From Dichotomocladium elegans (taxonomy: Eukaryota; Mucoromycota; Mucoromycetes; Mucorales; Lichtheimiaceae): DNA of 64,000 nucleotides. The stretch lies in assembly GCA_025716815.1 (NCBI GenBank), contig JAIXMN010000009.1:744001-808000 (forward strand), given 5' to 3'. Numbering within the stretch: position 1 is the stretch's first letter; every line of letters begins with the position of its first letter. Both the position numbers and the translations under genes were made by a program. The notes below the pieces were generated by a model. The model was not told where the DNA came from and ran no database searches. It saw only the letters and a list, made by a program, of their open reading frames with translations. Shown here in pieces: positions 1-64,000 of the stretch.

Positions 1-438
1 GGGAAGGATGACCATAACACCCGCACTTGATAATCCATCAATCAAAATGGGCTATCATACTCTAAAACATGAAATGCTGCAAAGATCTCGGTTCCCAGCA
101 ATTCGTAAACGCCTGATATGACATCGGCAATATTCTTATAACCATACAGTACTTTGACGAGCACCATCCTTTCTAATCTGAAGACACTGATCGTCGAGGA
201 CTCGATAATCATTTTAAACATCTACCGCCACAGGAAAGTAAGCCGAAGCAGAAAGAACTGTGTAATCAACATATTTATTTTAAAATTCGAGCACAAATGA
301 GGGATGCGTCTGTACAATAAATGCGAGGGAAAGAAATACAAAACAGCTCCTGAATAATACAAGTGCCGTGAGCGTGCTTCAATGTTTAAATACATTTCGG
401 TGGTGAGAGATGGAGATAAAAGGGATAAAAGAAGATGT
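1..438. other. 3' flank of ILV5, no gene seen
   Basis: AT-rich sequence downstream of the ILV5 stop. No open frame with recognisable similarity and no RNA gene was seen; it probably includes the ILV5 3' UTR. Confidence 0.5.
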
Positions 439-1767
439 CTAGTTCTTGCCAACGTTCTCAGGGCGGAGCTGACGGACAGTCTTCCCGGCTCGCCAGAGCT
501 CAGATTCACGGATCTCAGCGAGTTCTTCCTGGAGCTTTTCGCGATAGTCAGGCTTGGAATTGCGATCGAGGGAACGAGCAGTTTCCGAGCCATTCTTAAC
601 TGATTCGTAGAGCTGCTCAAAGACAGGCTTAGAAGCATCGTGGAAGGGGCGCCACCAATCAAGAGCACCACGCTGAGCGGTAGTGGAGCAGTTCGAATAC
701 ATCCAATCCATACCACGCTCACCAATCAGAGGATAAAGCGACTGGGTGGCTTCCTCGACTGTCTCATTGAAAGCCTCGGATGGCGAGTGACCATTAGCGC
801 GCAAGACTTCATATTGAGCTTGGAAGAGACCCTGGATGGCCCCCATCAGCACACCACGTTCACCAAACAGGTCAGAGTAGACCTCCTTCTCGAAGGTGGT
901 CTCATACATGTAACCAGAACCAATGCCGATACCGAGTGCAATTGTGCGATCACGGGCATGACCAGAGGCATCCTGGTACACAGCGAACGATGAATTGATA
1001 CCACGGCCTTCCTGGAAGAGACGACGGACAGTGAATCCAGAGCCCTTCGGAGCGACAAGGATAACGTCGATATCTGCAAGGAATCCATTAATTGACCGCA
1101 CTTTACTTCTCCCTCTCATCACATCCGGCCATGTAATTTACCCTTAGGAGGAATGATCTTCGTCTGGTCCTTGTAAACGACTGAGAAACCATGCGAGAAA
1201 TAGAGAGTCTTGCCAGGGGTCAAGAGAGGTTTCATCTGGGGCCAGATCTCGGTCTGATAAGCGTCCGAGAGAAGGTTCATGACAACCGTTCCCTTCTCAA
1301 CAGCATCCAAGACAGGGAAAAGGTTCTTGCCAGGAATCCAGCCTTCCTCAACAGCTTGCTGGAAAGTCTTACCCTCACGCTGACCAATAATGACATTGAC
1401 ACCATTATCACGCAAGTTCAACGCCTGGCCGCGACCTTGAGGACCGTAACCGAGGACGGCAATGGTGTCATTTTTGAATGTATCCAGCAACTTCTCTCTG
1501 GGGACATCTGCGCGTTCGTAAACAGTTTCTTCAACGCCACCAAAATTGAGCGTCTTGTAACCGCGCATAGGAGTCATCTATGATATCCCGGTCAGCATGA
1601 TACTTCGTGATGGGCGCGCATTTAACAGATTTTTGAATTACCGAAGCCATGGCAACGGTTGGCTTCAGGTTGGCGCTTGCCAAGGCAGCAAAGGGCCGAG
1701 AAGCAGCGGGGCGGATGGCACGGCGTGAAACAGCGCGGAGGGTAGTAGCAAAAACTCTGGAAGCCAT
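439..1767 (-). CDS. ILV5: Ketol-acid reductoisomerase, mitochondrial (3 exons)
   Basis: Acetohydroxyacid isomeroreductase: NADPH- and Mg-dependent conversion of acetolactate/acetohydroxybutyrate to dihydroxy acids in valine/isoleucine synthesis, acting in the mitochondrial matrix. Exons on the minus strand are 1642-1767, 1142-1577 and 439-1073, with GT-AG introns of 64 and 68 nt; the joined frame is 398 aa, close to yeast Ilv5 (395 aa). The N-terminus (MASRVFATTLRAVSRRAIRP) is basic, Ser/Ala-rich and lacks acids, as expected of a presequence. Then come the Rossmann loop GYGPQGRGQALNLRDNG, the SHGFS segment, DVILVAPKGSG after intron 2, and the C-terminal GERG, EATQSLYPLIG and CSTTAQRGALDW blocks. 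The gene is divergent from ILV2, which makes its substrate. Identification is secure; the exact start is favoured by the presequence. Confidence 0.96.
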
Positions 1768-2507
1768 GTTTGTGATAGACAAAGTGGGGAAGGGGCGAGG
1801 GAGGGAGAAAAAGAGAAAAAGTGAAGAACTGACGTTCTTTATATGGAAAAGCAAATGTGACGGGTGGGCGGTTGGGATGGAATGCCCGCAATGTGTCCAA
1901 ATCGATACACCCTCATACAGCCAATGAAGAAGAAGAATTTGCGAGATCAATCATGCACGGACTTTTTGTTATGATCTGATTGGTGTGACTCATTTCCGAT
2001 CAACATTAATCTACACTTTCTCGCAACCAAGCAGCAGACTTCGTTACACATTTCAAATGAGGCTGTGTCCGACTGTCTTCTATCTGTCGTGCACAGCGGC
2101 TTTAATTGACGAAGTAACAAAATGCTAAAAAGATGAAGCCAGCATCTCTTATGAAATAGATCCAGTCCGCTTTGGACATGGGACATAGCGTTTTTTATAT
2201 TGGGTCGGCGCCTGAAGTCAGACCGATGCAGGCCGAGAGAAAGAAGCTTGTTTCATCTAGCTTCTTTATTATTTTTTTTTCTATCTATTTGGAAGCTGAC
2301 CTTGCCGGAATGGTCGTACCGTCAGTTTATAGCCTATCTTGGCGCCACCATACTTTCAAATGGACGAGTCGACAAGGTATTCAGCGGCAGGCAGCTGCTG
2401 CCTGCATGACCCATACATCATACAAACTCAGGCAGCCGACAATGGCTACACAGTGCGTTCATTCTAATATGGTTTATTCTCCGTTTGCTCCATATCTAAG
2501 CTAATCA
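1768..2507. promoter_or_regulatory. Shared divergent promoter region of ILV5 and ILV2
   Basis: A 740-bp interval separates the two divergent start codons. It contains a perfect general-control (Gcn4/Cpc1-type bZIP) site at 1986-1992, a CT/GA-rich stretch near 1790-1830 just upstream of ILV5, and a T-run near 2265-2285. An unrecognised upstream exon of ILV2 encoding the mitochondrial presequence could also lie here, because the ILV2 start at 2508 gives little targeting sequence. Confidence 0.6.
1986..1992 (+). promoter_or_regulatory. TGACTCA general amino-acid control element
   Basis: Exact palindromic TGACTCA, the consensus for Gcn4/Cpc1 bZIP activators. It lies 219 bp upstream of the ILV5 start and 516 bp upstream of the annotated ILV2 start. 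In yeast and Neurospora both genes belong to the amino-acid starvation regulon, so one site could serve both. The match is seen directly; the regulation is inferred. Confidence 0.55.
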
Positions 2508-4571
2508 ATGAATAGTAGAAACTGGAGGTTCAGCCATACAGATGCTACTTGCGGCACCGCTAAGAAGGTCAGAAAACCCCAACCTTCCATGTATAAGAAG
2601 ATAAAGCCAGAGATGGATGATTCGTTTGTGGGCATGTCAGGCGGAGAGATCTTCCATGAGATGATGTTGCGGCACAATGTCAAGCACATCTTTGGCTATC
2701 CCGGTGGTGCTATCCTTCCTGTTTTTGATGCGATCCACAAATCAACATACTTTGAGTTCATCCTACCCCGGCACGAGCAAGGAGCCGGCCACATGGCTGA
2801 AGGATATGCACGAGCAACGTAGGTCGCCCAGATAACGCGTTCTCTTTTTATTTTCCAACGAGGTATTCATGATAAGCAAAAGTGGCAAACCAGGTGTTGT
2901 TTTGGTGACGTCCGGACCAGGTGCTACGAATGTGGTCACACCAATGGCAGATGCACTTGCGGATGGCACGCCATTAGTTGTGTTTAGCGGTCAAGTGCCT
3001 ACGACCGCCATCGGCACGGATGCGTTCCAAGAGGCGGATGTCGTCGGAATCTCGCGGGGATGTACTAAGTGGAATGTGATGGTGAAAGATATTGCCGAAC
3101 TTCCTCGCCGAATCAACGAAGCCTTCAAAATCGCCGTGAGCGGTCGACCTGGCCCTGTTCTTGTTGATCTACCCAAAGATATCACGGCCGGTGTTCTTCG
3201 TCGCCCTATCCCTACTGACACCATGATCCCATCCCGTCCAACCGCAGACAGAATTCCCAACACTGCCGTGGGCGCATTTGCCGAAGAAGCCATCGCTGAA
3301 GGGCTAAACCCAACACTGAAGAGATGCGCTGAACTGATCAATAAATCCAAAGCACCGGTGATTTATGCTGGTCAGGGCGTACTTGGTACTCCAGAAGGAT
3401 GGAAAGTGCTCCGTGAACTGGCAGATAAAGGCAACATCCCAGTAACAACCACCCTCCAAGGACTTGGCGCCTTCGATGAAATGGATCCAAAAGCATTGCA
3501 TATGCTTGGTATGCATGGGTCTGCATACGCCAATCTGGCAATGCAGAACGCGGACTTGGTTATCGCCTTGGGTGCACGCTTTGATGATCGCGTCACAGGC
3601 AGCGTATCCACCTTTGCTCCCGAGGCAATTAAGGCTGCCAAAGAGAACAGAGGTGGGATCTTGCATTTTGAAATAATGCCAAAGAATATCAACAAAGTGG
3701 TTGAAGCGACGGAGGCCGTAGAAGGCGACGTAACCGAGAATCTAAAGAAAATTTTACCTAAAATCGAGCACTCTGAGAGATCTGAGTGGTTTCAGCAAAT
3801 CAACCAGTGGAAGAAGCAATATCCATTCCACTACGACCTGCCTCTGACTGAAGACGATACTCTCAAACCGCAACAATTGATCGAGGAACTGAATAAGCAA
3901 ACGATGGATAAGAAGGAAAACGTCATTATAACTACCGGCGTCGGTCAGCATCAAATGTGGACAGCACAGTTGTATCGCTGGCGATACCCTCGGACTTTCA
4001 TCACGTCTGGTGGTCTGGGGACAATGGGTTTCGGTCTTCCGAGCGCCATTGGCGCGAAAGTAGCTCTTCCTGACAAAATTGTTATTGATATTGACGGTGA
4101 TGCATCCTTTTCGATGACAGGTAGAGAAGACTCTAACGAAATGCCCAACAAATATTTTTATATTCATGCCATATTCCCTTTGTCATAGCTATGGAGCTGG
4201 CAACTGCTGCCGAATTCAATATTGGTGTTAAGGTGATGGTCTTAAATAACTCGTTCCAGGGAATGGTCAAGCAATGGCAAGATCTTTTCTACTCTGAAAG
4301 ATACTCCGGCACTGTCATGAAAAACCCAGACTTTTGCAAGCTTGCTGAAGCTATGGGAGTCAAAGCAATCCGAGTCACCAAGTCCTCAGAGATACCAGAC
4401 AAAATGGCAGAGTTCTTGGCATATGATGGTCCCATCTTGATGGATGCGGTCGTTTGCAAGCGCGAGCATCTGTTTCCCATGGTTCCGGCTGGAAAGGCGC
4501 TCCACGATTTCATTGTTCACCCTAAGATTAAGGAGCGTCTAAGTGTTGAAGAAGCTATGGTTTTCAAATAA
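2508..4571 (+). CDS. ILV2: Acetolactate synthase catalytic subunit (3 exons)
   Basis: Thiamine-diphosphate- and FAD-dependent acetohydroxyacid synthase, first common step of valine/leucine/isoleucine synthesis in mitochondria. Exons 2508-2818, 2883-4120 and 4189-4571; introns of 64 and 68 nt are GT-AG and restore the conserved joins ARATGKPGVV and FSMTAMELAT. Visible hallmarks: [16 protein letters not shown] with [15 protein letters not shown] (cofactor glutamate in HEQG), [41 protein letters not shown], and the ThDP GDG-type motif [12 protein letters not shown] continuing into [12 protein letters not shown]. The C-terminus (to VEEAMVFK) is complete. The annotated ATG leaves only a short basic leader before [14 protein letters not shown], so the presequence may start in an undetected upstream exon; a candidate acceptor AG lies at about 2514. 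Confidence 0.94.
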
Positions 4572-4713
4572 TAAAGAACACGAGAGCTAGGCATTCGTTA
4601 ACTTATAAACGAAGATGTTTTGATCAGAGACAATGCTGTATTTTTTATGGAAAGAAAGGGTTTAAATACAAAGAATCTTCTACTATGGACCGATAACACC
4701 CAATGTTCTGGGT

Positions 4714-5343
4714 TTAATCTTCAGCCTCCACACCAGCGGGATTGTCATTGCCTTCGGTATCTTTAGAGCCATTTTGCGTTTCTGAACCGCCCTCTTCTTG
4801 TTCTGCGTCCTCGGGATCTATTGGTTTTTTGGGAGCAGGAGCAGCGGTCTTTTTACCGTCATCGACATTAACAGCGTTCCCTGGCGTTTTGACAGCAGGA
4901 GAACCGGGATTATTGCCATCTTCGACATTATCGGTGTCCACTGGGGCTTTGCGAGAAGGAACAGACTTTTTGTCGTCTTCAGTGTCCTCAGGATCCGCTG
5001 GTTTGGCGGGAACAGTAGCAGCGGGCACTTCGCTACCCTTCGGATCTTCGGAACCTTCTCCTCCCCCAAGTACAGCAGCAGCTTGTTCTTCATCGTCCAC
5101 TATAGGAGCCTCTGGGTCCGAAGATGGTAATGTGTTGGAAGACGTGCTTTCGGACGGCTCTGATGAGTCATTGTCCCCCCGCTCAACGAATGCTTGGCGT
5201 TCACCGGCGGTCAGACGAGCGGTAGAATCGGCCGGAGCTAACTCGGCATAAGCATGATCATGGCTATAGCCAACAGGGGATGACTTGACCGAAACGGTGA
5301 GAGCCATTAACGCAGCGATAGTCAAAGTGATGAAGCGAGCCAT
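4714..5343 (-). CDS. Secreted acidic Pro/Glu/Asp-rich repeat protein, unknown function
   Basis: Intronless 209-aa frame. Residues 1-22 (MARFITLTIAALMALTVSVK) form a clear signal peptide. A Ser/Thr-rich linker follows, then about four imperfect 19-20-residue tandem units over residues ~110-190, each with a Lys-x-Pro start, an Asp/Glu core (DPEDTEDD, DTDNVEDG, NVDDGKK, DPEDAEQEE) and a Ser/Pro/Ala end. The tail is acidic with no GPI-type hydrophobic C-terminus, so release or cell-wall association by charge is likely. No family is recognised. Composition (low aromatic, high Pro/Glu/Asp/Ser) suggests an intrinsically disordered secreted protein. Its stop lies about 140 bp from the ILV2 stop (convergent). 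Confidence 0.75.
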   Translation of the reverse strand: MARFITLTIAALMALTVSVKSSPVGYSHDHAYAELAPADSTARLTAGERQAFVERGDNDSSEPSESTSSNTLPSSDPEAPIVDDEEQAAAVLGGGEGSEDPKGSEVPAATVPAKPADPEDTEDDKKSVPSRKAPVDTDNVEDGNNPGSPAVKTPGNAVNVDDGKKTAAPAPKKPIDPEDAEQEEGGSETQNGSKDTEGNDNPAGVEAED

Positions 5344-7475
5344 TTGTAGTATTAAAAAGTCTTTGTTATACGAAGTCGCCTCTTAATAAATCTTTTCCTT
5401 TATTTATACTCATCGATCGAATCGCGGGATCACCATACTCCTGTTCGCACGGCGAACGAAAGGAAGCTTAGAGAGACTTTGGCTGCAATGTGCCTCAAAA
5501 TTTTGTTTTACAGAATGCAGTAGTAGCTGGTCCTGTTGCCGTATCGAAAGGGGGTACTATATTTATGAAGGGAGCGTAGAATGTAAAGATGAAAGGGTTT
5601 GGGACGCAGATAGACAGGGGGTTATGCGTGTGGGTACATGGATGCAGTTTTTCAAGCCAGACTCAAATCGTACTAGGCATGTCATTTCTTTGAATATCTT
5701 TTACTATCGAGTATATGTCTTTTATGAGTTCCCAGTCGATTAAGAGAAGATGTCATTTATAAGACAATCAATTTCTGAATGGAACAGAGGCCGGTAAGAT
5801 TATCGTAATTTTATAACACGTTTAACAAAACAATCAGCAATAAACAATAAACAATAAACAAAAAATATTCTCTTCGAAGCACATTTGTTCACTGTTATAT
5901 TCGCAAAAGCACACACACATATATATGATATATATATTAGCATAAATGATCCCATTTTCGATATTATACAACATTCGGTTAAGTATTTAGCAGTAAATCG
6001 CCAGGTATCAATACAAATCAGTTTTACCATTATGAGGATACCATGCTCTATATGTGTTATAGCTGTAGTTACCTCCTTTGCATGTCCAAATCAACAAGTC
6101 TCTCAACAGCTTTTTGCAGCGATCAACAAGGAGAAAATGAGCTAACATTCGAACTAGGCATGCACACCAAGATGACGATCGTGAGCTCAGGCGAGTGACC
6201 CGGGTAACGATGCGTAGTGTCCGCGGGTAAGCAGACGATTGCGCCAGAAAGATGCATAAATGGAACGCAGATGTTTCTTTGTCTGGTTGGTCTTAACGAC
6301 TATTACCTGGGGATGTTAAAACACTTGTGGAGAGAAGGTCAGTATCGTTAAACGGATATTGTAATAGTAAACTCCAGACATCCACGGACTAACAGTCGAT
6401 GTTATTTTATCGTTTAGGTAGCTGTTGCCGATTACAACAGGCCGATTGCAGCCGATCCGTGGAAATATAGTGGGAACAAGCCATATGTAATGCACTATCG
6501 GAGGTCGATTATTTTCTTGATATTCATATGATGCGCAATGCACAGAAAACCTTGATTACAGACCTCATAGAGCATACATAGAGCAATTTGAAGAACATGG
6601 GTTAGACTAGGACAGTGACTAGCTAGCGGTATGACATTCGATAGAATATCGTTCCTTTCGTGCTTTACAGACATCGTGTTTTCACATAGCAGATCAATCT
6701 GCAATACATGGGGTAAGTGCAATCTTGATTCATTAAAGCTCAAAGTTCAAACGGCTGTGTGGTCGTTTTCTGCATAACTTTTTTTACAATAGAATAGGAG
6801 TCTCTCTAGCACCGGAGGACACCATTTGGCCTAGTATTAAGATAGAAAATGCTTAAGGAAGCTTAAGGAGCCAGCTCCTTACACCAGAAGGAGAGTACAA
6901 ACAACTTTATATATTAGCTGCTGACGAAAAATTAGGTACATAATATGGTGCTCGAACATGAAGGTTAGATGACGTGATATACTATTCGGATGGTATATAC
7001 CCATAAATTTACGTGCTTTCCTTACCAGAAGGTGTAGAATCTGTTTTCCTAACAGCGCTGAACCCTTATATCTGAATTGGAACAACTATATTGCACATGG
7101 GTTAAATAAGCACCTATATTAAAGCAGCATATATATGATATGTAGCAAGACTTCGGTCATCTACTCCCAATACCTTGGAAATTTTCAAAGTGGGGAATGC
7201 ACATTACGCCATAAATGCTCTATTGACCGTATTGCAATGGTTTAGAAGAAAAATTCACAGGCTCTCTGGTACGCCCGAGGAACAGAAGACAGGCATGGTC
7301 TATTCTACAGTGGCTGGGTGCGTATTCCTACACCTGTTCAGCGCGACCGTCGGGGAGTTAAAACAGTTGAGATAGAGACAAGCAGTGCATTGAAAGCCGG
7401 GGCGGGGATAAAAATTGCGAGCTTAGCGTGCTTGGCTTCTCTTGACCATCATTCTCCAAACCATACGTAAACATA
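5344..7475. other. Intergenic region, no gene recognised
   Basis: About 2.1 kb, AT-rich, with a short CA/TA microsatellite near 5911-5938 and A-rich runs near 5838-5862. Only short shadow frames were seen, none with recognisable motifs. The proximal part must hold the promoters of the secreted protein (-) and of VPS26 (+). Confidence 0.5.
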
Positions 7476-8987
7476 ATGTCAATGGCTGTACGTCAAAGCC
7501 GCAAGAAAACTGAGTGGCAGATGCTAAATGTTTGATAGAGCTTGCTTGGATTGTCTACTCCTGTAGACATTGACGTTTCCCTCACCGATGCCGAGAATAG
7601 GAAGCATGTCGATATCAAAGTCGATAAGGACCGCACCGAAAAGTTCCCTGTGTATCTCGACGGGGAGTCTGTAAGCGGAAAGGTGAGATCACTAGACTTG
7701 GTTTTCCCGAATTGAGTTGAAGGAGAGACCTCTGCCTTTGACGACAAAGGGGTTAAACCAATATTGCTGCAAAGGTGAATATTCGCTTGCGCGGGGGCAA
7801 ACGTCTGGAGCACAATGGCATCAAGGTGGAGTTTGTTGGCAGCATAGGTACAGAAAAATACATTTACGACAAGGGATCAGCCGGAAGCGCTCATCATTAC
7901 TTGAACACATGTAGAGCTGTTTCACGACCGAGGAAAGCCGCATGAATTTTTGACCCTTTCCCAAGAATTAGCCGCTCCCGGTGAGATGCGTCAAAATACG
8001 TCGTTTGATTTCGAATTCAAGAGGGTAGAGAAGCAATACGAATGCTATCATGGAATCAACGTGAAGTTAAGGTAAGAAAACACCGACCTAGTTGGTTAAC
8101 TAATCATCATAACATACAGGGAGCAGATACTATGTCCGTGTCACCATCTCGCGCCGTATTGCTGACCTCGTGAACGAAAAAGATATCTGGGTTTACTCGT
8201 ACAAAATACCGGCCGATGCAAACAATTCAATTAAGATGGAGGTCGGTATTGAGGATTGTTTACATATTGAATTTGAGTACAACAAGTCCAGGTAAGCATC
8301 TTCGCGACTCGTTAGAGTGAACGGATTGGGCACTCATACGAATTGGAAAGATATCACCTAAAAGACGTAATCGTCGGCAAAATTTACTTTTTGCTGGTTC
8401 GCATAAAGATTAAGACGATGGAGCTTGCAATTATACGACGTGAAACGACAGGTGCTGGTATGTGCATTTGCTTTGAAGTTGTGGCTGTCAGTCTTACATT
8501 CCATTCACAGCACCAAACTTATACAATGAAAGCGAGACGGTGACTAAATTTGAAATCATGGATGGTTCTCCTGTGCGAGGTAAAAAAAAAAAAAGAAAAG
8601 AAAAGCCGGTAGCGATCGGATAAACCGAGAATGGTAGCTCATGCAATGGGTAGGAGAGACCATCCCGATTCGCTTGTTCCTTGGCGGATTCGATCTGGGC
8701 CCCACCTTCAGAGGTATGAGAACAGTTTATGGCTTAAGAGTTATTCATACTTAATATCTTTTCTAGACGTTAATAAGAAGTACTCAACCCGTTACTACCT
8801 CAACCTGGTATTGATTGACGAGGAAAATCGCCGTTATTTTAAACAACAAGAAATCACTTTATTTCGGCGCAAGGGTATGAGAGATAGAGGGTATAATACA
8901 ATAGTATAGCCAGACTTACAAGGAAATGGTCTTTTAGTTGATGACGGATATCCCCCCGGCGAAGAAGAATCATCTGAAACCGCTTGA
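7476..8987 (+). CDS. VPS26: Retromer subunit Vps26 (10 exons)
   Basis: Arrestin-fold subunit of the retromer cargo-recognition complex (with Vps35/Vps29), acting in endosome-to-Golgi retrieval. No long open frame exists because exons are short: 7476-7487, 7539-7682, 7775-7847, 7915-8071, 8127-8291, 8351-8457, 8511-8579, 8654-8713, 8769-8874 and 8923-8987, all GT-AG. Joined they give a continuous protein with family blocks VDIDVSLTDAENRKHVDIKV, GKRLEHNGIKVEFVGSIELF, QELAAPGEMRQNTSFDFEFK, EKQYECYHGINVKLRYYVRV, KMEVGIEDCLHIEFEYNKS, YHLKDVIVGKIYFLLVRIKI, IIRRETTGA and KKYSTRYYLNLVLIDEE. Exon 1 is only 12 nt (Met-Ser-Met-Ala), joined to SLLGLSTPVDID. The short acidic C-terminus (GEEESSETA) is ordinary for the family. 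At first glance it resembles a pseudogene, but every break is a consensus intron. Confidence 0.92.
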
Positions 8988-9438
8988 AGTATTGTACAAT
9001 AACGATATATTCTCCTTCATTTATCTATTGCTCTTCAGTAAGAAGTTTTGTACAATTCGACTTGATGGCTCTCTGCGTTGGATTGTCTACCTTTAATTTT
9101 AGCGTTGACATTGATCTTTCTTTGAGGAGGCGTGCGCATGGTTCTCAACAGTATGGGTTCTTGACCAATGGGTAAATGGAGCGTTTTAGTGGCGGATAAT
9201 ACGAGTCCTCAAGCTGAAGTTAGACCCGAATCAATAGCCTGTTCCTGGCCACTTATTTCGATATCAGCAGACAGCGTCTTGAAAAAGCGTACCTCATCCC
9301 AAAAATAGAACAATACATATTGGCATTTGGTGCCCTTCAGGGCTCATTCGCTCATTTCCCATTCTCAAACCTATTTTGTGGCCTGCCCTCTCTGTGTCAC
9401 ACACTTTCTTCTCTTTTCTCTTTTGCTATATTATCTTC
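8988..9438. other. Intergenic region between VPS26 and the formin gene
   Basis: About 450 bp with no recognisable coding content. A CT-rich stretch (9400-9435) directly precedes the formin start codon and is typical of a fungal core promoter/5' leader. Confidence 0.5.
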
Positions 9439-12400
9439 ATGAGCGATTTTTTTGACCTTCTCGGACGAAAAAGGTCGAAGTCCCATAACAATACTTGTGC
9501 ACAGGATGCTGAGCCACGTAAGTCGCAGCAATGGCCCATCAATTCCAGCAGTCTCATTTAGCGCCCCTCATATACAGGACCAAGGGGCTCGATCGACGTA
9601 TCACCCTCATGGCGTTCAGGTCGACCACCTGAACAATTGTCTACTGATGCGGGACATGCCGTCACCTTTCCGCCCCGACAAACCGCCAACCTGCCTGCTG
9701 AGAAAAGGCTCGACATTATGTTCAATCAAATGCTCGTCAGTAGCACGTTTTTACTGGCAATAATGTGTGCAACCGGAAACTCACGTGGCATTCGCAGGAC
9801 CGACGAGGAATTCACGACGATAAAGTGCGAAGGGAAATGCAAAATTGGGATATCAATAAGAAATGGTTAATGGTAAATCAAGACCGACAGGCCGAAATGA
9901 TGACAACCGTATCTGCTCATCAGGAGGGCCACCACGCCAGCGTTCGTCGGTCACCGAGCACGTCGACGCGTGATAACTCAGGCATTGCCGTCCGGCGGCC
10001 TGTAAATACCCAACCTGCTATTATAAGCCCTTCGAATAGCTCTAATCTTCGGAGCAGCCGAAGCTCGACGACCAGCAATAACAGCAGTAGCAGTAGCCCA
10101 CGGACATCCATCTCTGGCATGACGGATATCGCTGCAGGCGACCGCAACTCTCCCGAATTTTTCATCCGTAAACTCACAGAACCCAGTTTACGGGGTTTGA
10201 CACCAGGTATAATAGCTCACCTTGAAGTCAGCTTGCGAACCCGACCAATCGAGTAAGGATCTCACCTGACCAGAGCGACTTCTGTATGATTAAGCTAAAA
10301 TAATGACCGTGATTAATTTTTGAATATTAGCTGGGTTGCACGTTTTATACAGCTCAGAGGTCTGCACGCGCTAGTTCAGAACTTATCCTTGGTGAATCGA
10401 CAATCGGATAGGTAATTAGACAAACAAACACATGCGTACGGAGGAGAGGCAATAAAGGATGGGAAAATAAATGGGTTATTCACAGGAAAGATAAAACGCT
10501 TGAAATCGAAACAGATATTGTTAAAGCAATAAAAGCAATAGCTAACACCAAGGTAACACACAATTTTATGCAAATGCACACCAATCCGGGAAACCTACTA
10601 ACCCTTCTTGTTGATGAAGATCGGCGTCCGAGAAATCATGACAAACCAAGAATTTATACATGTCGTTGTCTTTTCCTTGCTCTCACCAAGTTGGATAACC
10701 CGAAAGCTTGTCTGTGACCTGCTGGTCTTTCTGTGTTATTGCCAGCATCGACGTGGACATGGATATGTCCTCCGTGGGTTTGCGTTGATGCAACAGAAGC
10801 AGCAAGACCTCGGCATATTTGATTCTTGGCTCAAAACGCTAGAGCGTACTATCGATGGTCGAGGAAAGCTGGGTTCAATGGTCGGCGCCAATGACGAGTT
10901 CAAAAAGATGGGCATGTTCAATACTGCAGACAACCATCTCATGGAATATGCAGCAAGTATCGATCCACTTTTGTAGCTAGGATAATGTCAGTTCCTAAAT
11001 CTTCGTTCTTCTCTTAGCTTTCCAACATGATACTCGTCAATTCATTAACGACAATGCCGCTCGATGATGTCAATAAGCGTATTCACCTGCGAAATCAACT
11101 CAATGCAGCTGGAATGCAAGCCAGAGTGCTACCAAAACTATCAGCGTTGGACTATCATTGGCTCAATATGCAAATTGAAAATTACACCATTGCCGCTGAA
11201 AACGATCTTGACGAAGCTTTCAGTGACGAGATATCAATATACTCCGACATATCTCAGCCGAGCGAACTACTTGATCTGCTCTTGGAAGGGCTTTCTGATA
11301 CACCCCGTGCATCTGAATACCTTGTAACGCTGCTGCGCTATCTCCTTACAATTAAAGGAGATCCGGATGTCAGGTTGGACAATTTAGTGATTTAAGAGCA
11401 TTAAGCTGAATGGTTCTTTCATAGGACACAATATTACCACATGATCTGCGAGTTGGTTGGTCAAGTTGCTCTGGACCAGAGAGGTGGAATGTCATCCAAG
11501 GATTTTAGTTCCGTATTTGGCGTATCGGTTGATACCCTGATTCAAAAATTCAGCAATCAGGATAAAATCCATCAGCTCGAAGAAGAATCGGCGTATCATC
11601 GTGAACAATATATGAAGATTGTAAACGAGAAAAAAGAGCTTGAGCTCATGCTACAAGATATGAGAGGAAATGGGCGGCGAAGCTCAGGTTCACGAGTCAT
11701 CCCTGGAAATGAAGACGATTCGCGCGGTAAAAAACCAGCATTCTTCTCTTTCCTCACCTTGATATATTAACTCTGCCTCTGTTTGTTGTTCAGCTGTTAA
11801 CGTCATAAAAGCCGAGAACGCATCGCTTCGTGAATTGTTAAGAACATCCCGAAGCACGATTGCTATGCTACAGGAACGTCTGCGAGAGATGGATGCCATT
11901 ACCGAGACTGAGGAAGAACCATTCGTGCCAGGGCTAGTTCTTGGCAATGAGTGGAAAATGGCGCGTAAAAAATTCATTACCCTTAATCCAAAACCATCCT
12001 CTAATGTAGGCCACACATAGTAGTACCTATAACGCTTTCGCAATAACTGCTCAACTAATAGGAAGCAAATACTGAGGTTTCGAAGGCGAATAATATAAGA
12101 CCCTCAAATGTTGGTCCAGATGGCTTCCATATTCCTGGTGTGGTTCAACGTCGAGGGTCGGATCGGCGCGTCGTCGGAAACAAAAGACATGGCTACATAT
12201 CACCAGAAGGTCTAACAAAGTGACATTACTATAATTAAGCAAGAATTACATTTAACAGTGTCCTTCGTATCTACAGATTCAGACCTGTTCGCTAGATCAA
12301 CAGACCCCCCAAGCCCTATTCCAGGTGCGCTCATATAGTACACATAATGGTATACTTATTCAATATTGACTTTAACATTAGGTCGCCCTGCAGTACAACC

Positions 12401-14899
12401 GCAATTATCTTCTCCCGGTGAAAACGGGGAATCGAATTTACCCGCACCGCCTCCACCACGCAAGTACAACAATAATTCCTTCCTCGCATTTTCTCATATA
12501 TTTATACATTTAGCATTAACAACTTCCTCACCGCCGCCTCCGCCTCCTCCACCCCCACGTAAGTTGACTATAGATTATCAATAGAATGGTATTTACAAGC
12601 TATCTAGCACCACCACCACCACCATCTGGAAGCGGTTCTCCTCCTCTGCCGCCGCCGCCGCCGCCGCCTCCTCCTCCACCAGCGGCAGCATCTGGGTCTA
12701 AATCCCCTGCATCCAAGACAGGTATATAATCGTGCTTCCAGTGAGTTGTGCGGAAGCGGGGAGGAACTAATTTGTTCGCTCTCTGGCTGCTAGACACCGT
12801 TCCACCTGTCCCTGGTGTCCCGAAGCGAAAAGAACTCAATTATTATCCTGCAACAAAACTTAAAAACTTTCAATGGCAGAAGATCCACGATAACAGAGTC
12901 GAAAATACTGTCTGGGCGCTTGAAGGGGTTGATGAGAAGGAATTTGAAGAAGTGCTTGCGCGATCGGGTGCGTTTGAAAAACTTGATATGACCTTCCCAG
13001 CGAAGGTTAATACCCTGTTTGAACGCAAAATCAAAGCCAAACTGGATGACCGACACGATGCCATCCGATTTTTATCCAAGGAAAAGAGTCGTAGCTTGAG
13101 TAAGGCCACTAACGATCAAAAAGTGTGGGGAGGGGACATGGCTTATGTTGATGCGTTCGATGACATAGATATTGCGGTCCTCCCGAAATTGAAACATTTT
13201 GAGAATTTTGCTCAGGTGCGCGAGCGCATCTTGGCAGTCGATGACGAGCTTTGCACGGACACCTTTTTGGGCAATCTGATTACCTACGCACCTAGCAAAG
13301 ATGACGACCTTATTACCATGGAAAAATATATCAATGCAACAGACGACGAACGGCAAAAGCTTGATACCCCTGAACAGTTTACCATAGAGGTAAACTTCTT
13401 TTTTTGCTATTAACGGTATGAATCATTGACCATGTATTATTTATGGTACAGATGATGAAAATCTATCGTTATGAAGCACGACTTCAGTTTATGCTTTTCC
13501 GTGTGATCTTCTGGGAAAGATATGACCAACTTATGAAGGTGAGATCTGATTGCCTGTCTTGCATTGTCGGGCCATATATTCAAAAGTTAGATAATAGAAC
13601 ATGACCACGGTTGTCGAAGTCTCGGACTCCTTGAGAAATTCAAACAGCCTCAAGGAGCTTCTCTGCGTAGGTTACAGCTGATCAAAAGTAGGAGAACGCT
13701 CTCTAAAAATGTCTTTACTATTATTACTATCATTTCCAGCTCGTTCTGATGCTTGGCAACTATATGAATGGCAACAGCCTGCAAGGAGGTGCATTCGGTA
13801 TCCGAGTATCTAGTCTTAATAAGGTAAAGGAAAGGGGAGATCCTACCTACCTTCTGTACGTGCGCTCACAGATCGAAAATGATGCGGTAGCTCGCTGATA
13901 CAAAGGCATCAAATACGTCTAACATAACCTTGCTGCATGTCCTGGTGGGTATCACACGCCGGCAGTTTCCACATATTCAACGGTTCCTTCATGATCTTCG
14001 AAACGTTAGCCATGCTGCCCGAAGTAAGCTTCTAGGTTCACATCTCCAGTAAAGCCACTTATTAACGATTTTCTACCAGTCATGGCAAGTGTAAACGATA
14101 TGATGGAACAGTACTCTGACATGAGACAGAGCCTAAAGAAATTGGATATTGAGCTTGACTCGCAGTGGAGAGAAGTCGAATTGAATGAGGGCGACCGATT
14201 TGTGGAAGTCATGACGAAGCACAGAAATGCGGCTGCTGAACGCTTTGAGGAACTTCAAACGCTATATATCAATATGGACGCCAAGTGGAAGGATGTTATG
14301 ACCTTCTACGGAGAGAACCCTAAAGCCATGCGTCCCGACGACTTCTTCGGCATTTTTTCGAAGTTTCTCACGCACTGGAAGGTGTGTGCGCGAAACTTGC
14401 TGATAGGCAAACAACAACAAAAAAAAATGCGCTAATGACCATCTACAGGAAGCGGCAATAGTGGAAGAAAAGTACACGAAAAAGAAAGAGAGTGAAGAAA
14501 AGCGAAAGAAAATGGAGGAGGACCGGAGACAGCGCCTTGAGGCTCTACGTCGGCAGCAAAATAACGCGTTTGATATTGATGAAGATGGTATGTACAATAA
14601 ATGGCGATTACTAACAAAATAAATGAGCTAAGCAAATGCATTTTGTCTTTCGCGAAGCAGACACAACAAGTCCAAATGGAACTATCAGCAAAGATGACCG
14701 ACGCATGATGGACAATCTCTTGGATAAGCTTCGCTCTGGCGATAGTGAGAATAGGCAACGACGTGAGCGACGGCAGCGTCGCGTCCAGGAAAAGCCAGCA
14801 GAGGTGCCTGTTAGTATTGAGAGCGATCCAGGTGACATGGGAGCCATTTCTGCCGAAGATTTATTGAAGAGGCTACAAGCAGAATCTGTTTCCATGTAA
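9439..14899 (+). CDS. Diaphanous-type formin (Bni1/SepA family), many exons
   Basis: Rho-regulated actin nucleator and elongator for polarised hyphal growth and septation. Domain order along the gene: N-terminal GBD/FH3 (about 9540-11770; NLPAEKRLDIMFNQML, KVRREMQNWDINKKW, RKLVCDLLVFLCYCQHRRGH, coiled coil near 11560-11670); FH1 polyproline spread over at least three small exons (12380-12720, APPPPPRK and P-runs); FH2 (about 12800-14450; YYPATKLKNFQWQKI, KHFENFAQVRERIL, LVLMLGNYMNGNSLQGGAFG, DTKASNTSNITLLHVLV); then a diaphanous autoregulatory motif MDNLLDKLRSG followed by RQRRERRQRR (about 14708-14779). GBD plus DAD implies autoinhibition relieved by Rho-GTP. At least twelve GT-AG introns; internal exon edges are approximate. 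Start chosen at MSDFFDLLGRKRSKS. Confidence 0.88.
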
Positions 14900-15082
14900 T
14901 TACATCCCCTCTATCTCTCTCCCCCTCCTCTGACATCTTCAAATGCTTTGTTTATATTATTTTCTCTATCATCCTATATTCCCCAGTATATAGGTTAATG
15001 GATCACTTCTCCCTTATAAATAATACACATACATTCATCCATATATACATACAGCAAACGTCGCATTCCGAAAGAACGGATA

Positions 15083-16057
<975 letters not shown>

Positions 16058-16346
16058 GGCCTCTGAATTGGACAGGAATGAAATGTCTATGCTGCGGGAA
16101 AGGGAATGAAAGAGTCCTTTTCTCCAACCCCCCCCCTTTCTCCGGTTGCGCAGCTTGAATTCAATTGCTGGAAGCGGTTGCGTACCTCACAATACTTTTT
16201 ATTTTTTACGAAAGGCGCGAAAAGCAAAACGCTTTTGACTGGTAGTTAAACGTGAGAAATAAATATGAGCGTGTGTGTGTACGGGTGCGTATGTATAGAG
16301 ATGGTATGCAAGAGAGCTGGTAATGAGAGAAGACGAGATACTGGGC

Positions 16347-18762
16347 TCATACGGTCGGATCATAGCTCCAGATACGCGCCCGATTGTCACCAGAACCGGT
16401 TGCGAAAACCGGGCGGCCGCTCTGGCTAATGGCAACCGAGATAACTAATGTTTTCGAGGTTTAACTTGTTGGATGCATCGACTTTTAGAGATAATACTTG
16501 TATATAATACCTGAGTTCTTATGACCCTGTAGCATAAACTGTGTCTGGCCGGTTTGAGGATCCCAAAACTGGACACTGCGGTCTTTAGATCCAGACACGA
16601 TCCAGCGACCATCGGGCGTGCATGCCACCGAGAGCACGAAGTCCTTGTGACCAGTGAAGGTCATCTTGCATGGGCCTCTGGATCGATCACGCTCTACACC
16701 GAAGCCACGGCCCTCATTCGTGCCCAGCTGCCATAGCTTTAAAGTCTTATCGAGACTGCCGCTCACGAGTGTTCGACCGTCCGGCATAAAGGCCACCGAG
16801 TATACGCTGTCTTTGTGACCTTCGAGCCGCTCGAGCGCCTCGCCTGTCTGGATATCCCACACCCGTACCATCTTGTCCAAGCTACCCGCAGCAACACGAC
16901 GACCATCTGGCGATACTGCAACGGACGTCACGCCGGGGTCTTTCTGGTCCTGGTCCGTAATTGTCAATGTATGCATACAGCTACTATCGGCCATACTCCA
17001 TATCCGCACGGTGCGATCTCCTGACCCCGACACAACAATGCGGCCGTCGCGACTGAAATCTAATGAATAGATATCTTGCTCGTGGCCGGTAAGGCGATTG
17101 CGGATTCGTCCGCTTGCGATGTCCCAGATCTACAGAGAAACCGTGTTTTTGAGCCCTTATTGATTCTGGCCCATGTTGCGTCTACGTCTGTGCTCACTCT
17201 AATTTGTTTATCTTCAGCACCTGTTGCTAGGTAGCTACCGTTCGGACTAAAGCACACAGATCGAATATACAAATCCCCGTCCCTCTGCACGCTCTCGTCC
17301 TGTAAGGCGCACACCCTGCGAGATGTAGCGACGTCATAGATAAAGGTGGTGCGGTTACAGCCAGCCGCAAGATATTTCCCGTCTGCGCTGAATTTCACAC
17401 AGCATACCACACTTGCATGATCAAGTGTGTGGATTAAATTTACTGTGAGATAGCGAGGGACCTTGGGATTGAAACTGCAGCGCGAATCGTTAGAAGGAAA
17501 TCAGGGATGATAGAGTGAAGACAACTTACAGTGCAAACCAGTCTTTCCCTTCGACCTTCATGTTAGCAGGCACGCTCTCTGGATCGACATCGGCCAATGT
17601 GCCAGGAGGGACATTGGAAGCACCACCTAGCACCGAGCTCGCCTTGACTACAGCAGCCGCTGGCGCAGAGCGACCTGGTGTCAAGCCAGGCTTTCGTTTG
17701 TCTAATATCTCTGAATTGGGGGGATGTGGGGGGGACGGGCCAGATTCTGCGCCACGAGATCCATAACTGTAGGTTCCTGTAGGCAGTAATAATGAGCATA
17801 ATCAGTCACGTAACTTATTTTGAACAGTGTGTACCCACCGTGCTCTTGACGTGGATAAGGACCTGGCGCAGGTGAAGTGGGGATGCGACCATCATACATG
17901 CTCGACGTTTGCGGCGTTCCTGAAGAGGGAGGAGGAGGAATGCGTGGCGACCCGTTCATATAATTCAATGGTGGCGGAGGACCCGCCGCAGGAGGCGGAT
18001 GACCTTGATGCTGCTGCTGTTGACTCTGCGGTGTTCCTGCCGGAGGATGAGGCGGGTAACCTGGATACTGCGAAGGTTGCTCGGCTATAGACGGCGGTGG
18101 AACACGGTTTGACTGACTTGTGCTAGAGCCTAGATGATGCTGTGAGTTCATAATGCCTCCAAAGTAGTTGGACCCAGGTCCGAGGTTGGGCGGTGGAGGA
18201 CCGCCACCATGGTGTCCGGTGCCAGGAGGGGCAGTGTTCGCCGGCGCTGGAGGTTGAGAACGATAAGGTACGGGTATCTGGGCAGTTGGCATTAGAGGCC
18301 CATTATTGCCACTACCGCCGCCACTACCGCCGCCACGAACTTGCGCATGATCCAGCTGCTGCCTTAATCTTGAAATTTCATCCTCATAGCTACAGAGAGG
18401 GGAGTTGGCTTTTAGAGAGACATTGGGGCTAACTTTCAAATCGATTTACTGTTCTTTTAAGCGAAGCTGGGACCGCTCGAGCTCATGGAGACTTTGCTGG
18501 AAGCTCAACATTTCTTGCTCCTGTGCGTTTACTGGCGGCGCCACAGTGAAGAAAGAGGATTGAATAATTTCATATTGCCTGGTGCTGTTCCTGTATCATG
18601 ATGTTATAACAGCTTACCCTTATGCTCAAAGTCATCGCGTTGGCTTTTGCACAAGTACGCTTCTTGTGCGAGCTGATCGAATTCGACCCGAATGGCCTCA
18701 AGCATTTCCACAATGCGGCTCTGTGGATTGGGAATCATTGCACGATGGTTGTACACTGACAT
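16347..18762 (-). CDS. TUP1: Transcriptional co-repressor Tup1 (7 exons)
   Basis: General co-repressor that partners with Ssn6/Cyc8 in the nucleus. Exons: 18618-18762, 18450-18531, 17839-18389, 17530-17776, 17198-17474, 16511-17129 and 16347-16444; joined 672 aa. Residues ~1-110 form the tetramerising coiled coil ([20 protein letters not shown], then [20 protein letters not shown]). A long Gly/Pro/Gln-rich linker follows (~110-310). The C-terminal half is a seven-bladed WD40 propeller ([92 protein letters not shown], then [10 protein letters not shown] to IWSYDPTV at the end). The start is set by the conserved N-terminal helix. It is divergent from MED4, another transcription regulator. Confidence 0.95.
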
Positions 18763-19764
18763 GGTTCTAGCAGCTGCAAATGAATAAAAGGCGCGACAAG
18801 GGGCGCGAACTAGGCGTGTTGCAGCTTAGGAGTGTCGCATAGCTGTCAAAGCACAAGCAACATGTACTTACACCGTAAGAAATACGCGAGGCTATGAAAA
18901 AGGCTGATGTAACTGTTTGGTTAAAGTAGGAATGATTGACGTATGACACCAGTTACGACGTTTGCGATGATCGAGAAAGGAGAAGAGAGGGGGGAGTGTT
19001 AAGGTACAAGCAAAGTGACTTGTGACTAGAACAACCACAAAAAGTGAGGAGACTATTCCCACCCTCTCTCCCCCCCCCCACCATCACCACCCATTTTCTC
19101 TCTGTAACTCTTCCAGACACATGCGTGCATAACTGATTCGTATACACAAGCACGCACACGCGCGCTCATAAACAAACAAACAGTACATATACAAACGTGC
19201 ATCGCACACTCTCCGTCATCGCAGGAGCGATGAGTCTTTATGTATCTGCTCTCCTATAAACGAGAACAGCCCTTTGGTGAGCAAGATACAATCTCGTCAT
19301 CCATTTGCGTCCTAACCAGAACCTTTTCGCAATGCTTTATGCCTGCTCCCGAGCTGTTTTCGTATTACTAGTGGAAGCGTTCAAACCCTATCGCTTTCCT
19401 TTTTCTAGGCTTGTCACGTTCAAACACGCCACAGAATCTTTGCTGCTCAAAAGCGCCTATGCCGAACACGATACATCCATTCAAGAACGAAGACTGTGGA
19501 GCATATGAACCAATTCCAAGCCATGTGCGGCCTATGCACGACTAAGCATAATTAACACGTTACATGGACAGGCTTCTTAAAGTAGAGTAGGGTGAGATGC
19601 ATGTGCCGAGGAAGGGCTCTCTGGTGGCACTAATGGGGGCGATGGCTTCCACTAACTTAACAGCGCCCAGATTCCCCTCCTCTCTCTCTCCCCGAAAAAG
19701 AAAAAATTCGAAATATCACCCTTTCTCTTTTCCGTTTGTTTTGTTTCACTGCCTCTCTTCTTAA
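18763..19764. promoter_or_regulatory. Divergent promoter region between TUP1 and MED4
   Basis: A 1.0-kb interval with pyrimidine-rich stretches near 19055-19105 and 19670-19760 (the latter leads straight into the MED4 start). No coding feature was recognised. Confidence 0.5.
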
Positions 19765-20652
19765 ATGCAATTCTCACTACGCGATCAAGTCGATGATTTG
19801 CTGACAGCATACTCTAAACTGACTCGACAATTTTTCCAAACGCTCAGCACAATCGCGGAAAACGCTACTCTTCCTGATTCACCGGAATCTGCACCCGAAC
19901 AGCTCGTCAAAAGCATCATAGACGTCGATGCCAAACTCCAGTCGGCCCTTGACGAGAGTAACTGCTTGCGTTCCACCTTCCTGCAAATGTGAACCAAGGC
20001 TCATATTGTAATTACAGTTGATCAGCATCAAACACGCCAGCAGCGTATCCTTCAAACTCAAGACGAAATTGGACGCCATCAAATCGCGCTTCTCACACTA
20101 GTCCAGCGGCTTCACCAGGTACGGGAGAATCTTGACGAAGAGCTCATTCGGGCCAAGAAAGAAAGGAAGGCTATACGCTATGCAGAGCAATGTAAGGACG
20201 ATTGAGCATATCAGGGAAGCCGTCGTAACACAATTCCGTTTTGGATAAAAAAAAAAACAGCCAGTGTGGATTTTACGGATATTTTATCCTACGCATCGAA
20301 GTTATCAAAGTACACATCCGCACCGCCCGGCTTTGACCTCTTGAGTGCAGATGTGAAGGTGGACTTTGAAAAGCCATACCCTGATGAAGAACGGATGCGT
20401 CGCGGTCAAATCTATCGCCAACACACCTCGTCTCAATCATTAACGGATACGCAGGAAGAGCAATGTAAGTACATTTTGTTCACTTTCGTTTGAATCTGAA
20501 TGGCCTTTATTCTGTTAGTCGAAACGCTTTCAACTGGGGCATCGGATCACGACCACCGAGGTTACCTTCCTAGGAGCACAGCAGAACCAGCAACAGAAGA
20601 GACACAGGACAATTTCTGGATCTTGGATCTCAATCCCGATTTAGCAACTTGA
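19765..20652 (+). CDS. MED4: Mediator subunit 4 (4 exons)
   Basis: Core Mediator subunit at the hinge of the middle module, bridging activators and RNA polymerase II. Exons 19765-19957, 20018-20191, 20261-20464 and 20519-20652, all GT-AG, giving one continuous frame. N-terminal coiled coil: VDDLLTAYSKLTRQFFQTL, then DEIGRHQIALLTLVQRLHQ and LDEELIRAKKERKAIRYAEQ. The diagnostic Med4 signature is VDFTDILSYASKLSKYTSAP followed by PPGF. The C-terminus is acidic and disordered, ending DNFWILDLNPDLAT, a D/L-rich end typical of the family. Identified by the central signature. Confidence 0.88.
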
Positions 20653-20914
20653 TCAAGTGCTGCTATTTTCCCAACGCTTCATCGATACCATTAAATATTT
20701 GAATGTATTGATTTACAACTGTAAAGCCTGATAGATACAGAGGATTCTATTGAAAAGAAAAAGGAGCAGGGTGAATCATTTACAAGCCGTGAAAGAGAGA
20801 ATAGAGTACAAAACGCACAAAGAGAAATTAGGAAGAATGAAGGGGAGTATGTATAATAAAACTATGGCCGTACAAAAGCAAAAAGACATACTAGCATTTT
20901 AAAAACACCAACAT

Positions 20915-23900
20915 CTAATTCTTGTCATTGTCCTCTCCGGTACTTTCTAAAACATCTGCCCAGACCTTCTCCGCCACATCCTTTGACACATCAGGGAAGC
21001 AGACCTTGAAGACATCATCATAATAGTCCACTGGGATGCCGGTCATCCCCTCCTTGATATGGTCAGCAAGTTCTTCCCAATCTGAAAGGTTGTCTTTGGG
21101 AAACAAGATAGTGTTGATGTTGGACCGCTTTGCAGCGATGGTCTTCTCCTTTAACCCGCCGATCTTCAGCACTTTGCCGGTCACAGTGAGTTCACCTGTC
21201 ATTGCGATGTTGGGGTTCACAGGATGGTTAAGGGCCAAGGAAACGAGGGATGTAACCATGGTCACGCCCGCAGAAGGGCCATCTTTTGGAACCGCTCCTG
21301 CCGGGCAGTGGAGATGGACACGCGCTTTTTCAAAGAACTTGTTGCCAGGGAAGTGCGTAGCCATAAGGGACTTTGCATACGTGTAGGCGATAGTAGTAGA
21401 TTCTTTCATGACATCTCCGAGCTGGCCGGTCTTCGAAAGTCCAGGCGTCGACTTTGGCGACAAGGATGACTCCAGCACTGACTCAATGTACAAAGAGGAC
21501 CCGCCTAGAAGAGAGGAAGAAAGGTTGGCAAACATAACGATAAAATGATCTACAACATACCCATGCTCGTCCATGCTAAGCCCATAATTACACCAGGAGG
21601 AGTATTCTCATAGATTCGATCGGATTGGAATATTGGCGGACCGACATAGTCCTTGAGCGACTCTGGAGTAATATCGAGTTTGATGCTTTCGGGAACAGCC
21701 AGCGGCTTGCGCTCCTGTTCAACTTCTTTTTTACCCTCTTTTTGGTGCTCTGATGCTGTGGCCTCCTCCTTCTCATCTTCGCCAATCTGTTCAACCACCT
21801 TGTATCCAGCTTTTCGGAATATTTTGTCAATGTGCTTCTTGAGATTGCGTACGCCACTTTCGCGGCAGTAATTCTTGATGAGCGCGTCAATAGCATCGGG
21901 TGTTAAGTTAACGTTCGCACCATCAAGACCTGACGCGACCTTTGCGGCAGGAGCAAGATATTTGGATGCAATGGCAGCCTTCTCTTCAGCGATGTATCCG
22001 GAAAGCTGGATCACTTCCATACGATCTAGCAAAGGACCAGGAATGGTATCGAGCACATTCGCTGTGCATACGAAAAGGACCTTGGATAAGTCAACAGGTA
22101 CATCCATGTAATGATCCAAAAAGCTGCTGTTCTGTTCGGGATCAAGAAGTTCGAGAAGAGCTGATGATGGATCGCCTTGATGACCACGACCGATCTTGTC
22201 AATTTCATCGATGAGAATCAGCGGATTCTCCGTCTTAACCTTCTTAAGTGCCTGGATGACCTTGCCAGGCATCGCACCAACATAGGTGCGACGATGTCCT
22301 TTGATCTCGGCAACGTCGGTCAAGCCACCCACAGAAAAGCGATAAAACTCTCGGTCCAACGCGCGAGCAATGCTCTTGCCAATGGAAGTCTTACCGACTC
22401 CAGGAGGACCGGAAAGACAGATGATCTTTCCTTCAACAGTGCCACGGAGCTTCCCGACCGCGACAAACTCCAAAATACGATCCTTGACATCCTGTAAGCC
22501 GTAGTGATCTTCGTCGAGCACTTTTCTGGCGTGCACAAGATTGTAATTCTCATGGGAGCGTTTACCCCAAGGCACCTGTGTGAGCCAGTCAAGATAATTG
22601 CGTGTCACATTGAACTCTGATGCTGCAGGCTCCAAATGGGCAAGCTTGGTAATTTCCTATAATGAAATTCCATAAACAACTGGTCATCCTAGAAATATGG
22701 GCTTTTTCTTTTACCTCATCAAACACTTTTTTCACTGTTTCAGGCATGGATAGCTTGGTTGCCTTTTCTTTGAATCCTTCTACAAGCTTGTCTTTGCCGT
22801 CACTCTCAAGGCCAAGCTCCTTTTTGATCCCCTTCAATTGCTCCATCAGGTAATACTCGCGTTGTCGCTTGGCAATCTTATTTTCGACATCCTTAGAAAT
22901 CTTATTCTGCAGTTGCGCATTCATAAGTTCTTTTTTGAGGACAACCAATGCTTTCTGAAGTCGTTCCTCGATAGGCAATGTCTCCATAACCTCTTGAAGC
23001 TCCAGTGGCTCCCCTGTTGAAACAGCAGCTGCGAAATCGGCCAATTTCGAAGGTTCCTCAAACACATTACCAGCAGATTGGGACATGGAGAAGCTGGCAA
23101 TCTGATCGCGGAAGAGTGGATTGAGCGAAGCGATTTCCTTAAAAACAGAAACAATCTCGGAAGTAACGGCACGAATAATAGGATCCTTCTTGTCGTATGG
23201 TGGGTCAATGAGGTTTTCGACGTTTACTAAGGAAACAGCGTGTTCATTCGCCAGGAACGATGTCGCATACTGCTGGGTCTCGCTAGATTGTTCGGCGGTT
23301 TCGTGCACTTTGACGTTCTCAGGTGCTAATTGAGCCAATCAGTGGATTATGTTCATCTCGATGAAAATATACTTATGCGTACCTGATCCTTCTACTGCTT
23401 TGTCTTCAATATGATGTCCTTCCGCTTGTATAGTAGATTCGTCTTCTTGGATTTCTTTCACCTTGACAGCAGCCGGGATCTTCCCCTGTGTGTTGATTAA
23501 CTCGGTAATCTTGATTCGTCGATGGGGATATAGTACTGCTGTCAATCCGCCCTCGTCATCCTTATTTTTAGAGGTCCCGCTGCCACCACTAGCCGGAAAT
23601 ACACTCGTAATCTGAGCAAAAACACCAACATCGTACACTTGATCGAGATTGGTGATGGTATCTGTATCGATATTCTCATCTTTAAGTAAAAATGCGCCCA
23701 CATAGGGCTGACCACGCTTCAGGAGCTCTTTGATGGCTGCAGTCACATTTGGGTCCTTGACAACAACGGCCTTGTAGAATCCTGGAAACAACGGCCGTCG
23801 AGCAATAGGTACTGCTAATACTTGAGGATACACATCTGGTACAGTCGGTTTTTGGAGCTGGTTCTCGATCACATTGAACGCGAGTCGTGACGATTTGTCA

Positions 23901-24286
23901 TCACCGTCATTCCCACCATTGCCATTATGTCCTGCACCGCCTGCTGCTTCCGATCCACCGGCCCCGTCAGGCATGGATGAGGATCCATCGCCTGCAGGAT
24001 CCCGTTTTTTGAGTTGCATTGTGCTGACATGGCGTTTAAGAGCTGCTGCACTACGAATGGGCTGAAGAGCAACAAAGACTGAACCGGTGCCACGAGTCTT
24101 TAATGAATGAGCAAGTGAGTTGGTCCCCCAGATTGTAACTGTTGCTCGAGCGCCAGCAGCCGAAGAAAACGAGCGTTTGGAGCTGGCGGTAAGAGAAGCT
24201 GTGGGACTCAACTGGGATGCGATCGCATTATTGAGTTGCGATCGAGTGATCTTCTTGGATACGTGGACTAGAATTGAATGGTTCAT
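20915..24286 (-). CDS. PIM1: Mitochondrial Lon protease (4 exons)
   Basis: ATP-dependent serine protease of the mitochondrial matrix that degrades misfolded/oxidised proteins and maintains mtDNA. Exons 23383-24286, 22715-23325, 21561-22656 and 20915-21504; joined 1066 aa, close to yeast Pim1 (1133 aa). N-terminus [20 protein letters not shown] is a basic presequence; a Gly/Asn/Asp-rich linker (~residues 110-140) precedes the LON substrate-binding domain ([20 protein letters not shown]). The AAA+ module shows Walker [10 protein letters not shown], Walker [11 protein letters not shown] and an arginine-rich sensor region ([18 protein letters not shown]). The proteolytic domain carries the Ser-Lys dyad: Ser in [11 protein letters not shown] and Lys in [13 protein letters not shown] charged insertion ([20 protein letters not shown]) before the protease domain matches fungal Pim1. 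Confidence 0.95.
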
Positions 24287-25240
24287 TTTTCCAAACCTTC
24301 CAATTGACAATTCTATCAAGCTAGAAGGATTGGGGAGAGAGTAAGGAAAGCAAACGACGTAAAAATGAAGCGGGATAAAGAGTGGCTGACTGGGTAGATG
24401 CTCCACCCTGGTGCGAACTTCCCATCGAAGAGGCCACAGAACTCCGATGCATTGAGCAGTTCCAGTAAGTTCTATCTATCGTTTTGATACGCCATGGCGC
24501 GGAACCTTGATGTTTCTTCAACCGCACACGCTGTTTCCTCAAGCTTCGATAATGCCCCGTCCATTTGTCTCTGATGCCGTGGGACATGGACACAATTTAC
24601 CTCTTTCCAATTTTCAACTCTCATTGTGACGAAAAGGAAGTCTTCCTTTAGATTAACTCTTCCGATATAAGACTGCATCGCTTTAAGGCTTTGTCAATTC
24701 TTTCATTGATTCATAGATCCCGTGATATATGCTCTATCTGCCTGAGAAACACTTCGCTGGAATCATTTTCACGTCTCTCCCCCTATGGGCGTTTACTGGA
24801 GGGTGATCTTTTGTCGAGTCAGCATTAGTTCGGTGGCACAATCGCCGACCATGCTATCCCGCCCGTTCTCCACGGATTATCACAACATGATGAACTCGTT
24901 TGTTTTTTATGCGAATGTGTCTGTAATACTCTTGCCACTGACGTTTCTACTATCGAGCTGGCTGCCCCCGAGGTCCGCAGCTACTGTTCACAGAGAACGC
25001 TCTTTGACAGGGCTTTGAGGGAGAGGGTTTAATGGCCGCCTATCCTCCATCCTGCATCCCGATCACCGTACTACCACCAGCGCGCTAAACAACCCCAGCC
25101 TAACTGCCCGATCTTTCTCTTCCGCCATGGGTGAGGACCGATGCTTATCACGCTAACAGCATTCTATTCTCCCCTCGATTCCTTTGATCCCTCATTTTTT
25201 ATGCTCGTGGGAATTAGTAATCCCATGTTGTCGACGAACA
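24287..25240. other. Intergenic region upstream of Lon, no gene recognised
   Basis: About 950 bp containing the Lon promoter and the left flank of the first mobile element. Short frames here (for example 24785-25018) have no recognisable motif and are not called. Confidence 0.45.
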
Positions 25241-25433
25241 TACAGTGTTTTCAAATTTTATTAAAGTCGTACCCCAGCCAGTTCTGAAGTCGCAGGATTA
25301 CAAAAATAGAAGTCGTGTTTTGCCCAGAAATCTTTACGCATGATGACAAAGCAAATGTCGCAATACACGGCGAAACTTGGCAAATTCATCTCTACCCATT
25401 TACATTCTGAAATGAGCAATCTATTTTTTTACG

Positions 25434-26450
25434 ATGGTCAAGGCCATGTCGTTGATGAAGAAATGTACTCTGCAATCCGTTTGTTCTCATACAGAATATC
25501 TGCTTAGCATATCTTGCAAAGATAACTTTGAGCTTATTGCCACGCACATTCCCAAGAGAAAGGATACAGACATTCGGATGAAAAAAGCGGGGATCAAGCG
25601 CAGTTACACAGCGTACACTGACCAAGACAAGATCAGATTTTTCAAGCTGATGTCTGAGAAGGTATTGAGTGCATCAGCTGCTAGGAATCCATGTTCGTTC
25701 AGCTCAGCGACGGACATCACAGTACGGAAAGGACCCTGACAGCATTTTTAAGAAAGTAGAGGCAGAGGTCGTTCATGTATTCTCAACGAAGAGGATAAGA
25801 GTGTTATTTTAGAATGGGTTGTTGAGAATCCGTCAATTGTCCTAGAGCAGCTGATGGAACAACTGCTCCAGTGATTTAAGAGTCTCAAAGTATCCAAAAC
25901 GACGCTCCATCGATTTATGAAAACCGAATGCAATTTGTCATTGAAAATGGCTCGGTTTCAGCCTGTAGACAGGAATAGCGATGCAAAGGTCCAAGAACGC
26001 CTTGATTGGGTGCGCAGACGGGACAGGACCGACATCGACATTAGAGAAAACTGCGTTTTTCTTGATGAGTCTGGATTCCATATTAACATGAAGCGCAGCA
26101 TGGCATGGTTCAAGAAAGGGACTTGTGCAGTAGTTACAGTGCCGAATGCAAGAGTAAAAACAGCTACCATCTTGGGAGCAATCTCGGCATCAGGCATCAT
26201 TAAATGTAGCTTGAGACTCCCACGACCACTAGCCAAAGAAGAAACAGAGCGGGGCAGCCCGCAGCTGCAAGCAAGGAAACTATCACTGGACATTATTATC
26301 TCAGCTTCCTTAAGGCTACCATGGATGAAATGGATAAGCATGAACATCTGAAGGTATCCGCGTGGCTACATTGTGATGAGCACAATTGTTCCATCAAAAA
26401 AGTTGATGTATAAAGGAAACAAGGATGAAAAAATGCAGTAGTAGAATGTT
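25434..26450 (+). pseudogene. Tc1/mariner-IS630-like DDE transposase remnant, copy 1
   Basis: Broken frames together resemble the IS630/Tc1-type transposases common in Mucorales. The N-terminal part (IPKRKDTDIRMKKAGIKRSY) leads to a helix-turn-helix region (KIRFFKLMSEKVLSASAA). A frameshifted middle follows (about 25740-25915; VLEWVVENPSIVLEQLMEQL-like in fragments), then the first catalytic Asp context ENCVFLDESGFHINMKRSMA and TATILGAISASG. The second catalytic block expected after MDEMDKHEH (a DNAPIH-type motif) is absent, and several stops and frame changes interrupt the gene, so it is inactive. The first 300 bp is nearly identical to the remnant at 50.3-50.7 kb. Confidence 0.8.
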
Positions 26451-26465
26451 TCCCTAAAAAGGAAC

Positions 26466-26660
26466 ATGGATACAGTGCATTCATTGCAATGCATGCTTGA
26501 CATTGAAGAGGAAGGTGATCTTGAACTCATCCACCAATTAGAGGGCCGGTTGCAGCGGATGAACCAGGAGGCCCTGAGCAGTGCCTACCCCTCACCCCGC
26601 TCTCCGGTAACTGTCCAACAGGCTGAAATCGATAACCTATATAACATTTCGTTGTTGTGA
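26466..26660 (+). CDS. Short frame between transposase and Fanzor, unknown
   Basis: 64-residue open frame (MDTVHSLQCMLDIEEEGDLE...) ending 300 bp before the Fanzor start. It has an amphipathic acidic N-terminal half (EEEGDLELIHQLEGRLQRMN, possible short coiled coil) and a Pro/Ser-rich end. No counterpart is seen in copy 2, and no family is recognised. It may be the decayed C-terminus of the transposase (frames near the stop drift) or chance. Confidence 0.25.
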   Translation: MDTVHSLQCMLDIEEEGDLELIHQLEGRLQRMNQEALSSAYPSPRSPVTVQQAEIDNLYNISLL

Positions 26661-26735
26661 GTATTTTTGCTTATCATATGATATGCACTTCATAGTACCC
26701 CATCCACGCAGGTTGGAACGGGGACCTTGATTTAC

Positions 26736-26745
26736 TATAAAATAA
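26736..26745 (+). promoter_or_regulatory. TATA box of Fanzor copy 1
   Basis: TATAAAATAA 231 bp upstream of the Fanzor ATG. Copy 2 has TATAAATAG at a similar distance (179 bp). In both, a GTAAG/GTAAT donor-like site precedes the ATG (about 26890 and 51189) with an AG just before the start, suggesting a 5'-UTR intron. Confidence 0.5.
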
Positions 26746-26966
26746 TGAGGTTCGACCAAGCCGTTTTTCTTTACCACTTGCGTATTCTAAAACCCGTCAC
26801 AAACACACTCGTATTACACATCTCTCTCACCTTACACAACTCATACAACCCAAGGCGAAGAACACAAAAGCACATTCCGACATTAGGACGGTAAGGCTTC
26901 TGGAATAAGACATGACTAGAAGATTTGTGCTAAGAGATAATATCACAGCCCTCTACTGGTGAAGAC

Positions 26967-29151
26967 ATGGAACAACCTGTCGACCCCACCAGGAGGAGGG
27001 GCGTAAACCCTGCCCAACCCAACCTCAGGCCCCCTGACCGTATGTTAGGTGTCAAGACCTCTATACGAGGCATCCGCTGGAACGCCGCCTACCGCCAACT
27101 GTTGATGGACTTGGTCGCTGTTGTCCATGCGACAACAACCCATGCGTACAGCTTCGCCAAGTACATCTTCCTACGTAAGCGCGAACGCGAGCCGGACTTC
27201 AACCTCCAACAGTTCCTGCACGAAAAGTTCTTCTCTGAGGTGTGGCTCTCCATGCTCGACAAGCGAGTTCGTCCAACCCGGGGGTTTTCCGGCGAGTGCC
27301 GAGCTCTGATCGGCGAGTTTTTGGAGGATTACCTCGAGGCCACCCAGTACCAACGGCCGCAACTCAAGAATTCCCAACAATGCTCTGCGTTCGAAGGTAA
27401 GAAGATGTTTGTTGCATACTGCAGCAATATCAACATGCGGTTCGGGCAGCACCTTCGGCGCGCGGTGAATGCTCTCCTGAACATTCGAGAGCGGAAAGCG
27501 GCGAGGAGACGTGAACTGGACGCACTCGGCTGGACCGAGGAGCAAATCCGCCAGGATATTTACGACACCATCACTCGCCATGCCACAGGCTTCAAGCTCG
27601 CCATTGCCCGCCGAGGTGTGCGGAGGGATGACATTCCGGCGGAACCAGCTTTCCTCAGGCAAGCGTTCGACCAGATCCAACCGGTCTTGGATGCTTATCC
27701 CCAAGGGTACCAGTTCCAAAAACAAAGCATCTACTACGACGCCAAGGCGCGTTCAGCCAACCACTTCCGGCCGTTCATAGAGCTTGCATATGTTTTCCAA
27801 CGCAATGGTCTTCGCAGCTTCCAATGTTTTCCGCTTCGCCGATCCTGGGCCCCTTGCTATATGCAGATCGACACCACGATTCTTGTCCAGCATATTCTAA
27901 AGAGGCCAAGACACAACATCAGCCAGAAGTTGGCTCTGTGGGGAGAGGTTGTGGACTTCAACTCTCGTGCTTTCAGACCCCAGGAAGGCGGAACGATCGA
28001 GTTCCATGGCACAATCCATACTGATGGAGTAGGCGTCACTGTTTTCAAAAGGACAAACAATCAACGACCATCATATGGAGCAAAGTACCGAGGAGTCGAG
28101 GACCAATTATGTCAACATGCTGACATCACAGGAACACCAGAATATTGCTGGTAGGTGCGTCACCGTCGACCCTGGGAGGAGGGACCTCCTTTTCTGAGTC
28201 TCAGAGAATTCCAGGCCGGAGCGAGGTGCCCGTCTGACGTTCCGATACTCCAAACCTCGTCAGGACAAGGTGCGCAAGAGCAAGAAGTACCGCAGGTTAT
28301 TGCAGAGGCTCAAGAATGAGGAACCTGAAGTCGTGCATGCCGAGGAACGCATGGCTGGCGAGCATTCCCGCGGCTTGGATCGTGCCGATTATGACCGCTT
28401 CCTGCTTGTCCGGTCCCAGGTGTCCCAAGTTCTCGAGGACTTCTATGCGAATACTGCCACCCATAATGCCGCTCCCCAACCTCTTTTCCGAAAGCTCCGT
28501 CTGTCGTCGTACATCAACAAACAACGAGCAGATGAGAAGCTGAGGGACGGTCTGATCAACAAGTTTGGCCCCAACGCGGTATTTGTGATGGGTAATTGGT
28601 CTGCCCCGAACACTCGATACCACGAGCCAATCCGCGGTGTTGGATTCCGGCGACTTCTCAAGCAAGGCGAACGTCGCTTTGATGTATACTTGATCGACGA
28701 ATTCAAGACCAGCAGATGTTGCCCCGCGTGCGAGACTGAGAGCCTTTCTACATTCCGGAGGGTACCCAACCCACGCCCCTATCGAAGAGCCGAGAATCCA
28801 AACGTTATCTGTCATGGCCTGCTACGGTATGAAGCCTTATTCGCGGAGGAGTTTGATAATCTAATGTCGCTTATTTTGTGCAGATGCTCAAATCAAAACT
28901 GTACAGCAGGCATGGCAGAGGGCGCTCCTCGGCAGCGATTGTGGAACCGTGATATGGCGGCCTGCCTGAATATGATACATATTCTCAGGAGTTTTCGGGC
29001 CGATGGCATGGTCCCGGAAAGGTTTCGGCGAGCACCTGCGGGTGGTGACAGGCTCCTAGCAAGAAGGGCTAGATCACCAGAGCCCGACGAGCGAAGGGTT
29101 AGACGAAGAGGATCAGGGCGGCCAAGAGGACCAGGACGAGGTCACCAATAG
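26967..29151 (+). pseudogene. Fanzor (TnpB-like RNA-guided nuclease), copy 1, in-frame stop after RuvC-I
   Basis: Eukaryotic TnpB homologue of the Fanzor type, a family shown to be RNA-guided DNA endonucleases carried on eukaryotic transposons. N-terminal frame 26967-28154 contains the wedge/REC-like part (GVKTSIRGIRWN, FFSEVWLSMLDKRV, MRFGQHLRRAVNALLNIRER, TRHATGFKLAIARRGV, FPLRRSWAPCYMQIDT, FHGTIHTDGVGVTVFKR). The RuvC-I motif VTVDPGRRDLLF lies in the +1 frame (Asp codon 28168-28170) and is followed by TGA at 28195. The same frame continues to 29151 with RuvC-II LIDEFKTSRCC, a CxxC...CxxxxC zinc ribbon split by a GT-AG intron (28827-28883), RuvC-III RLWNRDMAACLNM, and an Arg-rich GRPRG tail. 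A splice at 28151-28215 would restore the frame but remove RuvC-I, so automatic models may hide the defect. Confidence 0.9.
28827..28883 (+). other. Intron inside Fanzor zinc ribbon, copy 1
   Basis: 57-nt GT-AG intron interrupting an Arg codon between HGLLR and CSNQNC. Copy 2 has an intron at the identical codon and phase (53102-53166, 65 nt) with unrelated internal sequence, so the intron predates the divergence of the two Fanzors. Confidence 0.85.
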
Positions 29152-29153
29152 CG

Positions 29154-29207
29154 ATGATTTTCCGTGTCGGTTATCGCCGGCACACATCTGGATACCTTCG
29201 GGGTAAG
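29154..29207 (+). ncRNA. Candidate Fanzor guide-RNA scaffold, copy 1
   Basis: Immediately after the Fanzor stop: stem GTGTCGG (29164-29170), loop TTATCG, stem CCGGCAC (29177-29183), then a second small hairpin TACC-TTCGG-GGTA (29192-29204). Copy 2 has the same arrangement (53469-53488 and 53510-53521) with compensatory stem changes and an identical TTATCG loop. In TnpB/Fanzor systems the guide RNA overlaps the 3' end of the gene and runs to the right end of the element. The fold and covariation are seen; the function is inferred. Confidence 0.6.
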
Positions 29208-29339
29208 TTAAAGTGTTGGGGAAGGGATACTATTTTCTGGTGACTAAAATCTCTCAACCAATCGATGTGAAATCCTTTCCATCTTGATACGCCATTTTAT
29301 TTTATTTTCATGCGACATAATTTTTCCCCACCTGCGAAA

Positions 29340-29360
29340 TTTATTTTTGAAAATAAAGTA
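29340..29360 (+). repeat. Conserved palindromic right end, copy 1
   Basis: TTTATTTT-TG-AAAATAAA-GTA, an 8-bp perfect inverted repeat shared base-for-base with copy 2 (53710-53730). It supplies AATAAA on both strands and ends only 3 bp before the stop codon (29364-29366, minus strand) of the neighbouring mannosidase. Confidence 0.7.
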
Positions 29361-29363
29361 TCT

Positions 29364-31743
<2,380 letters not shown>

Positions 31744-32000
31744 GTTTCCCAAGCCGAAGGAAAAAAGAAAGGGGCGAATTCTCTTTCGGTGATCCCCCAC
31801 ACCCAATTTGTCCTTCTCACCCCCCAAAAGAAATGCCCGCTAGCAAATCATTCAATACTCATGTGATGGGCAGCGAACATAGCTTAATCCAAATCGGGAC
31901 AATGTTTTTTAACCTTGAAATGGCAGGTATGAGCTGTTGTCTCTTTCTTGCTCTTCTTCCGCAAATCCAGTCTTGTATTTTGATTGACATACGTATCGCT

Positions 32001-32943
32001 ATGGGTAGCACAGCGTCCAAACAAGCCGCAGCAGCATCTGCACCATCTGCGGTCTTGAATCCTTGCCCAAATACAAACGTTCACGTCTTGGAAAACCCGA
32101 TACTCATCAACCGGCACAACCGCAAGGCGGTTGGCTGTGACCAGCCGCACAGTAAGAAGAAGTTGATGATGCCGCTATTCCATCGCAAACCTGAACCAAA
32201 CGAACTAAATGCCAGCGATAATAAGACGTCAAAGCGAAATAAGAAGCACAAAAAGAAGCAGAACGTCACCAGTCTATCAACAAAGCGAAACCCGAAATAC
32301 AAAAGGGTAACAAAGAGCATCATCGGCAAGCCCACCAATTTCCAAGTAAGTTGAAATGGCTGCGTACTCTGTATGTAAAGCTGTTCTTCCTCATTCAAGT
32401 CAAGCATGTTAGTTACGTTGGAAGAGACGGGCCTATTGAGCCTCGTTCCCATGGACTTCTGGATGCAGGTGTCATTGATTCACTTCTTAAATAAGACAGC
32501 TAATACTTAGTTCGTAGGTTGACGATGAGGTGTTGGCTGGCCAACTGCTCGACATTGCCGCCCGACTGGATGCTTCTCCTAGCGACCAAGCGAAGAAAGA
32601 GCCCCAACCTAAGGACTCTGAATCCTCGTGTATACTAGAGCGCCCCCGATCTCCGCGAAGTTCAGGGCCTCCGCCGCCGCCTCCACCCCATTGGAGCACT
32701 CTGGCATTACGACAAATAGCGCTTTCAGAGCCTAGCCTTCAATCAACACGACTCTTCGAAGACATATCCGCTTATACGTCAAAGAAATATAACAAAGAAC
32801 ACCAGAACGTAGAAAAAAATTCCATAAGTAGACGAAGACCTCCGCGAAAAAACCAATCTAATATCCCCAGACAAAGATTCAACCGCTATTCGTCAGAAAA
32901 ATTTGGAATGCCTCCCTCGCTACGATTGGGTCCGTCTCGATAA
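32001..32943 (+). CDS. Small CRIB-domain, probably N-myristoylated protein (3 exons)
   Basis: Begins MGSTASKQAAAAS, a good N-myristoylation signal, so membrane attachment is likely. A lysine-rich stretch (HKKKQNVTSLSTKRNPKYKR) precedes a CRIB motif, IGKPTNFQ joined across a GT-AG intron (32345-about 32403) to HVSYVGRDG, the Cdc42/Rac-GTP-binding signature ISxPxxFxHxxxVG. A second intron (about 32469-32518, weak donor) leads into a Ser/Pro/Arg-rich tail with a seven-proline run. There is no kinase domain, so it resembles small CRIB effectors (Gic/SPEC-like) rather than a PAK. It probably links Rho GTPases to the membrane in polarised growth. Intron 2 borders are uncertain. Confidence 0.65.
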
Positions 32944-35873
32944 AAGAAATTTATTTGCGCAGCTCTTCCTAGTCAGTACTTAATAAATAACAATATTTAA
33001 TGAAGTAGTATCATATTTAGACGAACAGCCACGATCTTCATTATCTCCAAAGCTTTGCCTATTGTTAATGCACGTGAATTAACATAGATAGGATCCATAG
33101 TGTTCAAATAATGGTCCTGCGCATCGGATTGTCCAAGCAAATCTACGAGCACCTTCGGGTGCAGGAATAAAGGAAGGTTGCTTGTTGGGTTGTGATCGGC
33201 AAACCTATGTCCAAATTAGTAGACATCCTGGAATCCACGTCCCTGCCTAACAAAGTGGAGCGACTACGAGAACAGGAATGACATTTCGCTGGGTACTTAT
33301 AGGCGCTTTATTTATTCAATACGATAAGGTCAATAAGGTTCATAAGCTTAATCTTCAGGCAAGGAAAATCCATCCAGATTGGTTAATTGTTGGTCCATCT
33401 TAGGTACCCTCTCAAAGTGGGCCGCATCTGTGGCAGCGTCACTGCGTCGACTGCAAAATAAAGGTATATGTAAATTGTTTAGGGAGAGAGATGGGTCATA
33501 CCCTTGTAGAGGTAAAGCTCGAGGGTAATCGCAGTAACAGAAATAGGGAAAAACAGATGTTTATCCTATGCCGCTATATATTGCTATTGTGTCTATGGTC
33601 ATTTAGTAACATTTCCCACTTTATCAATAAGCATTATAAGCGCAACAACCCGAAGTTCGGCACTGCGTTATGTAGTTGCTGGAATCAGCAGTGAGAGGAG
33701 AAAAGGAATATAGAGCTATGGAAGAGGGTACTTGAATCCGCCGAACAGGCTTAAGAAGCGCTTTGCGAGCGATTGACTGACGGCAGGCACATAGTTGGGA
33801 TGGCACAGAGAATGATACCACTAGCACCGAGGGTTACAGCTCATGCACGGATAAAAATTGCCAAAAAGTTCTTCTGGAGGTTTTCGCCAAGAGCGGGCTG
33901 GAGAAGGTTGTACATGTCAACGTGGGGAAGGCTTTCTTTGGTGGCACATCTGACGCTATTGGTTACAAACAAAACAGTGGGGCCATCATACCGCTAGGAT
34001 TACTTCACTCTCAAGCACTACCGTATTAGCAGCGTAAGATTTGTTACCTCAAACTGCATAATCAATATGGCTTCTATCATGATATATAAAACATCGCGGT
34101 ATGTTGGTAACATAATGTTTTGTTGGGACACACATGGAGCCTCATCAAGGAAAGGGCATTCGGAAATTGGACGTTAAAAGTATTCCGTCAAGTGCAGAAC
34201 TCGGCTGAACAGGTCGCTCGAGAGAATTATTGAAGATATTGTTTACAACACTTTGTTTCGCGAAGCCTGGGTTTTTGATATAATTTTACCACGTTCATGA
34301 ACTTCTTCAGCGGAGGTAGGGAGGTTTAACTGACATTAAGCCTTCGGACATAAGCACAATCTTTAACAAGATATAAAATGCCTAAAATGATATTTGTCTG
34401 TGCGTTGAGAGGATAACATAACTTCTCTGAGTTTCGGACTAGCGGGTATGTGTGCATATTGGGATAATATCCGGTACGCATTACGATATACTTTCGCGAT
34501 GTCCGCAATCTCTTATTCTTTTTGGTAATGTAGTAGCGAACTCTATCAGCACCAAGGTCAGCTTCGCACTGTGGTTGGTTGCTGGAGATGATGCAATCGA
34601 ACTTATGTAAAATATGCTGGATTTCTTTGCACAGTCTCGATAATTGATGCTGCCCAAGTTGTTTTGGCAGCCATTCCAAAACTCGGCACCCACGTTAATA
34701 TTCCACTAGCTTATATTACGTTGTGCAGGCAGGCCCAATATAAAGTCATTTGATGCACAATAAACTGCAATGCATTTGGGTTATTGCGCTCATACGCATC
34801 CGCTCATATGAGCATTGCAAGTCTCAGGCTATACAGCCTACCGTGAGCTTTTCGTACAAGCATTTCTGGAGAATTTTATCTTTTTTGCTTTATTAATGAG
34901 TCTGACATAATACAAATTGATTTGACCAAGCCACAGTCAACAAGGATATCGGTGAAACTGAAGTGATTGATCGTATTGCCGTTGCCAAACTCATCTTCGA
35001 TCCAAGGTATGTAAACTGTCTTCTAAGCGGACATGTCCATGTTTGCTGCTAGATAATGCTTTTTTATACAGGTCGTCTCAGAAGGCATTTATTATCCTTA
35101 TATTAGGCTGACCTAAAGAGGAAGTTGAAGTGCGAGTCCTGCCCTCCAGCAACGGACTTATTGTCGAGCTTCCTGTGCCGATTCGTGATCTTTTTTGTTT
35201 GAAGTGCTTGCGCGATCTCAACATTATAAAGTGTGACGCAGTTGGCATGGAGGCAATGAGAGTAATTGTTGAGAGTGGACATGCTTGAAAATGAGCAATT
35301 CAATTTTTCAACCTACTTCAGTATTTAATGCACGTATAATGGCATACTTTTCTTTTACAGCGTTGGGTTGTTTTATGTATATTGGCTGCAGGTTGAATTG
35401 GTGAATTATTGAACTTAAGAATAAATATTCTTATAAGGACAGGAACTATTTATTGCAACCTAGCTGAATTATATTCTACATGTGAAGGTCTTTGAAAATA
35501 AAAGCAAATGTCTATAGCTTTTGCCTTCTTGATGGAAAACAAAAATGCATCTTAGTATATTACGATATTACAGCAAAACAATATCTGTGGTGTTTGTACA
35601 TACTTCCTTATCGTGCTGTAGTGAAGGCTGACACAATCTACCAAAGTATCTTTACTTACAAGGATACTGAAGAGCACAACATGGCCTTTGTATTCTGTCG
35701 TGGTAGATAATTCCGGAGGTTGTTCGGAAAACTGGCATACTCTTGGTTTCCTGCTCTGTTTAAACTCAGGTTTATGCTATGCAACTCCAGATGTAAACCG
35801 GCATTCATGAGTCACGTGCCAAACAATTTGATAGGGGTTACTTAGAACCTATGGGTCAAGAAAATCACCAAAT
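32944..35873. other. Gene-poor AT-rich region, left part
   Basis: No complete gene recognised. A stretch around 33840-34010 reads in pieces as AKSGLEKVVHVNVGKAFFGG and one near 34930-35010 as NKDIGETEVIDRIAVAKLIF. Both look like decayed exons of something protein-coding that I cannot name. A perfect GCACC-TTCG-GGTGC hairpin is at 33149-33162. Frames near 34326-34693 (-) are not recognisable. Confidence 0.4.
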
Positions 35874-35944
35874 GCGTGGATGGTTTAGTGGTATAATATC
35901 CGCCTGCCACGCGGATGACCCGGGTTCGATTCCCGGTCCACGCA
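35874..35944 (+). tRNA. tRNA-Gly (GCC)
   Basis: 71-nt intronless tRNA. The acceptor stem GCGTGGA (35874-35880) pairs with TCCACGC (35937-35943), discriminator A. The A box TGGTTTAGTGG and B box GGTTCGATTCC are intact; anticodon stem/loop CCGCCTGCCACGCGG places GCC as anticodon. The first T-run of at least four downstream is at 35983-35987, so the primary transcript should have a trailer of about 40 nt that folds into a perfect hairpin (35958-35977). Confidence 0.97.
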
Positions 35945-38900
35945 TCGACTGATGAGATCAGAGACAACCGTCTCTGACCTTCTTTTTGTGGGTTCTGTCG
36001 TAGGTCACGTGACCATGTATAATTGCGGATCAAACGATAGCCAGAAACAAACAAGTATAAGATATAAAGATAACTTGAAGCTACCCTTTTATTGCTTGTA
36101 ACGGGAGGGAATACTTATATGTTTCCTAACTACTGTGCTATTGCCAAATATAAAACAATGGTTACGTGGGTTAACGAGAAGTGACTATGTATTCGAACGG
36201 TAATAATGATATGACAACTAAAAAGGGAAAAGCCTCGCCAAATCTGCTTACGACATAAGCTATACCGGCTACTCTTTTCCTTTTCACGCTCTTCTCAAGT
36301 TTTATTATTACTTAGCAAACGGTAGAAGTATTTAATGAATTCTATATTCAATAAAGAACGTTAATATATTATCATCCTTCCGCTTATTGTTACTATTGAC
36401 TCGGCGCTGTTGGATACAATGTAAGCACCAGCGGACAGTATACCGCACTTCAAAAACTGTTGATATTACTATGTCTGATGTAATGACGTCGCATCAACAG
36501 ACACTTGGATCAACCGAATGTGGCATACTTCTTATTGAATATCAGTCTCAAGAGTGGCTACCATCAAGTCCAGTCCGGTGGAACATTTTTTTTTTCTCCC
36601 AGACGGTGCATATTTGTTTTGTCTGCATAATATCATAATTACTACTGAACTGCAATACTGTAAGTCCTGCGCAAAGCCAGGTACAAAGCAATTGTATACA
36701 CACTAGATCTTAAAAAAAGGTACAATCATCGCGCTTGCGTATTCAGGTAGATTTGCACACAGGCCAGACCAAGAACCATGACTATCGTATGATATATATA
36801 AATTCATTGATATACGAATCAATGGCAATCACTGGAAGTACCGCAAAGTACAAATGACATTGCTGATATCGCTACACCATCATGGACACATATATCTTCG
36901 TCGGGTATGTATCCATGGATTGGATGGCGCTGGATTAAGATCTTACTATCCGGAGGAGCATGAAGACAATAATCCTTTCTTGACTTCATCACCTTGACTG
37001 AAAAGGACAAGCGTTACAACTCGGATAAAATCGACGGTATCCAGCAGCGGATTAATCGCAGCAACAATGAATAGTATAAAATATCCGAATAAGGCAGGTA
37101 TGGATTCTCTTATTTCAGGAATGCCTTTCCTACGGAAAATCAAAGCTTACATTACATACATTAGCAATGTGCGCGTGCTATATTAACACGCATGCCATGC
37201 GTCATTAATATTGCCGCCTGTCATGCTGCCCTAAGCGGTTAAGCCAGAATGTGCCCTCCGCATTTTAAGCTTATTGGTTTGCAATGATAAACATGATCAC
37301 AACAACCCCCCGGTTCACGCAATACTATTTATTAGAGTCAGAAATTAGTATAAAAAAGCTTACCACTTGAGCACCAGAATCATAGTGTTAACCGCATCCC
37401 AGAATACAGTATAACAGCCTCCGTCCGCACCTATGATTCAGGGTTCAGATGTAAGTAATATATACACAAGATCATCACTATGTCTACTCATGCGGCTTCA
37501 TCGGAGCGCTGCATTTGACAAGGGACCTCTCCGAGTGGCCACGATGATTAAAAAGAGAAGGAAATTATACTACCGGTGACCGGTGCCTGTGACATTCAGT
37601 AGCATATCTCTTCAATTCATTTACGGATATAACGGAGGCAACCTACGGACAGAACAAAATGAGGCACAATAGCACTTTTGATAATTTCCCTGCACGCATT
37701 GAGAATTTGTCAAACCGCAGCTCGAAAAACGGCATGATTGGGGTGTTCATAATCCTTCCGAAAGCTTATCTGACGCGCGAGGGATTAAGCACAAGTCCCA
37801 CCGAATCAAAAACAAGTATAATTGCGAGTTAGTGCAAAGAGATAGCATTGGAAACATGTTACAACAATCACCTCAGCTAGAGTAGGAATTAGTCCAGCGC
37901 TTCACTGAGGATGAAGTAGCGCAATATGATGCGTGGTTTGAGATACATCGTTTCAAATCTTGAAATAGGGCTAGATATCTAACTGACATTGGCATTGACC
38001 TAGCTTAGATATGTATCTTTCCCAAAAGTGATTCAATTTAGGATAATATCGAAGAATCTGAGATTGGATGGCCTTCGTCTGATGAATCGGCATCATTGGA
38101 TTGCTAATCTCGCTTTCCAGCTTCTTCACACACACACACACATATATATATATCGCGAATGAAGTATCTTTTTTTTGGATACGCCAGCATCCGTGTACAG
38201 TGCGTTTATCCTGTTCCCCAAAGATGTTCGTAGATAAGCATTCGGGAACGCATTTCCTTGCAACTGCAAAGAGGTTTCAAGAAGAAGTTAGAAAAATCGG
38301 CGTGCTGTCCCAGGATAATGATAGATTCCAAAAGAAAAAAAAAAGAAAAAGAAAACATGGTGAGGGATCCCTTTGAATTTATATTTTAATCTTGTATGCC
38401 ATACAATGTCTAGGAAAAATCGAAAGGTTCTGCGAGACGCACGTTCAAAAGAGAGATTGGTGCGGCGCTTTAGCAAAGCATTCGGCAAGCATGCGTTGGT
38501 GGGAAGACAATCTGCAATAGTCATGAGTGAGGTTCTGACAAGCGCTGCAGAACACGCGGTCCGATACAATGGGTACCTGCAATATCCATTTGACCATCTT
38601 CTAAACATCCCTGAATCTTATTAGAAAATACACTCAGGTGATGATAATAGAGTTCGGGCAGTGGTGAGCGGCTTCCAGCATTAATATGTCTAAACGACAG
38701 GACGTCACCAACGAACAGGTGGTTATAGAATATATTTTGTAACCAGTCTGATTCAAATACAAGCTCTGAAATTGCATAACAGCATTGATGTGCTACAGGA
38801 TGGATTTTCAGGGTATACACACTGTTACATTTCCTTGAAACACTATCTTCAGCCCGCCGGGGGGGGGAGGGCGAAGTTCGACTCTGCATGAAAGACTGAA

Positions 38901-40116
38901 GTATATAGAAATTGCTCTTGTTCAAGGCAGTCTAACTAGCCTTTAGTAACGAACTCGCATAGCTTTGATCGCTCTGAACGCGGAACGTTTACATGGAATA
39001 GATGCAGTCAGCAAGGCGCTGTAAGTCATGAGTATCTTCACATTGTAAATAGCTACGATGTAGCGATGCTTCGTTCCCCTCGCTCTCTCTTTTCCTTCTA
39101 AAAAAGAAAGAAACACTAGATGTTGATAGAATTTAGATGCATGTATCATTGATTAAATATTTATGTGTTGATCTAAGCCAAAGGAGTGGATGGCGCGATC
39201 TCGCAGGCTATGTCTTGTGCAGCTAGCACGAAGCATCTCAACCGGGACGTGGATGATCTGACGAATCTTGCTGAAGCTATACTTCAAAGTTTACAACGGA
39301 TCAACCACCGCGGCGCGTATCTCTCCGTCAAGGCATTCATATAGATTACCATCCTGGATACGTTTGTTAATTTATTTATCTAGGTACGCGGCTAACGAAA
39401 CAAAACGCTGCTCTGCATATATTTATATACGTGACATCGCGCTTGTGCCTTCTCGAAGTCTTAAGCTCAGCAAAAACATCGGTTATGTCTGTACGGAGAT
39501 AGGCGATGTTGCACAGGTCCATGTTGTATACATGGTTAGCCCAATATCGTTTCTCTTCAGCCTCATGGAAGAAAAGATGGGCCGTGCTTTAGTAGATGGC
39601 GGAAGAGAGTGGGAGACAGAGAGCAGTTCAACAAGATACAGGAACCACTGTGGGAAAAAAAAGAGCCTTTGCTGCAAGGTTATACAGCTGTAACAAAGCG
39701 CGCGCCGCTGTATAAGTACTTACCAAGAGCGTCTGATATATAGCCTGGAGGAAAGATGAGCGCGTCGAGAAAAACAATGATTACAGTAATGCAACATGGG
39801 GATGCCCGACGTCCCAGGGCATCCTTGCTTATATAGTAAACGATAGCGGGGTAATAACAGTGGTAGATGTATTGGATTGTTGTATAGAGAAAGTGAGTGC
39901 GATGCATAATATCGTCATCGAAGATGCGGTCTTGATTGTAGGTCATTGATGACCCGCCACTGTAGCTACTCCTACAATAGCGTTTCAGAGTTTTTTTTTT
40001 AAGAGAGAGGTAAACGCTCGCCCGAATAAAATAAATCAAGTATCATATTATTAACAAAACAAGCGTTTATTGCGAAGGAAGCGCGCAATGGTGGTAACCA
40101 TAGGGGATATTTATAT
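35945..40116. other. Gene-poor AT-rich region, right part
   Basis: About 4.2 kb without a recognisable gene. It holds a CA/TA microsatellite at about 38130-38155 and a short lysine/arginine-rich frame pair near 38221-38624 (KKKKRKRK, then KVLRDARSKERLVRRFSKAF) that may be a small gene or decayed exons. Other short frames are on both strands. The absence of long frames contrasts with the dense flanks. Confidence 0.4.
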
Positions 40117-40622
40117 TTAAGCGTGCTTCTTCAAGGTTTCAACAATCTGGGTAAGGTTGGCGCCGATAACCTCACCGAGAAGTGCGCCCTTTCGGTAGAA
40201 CTTGATGGTGGGCATGGCGCGGATGCCTTGGTCGGCAGCAACGTCCTGAAATGAGGAAAAAGATCAGTCCATCACGATCATTGCTCTGGAGTTCTTCTCT
40301 CACGCTGTAAATTGCGTTCGCAAGCACTTCCTCTCCATCCTTTACAAAAAGAGAATTTACTTACAGCAACCTCATCGACATCAACCTTGGCAAAAATGAC
40401 ATCGGTATATTCTTTAGCGAGGTTATCGAGCTTGGGAGCAATGATCTTGCAGGGGCCGCACCAGGTAGCAAAATAGTCAACGACGACCTTTTTTTGGAAA
40501 AAGAAGTTACTCATTGCCATCCAAGCTGGTCTTCTTAGCATATTAGCTCAAACAAAAAAACTTACAAGCTTATCGGAAGCGATGAGTTGGTTGAATTCAG
40601 CGAGGTTCTTGGGTGTCTGCAT
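40117..40622 (-). CDS. Thioredoxin (3 exons)
   Basis: Cytosolic disulfide reductase of the thioredoxin system. Exons 40566-40622, 40365-40487 and 40117-40245 (GT-AG introns) give 102 aa, the normal size for Trx1/Trx2. It begins [20 protein letters not shown] and has the active site FATWCGPCK with the buried Asp in VVVDYF. The cis-Pro loop is [11 protein letters not shown], and it ends VETLKKHA. No targeting sequence is present. A CT/T-rich promoter lies directly upstream. Confidence 0.95.
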
Positions 40623-41552
40623 GTTTTTGAGTTGGGGGAAAAAAAACACCAAGCAGCCCGATTTCGCGTGTCCTTTTATATGCCAGGGTTTCGGTCCTTC
40701 TTTTCCTTGCGGGATCGGATTTTGTCATCCAATCATACGTGTCGTTAACTAAGGTGGACGTCATTAGTAATCATCGTCGGATACGGGACTAGATTTGTCT
40801 ACTATTGGTAAATGAATTTGCCCGTTCTAGAAGTCTCCAAAAGGCAGGTTCACTTTCTATCAAAATGGATGTTCTGATCTTACCATCGGTACTTGTCTTT
40901 TCATATTTTTTTTCGAGATTACCAAGACCTGCGCATGCTATCAAGAGGCCGCGTATCAATCATTACATGATATTACTGTTAGCTCGGACAGCATCAGCAT
41001 CGAGGACGCAAGATCACACTGAGATACTCGGAAAGTGTACCACGGGAAGGATTAGTTATATTTGGTTGTCAAATTCAAGCAAGCAGCTCGTAATTCTACT
41101 CAATTATTACGTCATCGAATTACACTACGTATATCGGTATTCTCTTTTTTTTTTTGTGTGTGTGTGTGTGTGGAGCGCAGGGAGCCAGTCTGAGAAAAAT
41201 TTACACCGGATTTTGATGCGGTATTTACCAAAACACTTGTTGAATTCCACGTACATCCTCCATCCATTGGATAGTCCAGCAGTCGACTGAACAATCTTTA
41301 GATGATTAAGAACGGGACTAACCTGTGCTTATTGGAGAACTTGGCATATATTCCTCTTCTTATGAGGATAGGTGTCAAAAGCAAAGTTTACATCTCATTG
41401 TGCTTAGACTGCTTTTCTCTCCGCCGCTCGCTTATTGCTGAAAAGATCATTCGCAATCAGCTCCTAATGTGGCGTCGGCATGAGAGACAAAGGAGATAAG
41501 GAATTTTAAGAGTTTATTGCCATAAACGGATGCTGGGGATAGAGCAGCACGC
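40623..41552. other. Intergenic region, thioredoxin promoter and SAP-gene 3' flank
   Basis: About 930 bp with a T-run followed by a GT dinucleotide repeat at about 41145-41172. No gene recognised. Confidence 0.45.
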
Positions 41553-43820
41553 TCATCTTGGTGTCCCAGGCCGATAATGGTTATCAAATATTACCATGTC
41601 GTTTGACGAGTAGCCTGCATTGTGGAAATCCATGCCTAACCCTTGCTCGGCAAGGACAGCCATGATGTCCTCTTCTGTAAAGCCTTCAGCGATGTTAATA
41701 TTAAAAGCAGAATTATTGCCTGCATAAGAGCGGTGTAGAAAAACAGAGCCGATCAGTATGAACATTCTCACACTCAGAAGAATAATGAATATGTTACCGC
41801 CATAGAGCACATTGTCAATGGTAGAGTCCATTTCGGTTTTGGCTTCAGAGCGTCCAGGCGAAATGGCGGAGGATGACGGCGACGTATTTTCCTGTTCTAC
41901 GGTATAGTCATCAAAGGGATCCCTGTCGTCGTCTCGGTCGGGTGTAGCCAGCGCAGACGATGTAAATGGCGCGTAGTTTTTCGTTCGCCCATATGCGTTG
42001 AAGGGCCGATAGCGGTTCGTATAGGAAGAAGAGAGCTGGGCGCCATAGTTGTTTGTATTGTTGCTCGGCGATGAGGAGAGTACGGAGTGATTGTTTGGCA
42101 TCGACGATGAATAGGGTGGGTTTTGTGTTTTGGGCGAGGATGCCATTATTCGGGGTGAGCCTGGTGTCGCATAGGGGGAATATCGGCGCGAGTGCTGCGC
42201 GGCTGATAAGGGTGGCGATCCAATGTGCATATTGGCAATGGATCGATTCAAAGACATCGTGACCGAATTGGGCGAGCCGGGATGTGTTAACAATGAATTT
42301 GGCATAGACGAAGCGTTCGCTCCAGCATCACCCATCAATGGAGATCGGGGCATCGCATGGATCGTCATTGGAGACGAGCCCTGGTACGAGCGAGGGCGGG
42401 TGGGCTCTTGGCGGGGTGAGGAGGCAGGCGGCGGCTGAGAGTGACGTTGCGCCTTGCCGTTCCGTATAGACTTTATCAAGTCGCGCTCATCCTGTAGGCG
42501 CTGGACAAGAACCACTTTCTTCCCAGTTGCTGGCTTCCCGCGTTGTCTCAGCATCTCCTTGAGTTCCGATACCGTAATATCGTCAAAGTTCACCTTTTCA
42601 AGCTGGTCGTCGAGCTGTCTCTGATGCTGCTCGGCATCGACGGGAATCGCATTAGTTGCCCGTTGCACGCGCTGAATCTGAATAGGCATTGTGCGTGAAG
42701 GAAAGGATGCAGCATGTCCTCCCCGGTCCGTGCTCATCTCCTGACTATTCCGGAGAGGCGATGTGCCTGCAAGAAAAACAGCTTCGTTATCTATCCGACC
42801 GGTAGACAAAGTGGGAACCGAAGATCCAAAACTTGCGGTGGGGAATGCTTGCTGTGAGGACGTCGACAGCTTTGTAGAAGTTTTCTGAGCAGCTTGGCGG
42901 TTGCCGCTTCCGCTGCCGCCGGACTTTTTATAATTAACTCTAAATCTCGCCTGTAACTCGTTCTGCCGGCGTTGATGGTCTATCTCCGACGATCTGCCGT
43001 CGCCGGCGTCGTAGGAGGAGGAGATGGGTATAGGGCTGCTAATCCGTTTCGGTTTCGCGGATACAGCAGCAGGGGACATTGGACGAGAGGAAGAAGTATT
43101 TTCGGCGGTCTTTCTGGGTTTTGCATATGCCTGCAGCGTAATGTTCGGAGCGGGCGTTGTGGGCGGATAGGAGAGGAGGATATCATCATCGTTGACGTCC
43201 AACAGAAGATCTCGCTCAAGGCGATGGCTGGAGCCTATGGTATTGTCAAATTCATCGAAAAGAGCAGATGTATTCGATGCGTTGGGACCATCCATATACT
43301 CCTGCTGGGCTTCGCGCTGGAGCGTTTCCCGCTGCTGTTCCTGCAAAAGCTGCTGCTGTCGTACAAAATTTGGGTCAGATAGAAGGATGTCCTGCTGACC
43401 GAGAGATAAAAACATATCAAGATCTTGTCGCGGTTTGCCATCAAAGGAAGATAAAAACTGATTCTGAGCAGTATTGTGGTTGTAACTAGAGCCGCTAGTG
43501 TTGGTGTCCCAGGTCGGCACGTCCTTATAAAAATCGTTCATGTATATATCTTGACCAGATAACGAAAGCAGGGTGTCTTGGGAACAATGAGGGTTTTGCG
43601 AACTCAGCTTATCGTCATATTGGTAATAGATTGCATTGTCACCCGCTGTATGCTGAAATTGCTGGTGTTGCTGTTGCGATGAGGAGGATGAGTTGGTGGG
43701 CTGAACGGGAAATGAATAGTTTCCAAGGTCTATGTTGGTATCCTTCGCACTGCGATTGTTTGGAATGGCGCTTGAATTGTTGTAATTATCGGAAGTATTC
43801 CCACTCTCATAGTAGAACAT
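41553..43820 (-). CDS. SAP-domain protein, Gln/Ser-rich, probable nuclear nucleic-acid-binding protein
   Basis: A long frame encodes up to 755 aa. The N-terminal ~380 residues are Asn/Gln/Ser-rich and disordered. A SAP motif follows at about residues 405-440 (ITVSELKEMLRQRGKPATGK then KVVLVQRLQ), a helix-extended-loop-helix typical of DNA/RNA-binding chromatin or RNA-processing proteins. The C-terminal part is Ser/Pro-rich with many SP sites, ending in an acidic segment (EEDIMAVLAEQG). A consensus GT-AG intron (41720-41797) lies in frame without stops; removing it joins VLYG to NNSAFNINIAEG and gives about 729 aa. The specific function is unknown. Confidence 0.75.
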   Translation of the reverse strand: MFYYESGNTSDNYNNSSAIPNNRSAKDTNIDLGNYSFPVQPTNSSSSSQQQHQQFQHTAGDNAIYYQYDDKLSSQNPHCSQDTLLSLSGQDIYMNDFYKDVPTWDTNTSGSSYNHNTAQNQFLSSFDGKPRQDLDMFLSLGQQDILLSDPNFVRQQQLLQEQQRETLQREAQQEYMDGPNASNTSALFDEFDNTIGSSHRLERDLLLDVNDDDILLSYPPTTPAPNITLQAYAKPRKTAENTSSSRPMSPAAVSAKPKRISSPIPISSSYDAGDGRSSEIDHQRRQNELQARFRVNYKKSGGSGSGNRQAAQKTSTKLSTSSQQAFPTASFGSSVPTLSTGRIDNEAVFLAGTSPLRNSQEMSTDRGGHAASFPSRTMPIQIQRVQRATNAIPVDAEQHQRQLDDQLEKVNFDDITVSELKEMLRQRGKPATGKKVVLVQRLQDERDLIKSIRNGKAQRHSQPPPASSPRQEPTRPRSYQGSSPMTIHAMPRSPLMGDAGANASSMPNSLLTHPGSPNSVTMSLNRSIANMHIGSPPLSAAQHSRRYSPYATPGSPRIMASSPKTQNPPYSSSMPNNHSVLSSSPSNNTNNYGAQLSSSYTNRYRPFNAYGRTKNYAPFTSSALATPDRDDDRDPFDDYTVEQENTSPSSSAISPGRSEAKTEMDSTIDNVLYGGNIFIILLSVRMFILIGSVFLHRSYAGNNSAFNINIAEGFTEEDIMAVLAEQGLGMDFHNAGYSSNDMVIFDNHYRPGTPR

Positions 43821-44588
43821 GATAAATACTCATGTAGTCGCGAAGTGGAGTTGACGTGAACACTTGGAAAAGTGGGACTTAAGGAAGGCACCAAGGTAGA
43901 AAAATAGAGCGGGATATGAAACTTGGTGTTCTAGCCAATCACCCCAAACGGTACTAGGCAGTTCTTCTCAAAGGGCCAAATATGCACTCAATAGCAAGCT
44001 AAACCATAGGATGAGACATTTGAGGGATAGTGCGGGATGCCTGGGAAGATGGAAGAAACGGCATGTATAGCGTTGTGGTCCTATATAATACGATGGAAAG
44101 AGGTTTGGTTTTGGTGAAATGATAAGGCTTTATCTATGCTTCCCCCCGCTGATAGGCTGAGGCGTTCATTATCGCACGCTCTCACTCTTGTCTTTTATAC
44201 ATATCTCTATGTGCTCGGAATATCGATAGTAGTTATAATAGTAGTTTGGTCATGCGGGATCCTATATCTGAGTAAAGTTGGATTCATTGGCTCTCCTTTT
44301 CCTCTTTAATAGGGTCTAAAACAGTTTTCGCTCTTTCAAGCGCATGTTGAGGAGGAGGGAAAAATGCAATAGAAATAAAAAGTTATGGTAACTGTTTCCC
44401 TTGACCTCCTTTTTATTTTCCATGGGATTTTTATAGTATCTACATTGGATATATAAAAAAGCCAGCGGATGTCGGACTTGGCAACCGATCAAAAAGTTAT
44501 CAAATAACTTAGTTTCCGTCGCGCTTGTTTTTTATTTTTCTGTTTTTTTTTACTTATTCTTTCTTGCTTCCCACCCAGCACAACAAAC
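43821..44588. promoter_or_regulatory. Divergent intergenic region between SAP gene and UPRT
   Basis: 768 bp between divergent start codons. T-rich stretches near 44525-44570 immediately precede the UPRT start. No other feature was recognised. Confidence 0.45.
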
Positions 44589-45707
44589 ATGAACCCTCTC
44601 CCCCCTCAAGTCCAGGTTTTGTCCCCCACCCCACAGCTCAAGGGACTTATGACGATCATTCGATCAAAGGAAACCACCCGTTCAGACTTTATTTTTTATG
44701 CCGATCGTATTATTCGGTTGCTCGTTGAAGAAGGTAACCAATCTCGATCCTGAGTCGCTCAAAGCCACAATGCATTCCCTCCCATTGCCATCCCTTCTCA
44801 ATGCTCATGATCAACCATCTACTAGGCCTTAACCACCTTCCTGTTGTTCCCAAGACTGTCCAGACGCCCACTGGCATTGACTACCAGGGCCTCGACTTTG
44901 AAGGTCGTATCTGTGGTGTTTCTATTATGCGTGCCGGCGAGTCGATGGAACAAGGTCTGCGCGAATGCTGCCGGTACGTATGAAAACCGAATGTTCCTCC
45001 CAAGCTTTTCGCTTTAGTGCTCTGGAGGGAACAGGCACGTAACAGGAACGCGGACTGACCACCCATACTCAATATTTAGGAGCGTTCGCATTGGCAAGAT
45101 CCTGATTCAAAGAGACGAGGAGACCCACATGCCCAAGGTAAGCATATGATAAAAAGGAAGGGGGAGAGAGATATACATGTCTGTGAGGCCTTGTCGCAGC
45201 AGAACAAAAAAATAGAGAAACAAAGCTTGTTGGTGAAAAATAGTCGGTGTACTTATTACAGAGCTCGTGTGTATGAAAATGGCAGCTCTTCTATGCGAAG
45301 TTACCCAAGGACATCGACTCGCGTTACGTGCTCTTGCTTGATCCTATGCTCGGTAAGTTTTGCTGGGGAATCAAGATATTGGGCCCACCTACTCACGAGG
45401 ATCATATAGCAACGGGAGGATCAGCAATTCAGGCTGTCAAGGTGTTGCTCGAGAACAATGTTCGTGAGGAACGTATCATCTTCTTAAACCTGATGGCAGC
45501 GCCCGAAGGTATCGATGCATTCATCAAGGCTTATCCAAAGATCAAGATCGTCACTGGTGAGATCGACGCCAGCTTAGACGAGAACAAGTATATCATCCCC
45601 GGCGTGGGCGACTTTGGTTGCAGGTAAAGTCAAGCGAACGAATCTTTGCTATCGCAATGTAACTCATCAGGTCCCACAATACCTGTAGATACTTTGGTAC
45701 TGACTAG
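44589..45707 (+). CDS. FUR1: Uracil phosphoribosyltransferase (6 exons)
   Basis: Pyrimidine salvage: uracil + PRPP to UMP; in fungi also the step that activates 5-fluorouracil formed from 5-fluorocytosine. Exons 44589-44733, 44826-44973, 45080-45137, 45286-45352, 45410-45623 and 45689-45707, all GT-AG; joined 216 aa, the usual size. Conserved blocks: LMTIIRSKETTRSDFIFYAD, GLDFEGRICGVSIMRAGESM, IGKILIQRDEETHMPK, LFYAKLPKDIDSRYVLLLDP, the PRPP-binding loop PMLATGGSAIQA, NLMAAPEGIDAF, and the uracil-binding C-terminus IIPGVGDFGCRYFGTD. The last exon encodes just YFGTD, showing why no long frame reaches the true stop. Confidence 0.95.
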
Positions 45708-47554
45708 CTGAATCAAAATAAATAAAATATAATTAAACATAGCAAATAAGCGAAACGCATCATGGCGGGTAAAAGCCACGTCCTTTTCTTCTAAAGGTTT
45801 CCCCTCCAGCAGCCTATTAAGTGATATTAGTTTCAACTCGATATGGGACGCGGTGACCCACTAGTAAGTGCGAGGTTCATGCGCGTCCACTATGCAAGTC
45901 AGAACCCCATGGTGACCCATTGCGAATCGATGATTCGGATCGAAGATAGAAGAAAAGCATGCGTTGTGGTCATCGGAGCTGTGGGAAACGTGACTTTTAA
46001 TATTAAACGTAGACGGGCTCTGCATTTATTAGGAGTTTATTTACAGCCGGCGATCATCATAAAGCATGAACGCTTCCTTGCAAACCAATCGTCATCACGG
46101 CGTGGCCTTATGACTTTCAGAGAGTTACTTTGCATGAAATAGGATCCATAGGATGATAACTCCACGAAAGAAAAGATAAACAATGTCGAATGCCCAGAGA
46201 GAGGAAAGAAACGGGAAGATGCGATTTAAAAAATAAACATTCTTATCGGACATTGATTCGGCTTCGGAAGAAATTACGCCCGCGTAGTGTTCTCTCATCT
46301 GTCAAAAAGTTTTTATTTATTTTTTGCATAAAAGGAATTATCCCATGCAATGAAGAAAACAAGGCCCGATCAATTAGTAGCAAAACGCTGTTGGATGGAC
46401 CGAAAGTGCGCTGAGTAGCGGGTTTTCCTCATGTGACATTGAGTTATATTTGACCTTTTGTGTAATACGCAACGTAGCATAAAACGTGTCCTACCTTCTC
46501 AGTCTAGATTGCTCTTTCCCCCCCCTTCTCTTCGAGGAAATGGGGGGTGTGTGTGTATGTGGAGGGAAGGAGGGGTGAATGCCGTCATCGACGTTTTTCA
46601 TGCAAGCGAAATCCTTCCTAAATGTAATTAAATGACATCAGCGTGTCGCTATCTTCGGGGAGCTGTTGCCAAGATCATCCGGATGGAATGTTTTTTTGTT
46701 TGTTCCACGTTTAAAGGCGAAGATCAGTGTCGGTACACGAAATAATCCGGAAGTCAAGGTGTCGCAGTTGTTGTCTTCCTTGTCCATAGTGAAATAAGGG
46801 GCCATAGCGCCCGATGGAGTTGTCAAAGTCAACCCTATTTCACCGAATAAGGAAAAAACTCCTGTTGCTTTACTTGCACGTCAAATGATCACTTCAATCG
46901 TTGACACATAGCACCATCCTGGAGATCCGCAGGAATGCATTCCAATGCTATGACCTATTTTCGTCTCAAATGCCCGCCACGTGGGGCTAGTTCTGATAGA
47001 GTACTTCCATTTGCGAAGAACAGGCGAGAATTGGGTAACAGTGGGATGATGTGTATCGGAAACAAGGCCGCCGATGACCTCTTCAGGGCTTTTAGTTGCA
47101 TAATGGGCATTTGATAAAAAATACTTGTGTGAGAGCCCAAGGCATGGATAAGTCCCGGGAGTCAGTTTTCCCGCGCGCCCGGAAAGAATTCAACCGCAGC
47201 TAATCTCCCACACACATAAAAGAATCCGTCAATAGAGACGATGCTTCTTCGCTGTAAGAACGACAGACAAACGATGGAAATGATGTTAGCAATACCTCAC
47301 CCATCTGAAGAGTATAAAACGTGTCGCTTACACTCGCACTTCAAGCCAGAAGGAAAAAGATCAAGGCTTATCGGGTGGGGGGGGGGATTCGGTGGCCGCT
47401 TGCCTAAAAGGGTATCGGACCAGTCCGCTTTGATTGCAAAAACTTTTCCCCCCTCCCATCCTTTCTTTGACCCTAGCCGTATTCCCTTCTTCATCATCCC
47501 TTCCCTTTCTTCCTCCCTCCCTCCTACCACCTACCGACCCCTTCTCCCCTCCAT
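45708..47554. other. Intergenic region, no gene recognised
   Basis: About 1.85 kb. A 99-codon open frame at 45843-46142 (+) has no recognisable motif and is not called. C-run/G-run and GT tracts occur near 46517-46560, a G-run at 47376-47385, and a long CT-rich stretch at 47440-47550 leads into the kinase start codon. Confidence 0.45.
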
Positions 47555-49488
47555 ATGCCGCTTTCTTCGAATCTGTCATCATCACGCCCGCACTCGCTAT
47601 CCCAGCAAGTGCTGGTTCACAACCTCAGCGACCGACTCCAAGCGGCGGATTTCAACACGCCCGCCAAGATTATCCAGCAACGAAAACTTAGTCCTGGTCA
47701 ACACCAGTTCGAGAGTGTCACTCCAGACGTCTCCATCCCCGGAACACCAGCATACCACGACCATCTTTACGACTATGAACTGAGCAACGACGATGTCTCC
47801 ACCTCCACAGGTGTTGGGACTCCAAAGCAGCAGCAGCAGCAGCAGCAGCAGAATAATCCTCCCTCGAGCATCGATACCCCGACCTCCCTCTCGCCCCACC
47901 AAAGCGCTGAAAAGGAGCAGCCACCACCACCAACAAAGACAAGACCCCAGCAAACCTCGTCTGCTACTGCACCTAGCCACTCTTTCGTTATCCATCGCCC
48001 TTCTTCCCCTCAGATCGTTATTTCCTCGTCTTCCTCGCCATCAACACCTACTTCTATATCCCGCCCCGGATCACTTGGCGCTCACCACCCGGTCGAATAC
48101 GATGATGACGCGCGAACCATCAGCAGTGCAGGCTACGAGCCCACCCCGAGCGCGTCGACCTCGGCATCGATTCCCAGTCGCCCGTCGACACCGTCCCAGT
48201 TTATGTTTCGAAAGCCCGAGTACAACACCAAATACAAGCAGACGCATTTCCACCATTTGGAAAAGAAAGATACCATTTTTCATGGCCTCAAACGCTTTTT
48301 CAAACACGATAAGCACAAGCACAAGGAGCGGGAGCACAAGATTCGGTCTACGAATGGCAGTATGACCGACTTGAGCTTTGCAAACGAGTTCAACACAGAC
48401 ATCGAGGGCCGCTACGGCAAGTGGGGTATGTTTGATCCGACCAACAAAGTTGTTTATCCTGGGGAGGTGGGGAGGGGAGTTTGCAGTGTTTCTTACCCTT
48501 TTCCTTGCACTAATTAGGACGCTTTGTCGGCAAGGGAGCAGGTGGCTCTGTCCGCGTGATCCGTCGTAGCACGGACGGTAAGACATTCGCAGTCAAGCAA
48601 TTCCGAAAGCGAGCTCCGGGGGAGAACGAAAAGCAGTATGTCAAGAAAGTCACTGCCGAGTTCTGCATCGGCTCGACACTCCATAACCCGAACGTTATCG
48701 AGACACTGGATCTCATTCAGGAGAAGACGTCATTTTACGAAATCATGGAATATGCGCCGAATGATTTGTTCAATATTGTGATGAGCGGTAAAATGACGGG
48801 TGAGGAGATTGCTTGTTGCTGGCGGCAGATGCTGAGCGGTGTCCAGTATCTTCATTCAATGGGCATTGCGCATCGGGATCTCAAGCTGGACAATATGATG
48901 CTCGATGAGCACGGAATTGTGAAGCTGATTGATTTTGGATGTGCGGTCGTGTATAAATACCCGTACGAGGGCAAGATCCACAAGTGCAAGGGCGTGTGTG
49001 GATCCGATCCCTATATTGCGCCCGAGCAGTATACCCAGCCGGATTACGATCCTGCTGCTGCAGATCTCTGGTCGTGCGCCATTGTCTTTATCTGCATGAC
49101 CATCCGCCGTTTTCCCTGGCGGATACCCCGTCCTTCGCAGGATCAATCCTACAAGAACTTCATCTCGCGCTCCACCCACGGCGCCGAGCGCCTCTTCAAA
49201 CTGCTGCCTCGCGAATCCCGCAACATCTTCTCGCACATCCTCGAACCGGATCCGTCCAAGCGTGCTTCCCTCAACGATATTCTCGCCGACCCCTGGGTCA
49301 CCAATATCCACGCGTGTACCCCTCAATCTCATCATACGGACCACATGCACCATCTTCTTGTCCGTCCTACCAACCCAGACGTCCTCGAGCAGGGCAATAT
49401 CATCTACCTCGATATCGAGACACCCAATGTGTCTGGAGAAGAAGACTTTCCAACCAAGAAGAAGGATCGTCGAAAGATAAAATATTAG
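47555..49488 (+). CDS. HAL4/SAT4-family (NPR1-like) serine/threonine kinase (2 exons)
   Basis: Fungal-specific kinase family controlling plasma-membrane ion and nutrient transporters (Hal4/Sat4, Hal5, Npr1, Hrk1). Exons 47555-48425 and 48518-49488 give 613 aa. The N-terminal ~280 residues are Ser/Pro-rich and disordered with an uninterrupted CAG-coded glutamine run (about 47827-47850), then a His/Lys-rich [13 protein letters not shown] segment. Kinase domain: G-loop [11 protein letters not shown], catalytic Lys in [28 protein letters not shown] and [20 protein letters not shown]. The activation loop [15 protein letters not shown] matches the Hal/Npr1 group. The C-terminal tail is short and basic. 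Group assignment is firm, orthology within it is not. Confidence 0.9.
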
Positions 49489-49643
49489 ACCTTTCACTTC
49501 CCCCCCCCCTTTTCCCTTGTTGTACAGTATTCTCTATCATCGCTTAATAAAAAGAAAAAGGACCATATATATATATATATACATATATATTGTGTGTGTG
49601 TGCATGCGTTTTGCGCAGCAAGATCATGACTTTCTCCACTTGT

Positions 49644-50060
49644 TTATTCATCTTTCTTATCCGTCCTTCCACGAATTAACTTCTCGATCGTCCCGAGGTC
49701 AGGTTGACCAACAGCTGCGGCACCGCGGTTCCAATCAACAACAATCGGTCGCTGGAGCCACTCGGGGTTCTCGTGAATGGTATGTGCTATCTCGGCCCAA
49801 TCCTGTACAGGCGCGTCTTTGCGGACCATGTGCTTCCATGGCGAGGAGTTCGAGTCGTCCTTTGGCAAGAAACTTGCGACTTGGCGCAGCTGGTCGACTG
49901 TCGGCGGTTGGGCATCGACAATGTCAATGCGGTAAGCATCATTCCCATTGCTTAGTCGACAATGACTCTTGAGTAATTCAAGCGCAGCACACGACTGGGG
50001 ATTCCGTGCGTTGTGGAAAATGGTAAGTATAGGCAGAGTTTTTGGTGGTCGAAACGACAT
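49644..50060 (-). CDS. FMP46/DUF1687-type thioredoxin-fold protein
   Basis: 138-aa single-exon protein. Start MSFRPPKTLPILTIFHNARN; the early block LTIFHNARNPQSCAALELL resembles the Fmp46/DUF1687 (ArsC-like, thioredoxin-fold) redox family, with a single Cys in the position expected for that fold, followed by YRIDIVDAQPPTVDQLRQ and the cis-Pro-like RPIVVDWNRGAA. In yeast Fmp46 is mitochondrial; no strong presequence is evident here. It is convergent with the HAL4-like kinase, about 155 bp between stops. Function in vivo is unknown. Confidence 0.7.
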   Translation of the reverse strand: MSFRPPKTLPILTIFHNARNPQSCAALELLKSHCRLSNGNDAYRIDIVDAQPPTVDQLRQVASFLPKDDSNSSPWKHMVRKDAPVQDWAEIAHTIHENPEWLQRPIVVDWNRGAAAVGQPDLGTIEKLIRGRTDKKDE

Positions 50061-50319
50061 TTTCCATACGCGAAAGGGAAGCGGAAAATGCACTGTGAAA
50101 CCCGGGTTCGGGTGTAAAGTAACTCCTCCCCCACCCCAAGAAAAATTGCATTATTTTTCAAAATCAAAAGTCGCAGGATCGCCCGAAATCTTTACGCGTG
50201 ATGACAAAGCAAATGTCAGATACATACAGGGAAAGATGTCGCAAATCCATCTCATCCTTATGACCCTTTCTCTTATAAACTTTTACATTCTGAAATGAGC
50301 AATCTATTTTTTTACAACG

Positions 50320-50695
50320 ATGGCCAAGATGATGTCGTTGATGAGCGTGGCTGACCTGAATCCATGGACTATGTCATTGATGAGGAAATGTACTCACTTC
50401 AATCCGTTTGTTTTTACACTGAATATCTGCGTAGCATATCGTGCAAAGATAACCCTAAGCTTACTGCCACGAAGATTCCCAAGCGAAAGGATCCAGACAT
50501 TCGGATAAAAGAAGCGGGGATCAAGCGCAGTACACAGCGTACACTGACCAAGATAAAGCCAGATTTTTCAAAATGGTGTTTGAGGAGGTAATGAGTGCAT
50601 CAGCTGCAGCAAAACAGCTAGCAATCCATGTTCGTTCAGCACAGCGATGGGCAGTACAGTACGAAAAGGACCCTGACAGCAGTGTCGGGTTTTGT
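50320..50695 (+). pseudogene. Truncated Tc1/mariner-IS630-like transposase remnant, copy 2
   Basis: Frames MDYVIDEEMYSLQSVCFYTE..., then IPKRKDPDIRIKEAGIKRST and, after a frame change, SAAAKQLAIHVRSAQRWAVQ followed by YEKDPDSS: the helix-turn-helix N-terminus of the same transposase as at 25.4 kb. The stretch reading AAAKQLAIHVRSAQRW is intact here but damaged in copy 1. The catalytic domain is entirely missing after about 50685. Confidence 0.78.
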
Positions 50696-50856
50696 TGTGT
50701 TGTAAGAGACTGAGAGAGTACGAAAAGAAGTACAATCTTCCTACACTACACAAGTGCCGGATATGTATCGAATTATTCTTGAGATGGTCTCTTGGAATTA
50801 CTTGTTGGAATTGTTTGGGATTTCATTGTTGATTTCAGACCGCCCTCACGTCGATA

Positions 50857-51012
50857 CAGTGGCCGCCCGTTATAGTGATACCCTCGGTTCCAGGAAATCG
50901 CATCACTATAATGAATTATCACTATAATGAATTAGAATAAGCCCTACCTGGCAATTTTGTCCTTCATAAAGTGTATCGCTATAACGAATATCACTATAGC
51001 GAGCGGCCACTG
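50857..51012. mobile_element. 156-bp MITE with 24-bp-class inverted repeats and TA target duplication
   Basis: Starts CAGTGGCCGCCCGTTATAGT and ends with its near-inverse (TATCACTATAGCGAGCGGCC then ACTG); flanked by TA at 50855-50856 and 51013-51014. Internal direct repeats of ATCACTATAATGAATT (about 50910 and 50926) and a further TATCGCTATAACGAATATCA-like unit. TA target and CAGT ends are typical of Tc1/mariner-mobilised MITEs. It is non-coding. Its ends differ from those of the Fanzor element, so another transposase presumably moved it. Confidence 0.88.
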
Positions 51013-51079
51013 TAAAACCTCATTAAAGAACCCAGTGGGAAAAAGAAAAAACACTGTGGAGATGGATCATTGCTGACAC

Positions 51080-51088
51080 TATAAATAG
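51080..51088 (+). promoter_or_regulatory. TATA box of Fanzor copy 2
   Basis: TATAAATAG 179 bp upstream of the Fanzor ATG and 68 bp downstream of the MITE, equivalent in position to the TATA box of copy 1. Confidence 0.5.
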
Positions 51089-51258
51089 TGATGCTCAAGC
51101 AAACTGTCCCTTTCCATTATCCACATACAAAACTAGAGCCCATACAGCCTACAGAAAATAACACAGCACCACATTTACGGTTGAAAGGTAATACGGCCGC
51201 TTTCATACTCGTCTCTGCGATACTAAGAAATAATATACCCTAGGTCTTCACCCACCAA

Positions 51259-53449
51259 ATGGCCCAACCCCACCGCCCCGTCATTCCCGAAGGCATGCGC
51301 ACTGGCCACAACATTGACGGCACTGGCCGTATAATTGGGGTGAAATCGTCCATACGGGGCATCGGCTGGCGACAGCAGTCCCGTGAACGTCTGTATCAGT
51401 TGGTCGACCTTGTCCACAACACCACAACGCAGGCGTACGCGTTCGCCAAATATATTTTCATCAACGAGGCAGCGCGCGATCCAAATTTTAACATCCAGGA
51501 AAACATCACGGAGAAGTTCTTTTCAGAAGTTTGGCTCTCCATGGTTAACAAAGCCGAACGCCGCACCCAAGACGAAACTGCCCGCATCCGAGAACTAATT
51601 AATCGCCACAAGGATGAGTACCTTCGGATATCCGGATACGACAGGCCTGCGTTCCCTTATTCCCAGCAATGTTCTTCTTATGAAGGCACCAAGATTTATA
51701 CTGCTTACGTGAATAATGTCCACATGCGGTTCGGGCAACACCTTCGGCGTGTCATCAATGTCATCCTGAATCTTCGTCAGCGAAAAGCCGACCGCAAGCG
51801 AGAGTTAATCGCACAGGGCCTAAGCCCCGATCAAGTACGCCAGTACCTTTATGAAACCATCACCCGGCATGCCACAGGATTCAAGCTAGCAATTGCCCGT
51901 CGAGGTGTTTTGAGGGAAGACATTAATGCCGAACCTGGATTTCTTCGGGAAGCATACGATATCCTACAACCTGTCTTAAACGCTTACCCCCGAAACCACC
52001 AATTCCAACACCAAAGTATCTATTACGACGCCAAGGCCAATCCTGTTAAGCATTTCAACGCCTCCTTCCAGCTTGCACGTGTTTGTCAACAGAACGGAAT
52101 ATGCGGATTCAACTGTTTTCCACTTCGTCGCTCGTGGTCACCATGCTACATGGAGATCGATACGAAAATCCTTTGCTACCATATCCTGGGCTGCAAAATG
52201 GAATCCCACACAAGCAATATGGAATACTGGAGACGGGTTGTAAACCTGAAATCAAGAGCTTTCAAATCCCAAGAATCCGAGCTGCTCCAATTCCGTGGGA
52301 CTATTCACACTGACGGCGTCGGTGTTACTGTGTTCAAGACAAATGGCCTTCAATCGGGTTTCGGACAGAGATTTGGCATCCAGAGCGAAGATAGCGAGTA
52401 CGTCACCCCACAGATAGTCCGAACGAAGGCTATAGAGGACAATGGGTCACCATTGATTCTGGCAGAAGGGACCTGTTGTATTGCGTTCATGAGAACTCTT
52501 CACCCGACAACCACCAGACCTTCCGATATACAAAGCAGCTTCAAGATCATACACGGAAGACCAAATGGTACCGCAGACTCCGAGAACGACTCAAGTTAGA
52601 GCGACCCGAGGTCGCGTTGGCTGAGCAGAATCTATCCCAATTTCAAAGTCATACGCTTTCCGTGCCCAACTACGACGGATACCTCGCCGCCAAGAACAGG
52701 GTCTCTGTAGTTCTCAAGTCTTTCTACGCGACAACCACTACGAACAACCCGGACCCACAATTTCTTTTTCGAAAACTTCGCCTGTCAGCGTTTTACAAGA
52801 AGCAGCAAGCAGATGAAAAGCTTCTCGACTCTTTGAATGCGAAGTTTGGCAGTAGGTCCGTTTTCGTGATGGGAAATTGGTCTGCGCAGCATACAAGATA
52901 TCACGAACCTATCCGTGGTGTCGGCTTCCGGCGGCTGTTGAAGAAGAACAATTGCAATATTTATTTGATCGACGAGTACAAGACAAGCAAGTGCTGCCCT
53001 ATATGTGACAATGAAAGCCTTGCTACCTTTAAAATGGTTCCTAATCCACGCCCATATCGACGACCCGACAATCCGCTCACGATCTGCCATGGCCTGCTAC
53101 GGTATGAAGGACGGGCATGTTGTGTTATATTTCCAAAAAGATTTTGATATTTTGATGTTTTAATAGATGCACAAATCAAAACTTTACAGCAGGCATGGCA
53201 GAGTGTGTTTGTCAACCAAGGTTATGGAACCGGGATCTGGCGGCGGCTCTCAACATGCATCATATTCTCCGGGGTCTTCGGGAAGATGGTATCATCCCAG
53301 CAAGGTTCCAGAGAAGAAATGCTGCACAAGCGTCCGCAGCTGGTGGAAGACCACACTCACCTGAACCAGAGCAGCGCAGCGTGAGACCACGACGGGCAAG
53401 GCCAGGAAGGCCACGAGGTGCACGCTCTGGCGGGTCGAGACGACCGTAA
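51259..53449 (+). CDS. Fanzor (TnpB-like RNA-guided nuclease), copy 2, possibly defective
   Basis: Homologue of the Fanzor at 27-29 kb, colinear throughout but clearly diverged. N-terminal frame 51259 to about 52400: VKSSIRGIGW, FFSEVWLSMVNKAE, HMRFGQHLRRVINVILNLRQ, TRHATGFKLAIARRGVLRED, CFPLRRSWSPCYMEID and FRGTIHTDGVGVTVFK. RuvC-I (WVTIDSGRRDLLYCVHE, Asp codon 52455-52457) is two bases out of frame. Either a frameshift occurred or a 56-nt GT-AG intron (about 52357-52412, weak donor) is removed; the latter gives an uninterrupted protein. RuvC-II is LIDEYKTSKCCPIC. The zinc ribbon is split by intron 53102-53166, but its last Cys is Phe (CTNQNF instead of CSNQNC). RuvC-III is RLWNRDLAAALNM. 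The tail is Arg-rich with GRPRG. Confidence 0.88.
53102..53166 (+). other. Intron inside Fanzor zinc ribbon, copy 2
   Basis: 65-nt GT-AG intron at the same codon and phase as in copy 1 (28827-28883); donor GTATGAAG shared, interior unrelated. Confidence 0.85.
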
Positions 53450-53460
53450 CCCCAACCAAG

Positions 53461-53545
53461 AACTTTCCGCGTCAGTTATCGCTGACGCACCCAGGATAAC
53501 CACAGCCCTTCGGGGCAAGCCCCCTTCCTTTGGAAGGACGGTGTG
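53461..53545 (+). ncRNA. Candidate Fanzor guide-RNA scaffold, copy 2
   Basis: Stem GCGTCAG (53469-53475), loop TTATCG, stem CTGACGC (53482-53488): perfect 7 bp. Then GCCC-TTCG-GGGC (about 53510-53521), a perfect UUCG tetraloop hairpin, and a further CCTTCC/GGAAGG stem (about 53526-53539). The first stem differs from copy 1 at two pairs by double compensatory changes (U-A to C-G, G-C to A-U) plus one U-G to U-A, while the loop is unchanged. Confidence 0.6.
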
Positions 53546-53631
53546 TTGTAAGTCAACGGGATTGGAGAAGGCGTAATGTTTTCTGCTGACTAACAGGGTT
53601 TCATCCATGGATGCGATATCTTTTTACCTAT

Positions 53632-53730
53632 TGATACGACAAATTTATATAATTCTATGCGACATTTTTCTTGTATTTTGCACGACATTATTTTATCTTG
53701 TTTACGACATTTATTTTTGAAAATAAAGTA
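53632..53730 (+). repeat. Iterated CGACA units and palindromic right end, copy 2
   Basis: Four units of the form (A/G)CGACA + T/A-rich tail (about 53635, 53660, 53683 and 53704) lead to the palindrome TTTATTTTTGAAAATAAA and GTA at 53730. Copy 1 shows three degenerate units in the matching place. The reverse complement (TGTCG) mirrors the AAGTCG units at the left ends, as expected of subterminal transposase-binding repeats. Confidence 0.55.
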
Positions 53731-54702
53731 CTGCATCGACAGAACCGTCCTCACATTCCCCTTTACACTTTGACTTACCAACCCCCCCCCGGCTAACACC
53801 CAGGCGTATCCAGGTGTGGGCACATGGGGATAACCATTGCGGAGGAGCGGTGGTGCGCCGGGAGCAAGGACAGGCAATACGGCGAGACAACGAATGAAGC
53901 AGCGGCAGACACAAAGCACGAGCAAAAGCCAGAAACAACGGCAGGACCACACCGGGGAGGCCACAGTGGAGGACACGAAGCCGGCGAAAGGGGAGAGCAC
54001 TTGGGGTGGAAAGCAGCGCCGAAGTGAAGTTAGGGAAAGACGCAAAAAAAAAAGAAAAGGCCCTGCCCGAAGCCAGCCAAATCGCGCCCGCTCCCCCGGA
54101 CAGAAGATGTTAGATGCGAATAATGAGCAAATCCTTATGAAGATTCATACAGAATTACCCATGGAAGAGAGGCCGAGGAAGGAAGGATTTGATAAAGAGA
54201 CAATGCTGAAACAAGTACCCTGATGTATTAAATGATATCCTCCTTCAGAAGACTACATCTACGATTCTCATCGCTGTTATTTCGAGATACTTCTTGTGTA
54301 TCAGTCTACAGTTTTGGTGCAGGCAAGTTTAAACGGGCCCTTTGGTTTTTTCATATTGTCATCATGATGATCAAGATATACATAGGCGATGACTCAGCTG
54401 CGAAGCACTGCACCAGGCATAATCCACTTTATCAGAATGTCGCGTTATTTTGCGTATTAAAACCACTACTGCATCAAACTTGTTATCTCATATCAATGAA
54501 CATATACCCACCAAAGATCTCACCACCCTTCCTCTGCATGAAAGTGCTCTTTGTCATCATGCGTAGAGATCTGTGGGACAAAACGCGACCTCTATTTTTG
54601 TGATCTTGCACTTTTGGGAAACGGTGTATTACAGGGTGTATTTCCCCCCACTAAAATAATCGAAATTTACACAGGGATGCGTTGTTTTAAAATTAAATAC
54701 AT
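53731..54702. other. Right flank of Fanzor element 2; unassigned frames
   Basis: About 970 bp. An open frame at 53837-54223 (+, 128 codons; very basic and Gln/Arg/Lys-rich, RRKKKRKGPARSQPNRARSP) has no recognisable family and may be chance or a remnant. The rest holds nothing I can identify. Confidence 0.4.
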
Positions 54703-55893
54703 CTACTTGCGACTGGCTCTCTTCTTGACACGGGGAGACTCCTTCGGGCTACCGGCTTGCTTCAGATACTGCTCAGGAATCCATGACTCATCCAAGATCA
54801 TCTGGCCCTTCTCGTCACGGTGGCTAGGCTGGGCAGCTGGCTCCTTGGCCTTTTTGGCCTAGGTCAACGTACACACGTTAGCGAGAAATAGCATCTTCTA
54901 TGCATGTCGTTCTCACCTTCAACTTCGATCCGCCAAAGAATGCCTTACGAATGATGTAGCTAACACCAAGACCAATGGCGCCAAGAACGATATACAAGAA
55001 GATCCTATCGCATTCGATCTTATATTAGCCACTTCACGGCGGCAGCAGCGACGCACGTGTTTTCCTCCGTATTGCCTACTTACAATTGGGGATCGAACCA
55101 CGAAATCTCAGGATCAACGACAGTGATAATGCCATCGTAGCCAACAACGCGAAGAATCTTCTCCTGAAGAAATGACCTGCATGTGAGCATCCCACAAGAA
55201 ACAGCTCCCTGTATACACACACAACCCTCTTATGTTTCACACTTACTTCAGTCAAAACGTCAAGGAAGATGGTCAAAGCAAGATCTCCAGGCGCGAATTC
55301 AGAGTAGAACGTAAATGGGACATCGACAGAACCATCAGCAGGAACAGCAGCATTGTAACGGAGAGCAGTCAGCTAGTGTGAAAGAGAGAGAGGAGCAATG
55401 AATACAGAGCTCTGCCCGCATCGCAGAAAATTATGTGCCTACGTTGCGGAGGATCTTGTCAGGGTTCTCAGGAAGAGAAACCTTGCCCGAGATAGCAAGG
55501 ACAGTAAAGTCAGCTTTCTCCTTGTTGGTGACGGTCATTAAGACATTGTTGCGCTGGCCATTCGTGATGACTATAAATGAACGCGTGTCATAGGTGAGCT
55601 CATTCCGTGTCGCTCTTCCATCACCGTCTCTATCCTGGCATCATCCCCAAACTATTCAACTGAAAAACTTACGACCAAAAGGATTGTCTGGGAATTGAGC
55701 AGTGACCTCCAAATTAGCAGTGGATGGAATGTCTTGAGCATCCTCCTGCGCAAAGACTATTGACAGCGAGAGCAGTTGCCACCTTGATGATTAGCGATGG
55801 GAATTTTTTGAGCGGGCAGCCGAGGTCTTTACCGAGAGAAGCAAAAGCAATAAAGAGGAGCAAGAGCGTCCAGAGAGGAGTGGATCGAGCCAT
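54703..55893 (-). CDS. Translocon-associated protein alpha subunit (TRAP-alpha/SSR1-like, 7 exons)
   Basis: ER membrane glycoprotein associated with the Sec61 translocon. Exons 55833-55893, 55673-55756, 55443-55570, 55247-55372, 55084-55163, 54917-55004 and 54703-54858; joined 240 aa. Signal peptide MARSTPLWTLLLLFIAFASL ending near VFA. The acidic N-terminus (QEDAQDIPS) is short compared with animals. The lumenal Ig-like domain has LITNGQRNNVLMTVTNKEKA, VSLPENPDKILRNL and ALRYNAAVPADGSVDVPFTF. One transmembrane helix (IFLYIVLGAIGLGVSYIIRK) is followed by a cytosolic basic tail ending VKKRASRK. Matches TRAP-alpha/Irc22-type proteins in order and length. Confidence 0.88.
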
Positions 55894-56345
55894 GATAAGG
55901 GAAAGGGGAATGCGGAGGAAAAGAGAGAGGGAGGTGCGTGGAAGGGAAACACGAATTTTCTCGGGTTGCTCCCTCCATAGACCCTTTTCGATTGATTGCA
56001 GTGCTGATTGGATCAGAAACGTCCGATAAATGGGCCAATGAGATTGTGCGGTATGGCAAGCGAGATTTCTCAGTTGGGAATTGGCACGCCTCCACGCCGT
56101 TACTTGCCAACGGTTTCCTGATCCCACGTATTCCACGTCATAACCACTGATAAGGTTTGCCACAGTTTGGTCTTATCAGAGCTCTATAGAGATAGCTACC
56201 ACCAAAAGGTATCTTTTGCACTTGGAGAGAAAATAGAAATTCCAAGTTAAGGAAGTTTGGGAGAGAGGTGGGGCGGGAAGAACCAAAAAAAAAAATAGCC
56301 CGCTGCCCGCCGTTCCTGCAAAGTCGATCTTGTCTATTTTTTTCA
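55894..56345. promoter_or_regulatory. Divergent promoter region between TRAP-alpha and RAD51C
   Basis: 452 bp between divergent start codons; GA-rich on the TRAP-alpha side. No further feature recognised. Confidence 0.45.
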
Positions 56346-58309
56346 ATGATTCCGCGATCGATCGCCGACACGACACCTGATTTGCAAGAAAAGCTCAAAT
56401 CAGCAGGCTATGAGTCTATTACCGACATTAAAGAATCCGGAGTACTCGAGGTCATTCGAGGTTTGTTGTCTAGTTTACCTTTGCCGACGCGCCACCCTTC
56501 TCTTTCTCCATTCCACTGCCACCTGCCTGATTCTAATCCAGGTTTGAGTACTCAGAGCTTCAGCTTTCGCCTCAGCAGACTACAGATCTCTTGGCTCTTG
56601 TGCAAGGAGGTAGGGTCGATCCATGTTTCGTTTGGCGGGGGGAGGTGCGAGAGTGAAATGGAGTTTCTGCGCTTCCAATAAAGAGAACTCATGTTTGAAG
56701 GGTTGGTTGGGGGTGATGGATTGGGGAAATGAAAAAAAGGCCCGCTGCAAACGTCCCATAATGTTCAGGAGCAACTCCTCGTCGAAAGACAAAGGACAGG
56801 TATTAGCTGCACTGCACGGGCCCTTGACGGTGTATTTGCAGATTACAAAGGGATCCCAGCCTGCTGTATCACTGAGTTCTGTGGCGATGTGGGGTCAGGC
56901 AAGACACAACTGAGGCAAGAAAATAATGGAGCGGGAGAGGCAGGAACGTAGAGAAGATTAACGCTGTTACGCACCGAAAGCCTTCAGCTGGCACTCAACT
57001 GTCAATTGTCAAAAGATCATGGAGGTGTGGGAGGAGAATGCTTATATATTGGCAAGTGGTCCCAGGAGCCCATCCAAACACGAGTAAATGAATAATTTCA
57101 TGCATCAGACACAGAAGGTGGTTTGTTTTCAATTCGACTTCGAGCCATGGCCACAGCGCTTCAAGAACGGTTAGGCGCGTCGGCTCCTGACGGTGAGTGA
57201 ATATTGGCAAATAACATATGGTTCAAGCGGGATGGCAGCTTACCCACTCAATGCAGTGGAAACGCTTCTTGATGGTGTGCATATATTTAGAGTGTATGAC
57301 CACTACGAGCTCGTTGCACTCATCCGACAATTGTCCACCATCTTGACTGAGAAACCCCGTGTAAGGCGGCGACTTCAAAGGATTACTGCTTATTCTCATG
57401 TCGTTCGCTGGCTCACAATCTAGATTAAACTGATTGTCCTGGACACAATCACATTTCCTTTACGGCTGAATATTCAAAACATGCGGCTACGCAATGGTCT
57501 GCTGAATTTTATCGGTCATTCACTCGTTCAACTTGCGAATAAGCATGAAGTTTCGGTAAGTGGCGGAAAACATCCATGTGCACATAAGGAAACCTGAAGA
57601 CTTATCTTTGCTATGTATGGAATAGATAGTCGTTAATAATCAAGTTACGAGCGATCGTATCAATTCCGCCTTGACACCTGCATTCGGCGCTGTATGGGGA
57701 CACTGGTGTTCAAACCGGATTTTCTTGCACCGCAAACGGGATAGACGGTAAGTCTTGCGATGCAACAGCAAATAAGATAGTCGTATGCGGCTCAATGTTC
57801 TTAAATCCCAAGATATGGCTACTTGTACAAATCGTCACTGGGAGTTCAGGAATGTACAGTCCCATTTCGGATATCGGTAAACCTCTGCTCCAAAACGTAT
57901 CTCGAAAGAATTCCGGTGCTAAAACCCGACTCCTCAGAATGCAGGCGTAGAAGATGAGGACCCGCAGCTGGTCATGTCTGACGAAAGGATGCGGAACAGT
58001 GAGATGTGTATATCGCCATGGACGGCTGCTGCCAATACTGATGAAACGGGAGAGGAGGAAGAAACCGACATTGAATTGGACGAATATGGGTTAGTTGGTG
58101 ATATACAAACCAACGAACAGGGGAAGGAGGAAGCCAGACAATTGCTGGTGATCTCCCATCCAGAACTAGCACGAGAGACATCCATGCAGGAAGCTGAAGC
58201 TCCCTTAAAGCGGAAAAAACCTGATGATGATGACGATGACTGGCCGTCCGACGACGAGGACGCTGGATTCTTTTTTGAATCATCACCGGCGACGCTGCAC
58301 CTGTCGTAG
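56346..58309 (+). CDS. RAD51C: RAD51C-type recombinase paralogue (about 10 exons)
   Basis: RecA/Rad51 paralogue acting in homologous recombination repair and crossover resolution in the nucleus. It starts MIPRSIADTTPDLQEKLKSA. The first intron (56461-about 56556) joins VIR to ELQLSPQQTTDLLALVQ. Walker A lies in GIPACCITEFCGDVGSGKTQ, continuing LQLALNCQLSKDHGG, Walker-B-side CLYIDTEGGLFSIRLRAMAT, LLDGVHIFRVYDHYELVALI, IKLIVLDTITFPLR, IVVNNQVTSDRINSALTPAF followed by GAVWGHW, and YGYLYKSSLGVQECTVPFRI. The YKS-x-ECTV-F-I end is characteristic of RAD51C. A long acidic tail follows with a KRKKPDDDDDD segment (likely nuclear localisation signal). The intron after CLYI has a GCAAGT donor (about 57052-57107). 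Confidence 0.85.
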
Positions 58310-59487
58310 TTTGAGCTGACTATCTACCTATCCATAGTCAGAATTTTTTTTTTTTTGCGATAGGCTATTGAAGAAGGAATGACATGGGCCTACCTTTTCA
58401 ATTGTCAATACACGAGGGATTTGTTTGCCAAGTCCGTCCCACCAGTTATTGTAAGCTCTGACATGAATGAATAAAAGGCTTTCCGGAAACGGAGATGGGG
58501 ATGGGGGATCGCGGCATTGATGAATGCGCACTGACCTCTAAATGAGGGCGCGTCCTCCATGTATCAACATTCCAACTGTAAATGGATGGAAGCTAAAAAT
58601 GACATCGAATGCAGTAAATTGTGCAGAGCAGCATGACCAACGTGTGTATTGCACATACGCATGCACATATTATATAAAGTAGTTCGATGCATACAAAAGC
58701 TGCCATCTTGTGCGTATGTACATGCGTGTGTATCGAGCGAGAAGATATGCTCTTTCGCAGCATAGACGCATTGGCTTCCAGGCACTACAACCACCTCGTG
58801 TGTTCCAACTTTGGGAGACTTTTTCTGTTTCTTATGTTTTATTAGCAAGGCCTGAGGAAAAAAAAGTAGAGAGGATACGAATTCTTGTTCTCGGAGGGAG
58901 GGAGCGGAAACCCATTTAGGCTACTAAGAGGGGAGACAGTGTAGACATCTATCAATAGTCATACACATATTGCCCACCCTCAGCTGCCGCCCCTACGTAC
59001 TTTGGCCCTCCGTCCGCGCACGAGTGGGGGCATTCCATTGCTCGAAAGGAGCCTTTTCTTTTTATAGCCACAACATAGGAAAACGAAAAAAATGGCGCTC
59101 TTGACATGGGGCAAACACTCGGACTAGTTAATTCAGCACCAGTGTGAGTTGAGAATAGGAGCAAGAAATGACCCGGACAGACTAAAGACGTATCCTTGGG
59201 ATTAAAGCATTCCTTGAAAGGAGGAACAAAAAAATGGCTTCTGTCCAAGTACCACCCAGCAATCTTTACAAAAAGCCGATGAGCTAAATGTCTTTCAAGG
59301 GGTAAAGGGAGGGGGGAGGGGGGTGATGAGTGTAGAAAAGTACAAGGAAGGGGTGGTGGTTGGAAGTCTCTCCTCGGTGCGTGCAGCCAAGATCGCAGAT
59401 AGTGTAGGTAGAGGAAGTTGAGAGCTAATTTATTTAAAGAAGGCCTGCTAAATGCTCCTCTCCCTCGTCTTCTTTGCTGTTCGCATT
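58310..59487. other. Intergenic region upstream of Ran1/Ksp1-like kinase
   Basis: About 1.2 kb with no recognisable coding or RNA gene; a T-run at about 58347-58357 follows RAD51C and G-rich stretches occur near 59305-59325. It contains the kinase promoter. Confidence 0.45.
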
Positions 59488-60736
59488 ATGATGTTCTCGC
59501 ACCCCATTGACCCCCACTCGCTTCTTTACAAGTACATCGACAATCGCACTATTCAGCTCGTCGCTTTGCTAGGTGTCGGTGCTTATGGTATTGTCTATAA
59601 GGGTCGCCACGTCAAGACGGACAAGTTCTACGCTGTGAAGCTCATCACCAATCAAAAGGATGCCCTCCAGCACGATGAGGTCACGATCCACGAGCACCAT
59701 GTTGGACACCATCCTAATGTGCTGGGATTCGTCAAAACCGTTCGGGTCAATAAGCAGTGGAAGTTCCTCATCCTCGAGTACGCACCCGACGGAGATCTTT
59801 TTAACGCCATCACTAATCCAGAAAGCGACCTTGTCGGCAACGACCATGCTATCCGCCATATTTTTGTCCAGATCCTCGATGCCGTTCAGCACTGCCACGA
59901 ACGGGGGGTTGCTCACCGCGATCTTAAGCCAGAGAATATTCTCATGTTCCCGGACCATCATGTCAAGCTCGCTGATTTCGGCTTAGCCACTACCCAATTG
60001 GTGTCTGCAGAATTTGGATGCGGCTCCACGTTTTACTTTTCGCCTGGTAAGAAGCTGTTTACATTCATCGACATGGATCTAAATGTACATAATAGAATGC
60101 CAGGGTGGCCTTGGCAAGAACCATGAACAGATCAAGGGCTACAGCACCCATCCAAACGACGTCTGGAGCCTCGGTATCATTCTTATTAACCTCACTGCCG
60201 GCCGCAATCCCTGGCGTCAGGCCGCCATGCATGACACGACATTTGCTGCTTACACACAGCACCCAAAAGGCTTCTTCAAATCCATCCTACCGTCCATCTC
60301 TGCAGAGATATCCGATATTCTGGAACGCATCTTCTGCCTCGACCCGGCACGTCGGATTTCGCTTCCTGAGCTACGGGTGAGAATCTTACAATGCCCGTCC
60401 TTTACCACCACCACCACTATCCTTCCTCCTGAATGCCTCGGCATTGCCGTCCGAACCACCAGCCAGCCTGCGGTTGCACACCCGAAACCCTCCTTATCTG
60501 CCATCCCCACCACCTCATGTACCATCACTCCATCTACAGCCCTGACTATCCTCAACTATGTGGATGGATATACATCTTCCGAAGAAAGAATGTCGCCGTC
60601 CTGGTCTACATCCTCCGATGGTTCATCGGCTTCGGATTCACCCGCAACACCACGAGGGCGTTCCTTGTCATACTCTGATCACAAGCTTTTATCGGATACG
60701 GCGAACCCGCCAATGATTTTTCAGACTATTCTATAG
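59488..60736 (+). CDS. Ran1/Pat1-Ksp1-Vhs1-type serine/threonine kinase (2 exons)
   Basis: Fungal kinase group with roles in nutrient response, meiosis repression and autophagy. Exons 59488-60046 and 60096-60736 (GT-AG). Kinase landmarks: G-loop LGVGAYGIVYKG, VAIK-type Lys in FYAVKLITNQKD, hinge ILEYAPDGDLF, IFVQILDAVQHCHERGVAHR and DLKPENIL, DFGLATTQLVSAEFGCGSTF, and across the intron YFSPECQGG with KGYSTHPNDVWSLGIILINL and GRNPW. The FGCGS-x-FYxSPEC activation segment is diagnostic of the Ran1/Ksp1 group. The C-terminal ~110 residues are Ser/Thr/Pro-rich with no domain. An ATG at 59452 would add 12 residues; the adjacent MM at 59488/59491 fits the family better. Confidence 0.9.
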
Positions 60737-60980
60737 TCTGTTGATGTCAGATTCCCCTCCCCTAATAACGATAATAATAAAAAAAAAAACTAGTTTCTTT
60801 GTCCAGTAATAGTAATAACAATAAAAAAAGTACACATAATCTAATGAAAAGAGACAAGTCTGATGCAGAAGAAAGGGGATTCCGGAAAAGAACATGTCTT
60901 GTACAAGACCAAATGTAAGTTGATCAACAAAGGAGGAGAATCAAGATTTTTTTGACAACACCTATCGCAATGTCCCTGCC

Positions 60981-63061
60981 TTATTTTACAACCTTCGTCT
61001 CGAGCCTAAAGCTCTGGATGAAGAATGAGCACAGGAAGCCCAGGCCGGCCATGGCGGCCATCAAGAGGAAGGTGTAGCGGAGACCAGTCTCGTAAGTGTC
61101 GAGGACGATGTCTAAGACGTCGGGTGGCAAGAGCGAGCGGACCTCGTTCATCGACTGGCGAGCGATATCTATGTACTATGGAGAACAGCAAGTCCCAATC
61201 GGTATATTAGTTACTTATCTCGAGACAGGGAGAGTAAACCATTGCATTAATGGATTATCAAAATGAGGTACTCACCTTGGCAGCATCGGGACCAGTGATC
61301 TTCTCGACAAGAATGTTTTTGACAATGCCCTGGAAAGCAGCCGATGTTGCGGAAATACCAATGACACCTCCGGCCGAACGGAAGAGATACGACATGCTGG
61401 TGATGGTGGCCATCTCCGAAGCCTGAACGGTGCTCAGCAGAGCAATTAGCGTCGTGGTGATGAGCACACCAAAGGCAAAACCCTCAACGCACAAACTGGT
61501 AATGACAATCCAGAGCGAGGTAGTGCGAGTCCAGGTGGTATAAAAGAGCACAGCGCCGAACATAACACCGGACATGGCCAGAGTGAGTTTCCTGTACTCG
61601 CCCGTCCGAGACATCCACACACCCGAGAGAATGGAACCGGTCGAGGTGACAGCAATCTTGGGCATCTGGAACATGCCTCCGACGGTGGGTGAATTGCCGA
61701 GAAGGACCTGAATGTAGAGCGGGGTTATGTAGATGGATGCCATGCAGGTCATGAGTGTGAAGAAGCACACAAAGGAGCATGCCAGGCTGGACTGGGCAGT
61801 CACAATATGCCATGGCATCAAAGGATTACTAGCAACGTTCTTCTCGATCCAGCAGAAGATAACAGTGAGAACCACAGATGCTGCGAGGCATCCAAGCACC
61901 ACGGGGTCAGTCCATGGCCGAATGTTGCCACCCAACGACGATGCCACCAGAAAGGCCACCACGGCCAAAACAATCGTGGTTGCTCCGAGATAATCGATCT
62001 GCTTCAGGCGCTGTGACAGCGTCAAATTATCATCGCGTTCCTCAAGGTTGTAGTTAGTCAAGACATAGGATGCTACGTAAATGGTGACAGTGAGAAGGGG
62101 CAGGTTGAGATAGAAACAGAAGCGCCACCCAATCGTGTCGGTGATGAAGCCGCCGAGAGGCCCTCCGAGAACCGAGCCGACCTAAACATTGCATACCCAA
62201 GGAAATTAGGGAGTTTCAATGGGGCGGGAGGATTGAAGTATAGACAACCGCAACTTACACCGAAAGCCATGTTGCCATAACCCTGGTATTTGCCTCGTTC
62301 CCGCATTGGCACAAGATCACTCGTAATAACCGATGTCAGGGTATTAATACCACCACCACCAATGCCTGCAACGGCACGAGAAATCACAAGGGCCCACAAA
62401 TTCGTTGACATGCCGCACATTAGCGAGCCAATGAAGAACACAACCGTTGCAAACTGCAGGGCCGACTTGCGTCCAAAGACATCCGAGATCCGGCCATCTG
62501 TCGACCAAATTAATACCCCGACCAGTGTTGCACGTGAACCCACCAACACATCGGATACTTACAAAGTGGTTGCAGGGCTGTGTAGCTCAACATGTACGAT
62601 GTTGCAATCCAGACAATCTCATTTGACCTGTATAATAATAGATACTATCAATAACAAAGCGCCCGACTCTTCCACATTCCTCTGATTACCTTTGGAACTC
62701 CGTGCCGATCTGCGCATAGATAGTAGAAACGATGGAGGAGTCTAAAGAGCCTAACGACACGGCCACCCAGAGGCTAACGGAAGCAAATTGCCAATGTTAT
62801 GACAGATAACAGAAGACTCCGTACTTGCAAAAATGAAACTTACGATCCCAGAACAGTGAGAAGATGCGCACCGTTGAGACGGCGTGCGACGATATCATCG
62901 GGATCCTCAGCAGCATTGACTTCAGCCGTACTGTTACTGCTGGAGCTATTCGACGATGTCAAGACGTCAATATGATCATCATCATAAGCGTCACTGCCCG
63001 CAGCGGCTTGGTATTTCGGCGGTGAGTTTTTCAACAAAGGAGTGGTTTCCTCACGCGCCAT
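60981..63061 (-). CDS. MFS transporter, DHA2/Vba-like (14-helix, about 6 exons)
   Basis: Major facilitator of the drug:H+ antiporter-2 type, related to vacuolar basic amino-acid transporters (Vba) and multidrug exporters. The N-terminus MAREETTPLLKN contains an acidic dileucine signal (ETTPLL) typical of AP-3 sorting to the vacuole. Then come an acidic Ser-rich segment, GSLDSSIVSTIYAQIGTEF (DHA motif D1/C region), the MFS loop GRISDVFGRKSALQFATVVF, SRAVAGIGGGGINTL (antiporter motif C), RGKYQGYGNMAFGVGSVLGG with GPLGGFITDTIGWRFCFYLN, and a complete C-terminal half of helices (TLMTCMASIYITPLYIQVLL, SYLFRSAGGVIGISATSAAF). It ends SFRLETKVVK. The substrate cannot be read from the sequence. Confidence 0.9.
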
Positions 63062-64000
63062 GACGGAAATTGTCTAGTGAAGGGAAGGATGGAAAGGAAC
63101 GGGCGCTGGTGCGGAAGAATAAAAAAAAAGAGAGAGGAACAGAAAGGGGACCAGAGCTACTTTTTTTTTAAAGTCTTTTCTTTTTTTTTTCCAACCTCGT
63201 GGTTGCGTCCAATTGAGGCTTTACTCCGATCGTACCTATCACACCTTGTTTGGGATGCAACCATTTAATGCAGGCCCGCTGGGCCCGCATTCCATCCCAC
63301 CGCCCCCGCCCGGTTTTCAGTCTCACATTTCAAGATCACTTGTCGAACTTGCATCAAGCAACGCACGGATGTATGTGCATTTGCAGGCAGCACAGCATAA
63401 GGGATGATGTAAACAATAACAATAAGCGCTAATCTGGGTCGCCAATGCTTGTGCTACCATAATATACAGTTGTACCATTTCTTCGCGATTGCAAAGAATA
63501 ATAAACGGTGAGGGTCTTGCGCTAAAAAGAAAGCCGATCTCCGAGTTATGTCCAATAGGGGAGATGCGGACGATTGGCTTGTGTTCCCTTCAGTGCCAGG
63601 TGTTAACGGGTATACTGTTGTCCCATTGAGTTGTGCGAGGGCTCGGGATGGTGCAACGTCTTACTGCACCTTTTTTTTTCTGCAAGGCGTCACATGTTTC
63701 AACGCGAGTAAATAATAAAACGCGAACCCACAAACAAAACAAAAAAAAAAAGTTGCAAGTGGCAGCAGCCATGGCTGGTGAAAGACTGGACCTTTTGGCA
63801 TATATCAACGCAAGATGGATCACAATCTCGGTTGAAAAAAAGCAAAGTATTTCGGGAAGGGCATAGCATTTATACATTGCAGGAGTTCGTCCTCGTTCTC
63901 TTTTTCTTATAATAGATACAATAGAAAGCAATAATCAATAATGAATTCCGCCCAAGGTTTACGCAAAAATCGAGTTTGGATTAATAATCACAAGCGATTA
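63062..64000. other. Upstream flank of MFS gene, no gene recognised
   Basis: About 940 bp with A- and T-runs (63119-63130, 63163-63172, 63180-63191, 63738-63751). No recognisable coding or RNA gene; short frames at the right edge are unconvincing. Confidence 0.45.

What the first reader, a model, noticed from the sequence alone, without database searches (positions are those of the whole stretch)
29164..29204. Covarying hairpin just downstream of both Fanzors: candidate guide-RNA scaffold
Copy 1 has GTGTCGG-TTATCG-CCGGCAC (29164-29183); copy 2 has GCGTCAG-TTATCG-CTGACGC (53469-53488). Two stem positions changed on both sides to keep pairing (U-A/C-G and G-C/A-U) and one changed compatibly (U-G/U-A), while the loop is identical. 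Such compensatory change indicates selection on RNA structure. Its position directly after the Fanzor stop matches where omega/fRNA scaffolds lie in TnpB and Fanzor elements.
Basis: partly seen in the sequence, partly recalled or inferred. Interest (0 to 1): 0.92.

Follow-up and report, generated by a model that had tools for sequence, protein, structure and literature searches.

The report
Fanzor guide RNA completed by splicing
The hairpin is very likely the first stem-loop of the guide RNA of a fungal RNA-guided DNA cutter (Fanzor), and sequence signals shared by several families of these mobile elements suggest that an intron ending exactly at the element's edge is spliced out to join the guide RNA's handle to neighbouring host DNA.

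Summary
The hairpin and its compensatory changes are real. The exact copy-1 hairpin occurs 17 times in the genome; a pattern blind to pairing finds 214 places (reversed control 28). On 64 distinct strings SL1 covaries strongly (score 0.55; slid controls at most 0.15). Contig lengths point to Dichotomocladium elegans (Mucorales). The closest solved relative of the proteins is Parasitella parasitica Fanzor1. A 7-bp SL1 preceded by UCC, with loop UUAUCG, fits published Fanzor1 omega-RNA.

In published Fanzor1 RNAs scaffold, target-site duplication and guide are contiguous. Here the scaffold ends 156 nt (copy 1) or 181 nt (copy 2) before the element's right end. In five families with a readable right end the gap looks like an intron: a GTAAGT/GTGAG donor after stem-loop 2, a branch motif, almost no AG, then AG as the element's last two bases before TA. 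Removing it would close stem-loop 2 with TA and make flanking host DNA the guide. In family 4, scaffold and gap lie on the strand opposite to the Fanzor gene, so they are not just its mRNA tail.

There is no RNA evidence; splicing is inference (about 0.6). SL1 as omega-RNA scaffold is about 0.95.

The parts
25241..25242 (+). Copy 1: left TA of the target-site duplication; left flank reads CATA
   Evidence: copy1 LE..GAACATA|CAGTGTTTTC; matched to family-2 left ends by eye
25243..25270 (+). Copy 1: left end of the element, starts CAGTGTTTTC
   Evidence: by eye
25875..26351 (+). Copy 1: remnant of a DDE_3 (Tc1/mariner/IS630-type) transposase
   Evidence: PF13358 E 1.3e-5, 25.5 bits, below the curated cut-off of 28.6; frame
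26934..28154 (+). Copy 1: Fanzor1, N-terminal open frame (contains HTDGVGV)
   Evidence: PpFz1 (9cf0) E 1.9e-61; frame
28198..29151 (+). Copy 1: Fanzor1, C-terminal open frame (LIDEFKTS, zinc finger, LWNRD); reads through an in-frame intron-like stretch
   Evidence: PpFz1 E 2.6e-38, SpuFz1 E 2.8e-22
29158..29163 (+). Copy 1: UUUUCC, 5' side of the scaffold (compare U5 C6 C7 of SpuFz1)
29164..29183 (+). Copy 1: SL1 of the omega-RNA, 7 bp, loop UUAUCG
29193..29202 (+). Copy 1: proposed SL2 up to the exon end: UACC-UUCG-GG|
   Evidence: folding support weak for this family
29203..29358 (+). Copy 1: proposed 156-nt intron, GTAAGT ... AAAG, AG-free after the branch motif
29241..29247 (+). Copy 1: branch-point-like TGACTAA
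29359..29360 (+). Copy 1: right TA of the target-site duplication, predicted last two bases of the scaffold
29361..29380 (+). Copy 1: predicted guide, host flank TCTTTATTTGTACGGCCATC
   Evidence: inference (family homology stops at 29360/29361)
50149..50175 (+). Copy 2: left end (CATTATTTTTC), preceded by TG, not TA
51244..53449 (+). Copy 2: Fanzor1 in several frames (51244-52599, 52395-53147, 53156-53449); described only, not mended
53464..53488 (+). Copy 2: UUUCC plus SL1, 7 bp, loop UUAUCG
53497..53547 (+). Copy 2: proposed SL2, UAACCACA ... UGUGUU|, with inner hairpins
53548..53728 (+). Copy 2: proposed 181-nt intron, GTAAGT ... AAAG; branch motif TGACTAA 53587-53593; one AG at 53595-53596 beside it
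53729..53730 (+). Copy 2: TA at the right end
53731..53750 (+). Copy 2: predicted guide, host flank CTGCATCGACAGAACCGTCC
   Evidence: inference

Best explanation
The hairpin is stem-loop 1 of the omega-RNA (fRNA) of Fanzor1 elements in the mucoralean fungus Dichotomocladium elegans, mostly carried by Tc1/mariner-like transposons (one family has other ends). The scaffold is UUUCC, SL1, linker, SL2. In families 1-3 it follows the Fanzor stop on the same strand; in family 4 it lies on the opposite strand, head to head with the Fanzor frame. It ends 156 and 181 nt before the right end in the two window copies. A spliceosomal intron fills the gap: the 5' splice site abuts SL2 and the 3' splice site is the last AG of the transposon. 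Splicing removes the terminal-repeat region, brings the TA target-site duplication next to SL2 so that UA closes the stem, and makes the flanking host sequence the guide. Each new insertion would thus receive its own guide as a new 3' exon. The Fanzor could then cut the empty donor or allelic site and so keep the transposon in place. Shown: SL1, its covariation, the Fanzor identity, element ends and the sequence signals. Inferred: transcription, splicing, guide use and biological role.
For: SL1. Fanzor1 identity. Agreement with published SL1 and layout. Intron signals: of 77 unique SL1-bearing segments in hand, 50 had both a GTRAG and a recognised right end (recounted). AG after the branch motif: 0 in 13 of 14 family-1 rows, 6 of 7 family-3 rows (the older L126 has one), 2 of 3 family-4 rows (L116 has no branch motif), 1 of 1 family-5 row and the older family-2 relative L088; 21 of 24 family-2 rows have just the one AG beside the branch motif. 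GA, the reversed dinucleotide, occurs 4 or more times in 11 of 14 family-1 and 24 of 24 family-2 rows, but only 1-2 times in young family 3. Shuffle test for so few AG: P 0.0018 to 0.026 for each of nine representatives. Five left ends read outward carry 2-4 AG in 79-130 nt; 19 of 22 identified left ends begin CA, so read outward they end in TG, whereas right ends end in AG|TA in nearly all copies read. Stem closure (register chosen by me): pairs 1-5 of SL2 fit the spliced joint in 5,5,5,5,5,4,4,4,4 of 5 for F1, F5, F4, F4-L116, F6, F2, F2c, F3, F3old; in F1 and F5 the fifth would lie in the tetraloop, so 4 are real. Pairing with the right end itself fits 2 of 5 in F2 and F2c. Pair 3 is C-G where the exon ends in G (F1, F3, F4, F5) and A-U where it ends in U (F2, F6), although the last element base is G in F1-F5. 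Folding gives the spliced SL2 pairs probability 0.71-0.97 in F4-L109 and 0.43-0.71 in F4-L116, at most 0.25 unspliced. In family 4 the scaffold and gap are on the strand opposite to Fanzor in 2 of 2 loci examined, so the intron cannot be a Fanzor-mRNA intron there. Published Fanzor1 RNAs include the TSD in the scaffold and reads extend beyond it.
Against: No RNA data. Eight host introns read by eye are 56-58 nt (three in Lon), 57 and 65 nt (Fanzor coding) and 78, 83 and 120 nt (RAD51; the 120-nt one with a GC donor); lengths. The proposed introns are 53-193 nt, 45 of 50 of them 130 or more, with branch-to-AG distances mostly over 85 nt. Family 2 has an AG right beside the branch motif, which would give a 49-nt intron ending inside the element. 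Folding gives the spliced SL2 only 0.05 in F1, 0.25-0.35 in F5 and 0.11-0.16 in F6; the junction-crossing stem is in the best fold of F2 only when flank is added, and not in F1 or F3. An automatic scan finds equal or longer stems without splicing in F2 and F6. Copies that do not fit: L114 exon ends GCG, L168 exon end does not pair, L048 TAGC; donors L119 and L170 GCAAGT, L018 GTAATT; right ends L029 AA|TA and L127 CG|TA; F6 has many AG and no readable right end. F1, F2, F4, F5 and F6 share intron ancestry, so they are not independent. The right-end pattern required AG|TA. Family-3 left ends show no clear TA duplication.
Confidence: 0.6

Rival explanations
1. Omega-RNA scaffold without splicing: a long RNA of about 205-270 nt runs from SL1 to the right end, the right terminal repeat itself forms the 3' strand of SL2 (as the inverted repeat does in SpuFz1), and the guide is the flank.
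For: Published Fanzor1 RNAs use terminal repeat and TSD as scaffold and GtFz1 has a 150-nt RNA. 4 of 5 SL2 pairs fit this way in F1, F3, F4 and F5.
Against: Only 2 of 5 pairs in F2 and F2c; it does not explain GTAAGT beside SL2, the branch motif, or the scarcity of AG; F1 copies show many internal deletions of this stretch.
Confidence: 0.23
2. Scaffold with a fixed, element-encoded guide: the RNA continues unspliced past SL2, so that the 5' part of the gap is the guide; or, in family 2, a 49-nt intron ends at CTAACAG and the guide is internal.
For: PpFz1 has a guide segment at nt 50-58 of a 75-nt RNA, and an unspliced F1 scaffold plus guide would have similar spacing; the family-2 CTAACAG gives an intron of host-like size.
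Against: All families would share a guide beginning GTAAGT or GTGAG; published Fanzor guides lie beyond the right end or TSD; of the families seen only young family 2 has the near AG.
Confidence: 0.1
3. The hairpin is omega-RNA but the intron is an ordinary 3'-UTR intron of the Fanzor mRNA with no role in guide formation.
For: Short introns occur in the Fanzor coding region.
Against: In family 4 scaffold and intron signals are on the strand opposite to Fanzor; the acceptor at the exact transposon edge and the stem closed by TA would be coincidences.
Confidence: 0.03
4. The hairpin is a DNA-level or mRNA-level signal (transposase site, 3' processing), not omega-RNA.
For: It lies near the right end in both window copies.
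Against: Family 3 has different ends yet the same SL1 design; the stem varies while pairing is kept; it matches published SL1; in family 4 it is not behind the Fanzor gene.
Confidence: 0.03

Closest known systems
PpFz1 omega-RNA, Parasitella parasitica Fanzor1 (PDB 9cf0-9cf3; Xu et al. 2024, PMC11423790; sections 5 and 11 and passages read)
   Same: Closest solved protein; SL1 of 7 bp; one short SL2 (4 bp in PpFz1, 4 bp proposed in F1) and then the guide near nt 50; TAM 5'-ATN-3', compatible with the ATA left flanks here.
   Different: That paper has no occurrence of intron, and splic occurs twice, once about cyclophilins and once in a reference.
SpuFz1 omega-RNA, Spizellomyces punctatus (Saito et al. 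2023, PMC10432273; sections 7, 10, 17 read)
   Same: RNA downstream of Fanzor; U5 C6 C7 before SL1 and U-x-U-C-G among its SL1 nucleotides; guide is variable flank.
   Different: There the 75-nt scaffold spans the right inverted repeat and is contiguous with the guide; here 156-181 nt separate scaffold and flank in the window copies.
Fanzor1 reRNA with TSD in the scaffold (Yoon et al. 2023, author name recalled; PMC10711439, passages)
   Same: TSD is part of the scaffold and the RNA extends about 15 nt beyond it.
   Different: Contiguous in the DNA there; only after the proposed splicing here. intron and splic: 0 occurrences.
Fanzor1 in Tc/mariner elements with TA duplications (Bao and Jurka 2013, PMC3627910, passages)
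   Same: Same carrier type, TA duplications; Fanzor1 listed in Mucorales.
   Different: intron: 0 occurrences; no guide RNA in the passages seen.
IStrons (group I intron with IS605/IS607 transposon; PMC4227781, search listing only; Zedaveinyte et al. 2024 on introns against guide RNAs, seen only as a reference, not held)
   Same: Splicing combined with a transposon of the TnpB world.
   Different: Self-splicing group I ribozyme; here spliceosome-type signals that would build the guide RNA. No Rfam match in 28900-29600.
Circular omega-RNA isoforms in archaea (PMC12558985, abstract and passages)
   Same: Omega-RNA with unusual processing.
   Different: Circularisation in archaea; the passages seen describe no joining of scaffold to guide by splicing and no Fanzor.

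Membership tests
Fanzor1 omega-RNA (fRNA/reRNA) | Lies just downstream of, or overlapping, a Fanzor1 reading frame | tested here: met
   families 1-3. Not so in family 4: opposite strand, head to head, 2 of 2 loci. No Fanzor match in the 3.9 kb before one family-5 copy (L131)
Fanzor1 omega-RNA (fRNA/reRNA) | SL1 of seven base pairs | tested here: met
   published feature read
Fanzor1 omega-RNA (fRNA/reRNA) | Conserved RNA structure (covariation) | tested here: met
   for SL1; SL2 only by hand comparison of families
Fanzor1 omega-RNA (fRNA/reRNA) | Scaffold contiguous with right end/TSD and guide in the DNA | tested here: not met
   SL2 ends 156 nt (copy 1) and 181 nt (copy 2) before the TA; would be met only after splicing
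Fanzor1 omega-RNA (fRNA/reRNA) | Sequence after the TSD varies between copies | tested here: met
Fanzor1 omega-RNA (fRNA/reRNA) | RNA is expressed and bound by Fanzor | not testable with these tools
   no RNA data held
Fanzor1 protein | RuvC D-E-D motifs and zinc finger | tested here: met
   HTDGVGV, LIDEFKTS/LIDEYKTS, LWNRD seen and in the PpFz1/SpuFz1 alignments; catalytic residues of SpuFz1 named; mapping by eye
Spliceosomal intron | 5' splice site consensus | tested here: met
   GTAAGT in F1, F2, F4, F5, F6; GTGAG in F3; decayed copies vary
Spliceosomal intron | Branch motif and AG-poor tract up to the acceptor AG | tested here: met
   exceptions: one AG beside the branch motif in young F2; L041, L126; F6 not readable
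Spliceosomal intron | Host-typical length | tested here: not met
   eight host introns by eye 56-120 nt; 45 of 50 proposed introns are 130 nt or longer
Spliceosomal intron | Spliced RNA observed | not testable with these tools
   no RNA data held
Tc1/mariner transposon | TA target-site duplication | tested here: met
   6 of 6 family-2 pairs with an intact left end, of 10 pairs fetched; copy 1. Copy 2 has TG on the left; not clear for family 3
Tc1/mariner transposon | DDE transposase | tested here: inconclusive
   DDE_3 25.5 bits against cut-off 28.6 in copy 1
IStron | Group I intron | tested here: not met
   no Rfam match in window 28900-29600 at E<=1

The most novel reading that the evidence does not exclude
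Fanzor1 elements of a mucoralean fungus build their guide RNAs by spliceosomal splicing: the donor site follows the scaffold, the acceptor site is the last two bases of the transposon, and the host DNA beyond the insertion becomes the guide-bearing exon, so that every insertion automatically programs its own nuclease.
Probability: 0.58. Interest if true: 0.95.

Novelty: new variant of a known kind. Interest (0 to 1): 0.82.

Why it matters
If true, it is a way of making a guide RNA that the papers seen here do not describe: the spliceosome joins a scaffold to an arbitrary genomic guide, using a transposon edge as the acceptor site. It would explain how a nuclease that needs its scaffold beside the insertion site can live in a transposon whose long terminal repeat must occupy that place, it may help Fanzors to spread among transposon classes, and it could serve as a design for guide RNAs made from spliced transcripts. 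It also warns that Fanzor RNAs may be missed if loci are searched only for a scaffold touching the right end, or only behind the Fanzor gene.

Tried and rejected
Rejected: chance hairpin. Rejected as main reading: fixed internal guide, ordinary UTR intron, DNA-level signal (see rivals). TAM signature from flank asymmetry: left flank ATA in 19 of 22 identified family-2 left ends (8 of the 30 fetched were truncated or other), but right flanks also prefer T after TA (by eye), so ordinary TATA target preference explains it; I claim only compatibility with PpFz1's ATN. Viral contigs: no relative found. Rfam: no match. An automatic best-stem scan of SL2 does not by itself favour splicing in F2 or F6. 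Pfam alone misses the Fanzor; the PDB search shows it. A formal host splice-site profile was not made: RAD51, Lon and Fanzor gave eight introns by eye. The five-pair table used short family strings that I wrote down from earlier outputs, in the register that I judged best; the script stopped with an error on its last row (L127), after the rows that I cite were printed.

Full report
What was claimed and whether it is there. The copy-1 hairpin occurs 17 times in the host genome, with no match of the reversed control. A pattern that fixes only TTCC, TTATCG and a final A and leaves both 7-nt arms free occurs 214 times against 28 for its reversed control. Among 64 distinct strings copied from the listings (the listing shows 100 of 214), 37 form at least six of seven pairs, against 9.2 on average when arms are exchanged. 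The pair count gives a covariation score of 0.551 against 0.246 for shuffles and at most 0.151 for slid pairings; two of its five measures do not exceed the shuffles. Several different stems appear: GTGTCGG/CCGGCAC (F1), GCGTCAG/CTGACGC (F2), GGCCCTG/CAGGGTT (F3), GTCCTGG/CCAGGAC (F4), ACCATTG/CAATGGT (F5), and a decayed ATGCTGG/CCAACAC (F6, one copy, L117).

What the neighbours are. The two frames before copy 1 match Parasitella parasitica Fanzor1 (E 1.9e-61 and 2.6e-38) and SpuFz1. Upstream in copy 1 is a weak DDE_3 transposase match. Protein hits on contigs of the same lengths as ours name Dichotomocladium elegans (contig lengths; taxonomy). The 3' region of copy 2 has 40 scored matches of 339 candidates, all at 95-100% identity; 37 of them reach query position 285 or beyond and three stop at 255. 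That family looks recently active. Copy 1's family is older: 43 matches, 71-100% identity.

Where the element ends. Homology of families 1 and 2 stops at ..GAAAATAAAG|TA. Family-2 left ends mostly read ATA|CAC..; 6 of the 10 left/right pairs fetched have an intact left end and all 6 have TA on both sides. Copy 1 reads CATA|CAGTGTTTTC on the left, copy 2 TTG|CATTATTTTTC. Family 3 ends ..GCAAATAATAG|TA; its left end CTACAGG.. has no clear TA duplication, so its carrier may differ.

The gap. In SpuFz1 the 75-nt scaffold spans the right repeat and continues into a 14-15-nt guide; Fanzor1 RNAs take the target-site duplication into the scaffold. Here SL1 and SL2 end well before the edge. In F1, F4 and F5 SL2 is a UUCG hairpin and GTAAGT follows it immediately. 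Downstream come TGACTAA, TGCTAAC or TCTAAC and then a tract with almost no AG until the element's final AG. Of 77 unique SL1-bearing segments in hand, 50 had both a GTRAG and a recognised right end; the other 27 were truncated, decayed or cut by the fetched stretch. In those rows (recounted) AG is absent after the branch motif in 13 of 14 F1 rows (L041 has one), 6 of 7 F3 rows (the older L126 has one), both F4 rows with a branch motif (a third, L116, has none), the older F2 relative L088, and the F5 row L119 (whose donor place reads GCAAGT; L122, read, has GTAAGT and no AG). F2 carries one AG right beside the branch motif in 21 of 24 rows; the other three have more, one of them (L068) because the script took an earlier branch motif. 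Shuffles of nine representatives give P between 0.0018 and 0.026 each. The mariner-type families share ancestry; F3 (P 0.003) is the nearest to an independent case. Five left ends read outward contain 2-4 AG in 79-130 nt, and 19 of 22 end in TG, not AG.

What splicing would make. Joining the exon end to TA closes SL2: UACC-UUCG-GG|UA (F1, F5), UACUC-UUCG-GAG|UA (F4), UAACC..GGU|UA (F6), UAACCACA..UGUGUU|UA with one mismatch (F2), UGCU or UACU..AG|UA (F3). The third pair follows the exon's last base (C with G, A with U) and not the element's last base, which is G in F1 to F5 (register chosen by hand). Folding supports this stem well in F4, moderately in F5 and poorly in F1 and F6, where competing stems are preferred; it appears for F2 only with flank, and F2 can also pair unspliced. 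Some copies do not fit (L114, L048, L168). So SL2 is suggestive, not proof.

A separate RNA in family 4. There the scaffold, donor, branch motif and acceptor cannot be part of the Fanzor mRNA, so the intron signals go with the guide RNA and not with the coding transcript.

Doubts. Nothing here is RNA evidence. Eight host introns read by eye are 56 to 120 nt long, so introns mostly of 130-182 nt with a far acceptor are unusual for this host. The near AG of family 2 could make a short intron with a fixed internal sequence after it. The long-loop reading without splicing remains possible for F1, F3, F4 and F5.

Literature. Sections and passages of Saito 2023, Xu 2024 and Yoon 2023 were searched for intron and splic: none concerns the guide RNA. 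Searches of the held open-access library listed no paper whose title or abstract start speaks of a spliced Fanzor or TnpB guide RNA, but several lists were capped (40 of 82, 20 of 25, 10 of 127, 10 of 2012). Two listed papers were checked by passages: archaeal circular omega-RNAs and an algal giant-virus paper; neither describes this. IStrons were seen in a search listing and as a reference only. Subscription papers and supplements were not available.

Verdict. SL1 of a Fanzor1 omega-RNA: about 0.95. Guide attached by splicing at the transposon edge: about 0.6.

Noticed in passing
L114, L130 (C31:292285-295730) and L110, L132 (C2): Family-4 elements carry a decayed Fanzor on the strand opposite to the guide-RNA scaffold, head to head, so the RNA would need its own promoter.
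   Followed up: partly
window 29203-29358, and L016, L017, L023, L030, L036, L038: Family-1 copies carry many different internal deletions between scaffold and right end; some keep donor, branch motif and acceptor (L036: 53 nt left), others lose them.
   Followed up: partly
window 53595-53596: Young family-2 copies have an AG beside the branch motif (CTAACAG), which older relatives L087 and L088 lack.
   Followed up: partly
L153-L167, L069-L078: Family 3 has different ends (CTACAGG.. / ..AATAATAG) without an obvious duplication, so the same type of omega-RNA seems to ride on another kind of transposon.
   Followed up: partly
L131, L122 (C35): A family-5 copy has a transposase-like frame but no Fanzor match in the 3.9 kb before its scaffold; possible ghost element served in trans. 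The host RAD51 gene lies further upstream.
   Followed up: partly
window 20915-24406, minus strand: Host Lon protease gene with three short introns (56-58 nt by eye).
   Followed up: partly
window 41553-43820, minus strand: 755-aa protein whose relatives carry a SAP domain (PF02037) and occur across Mucorales.
   Followed up: no
G000: C2:763573, C30:602773, C30:868980, C35:155730: TTCCTTCTCCGTTATCGGTCGCGTA recurs exactly at four listed places and matches the pattern but does not pair; probably another repeat, not an SL1.
   Followed up: no
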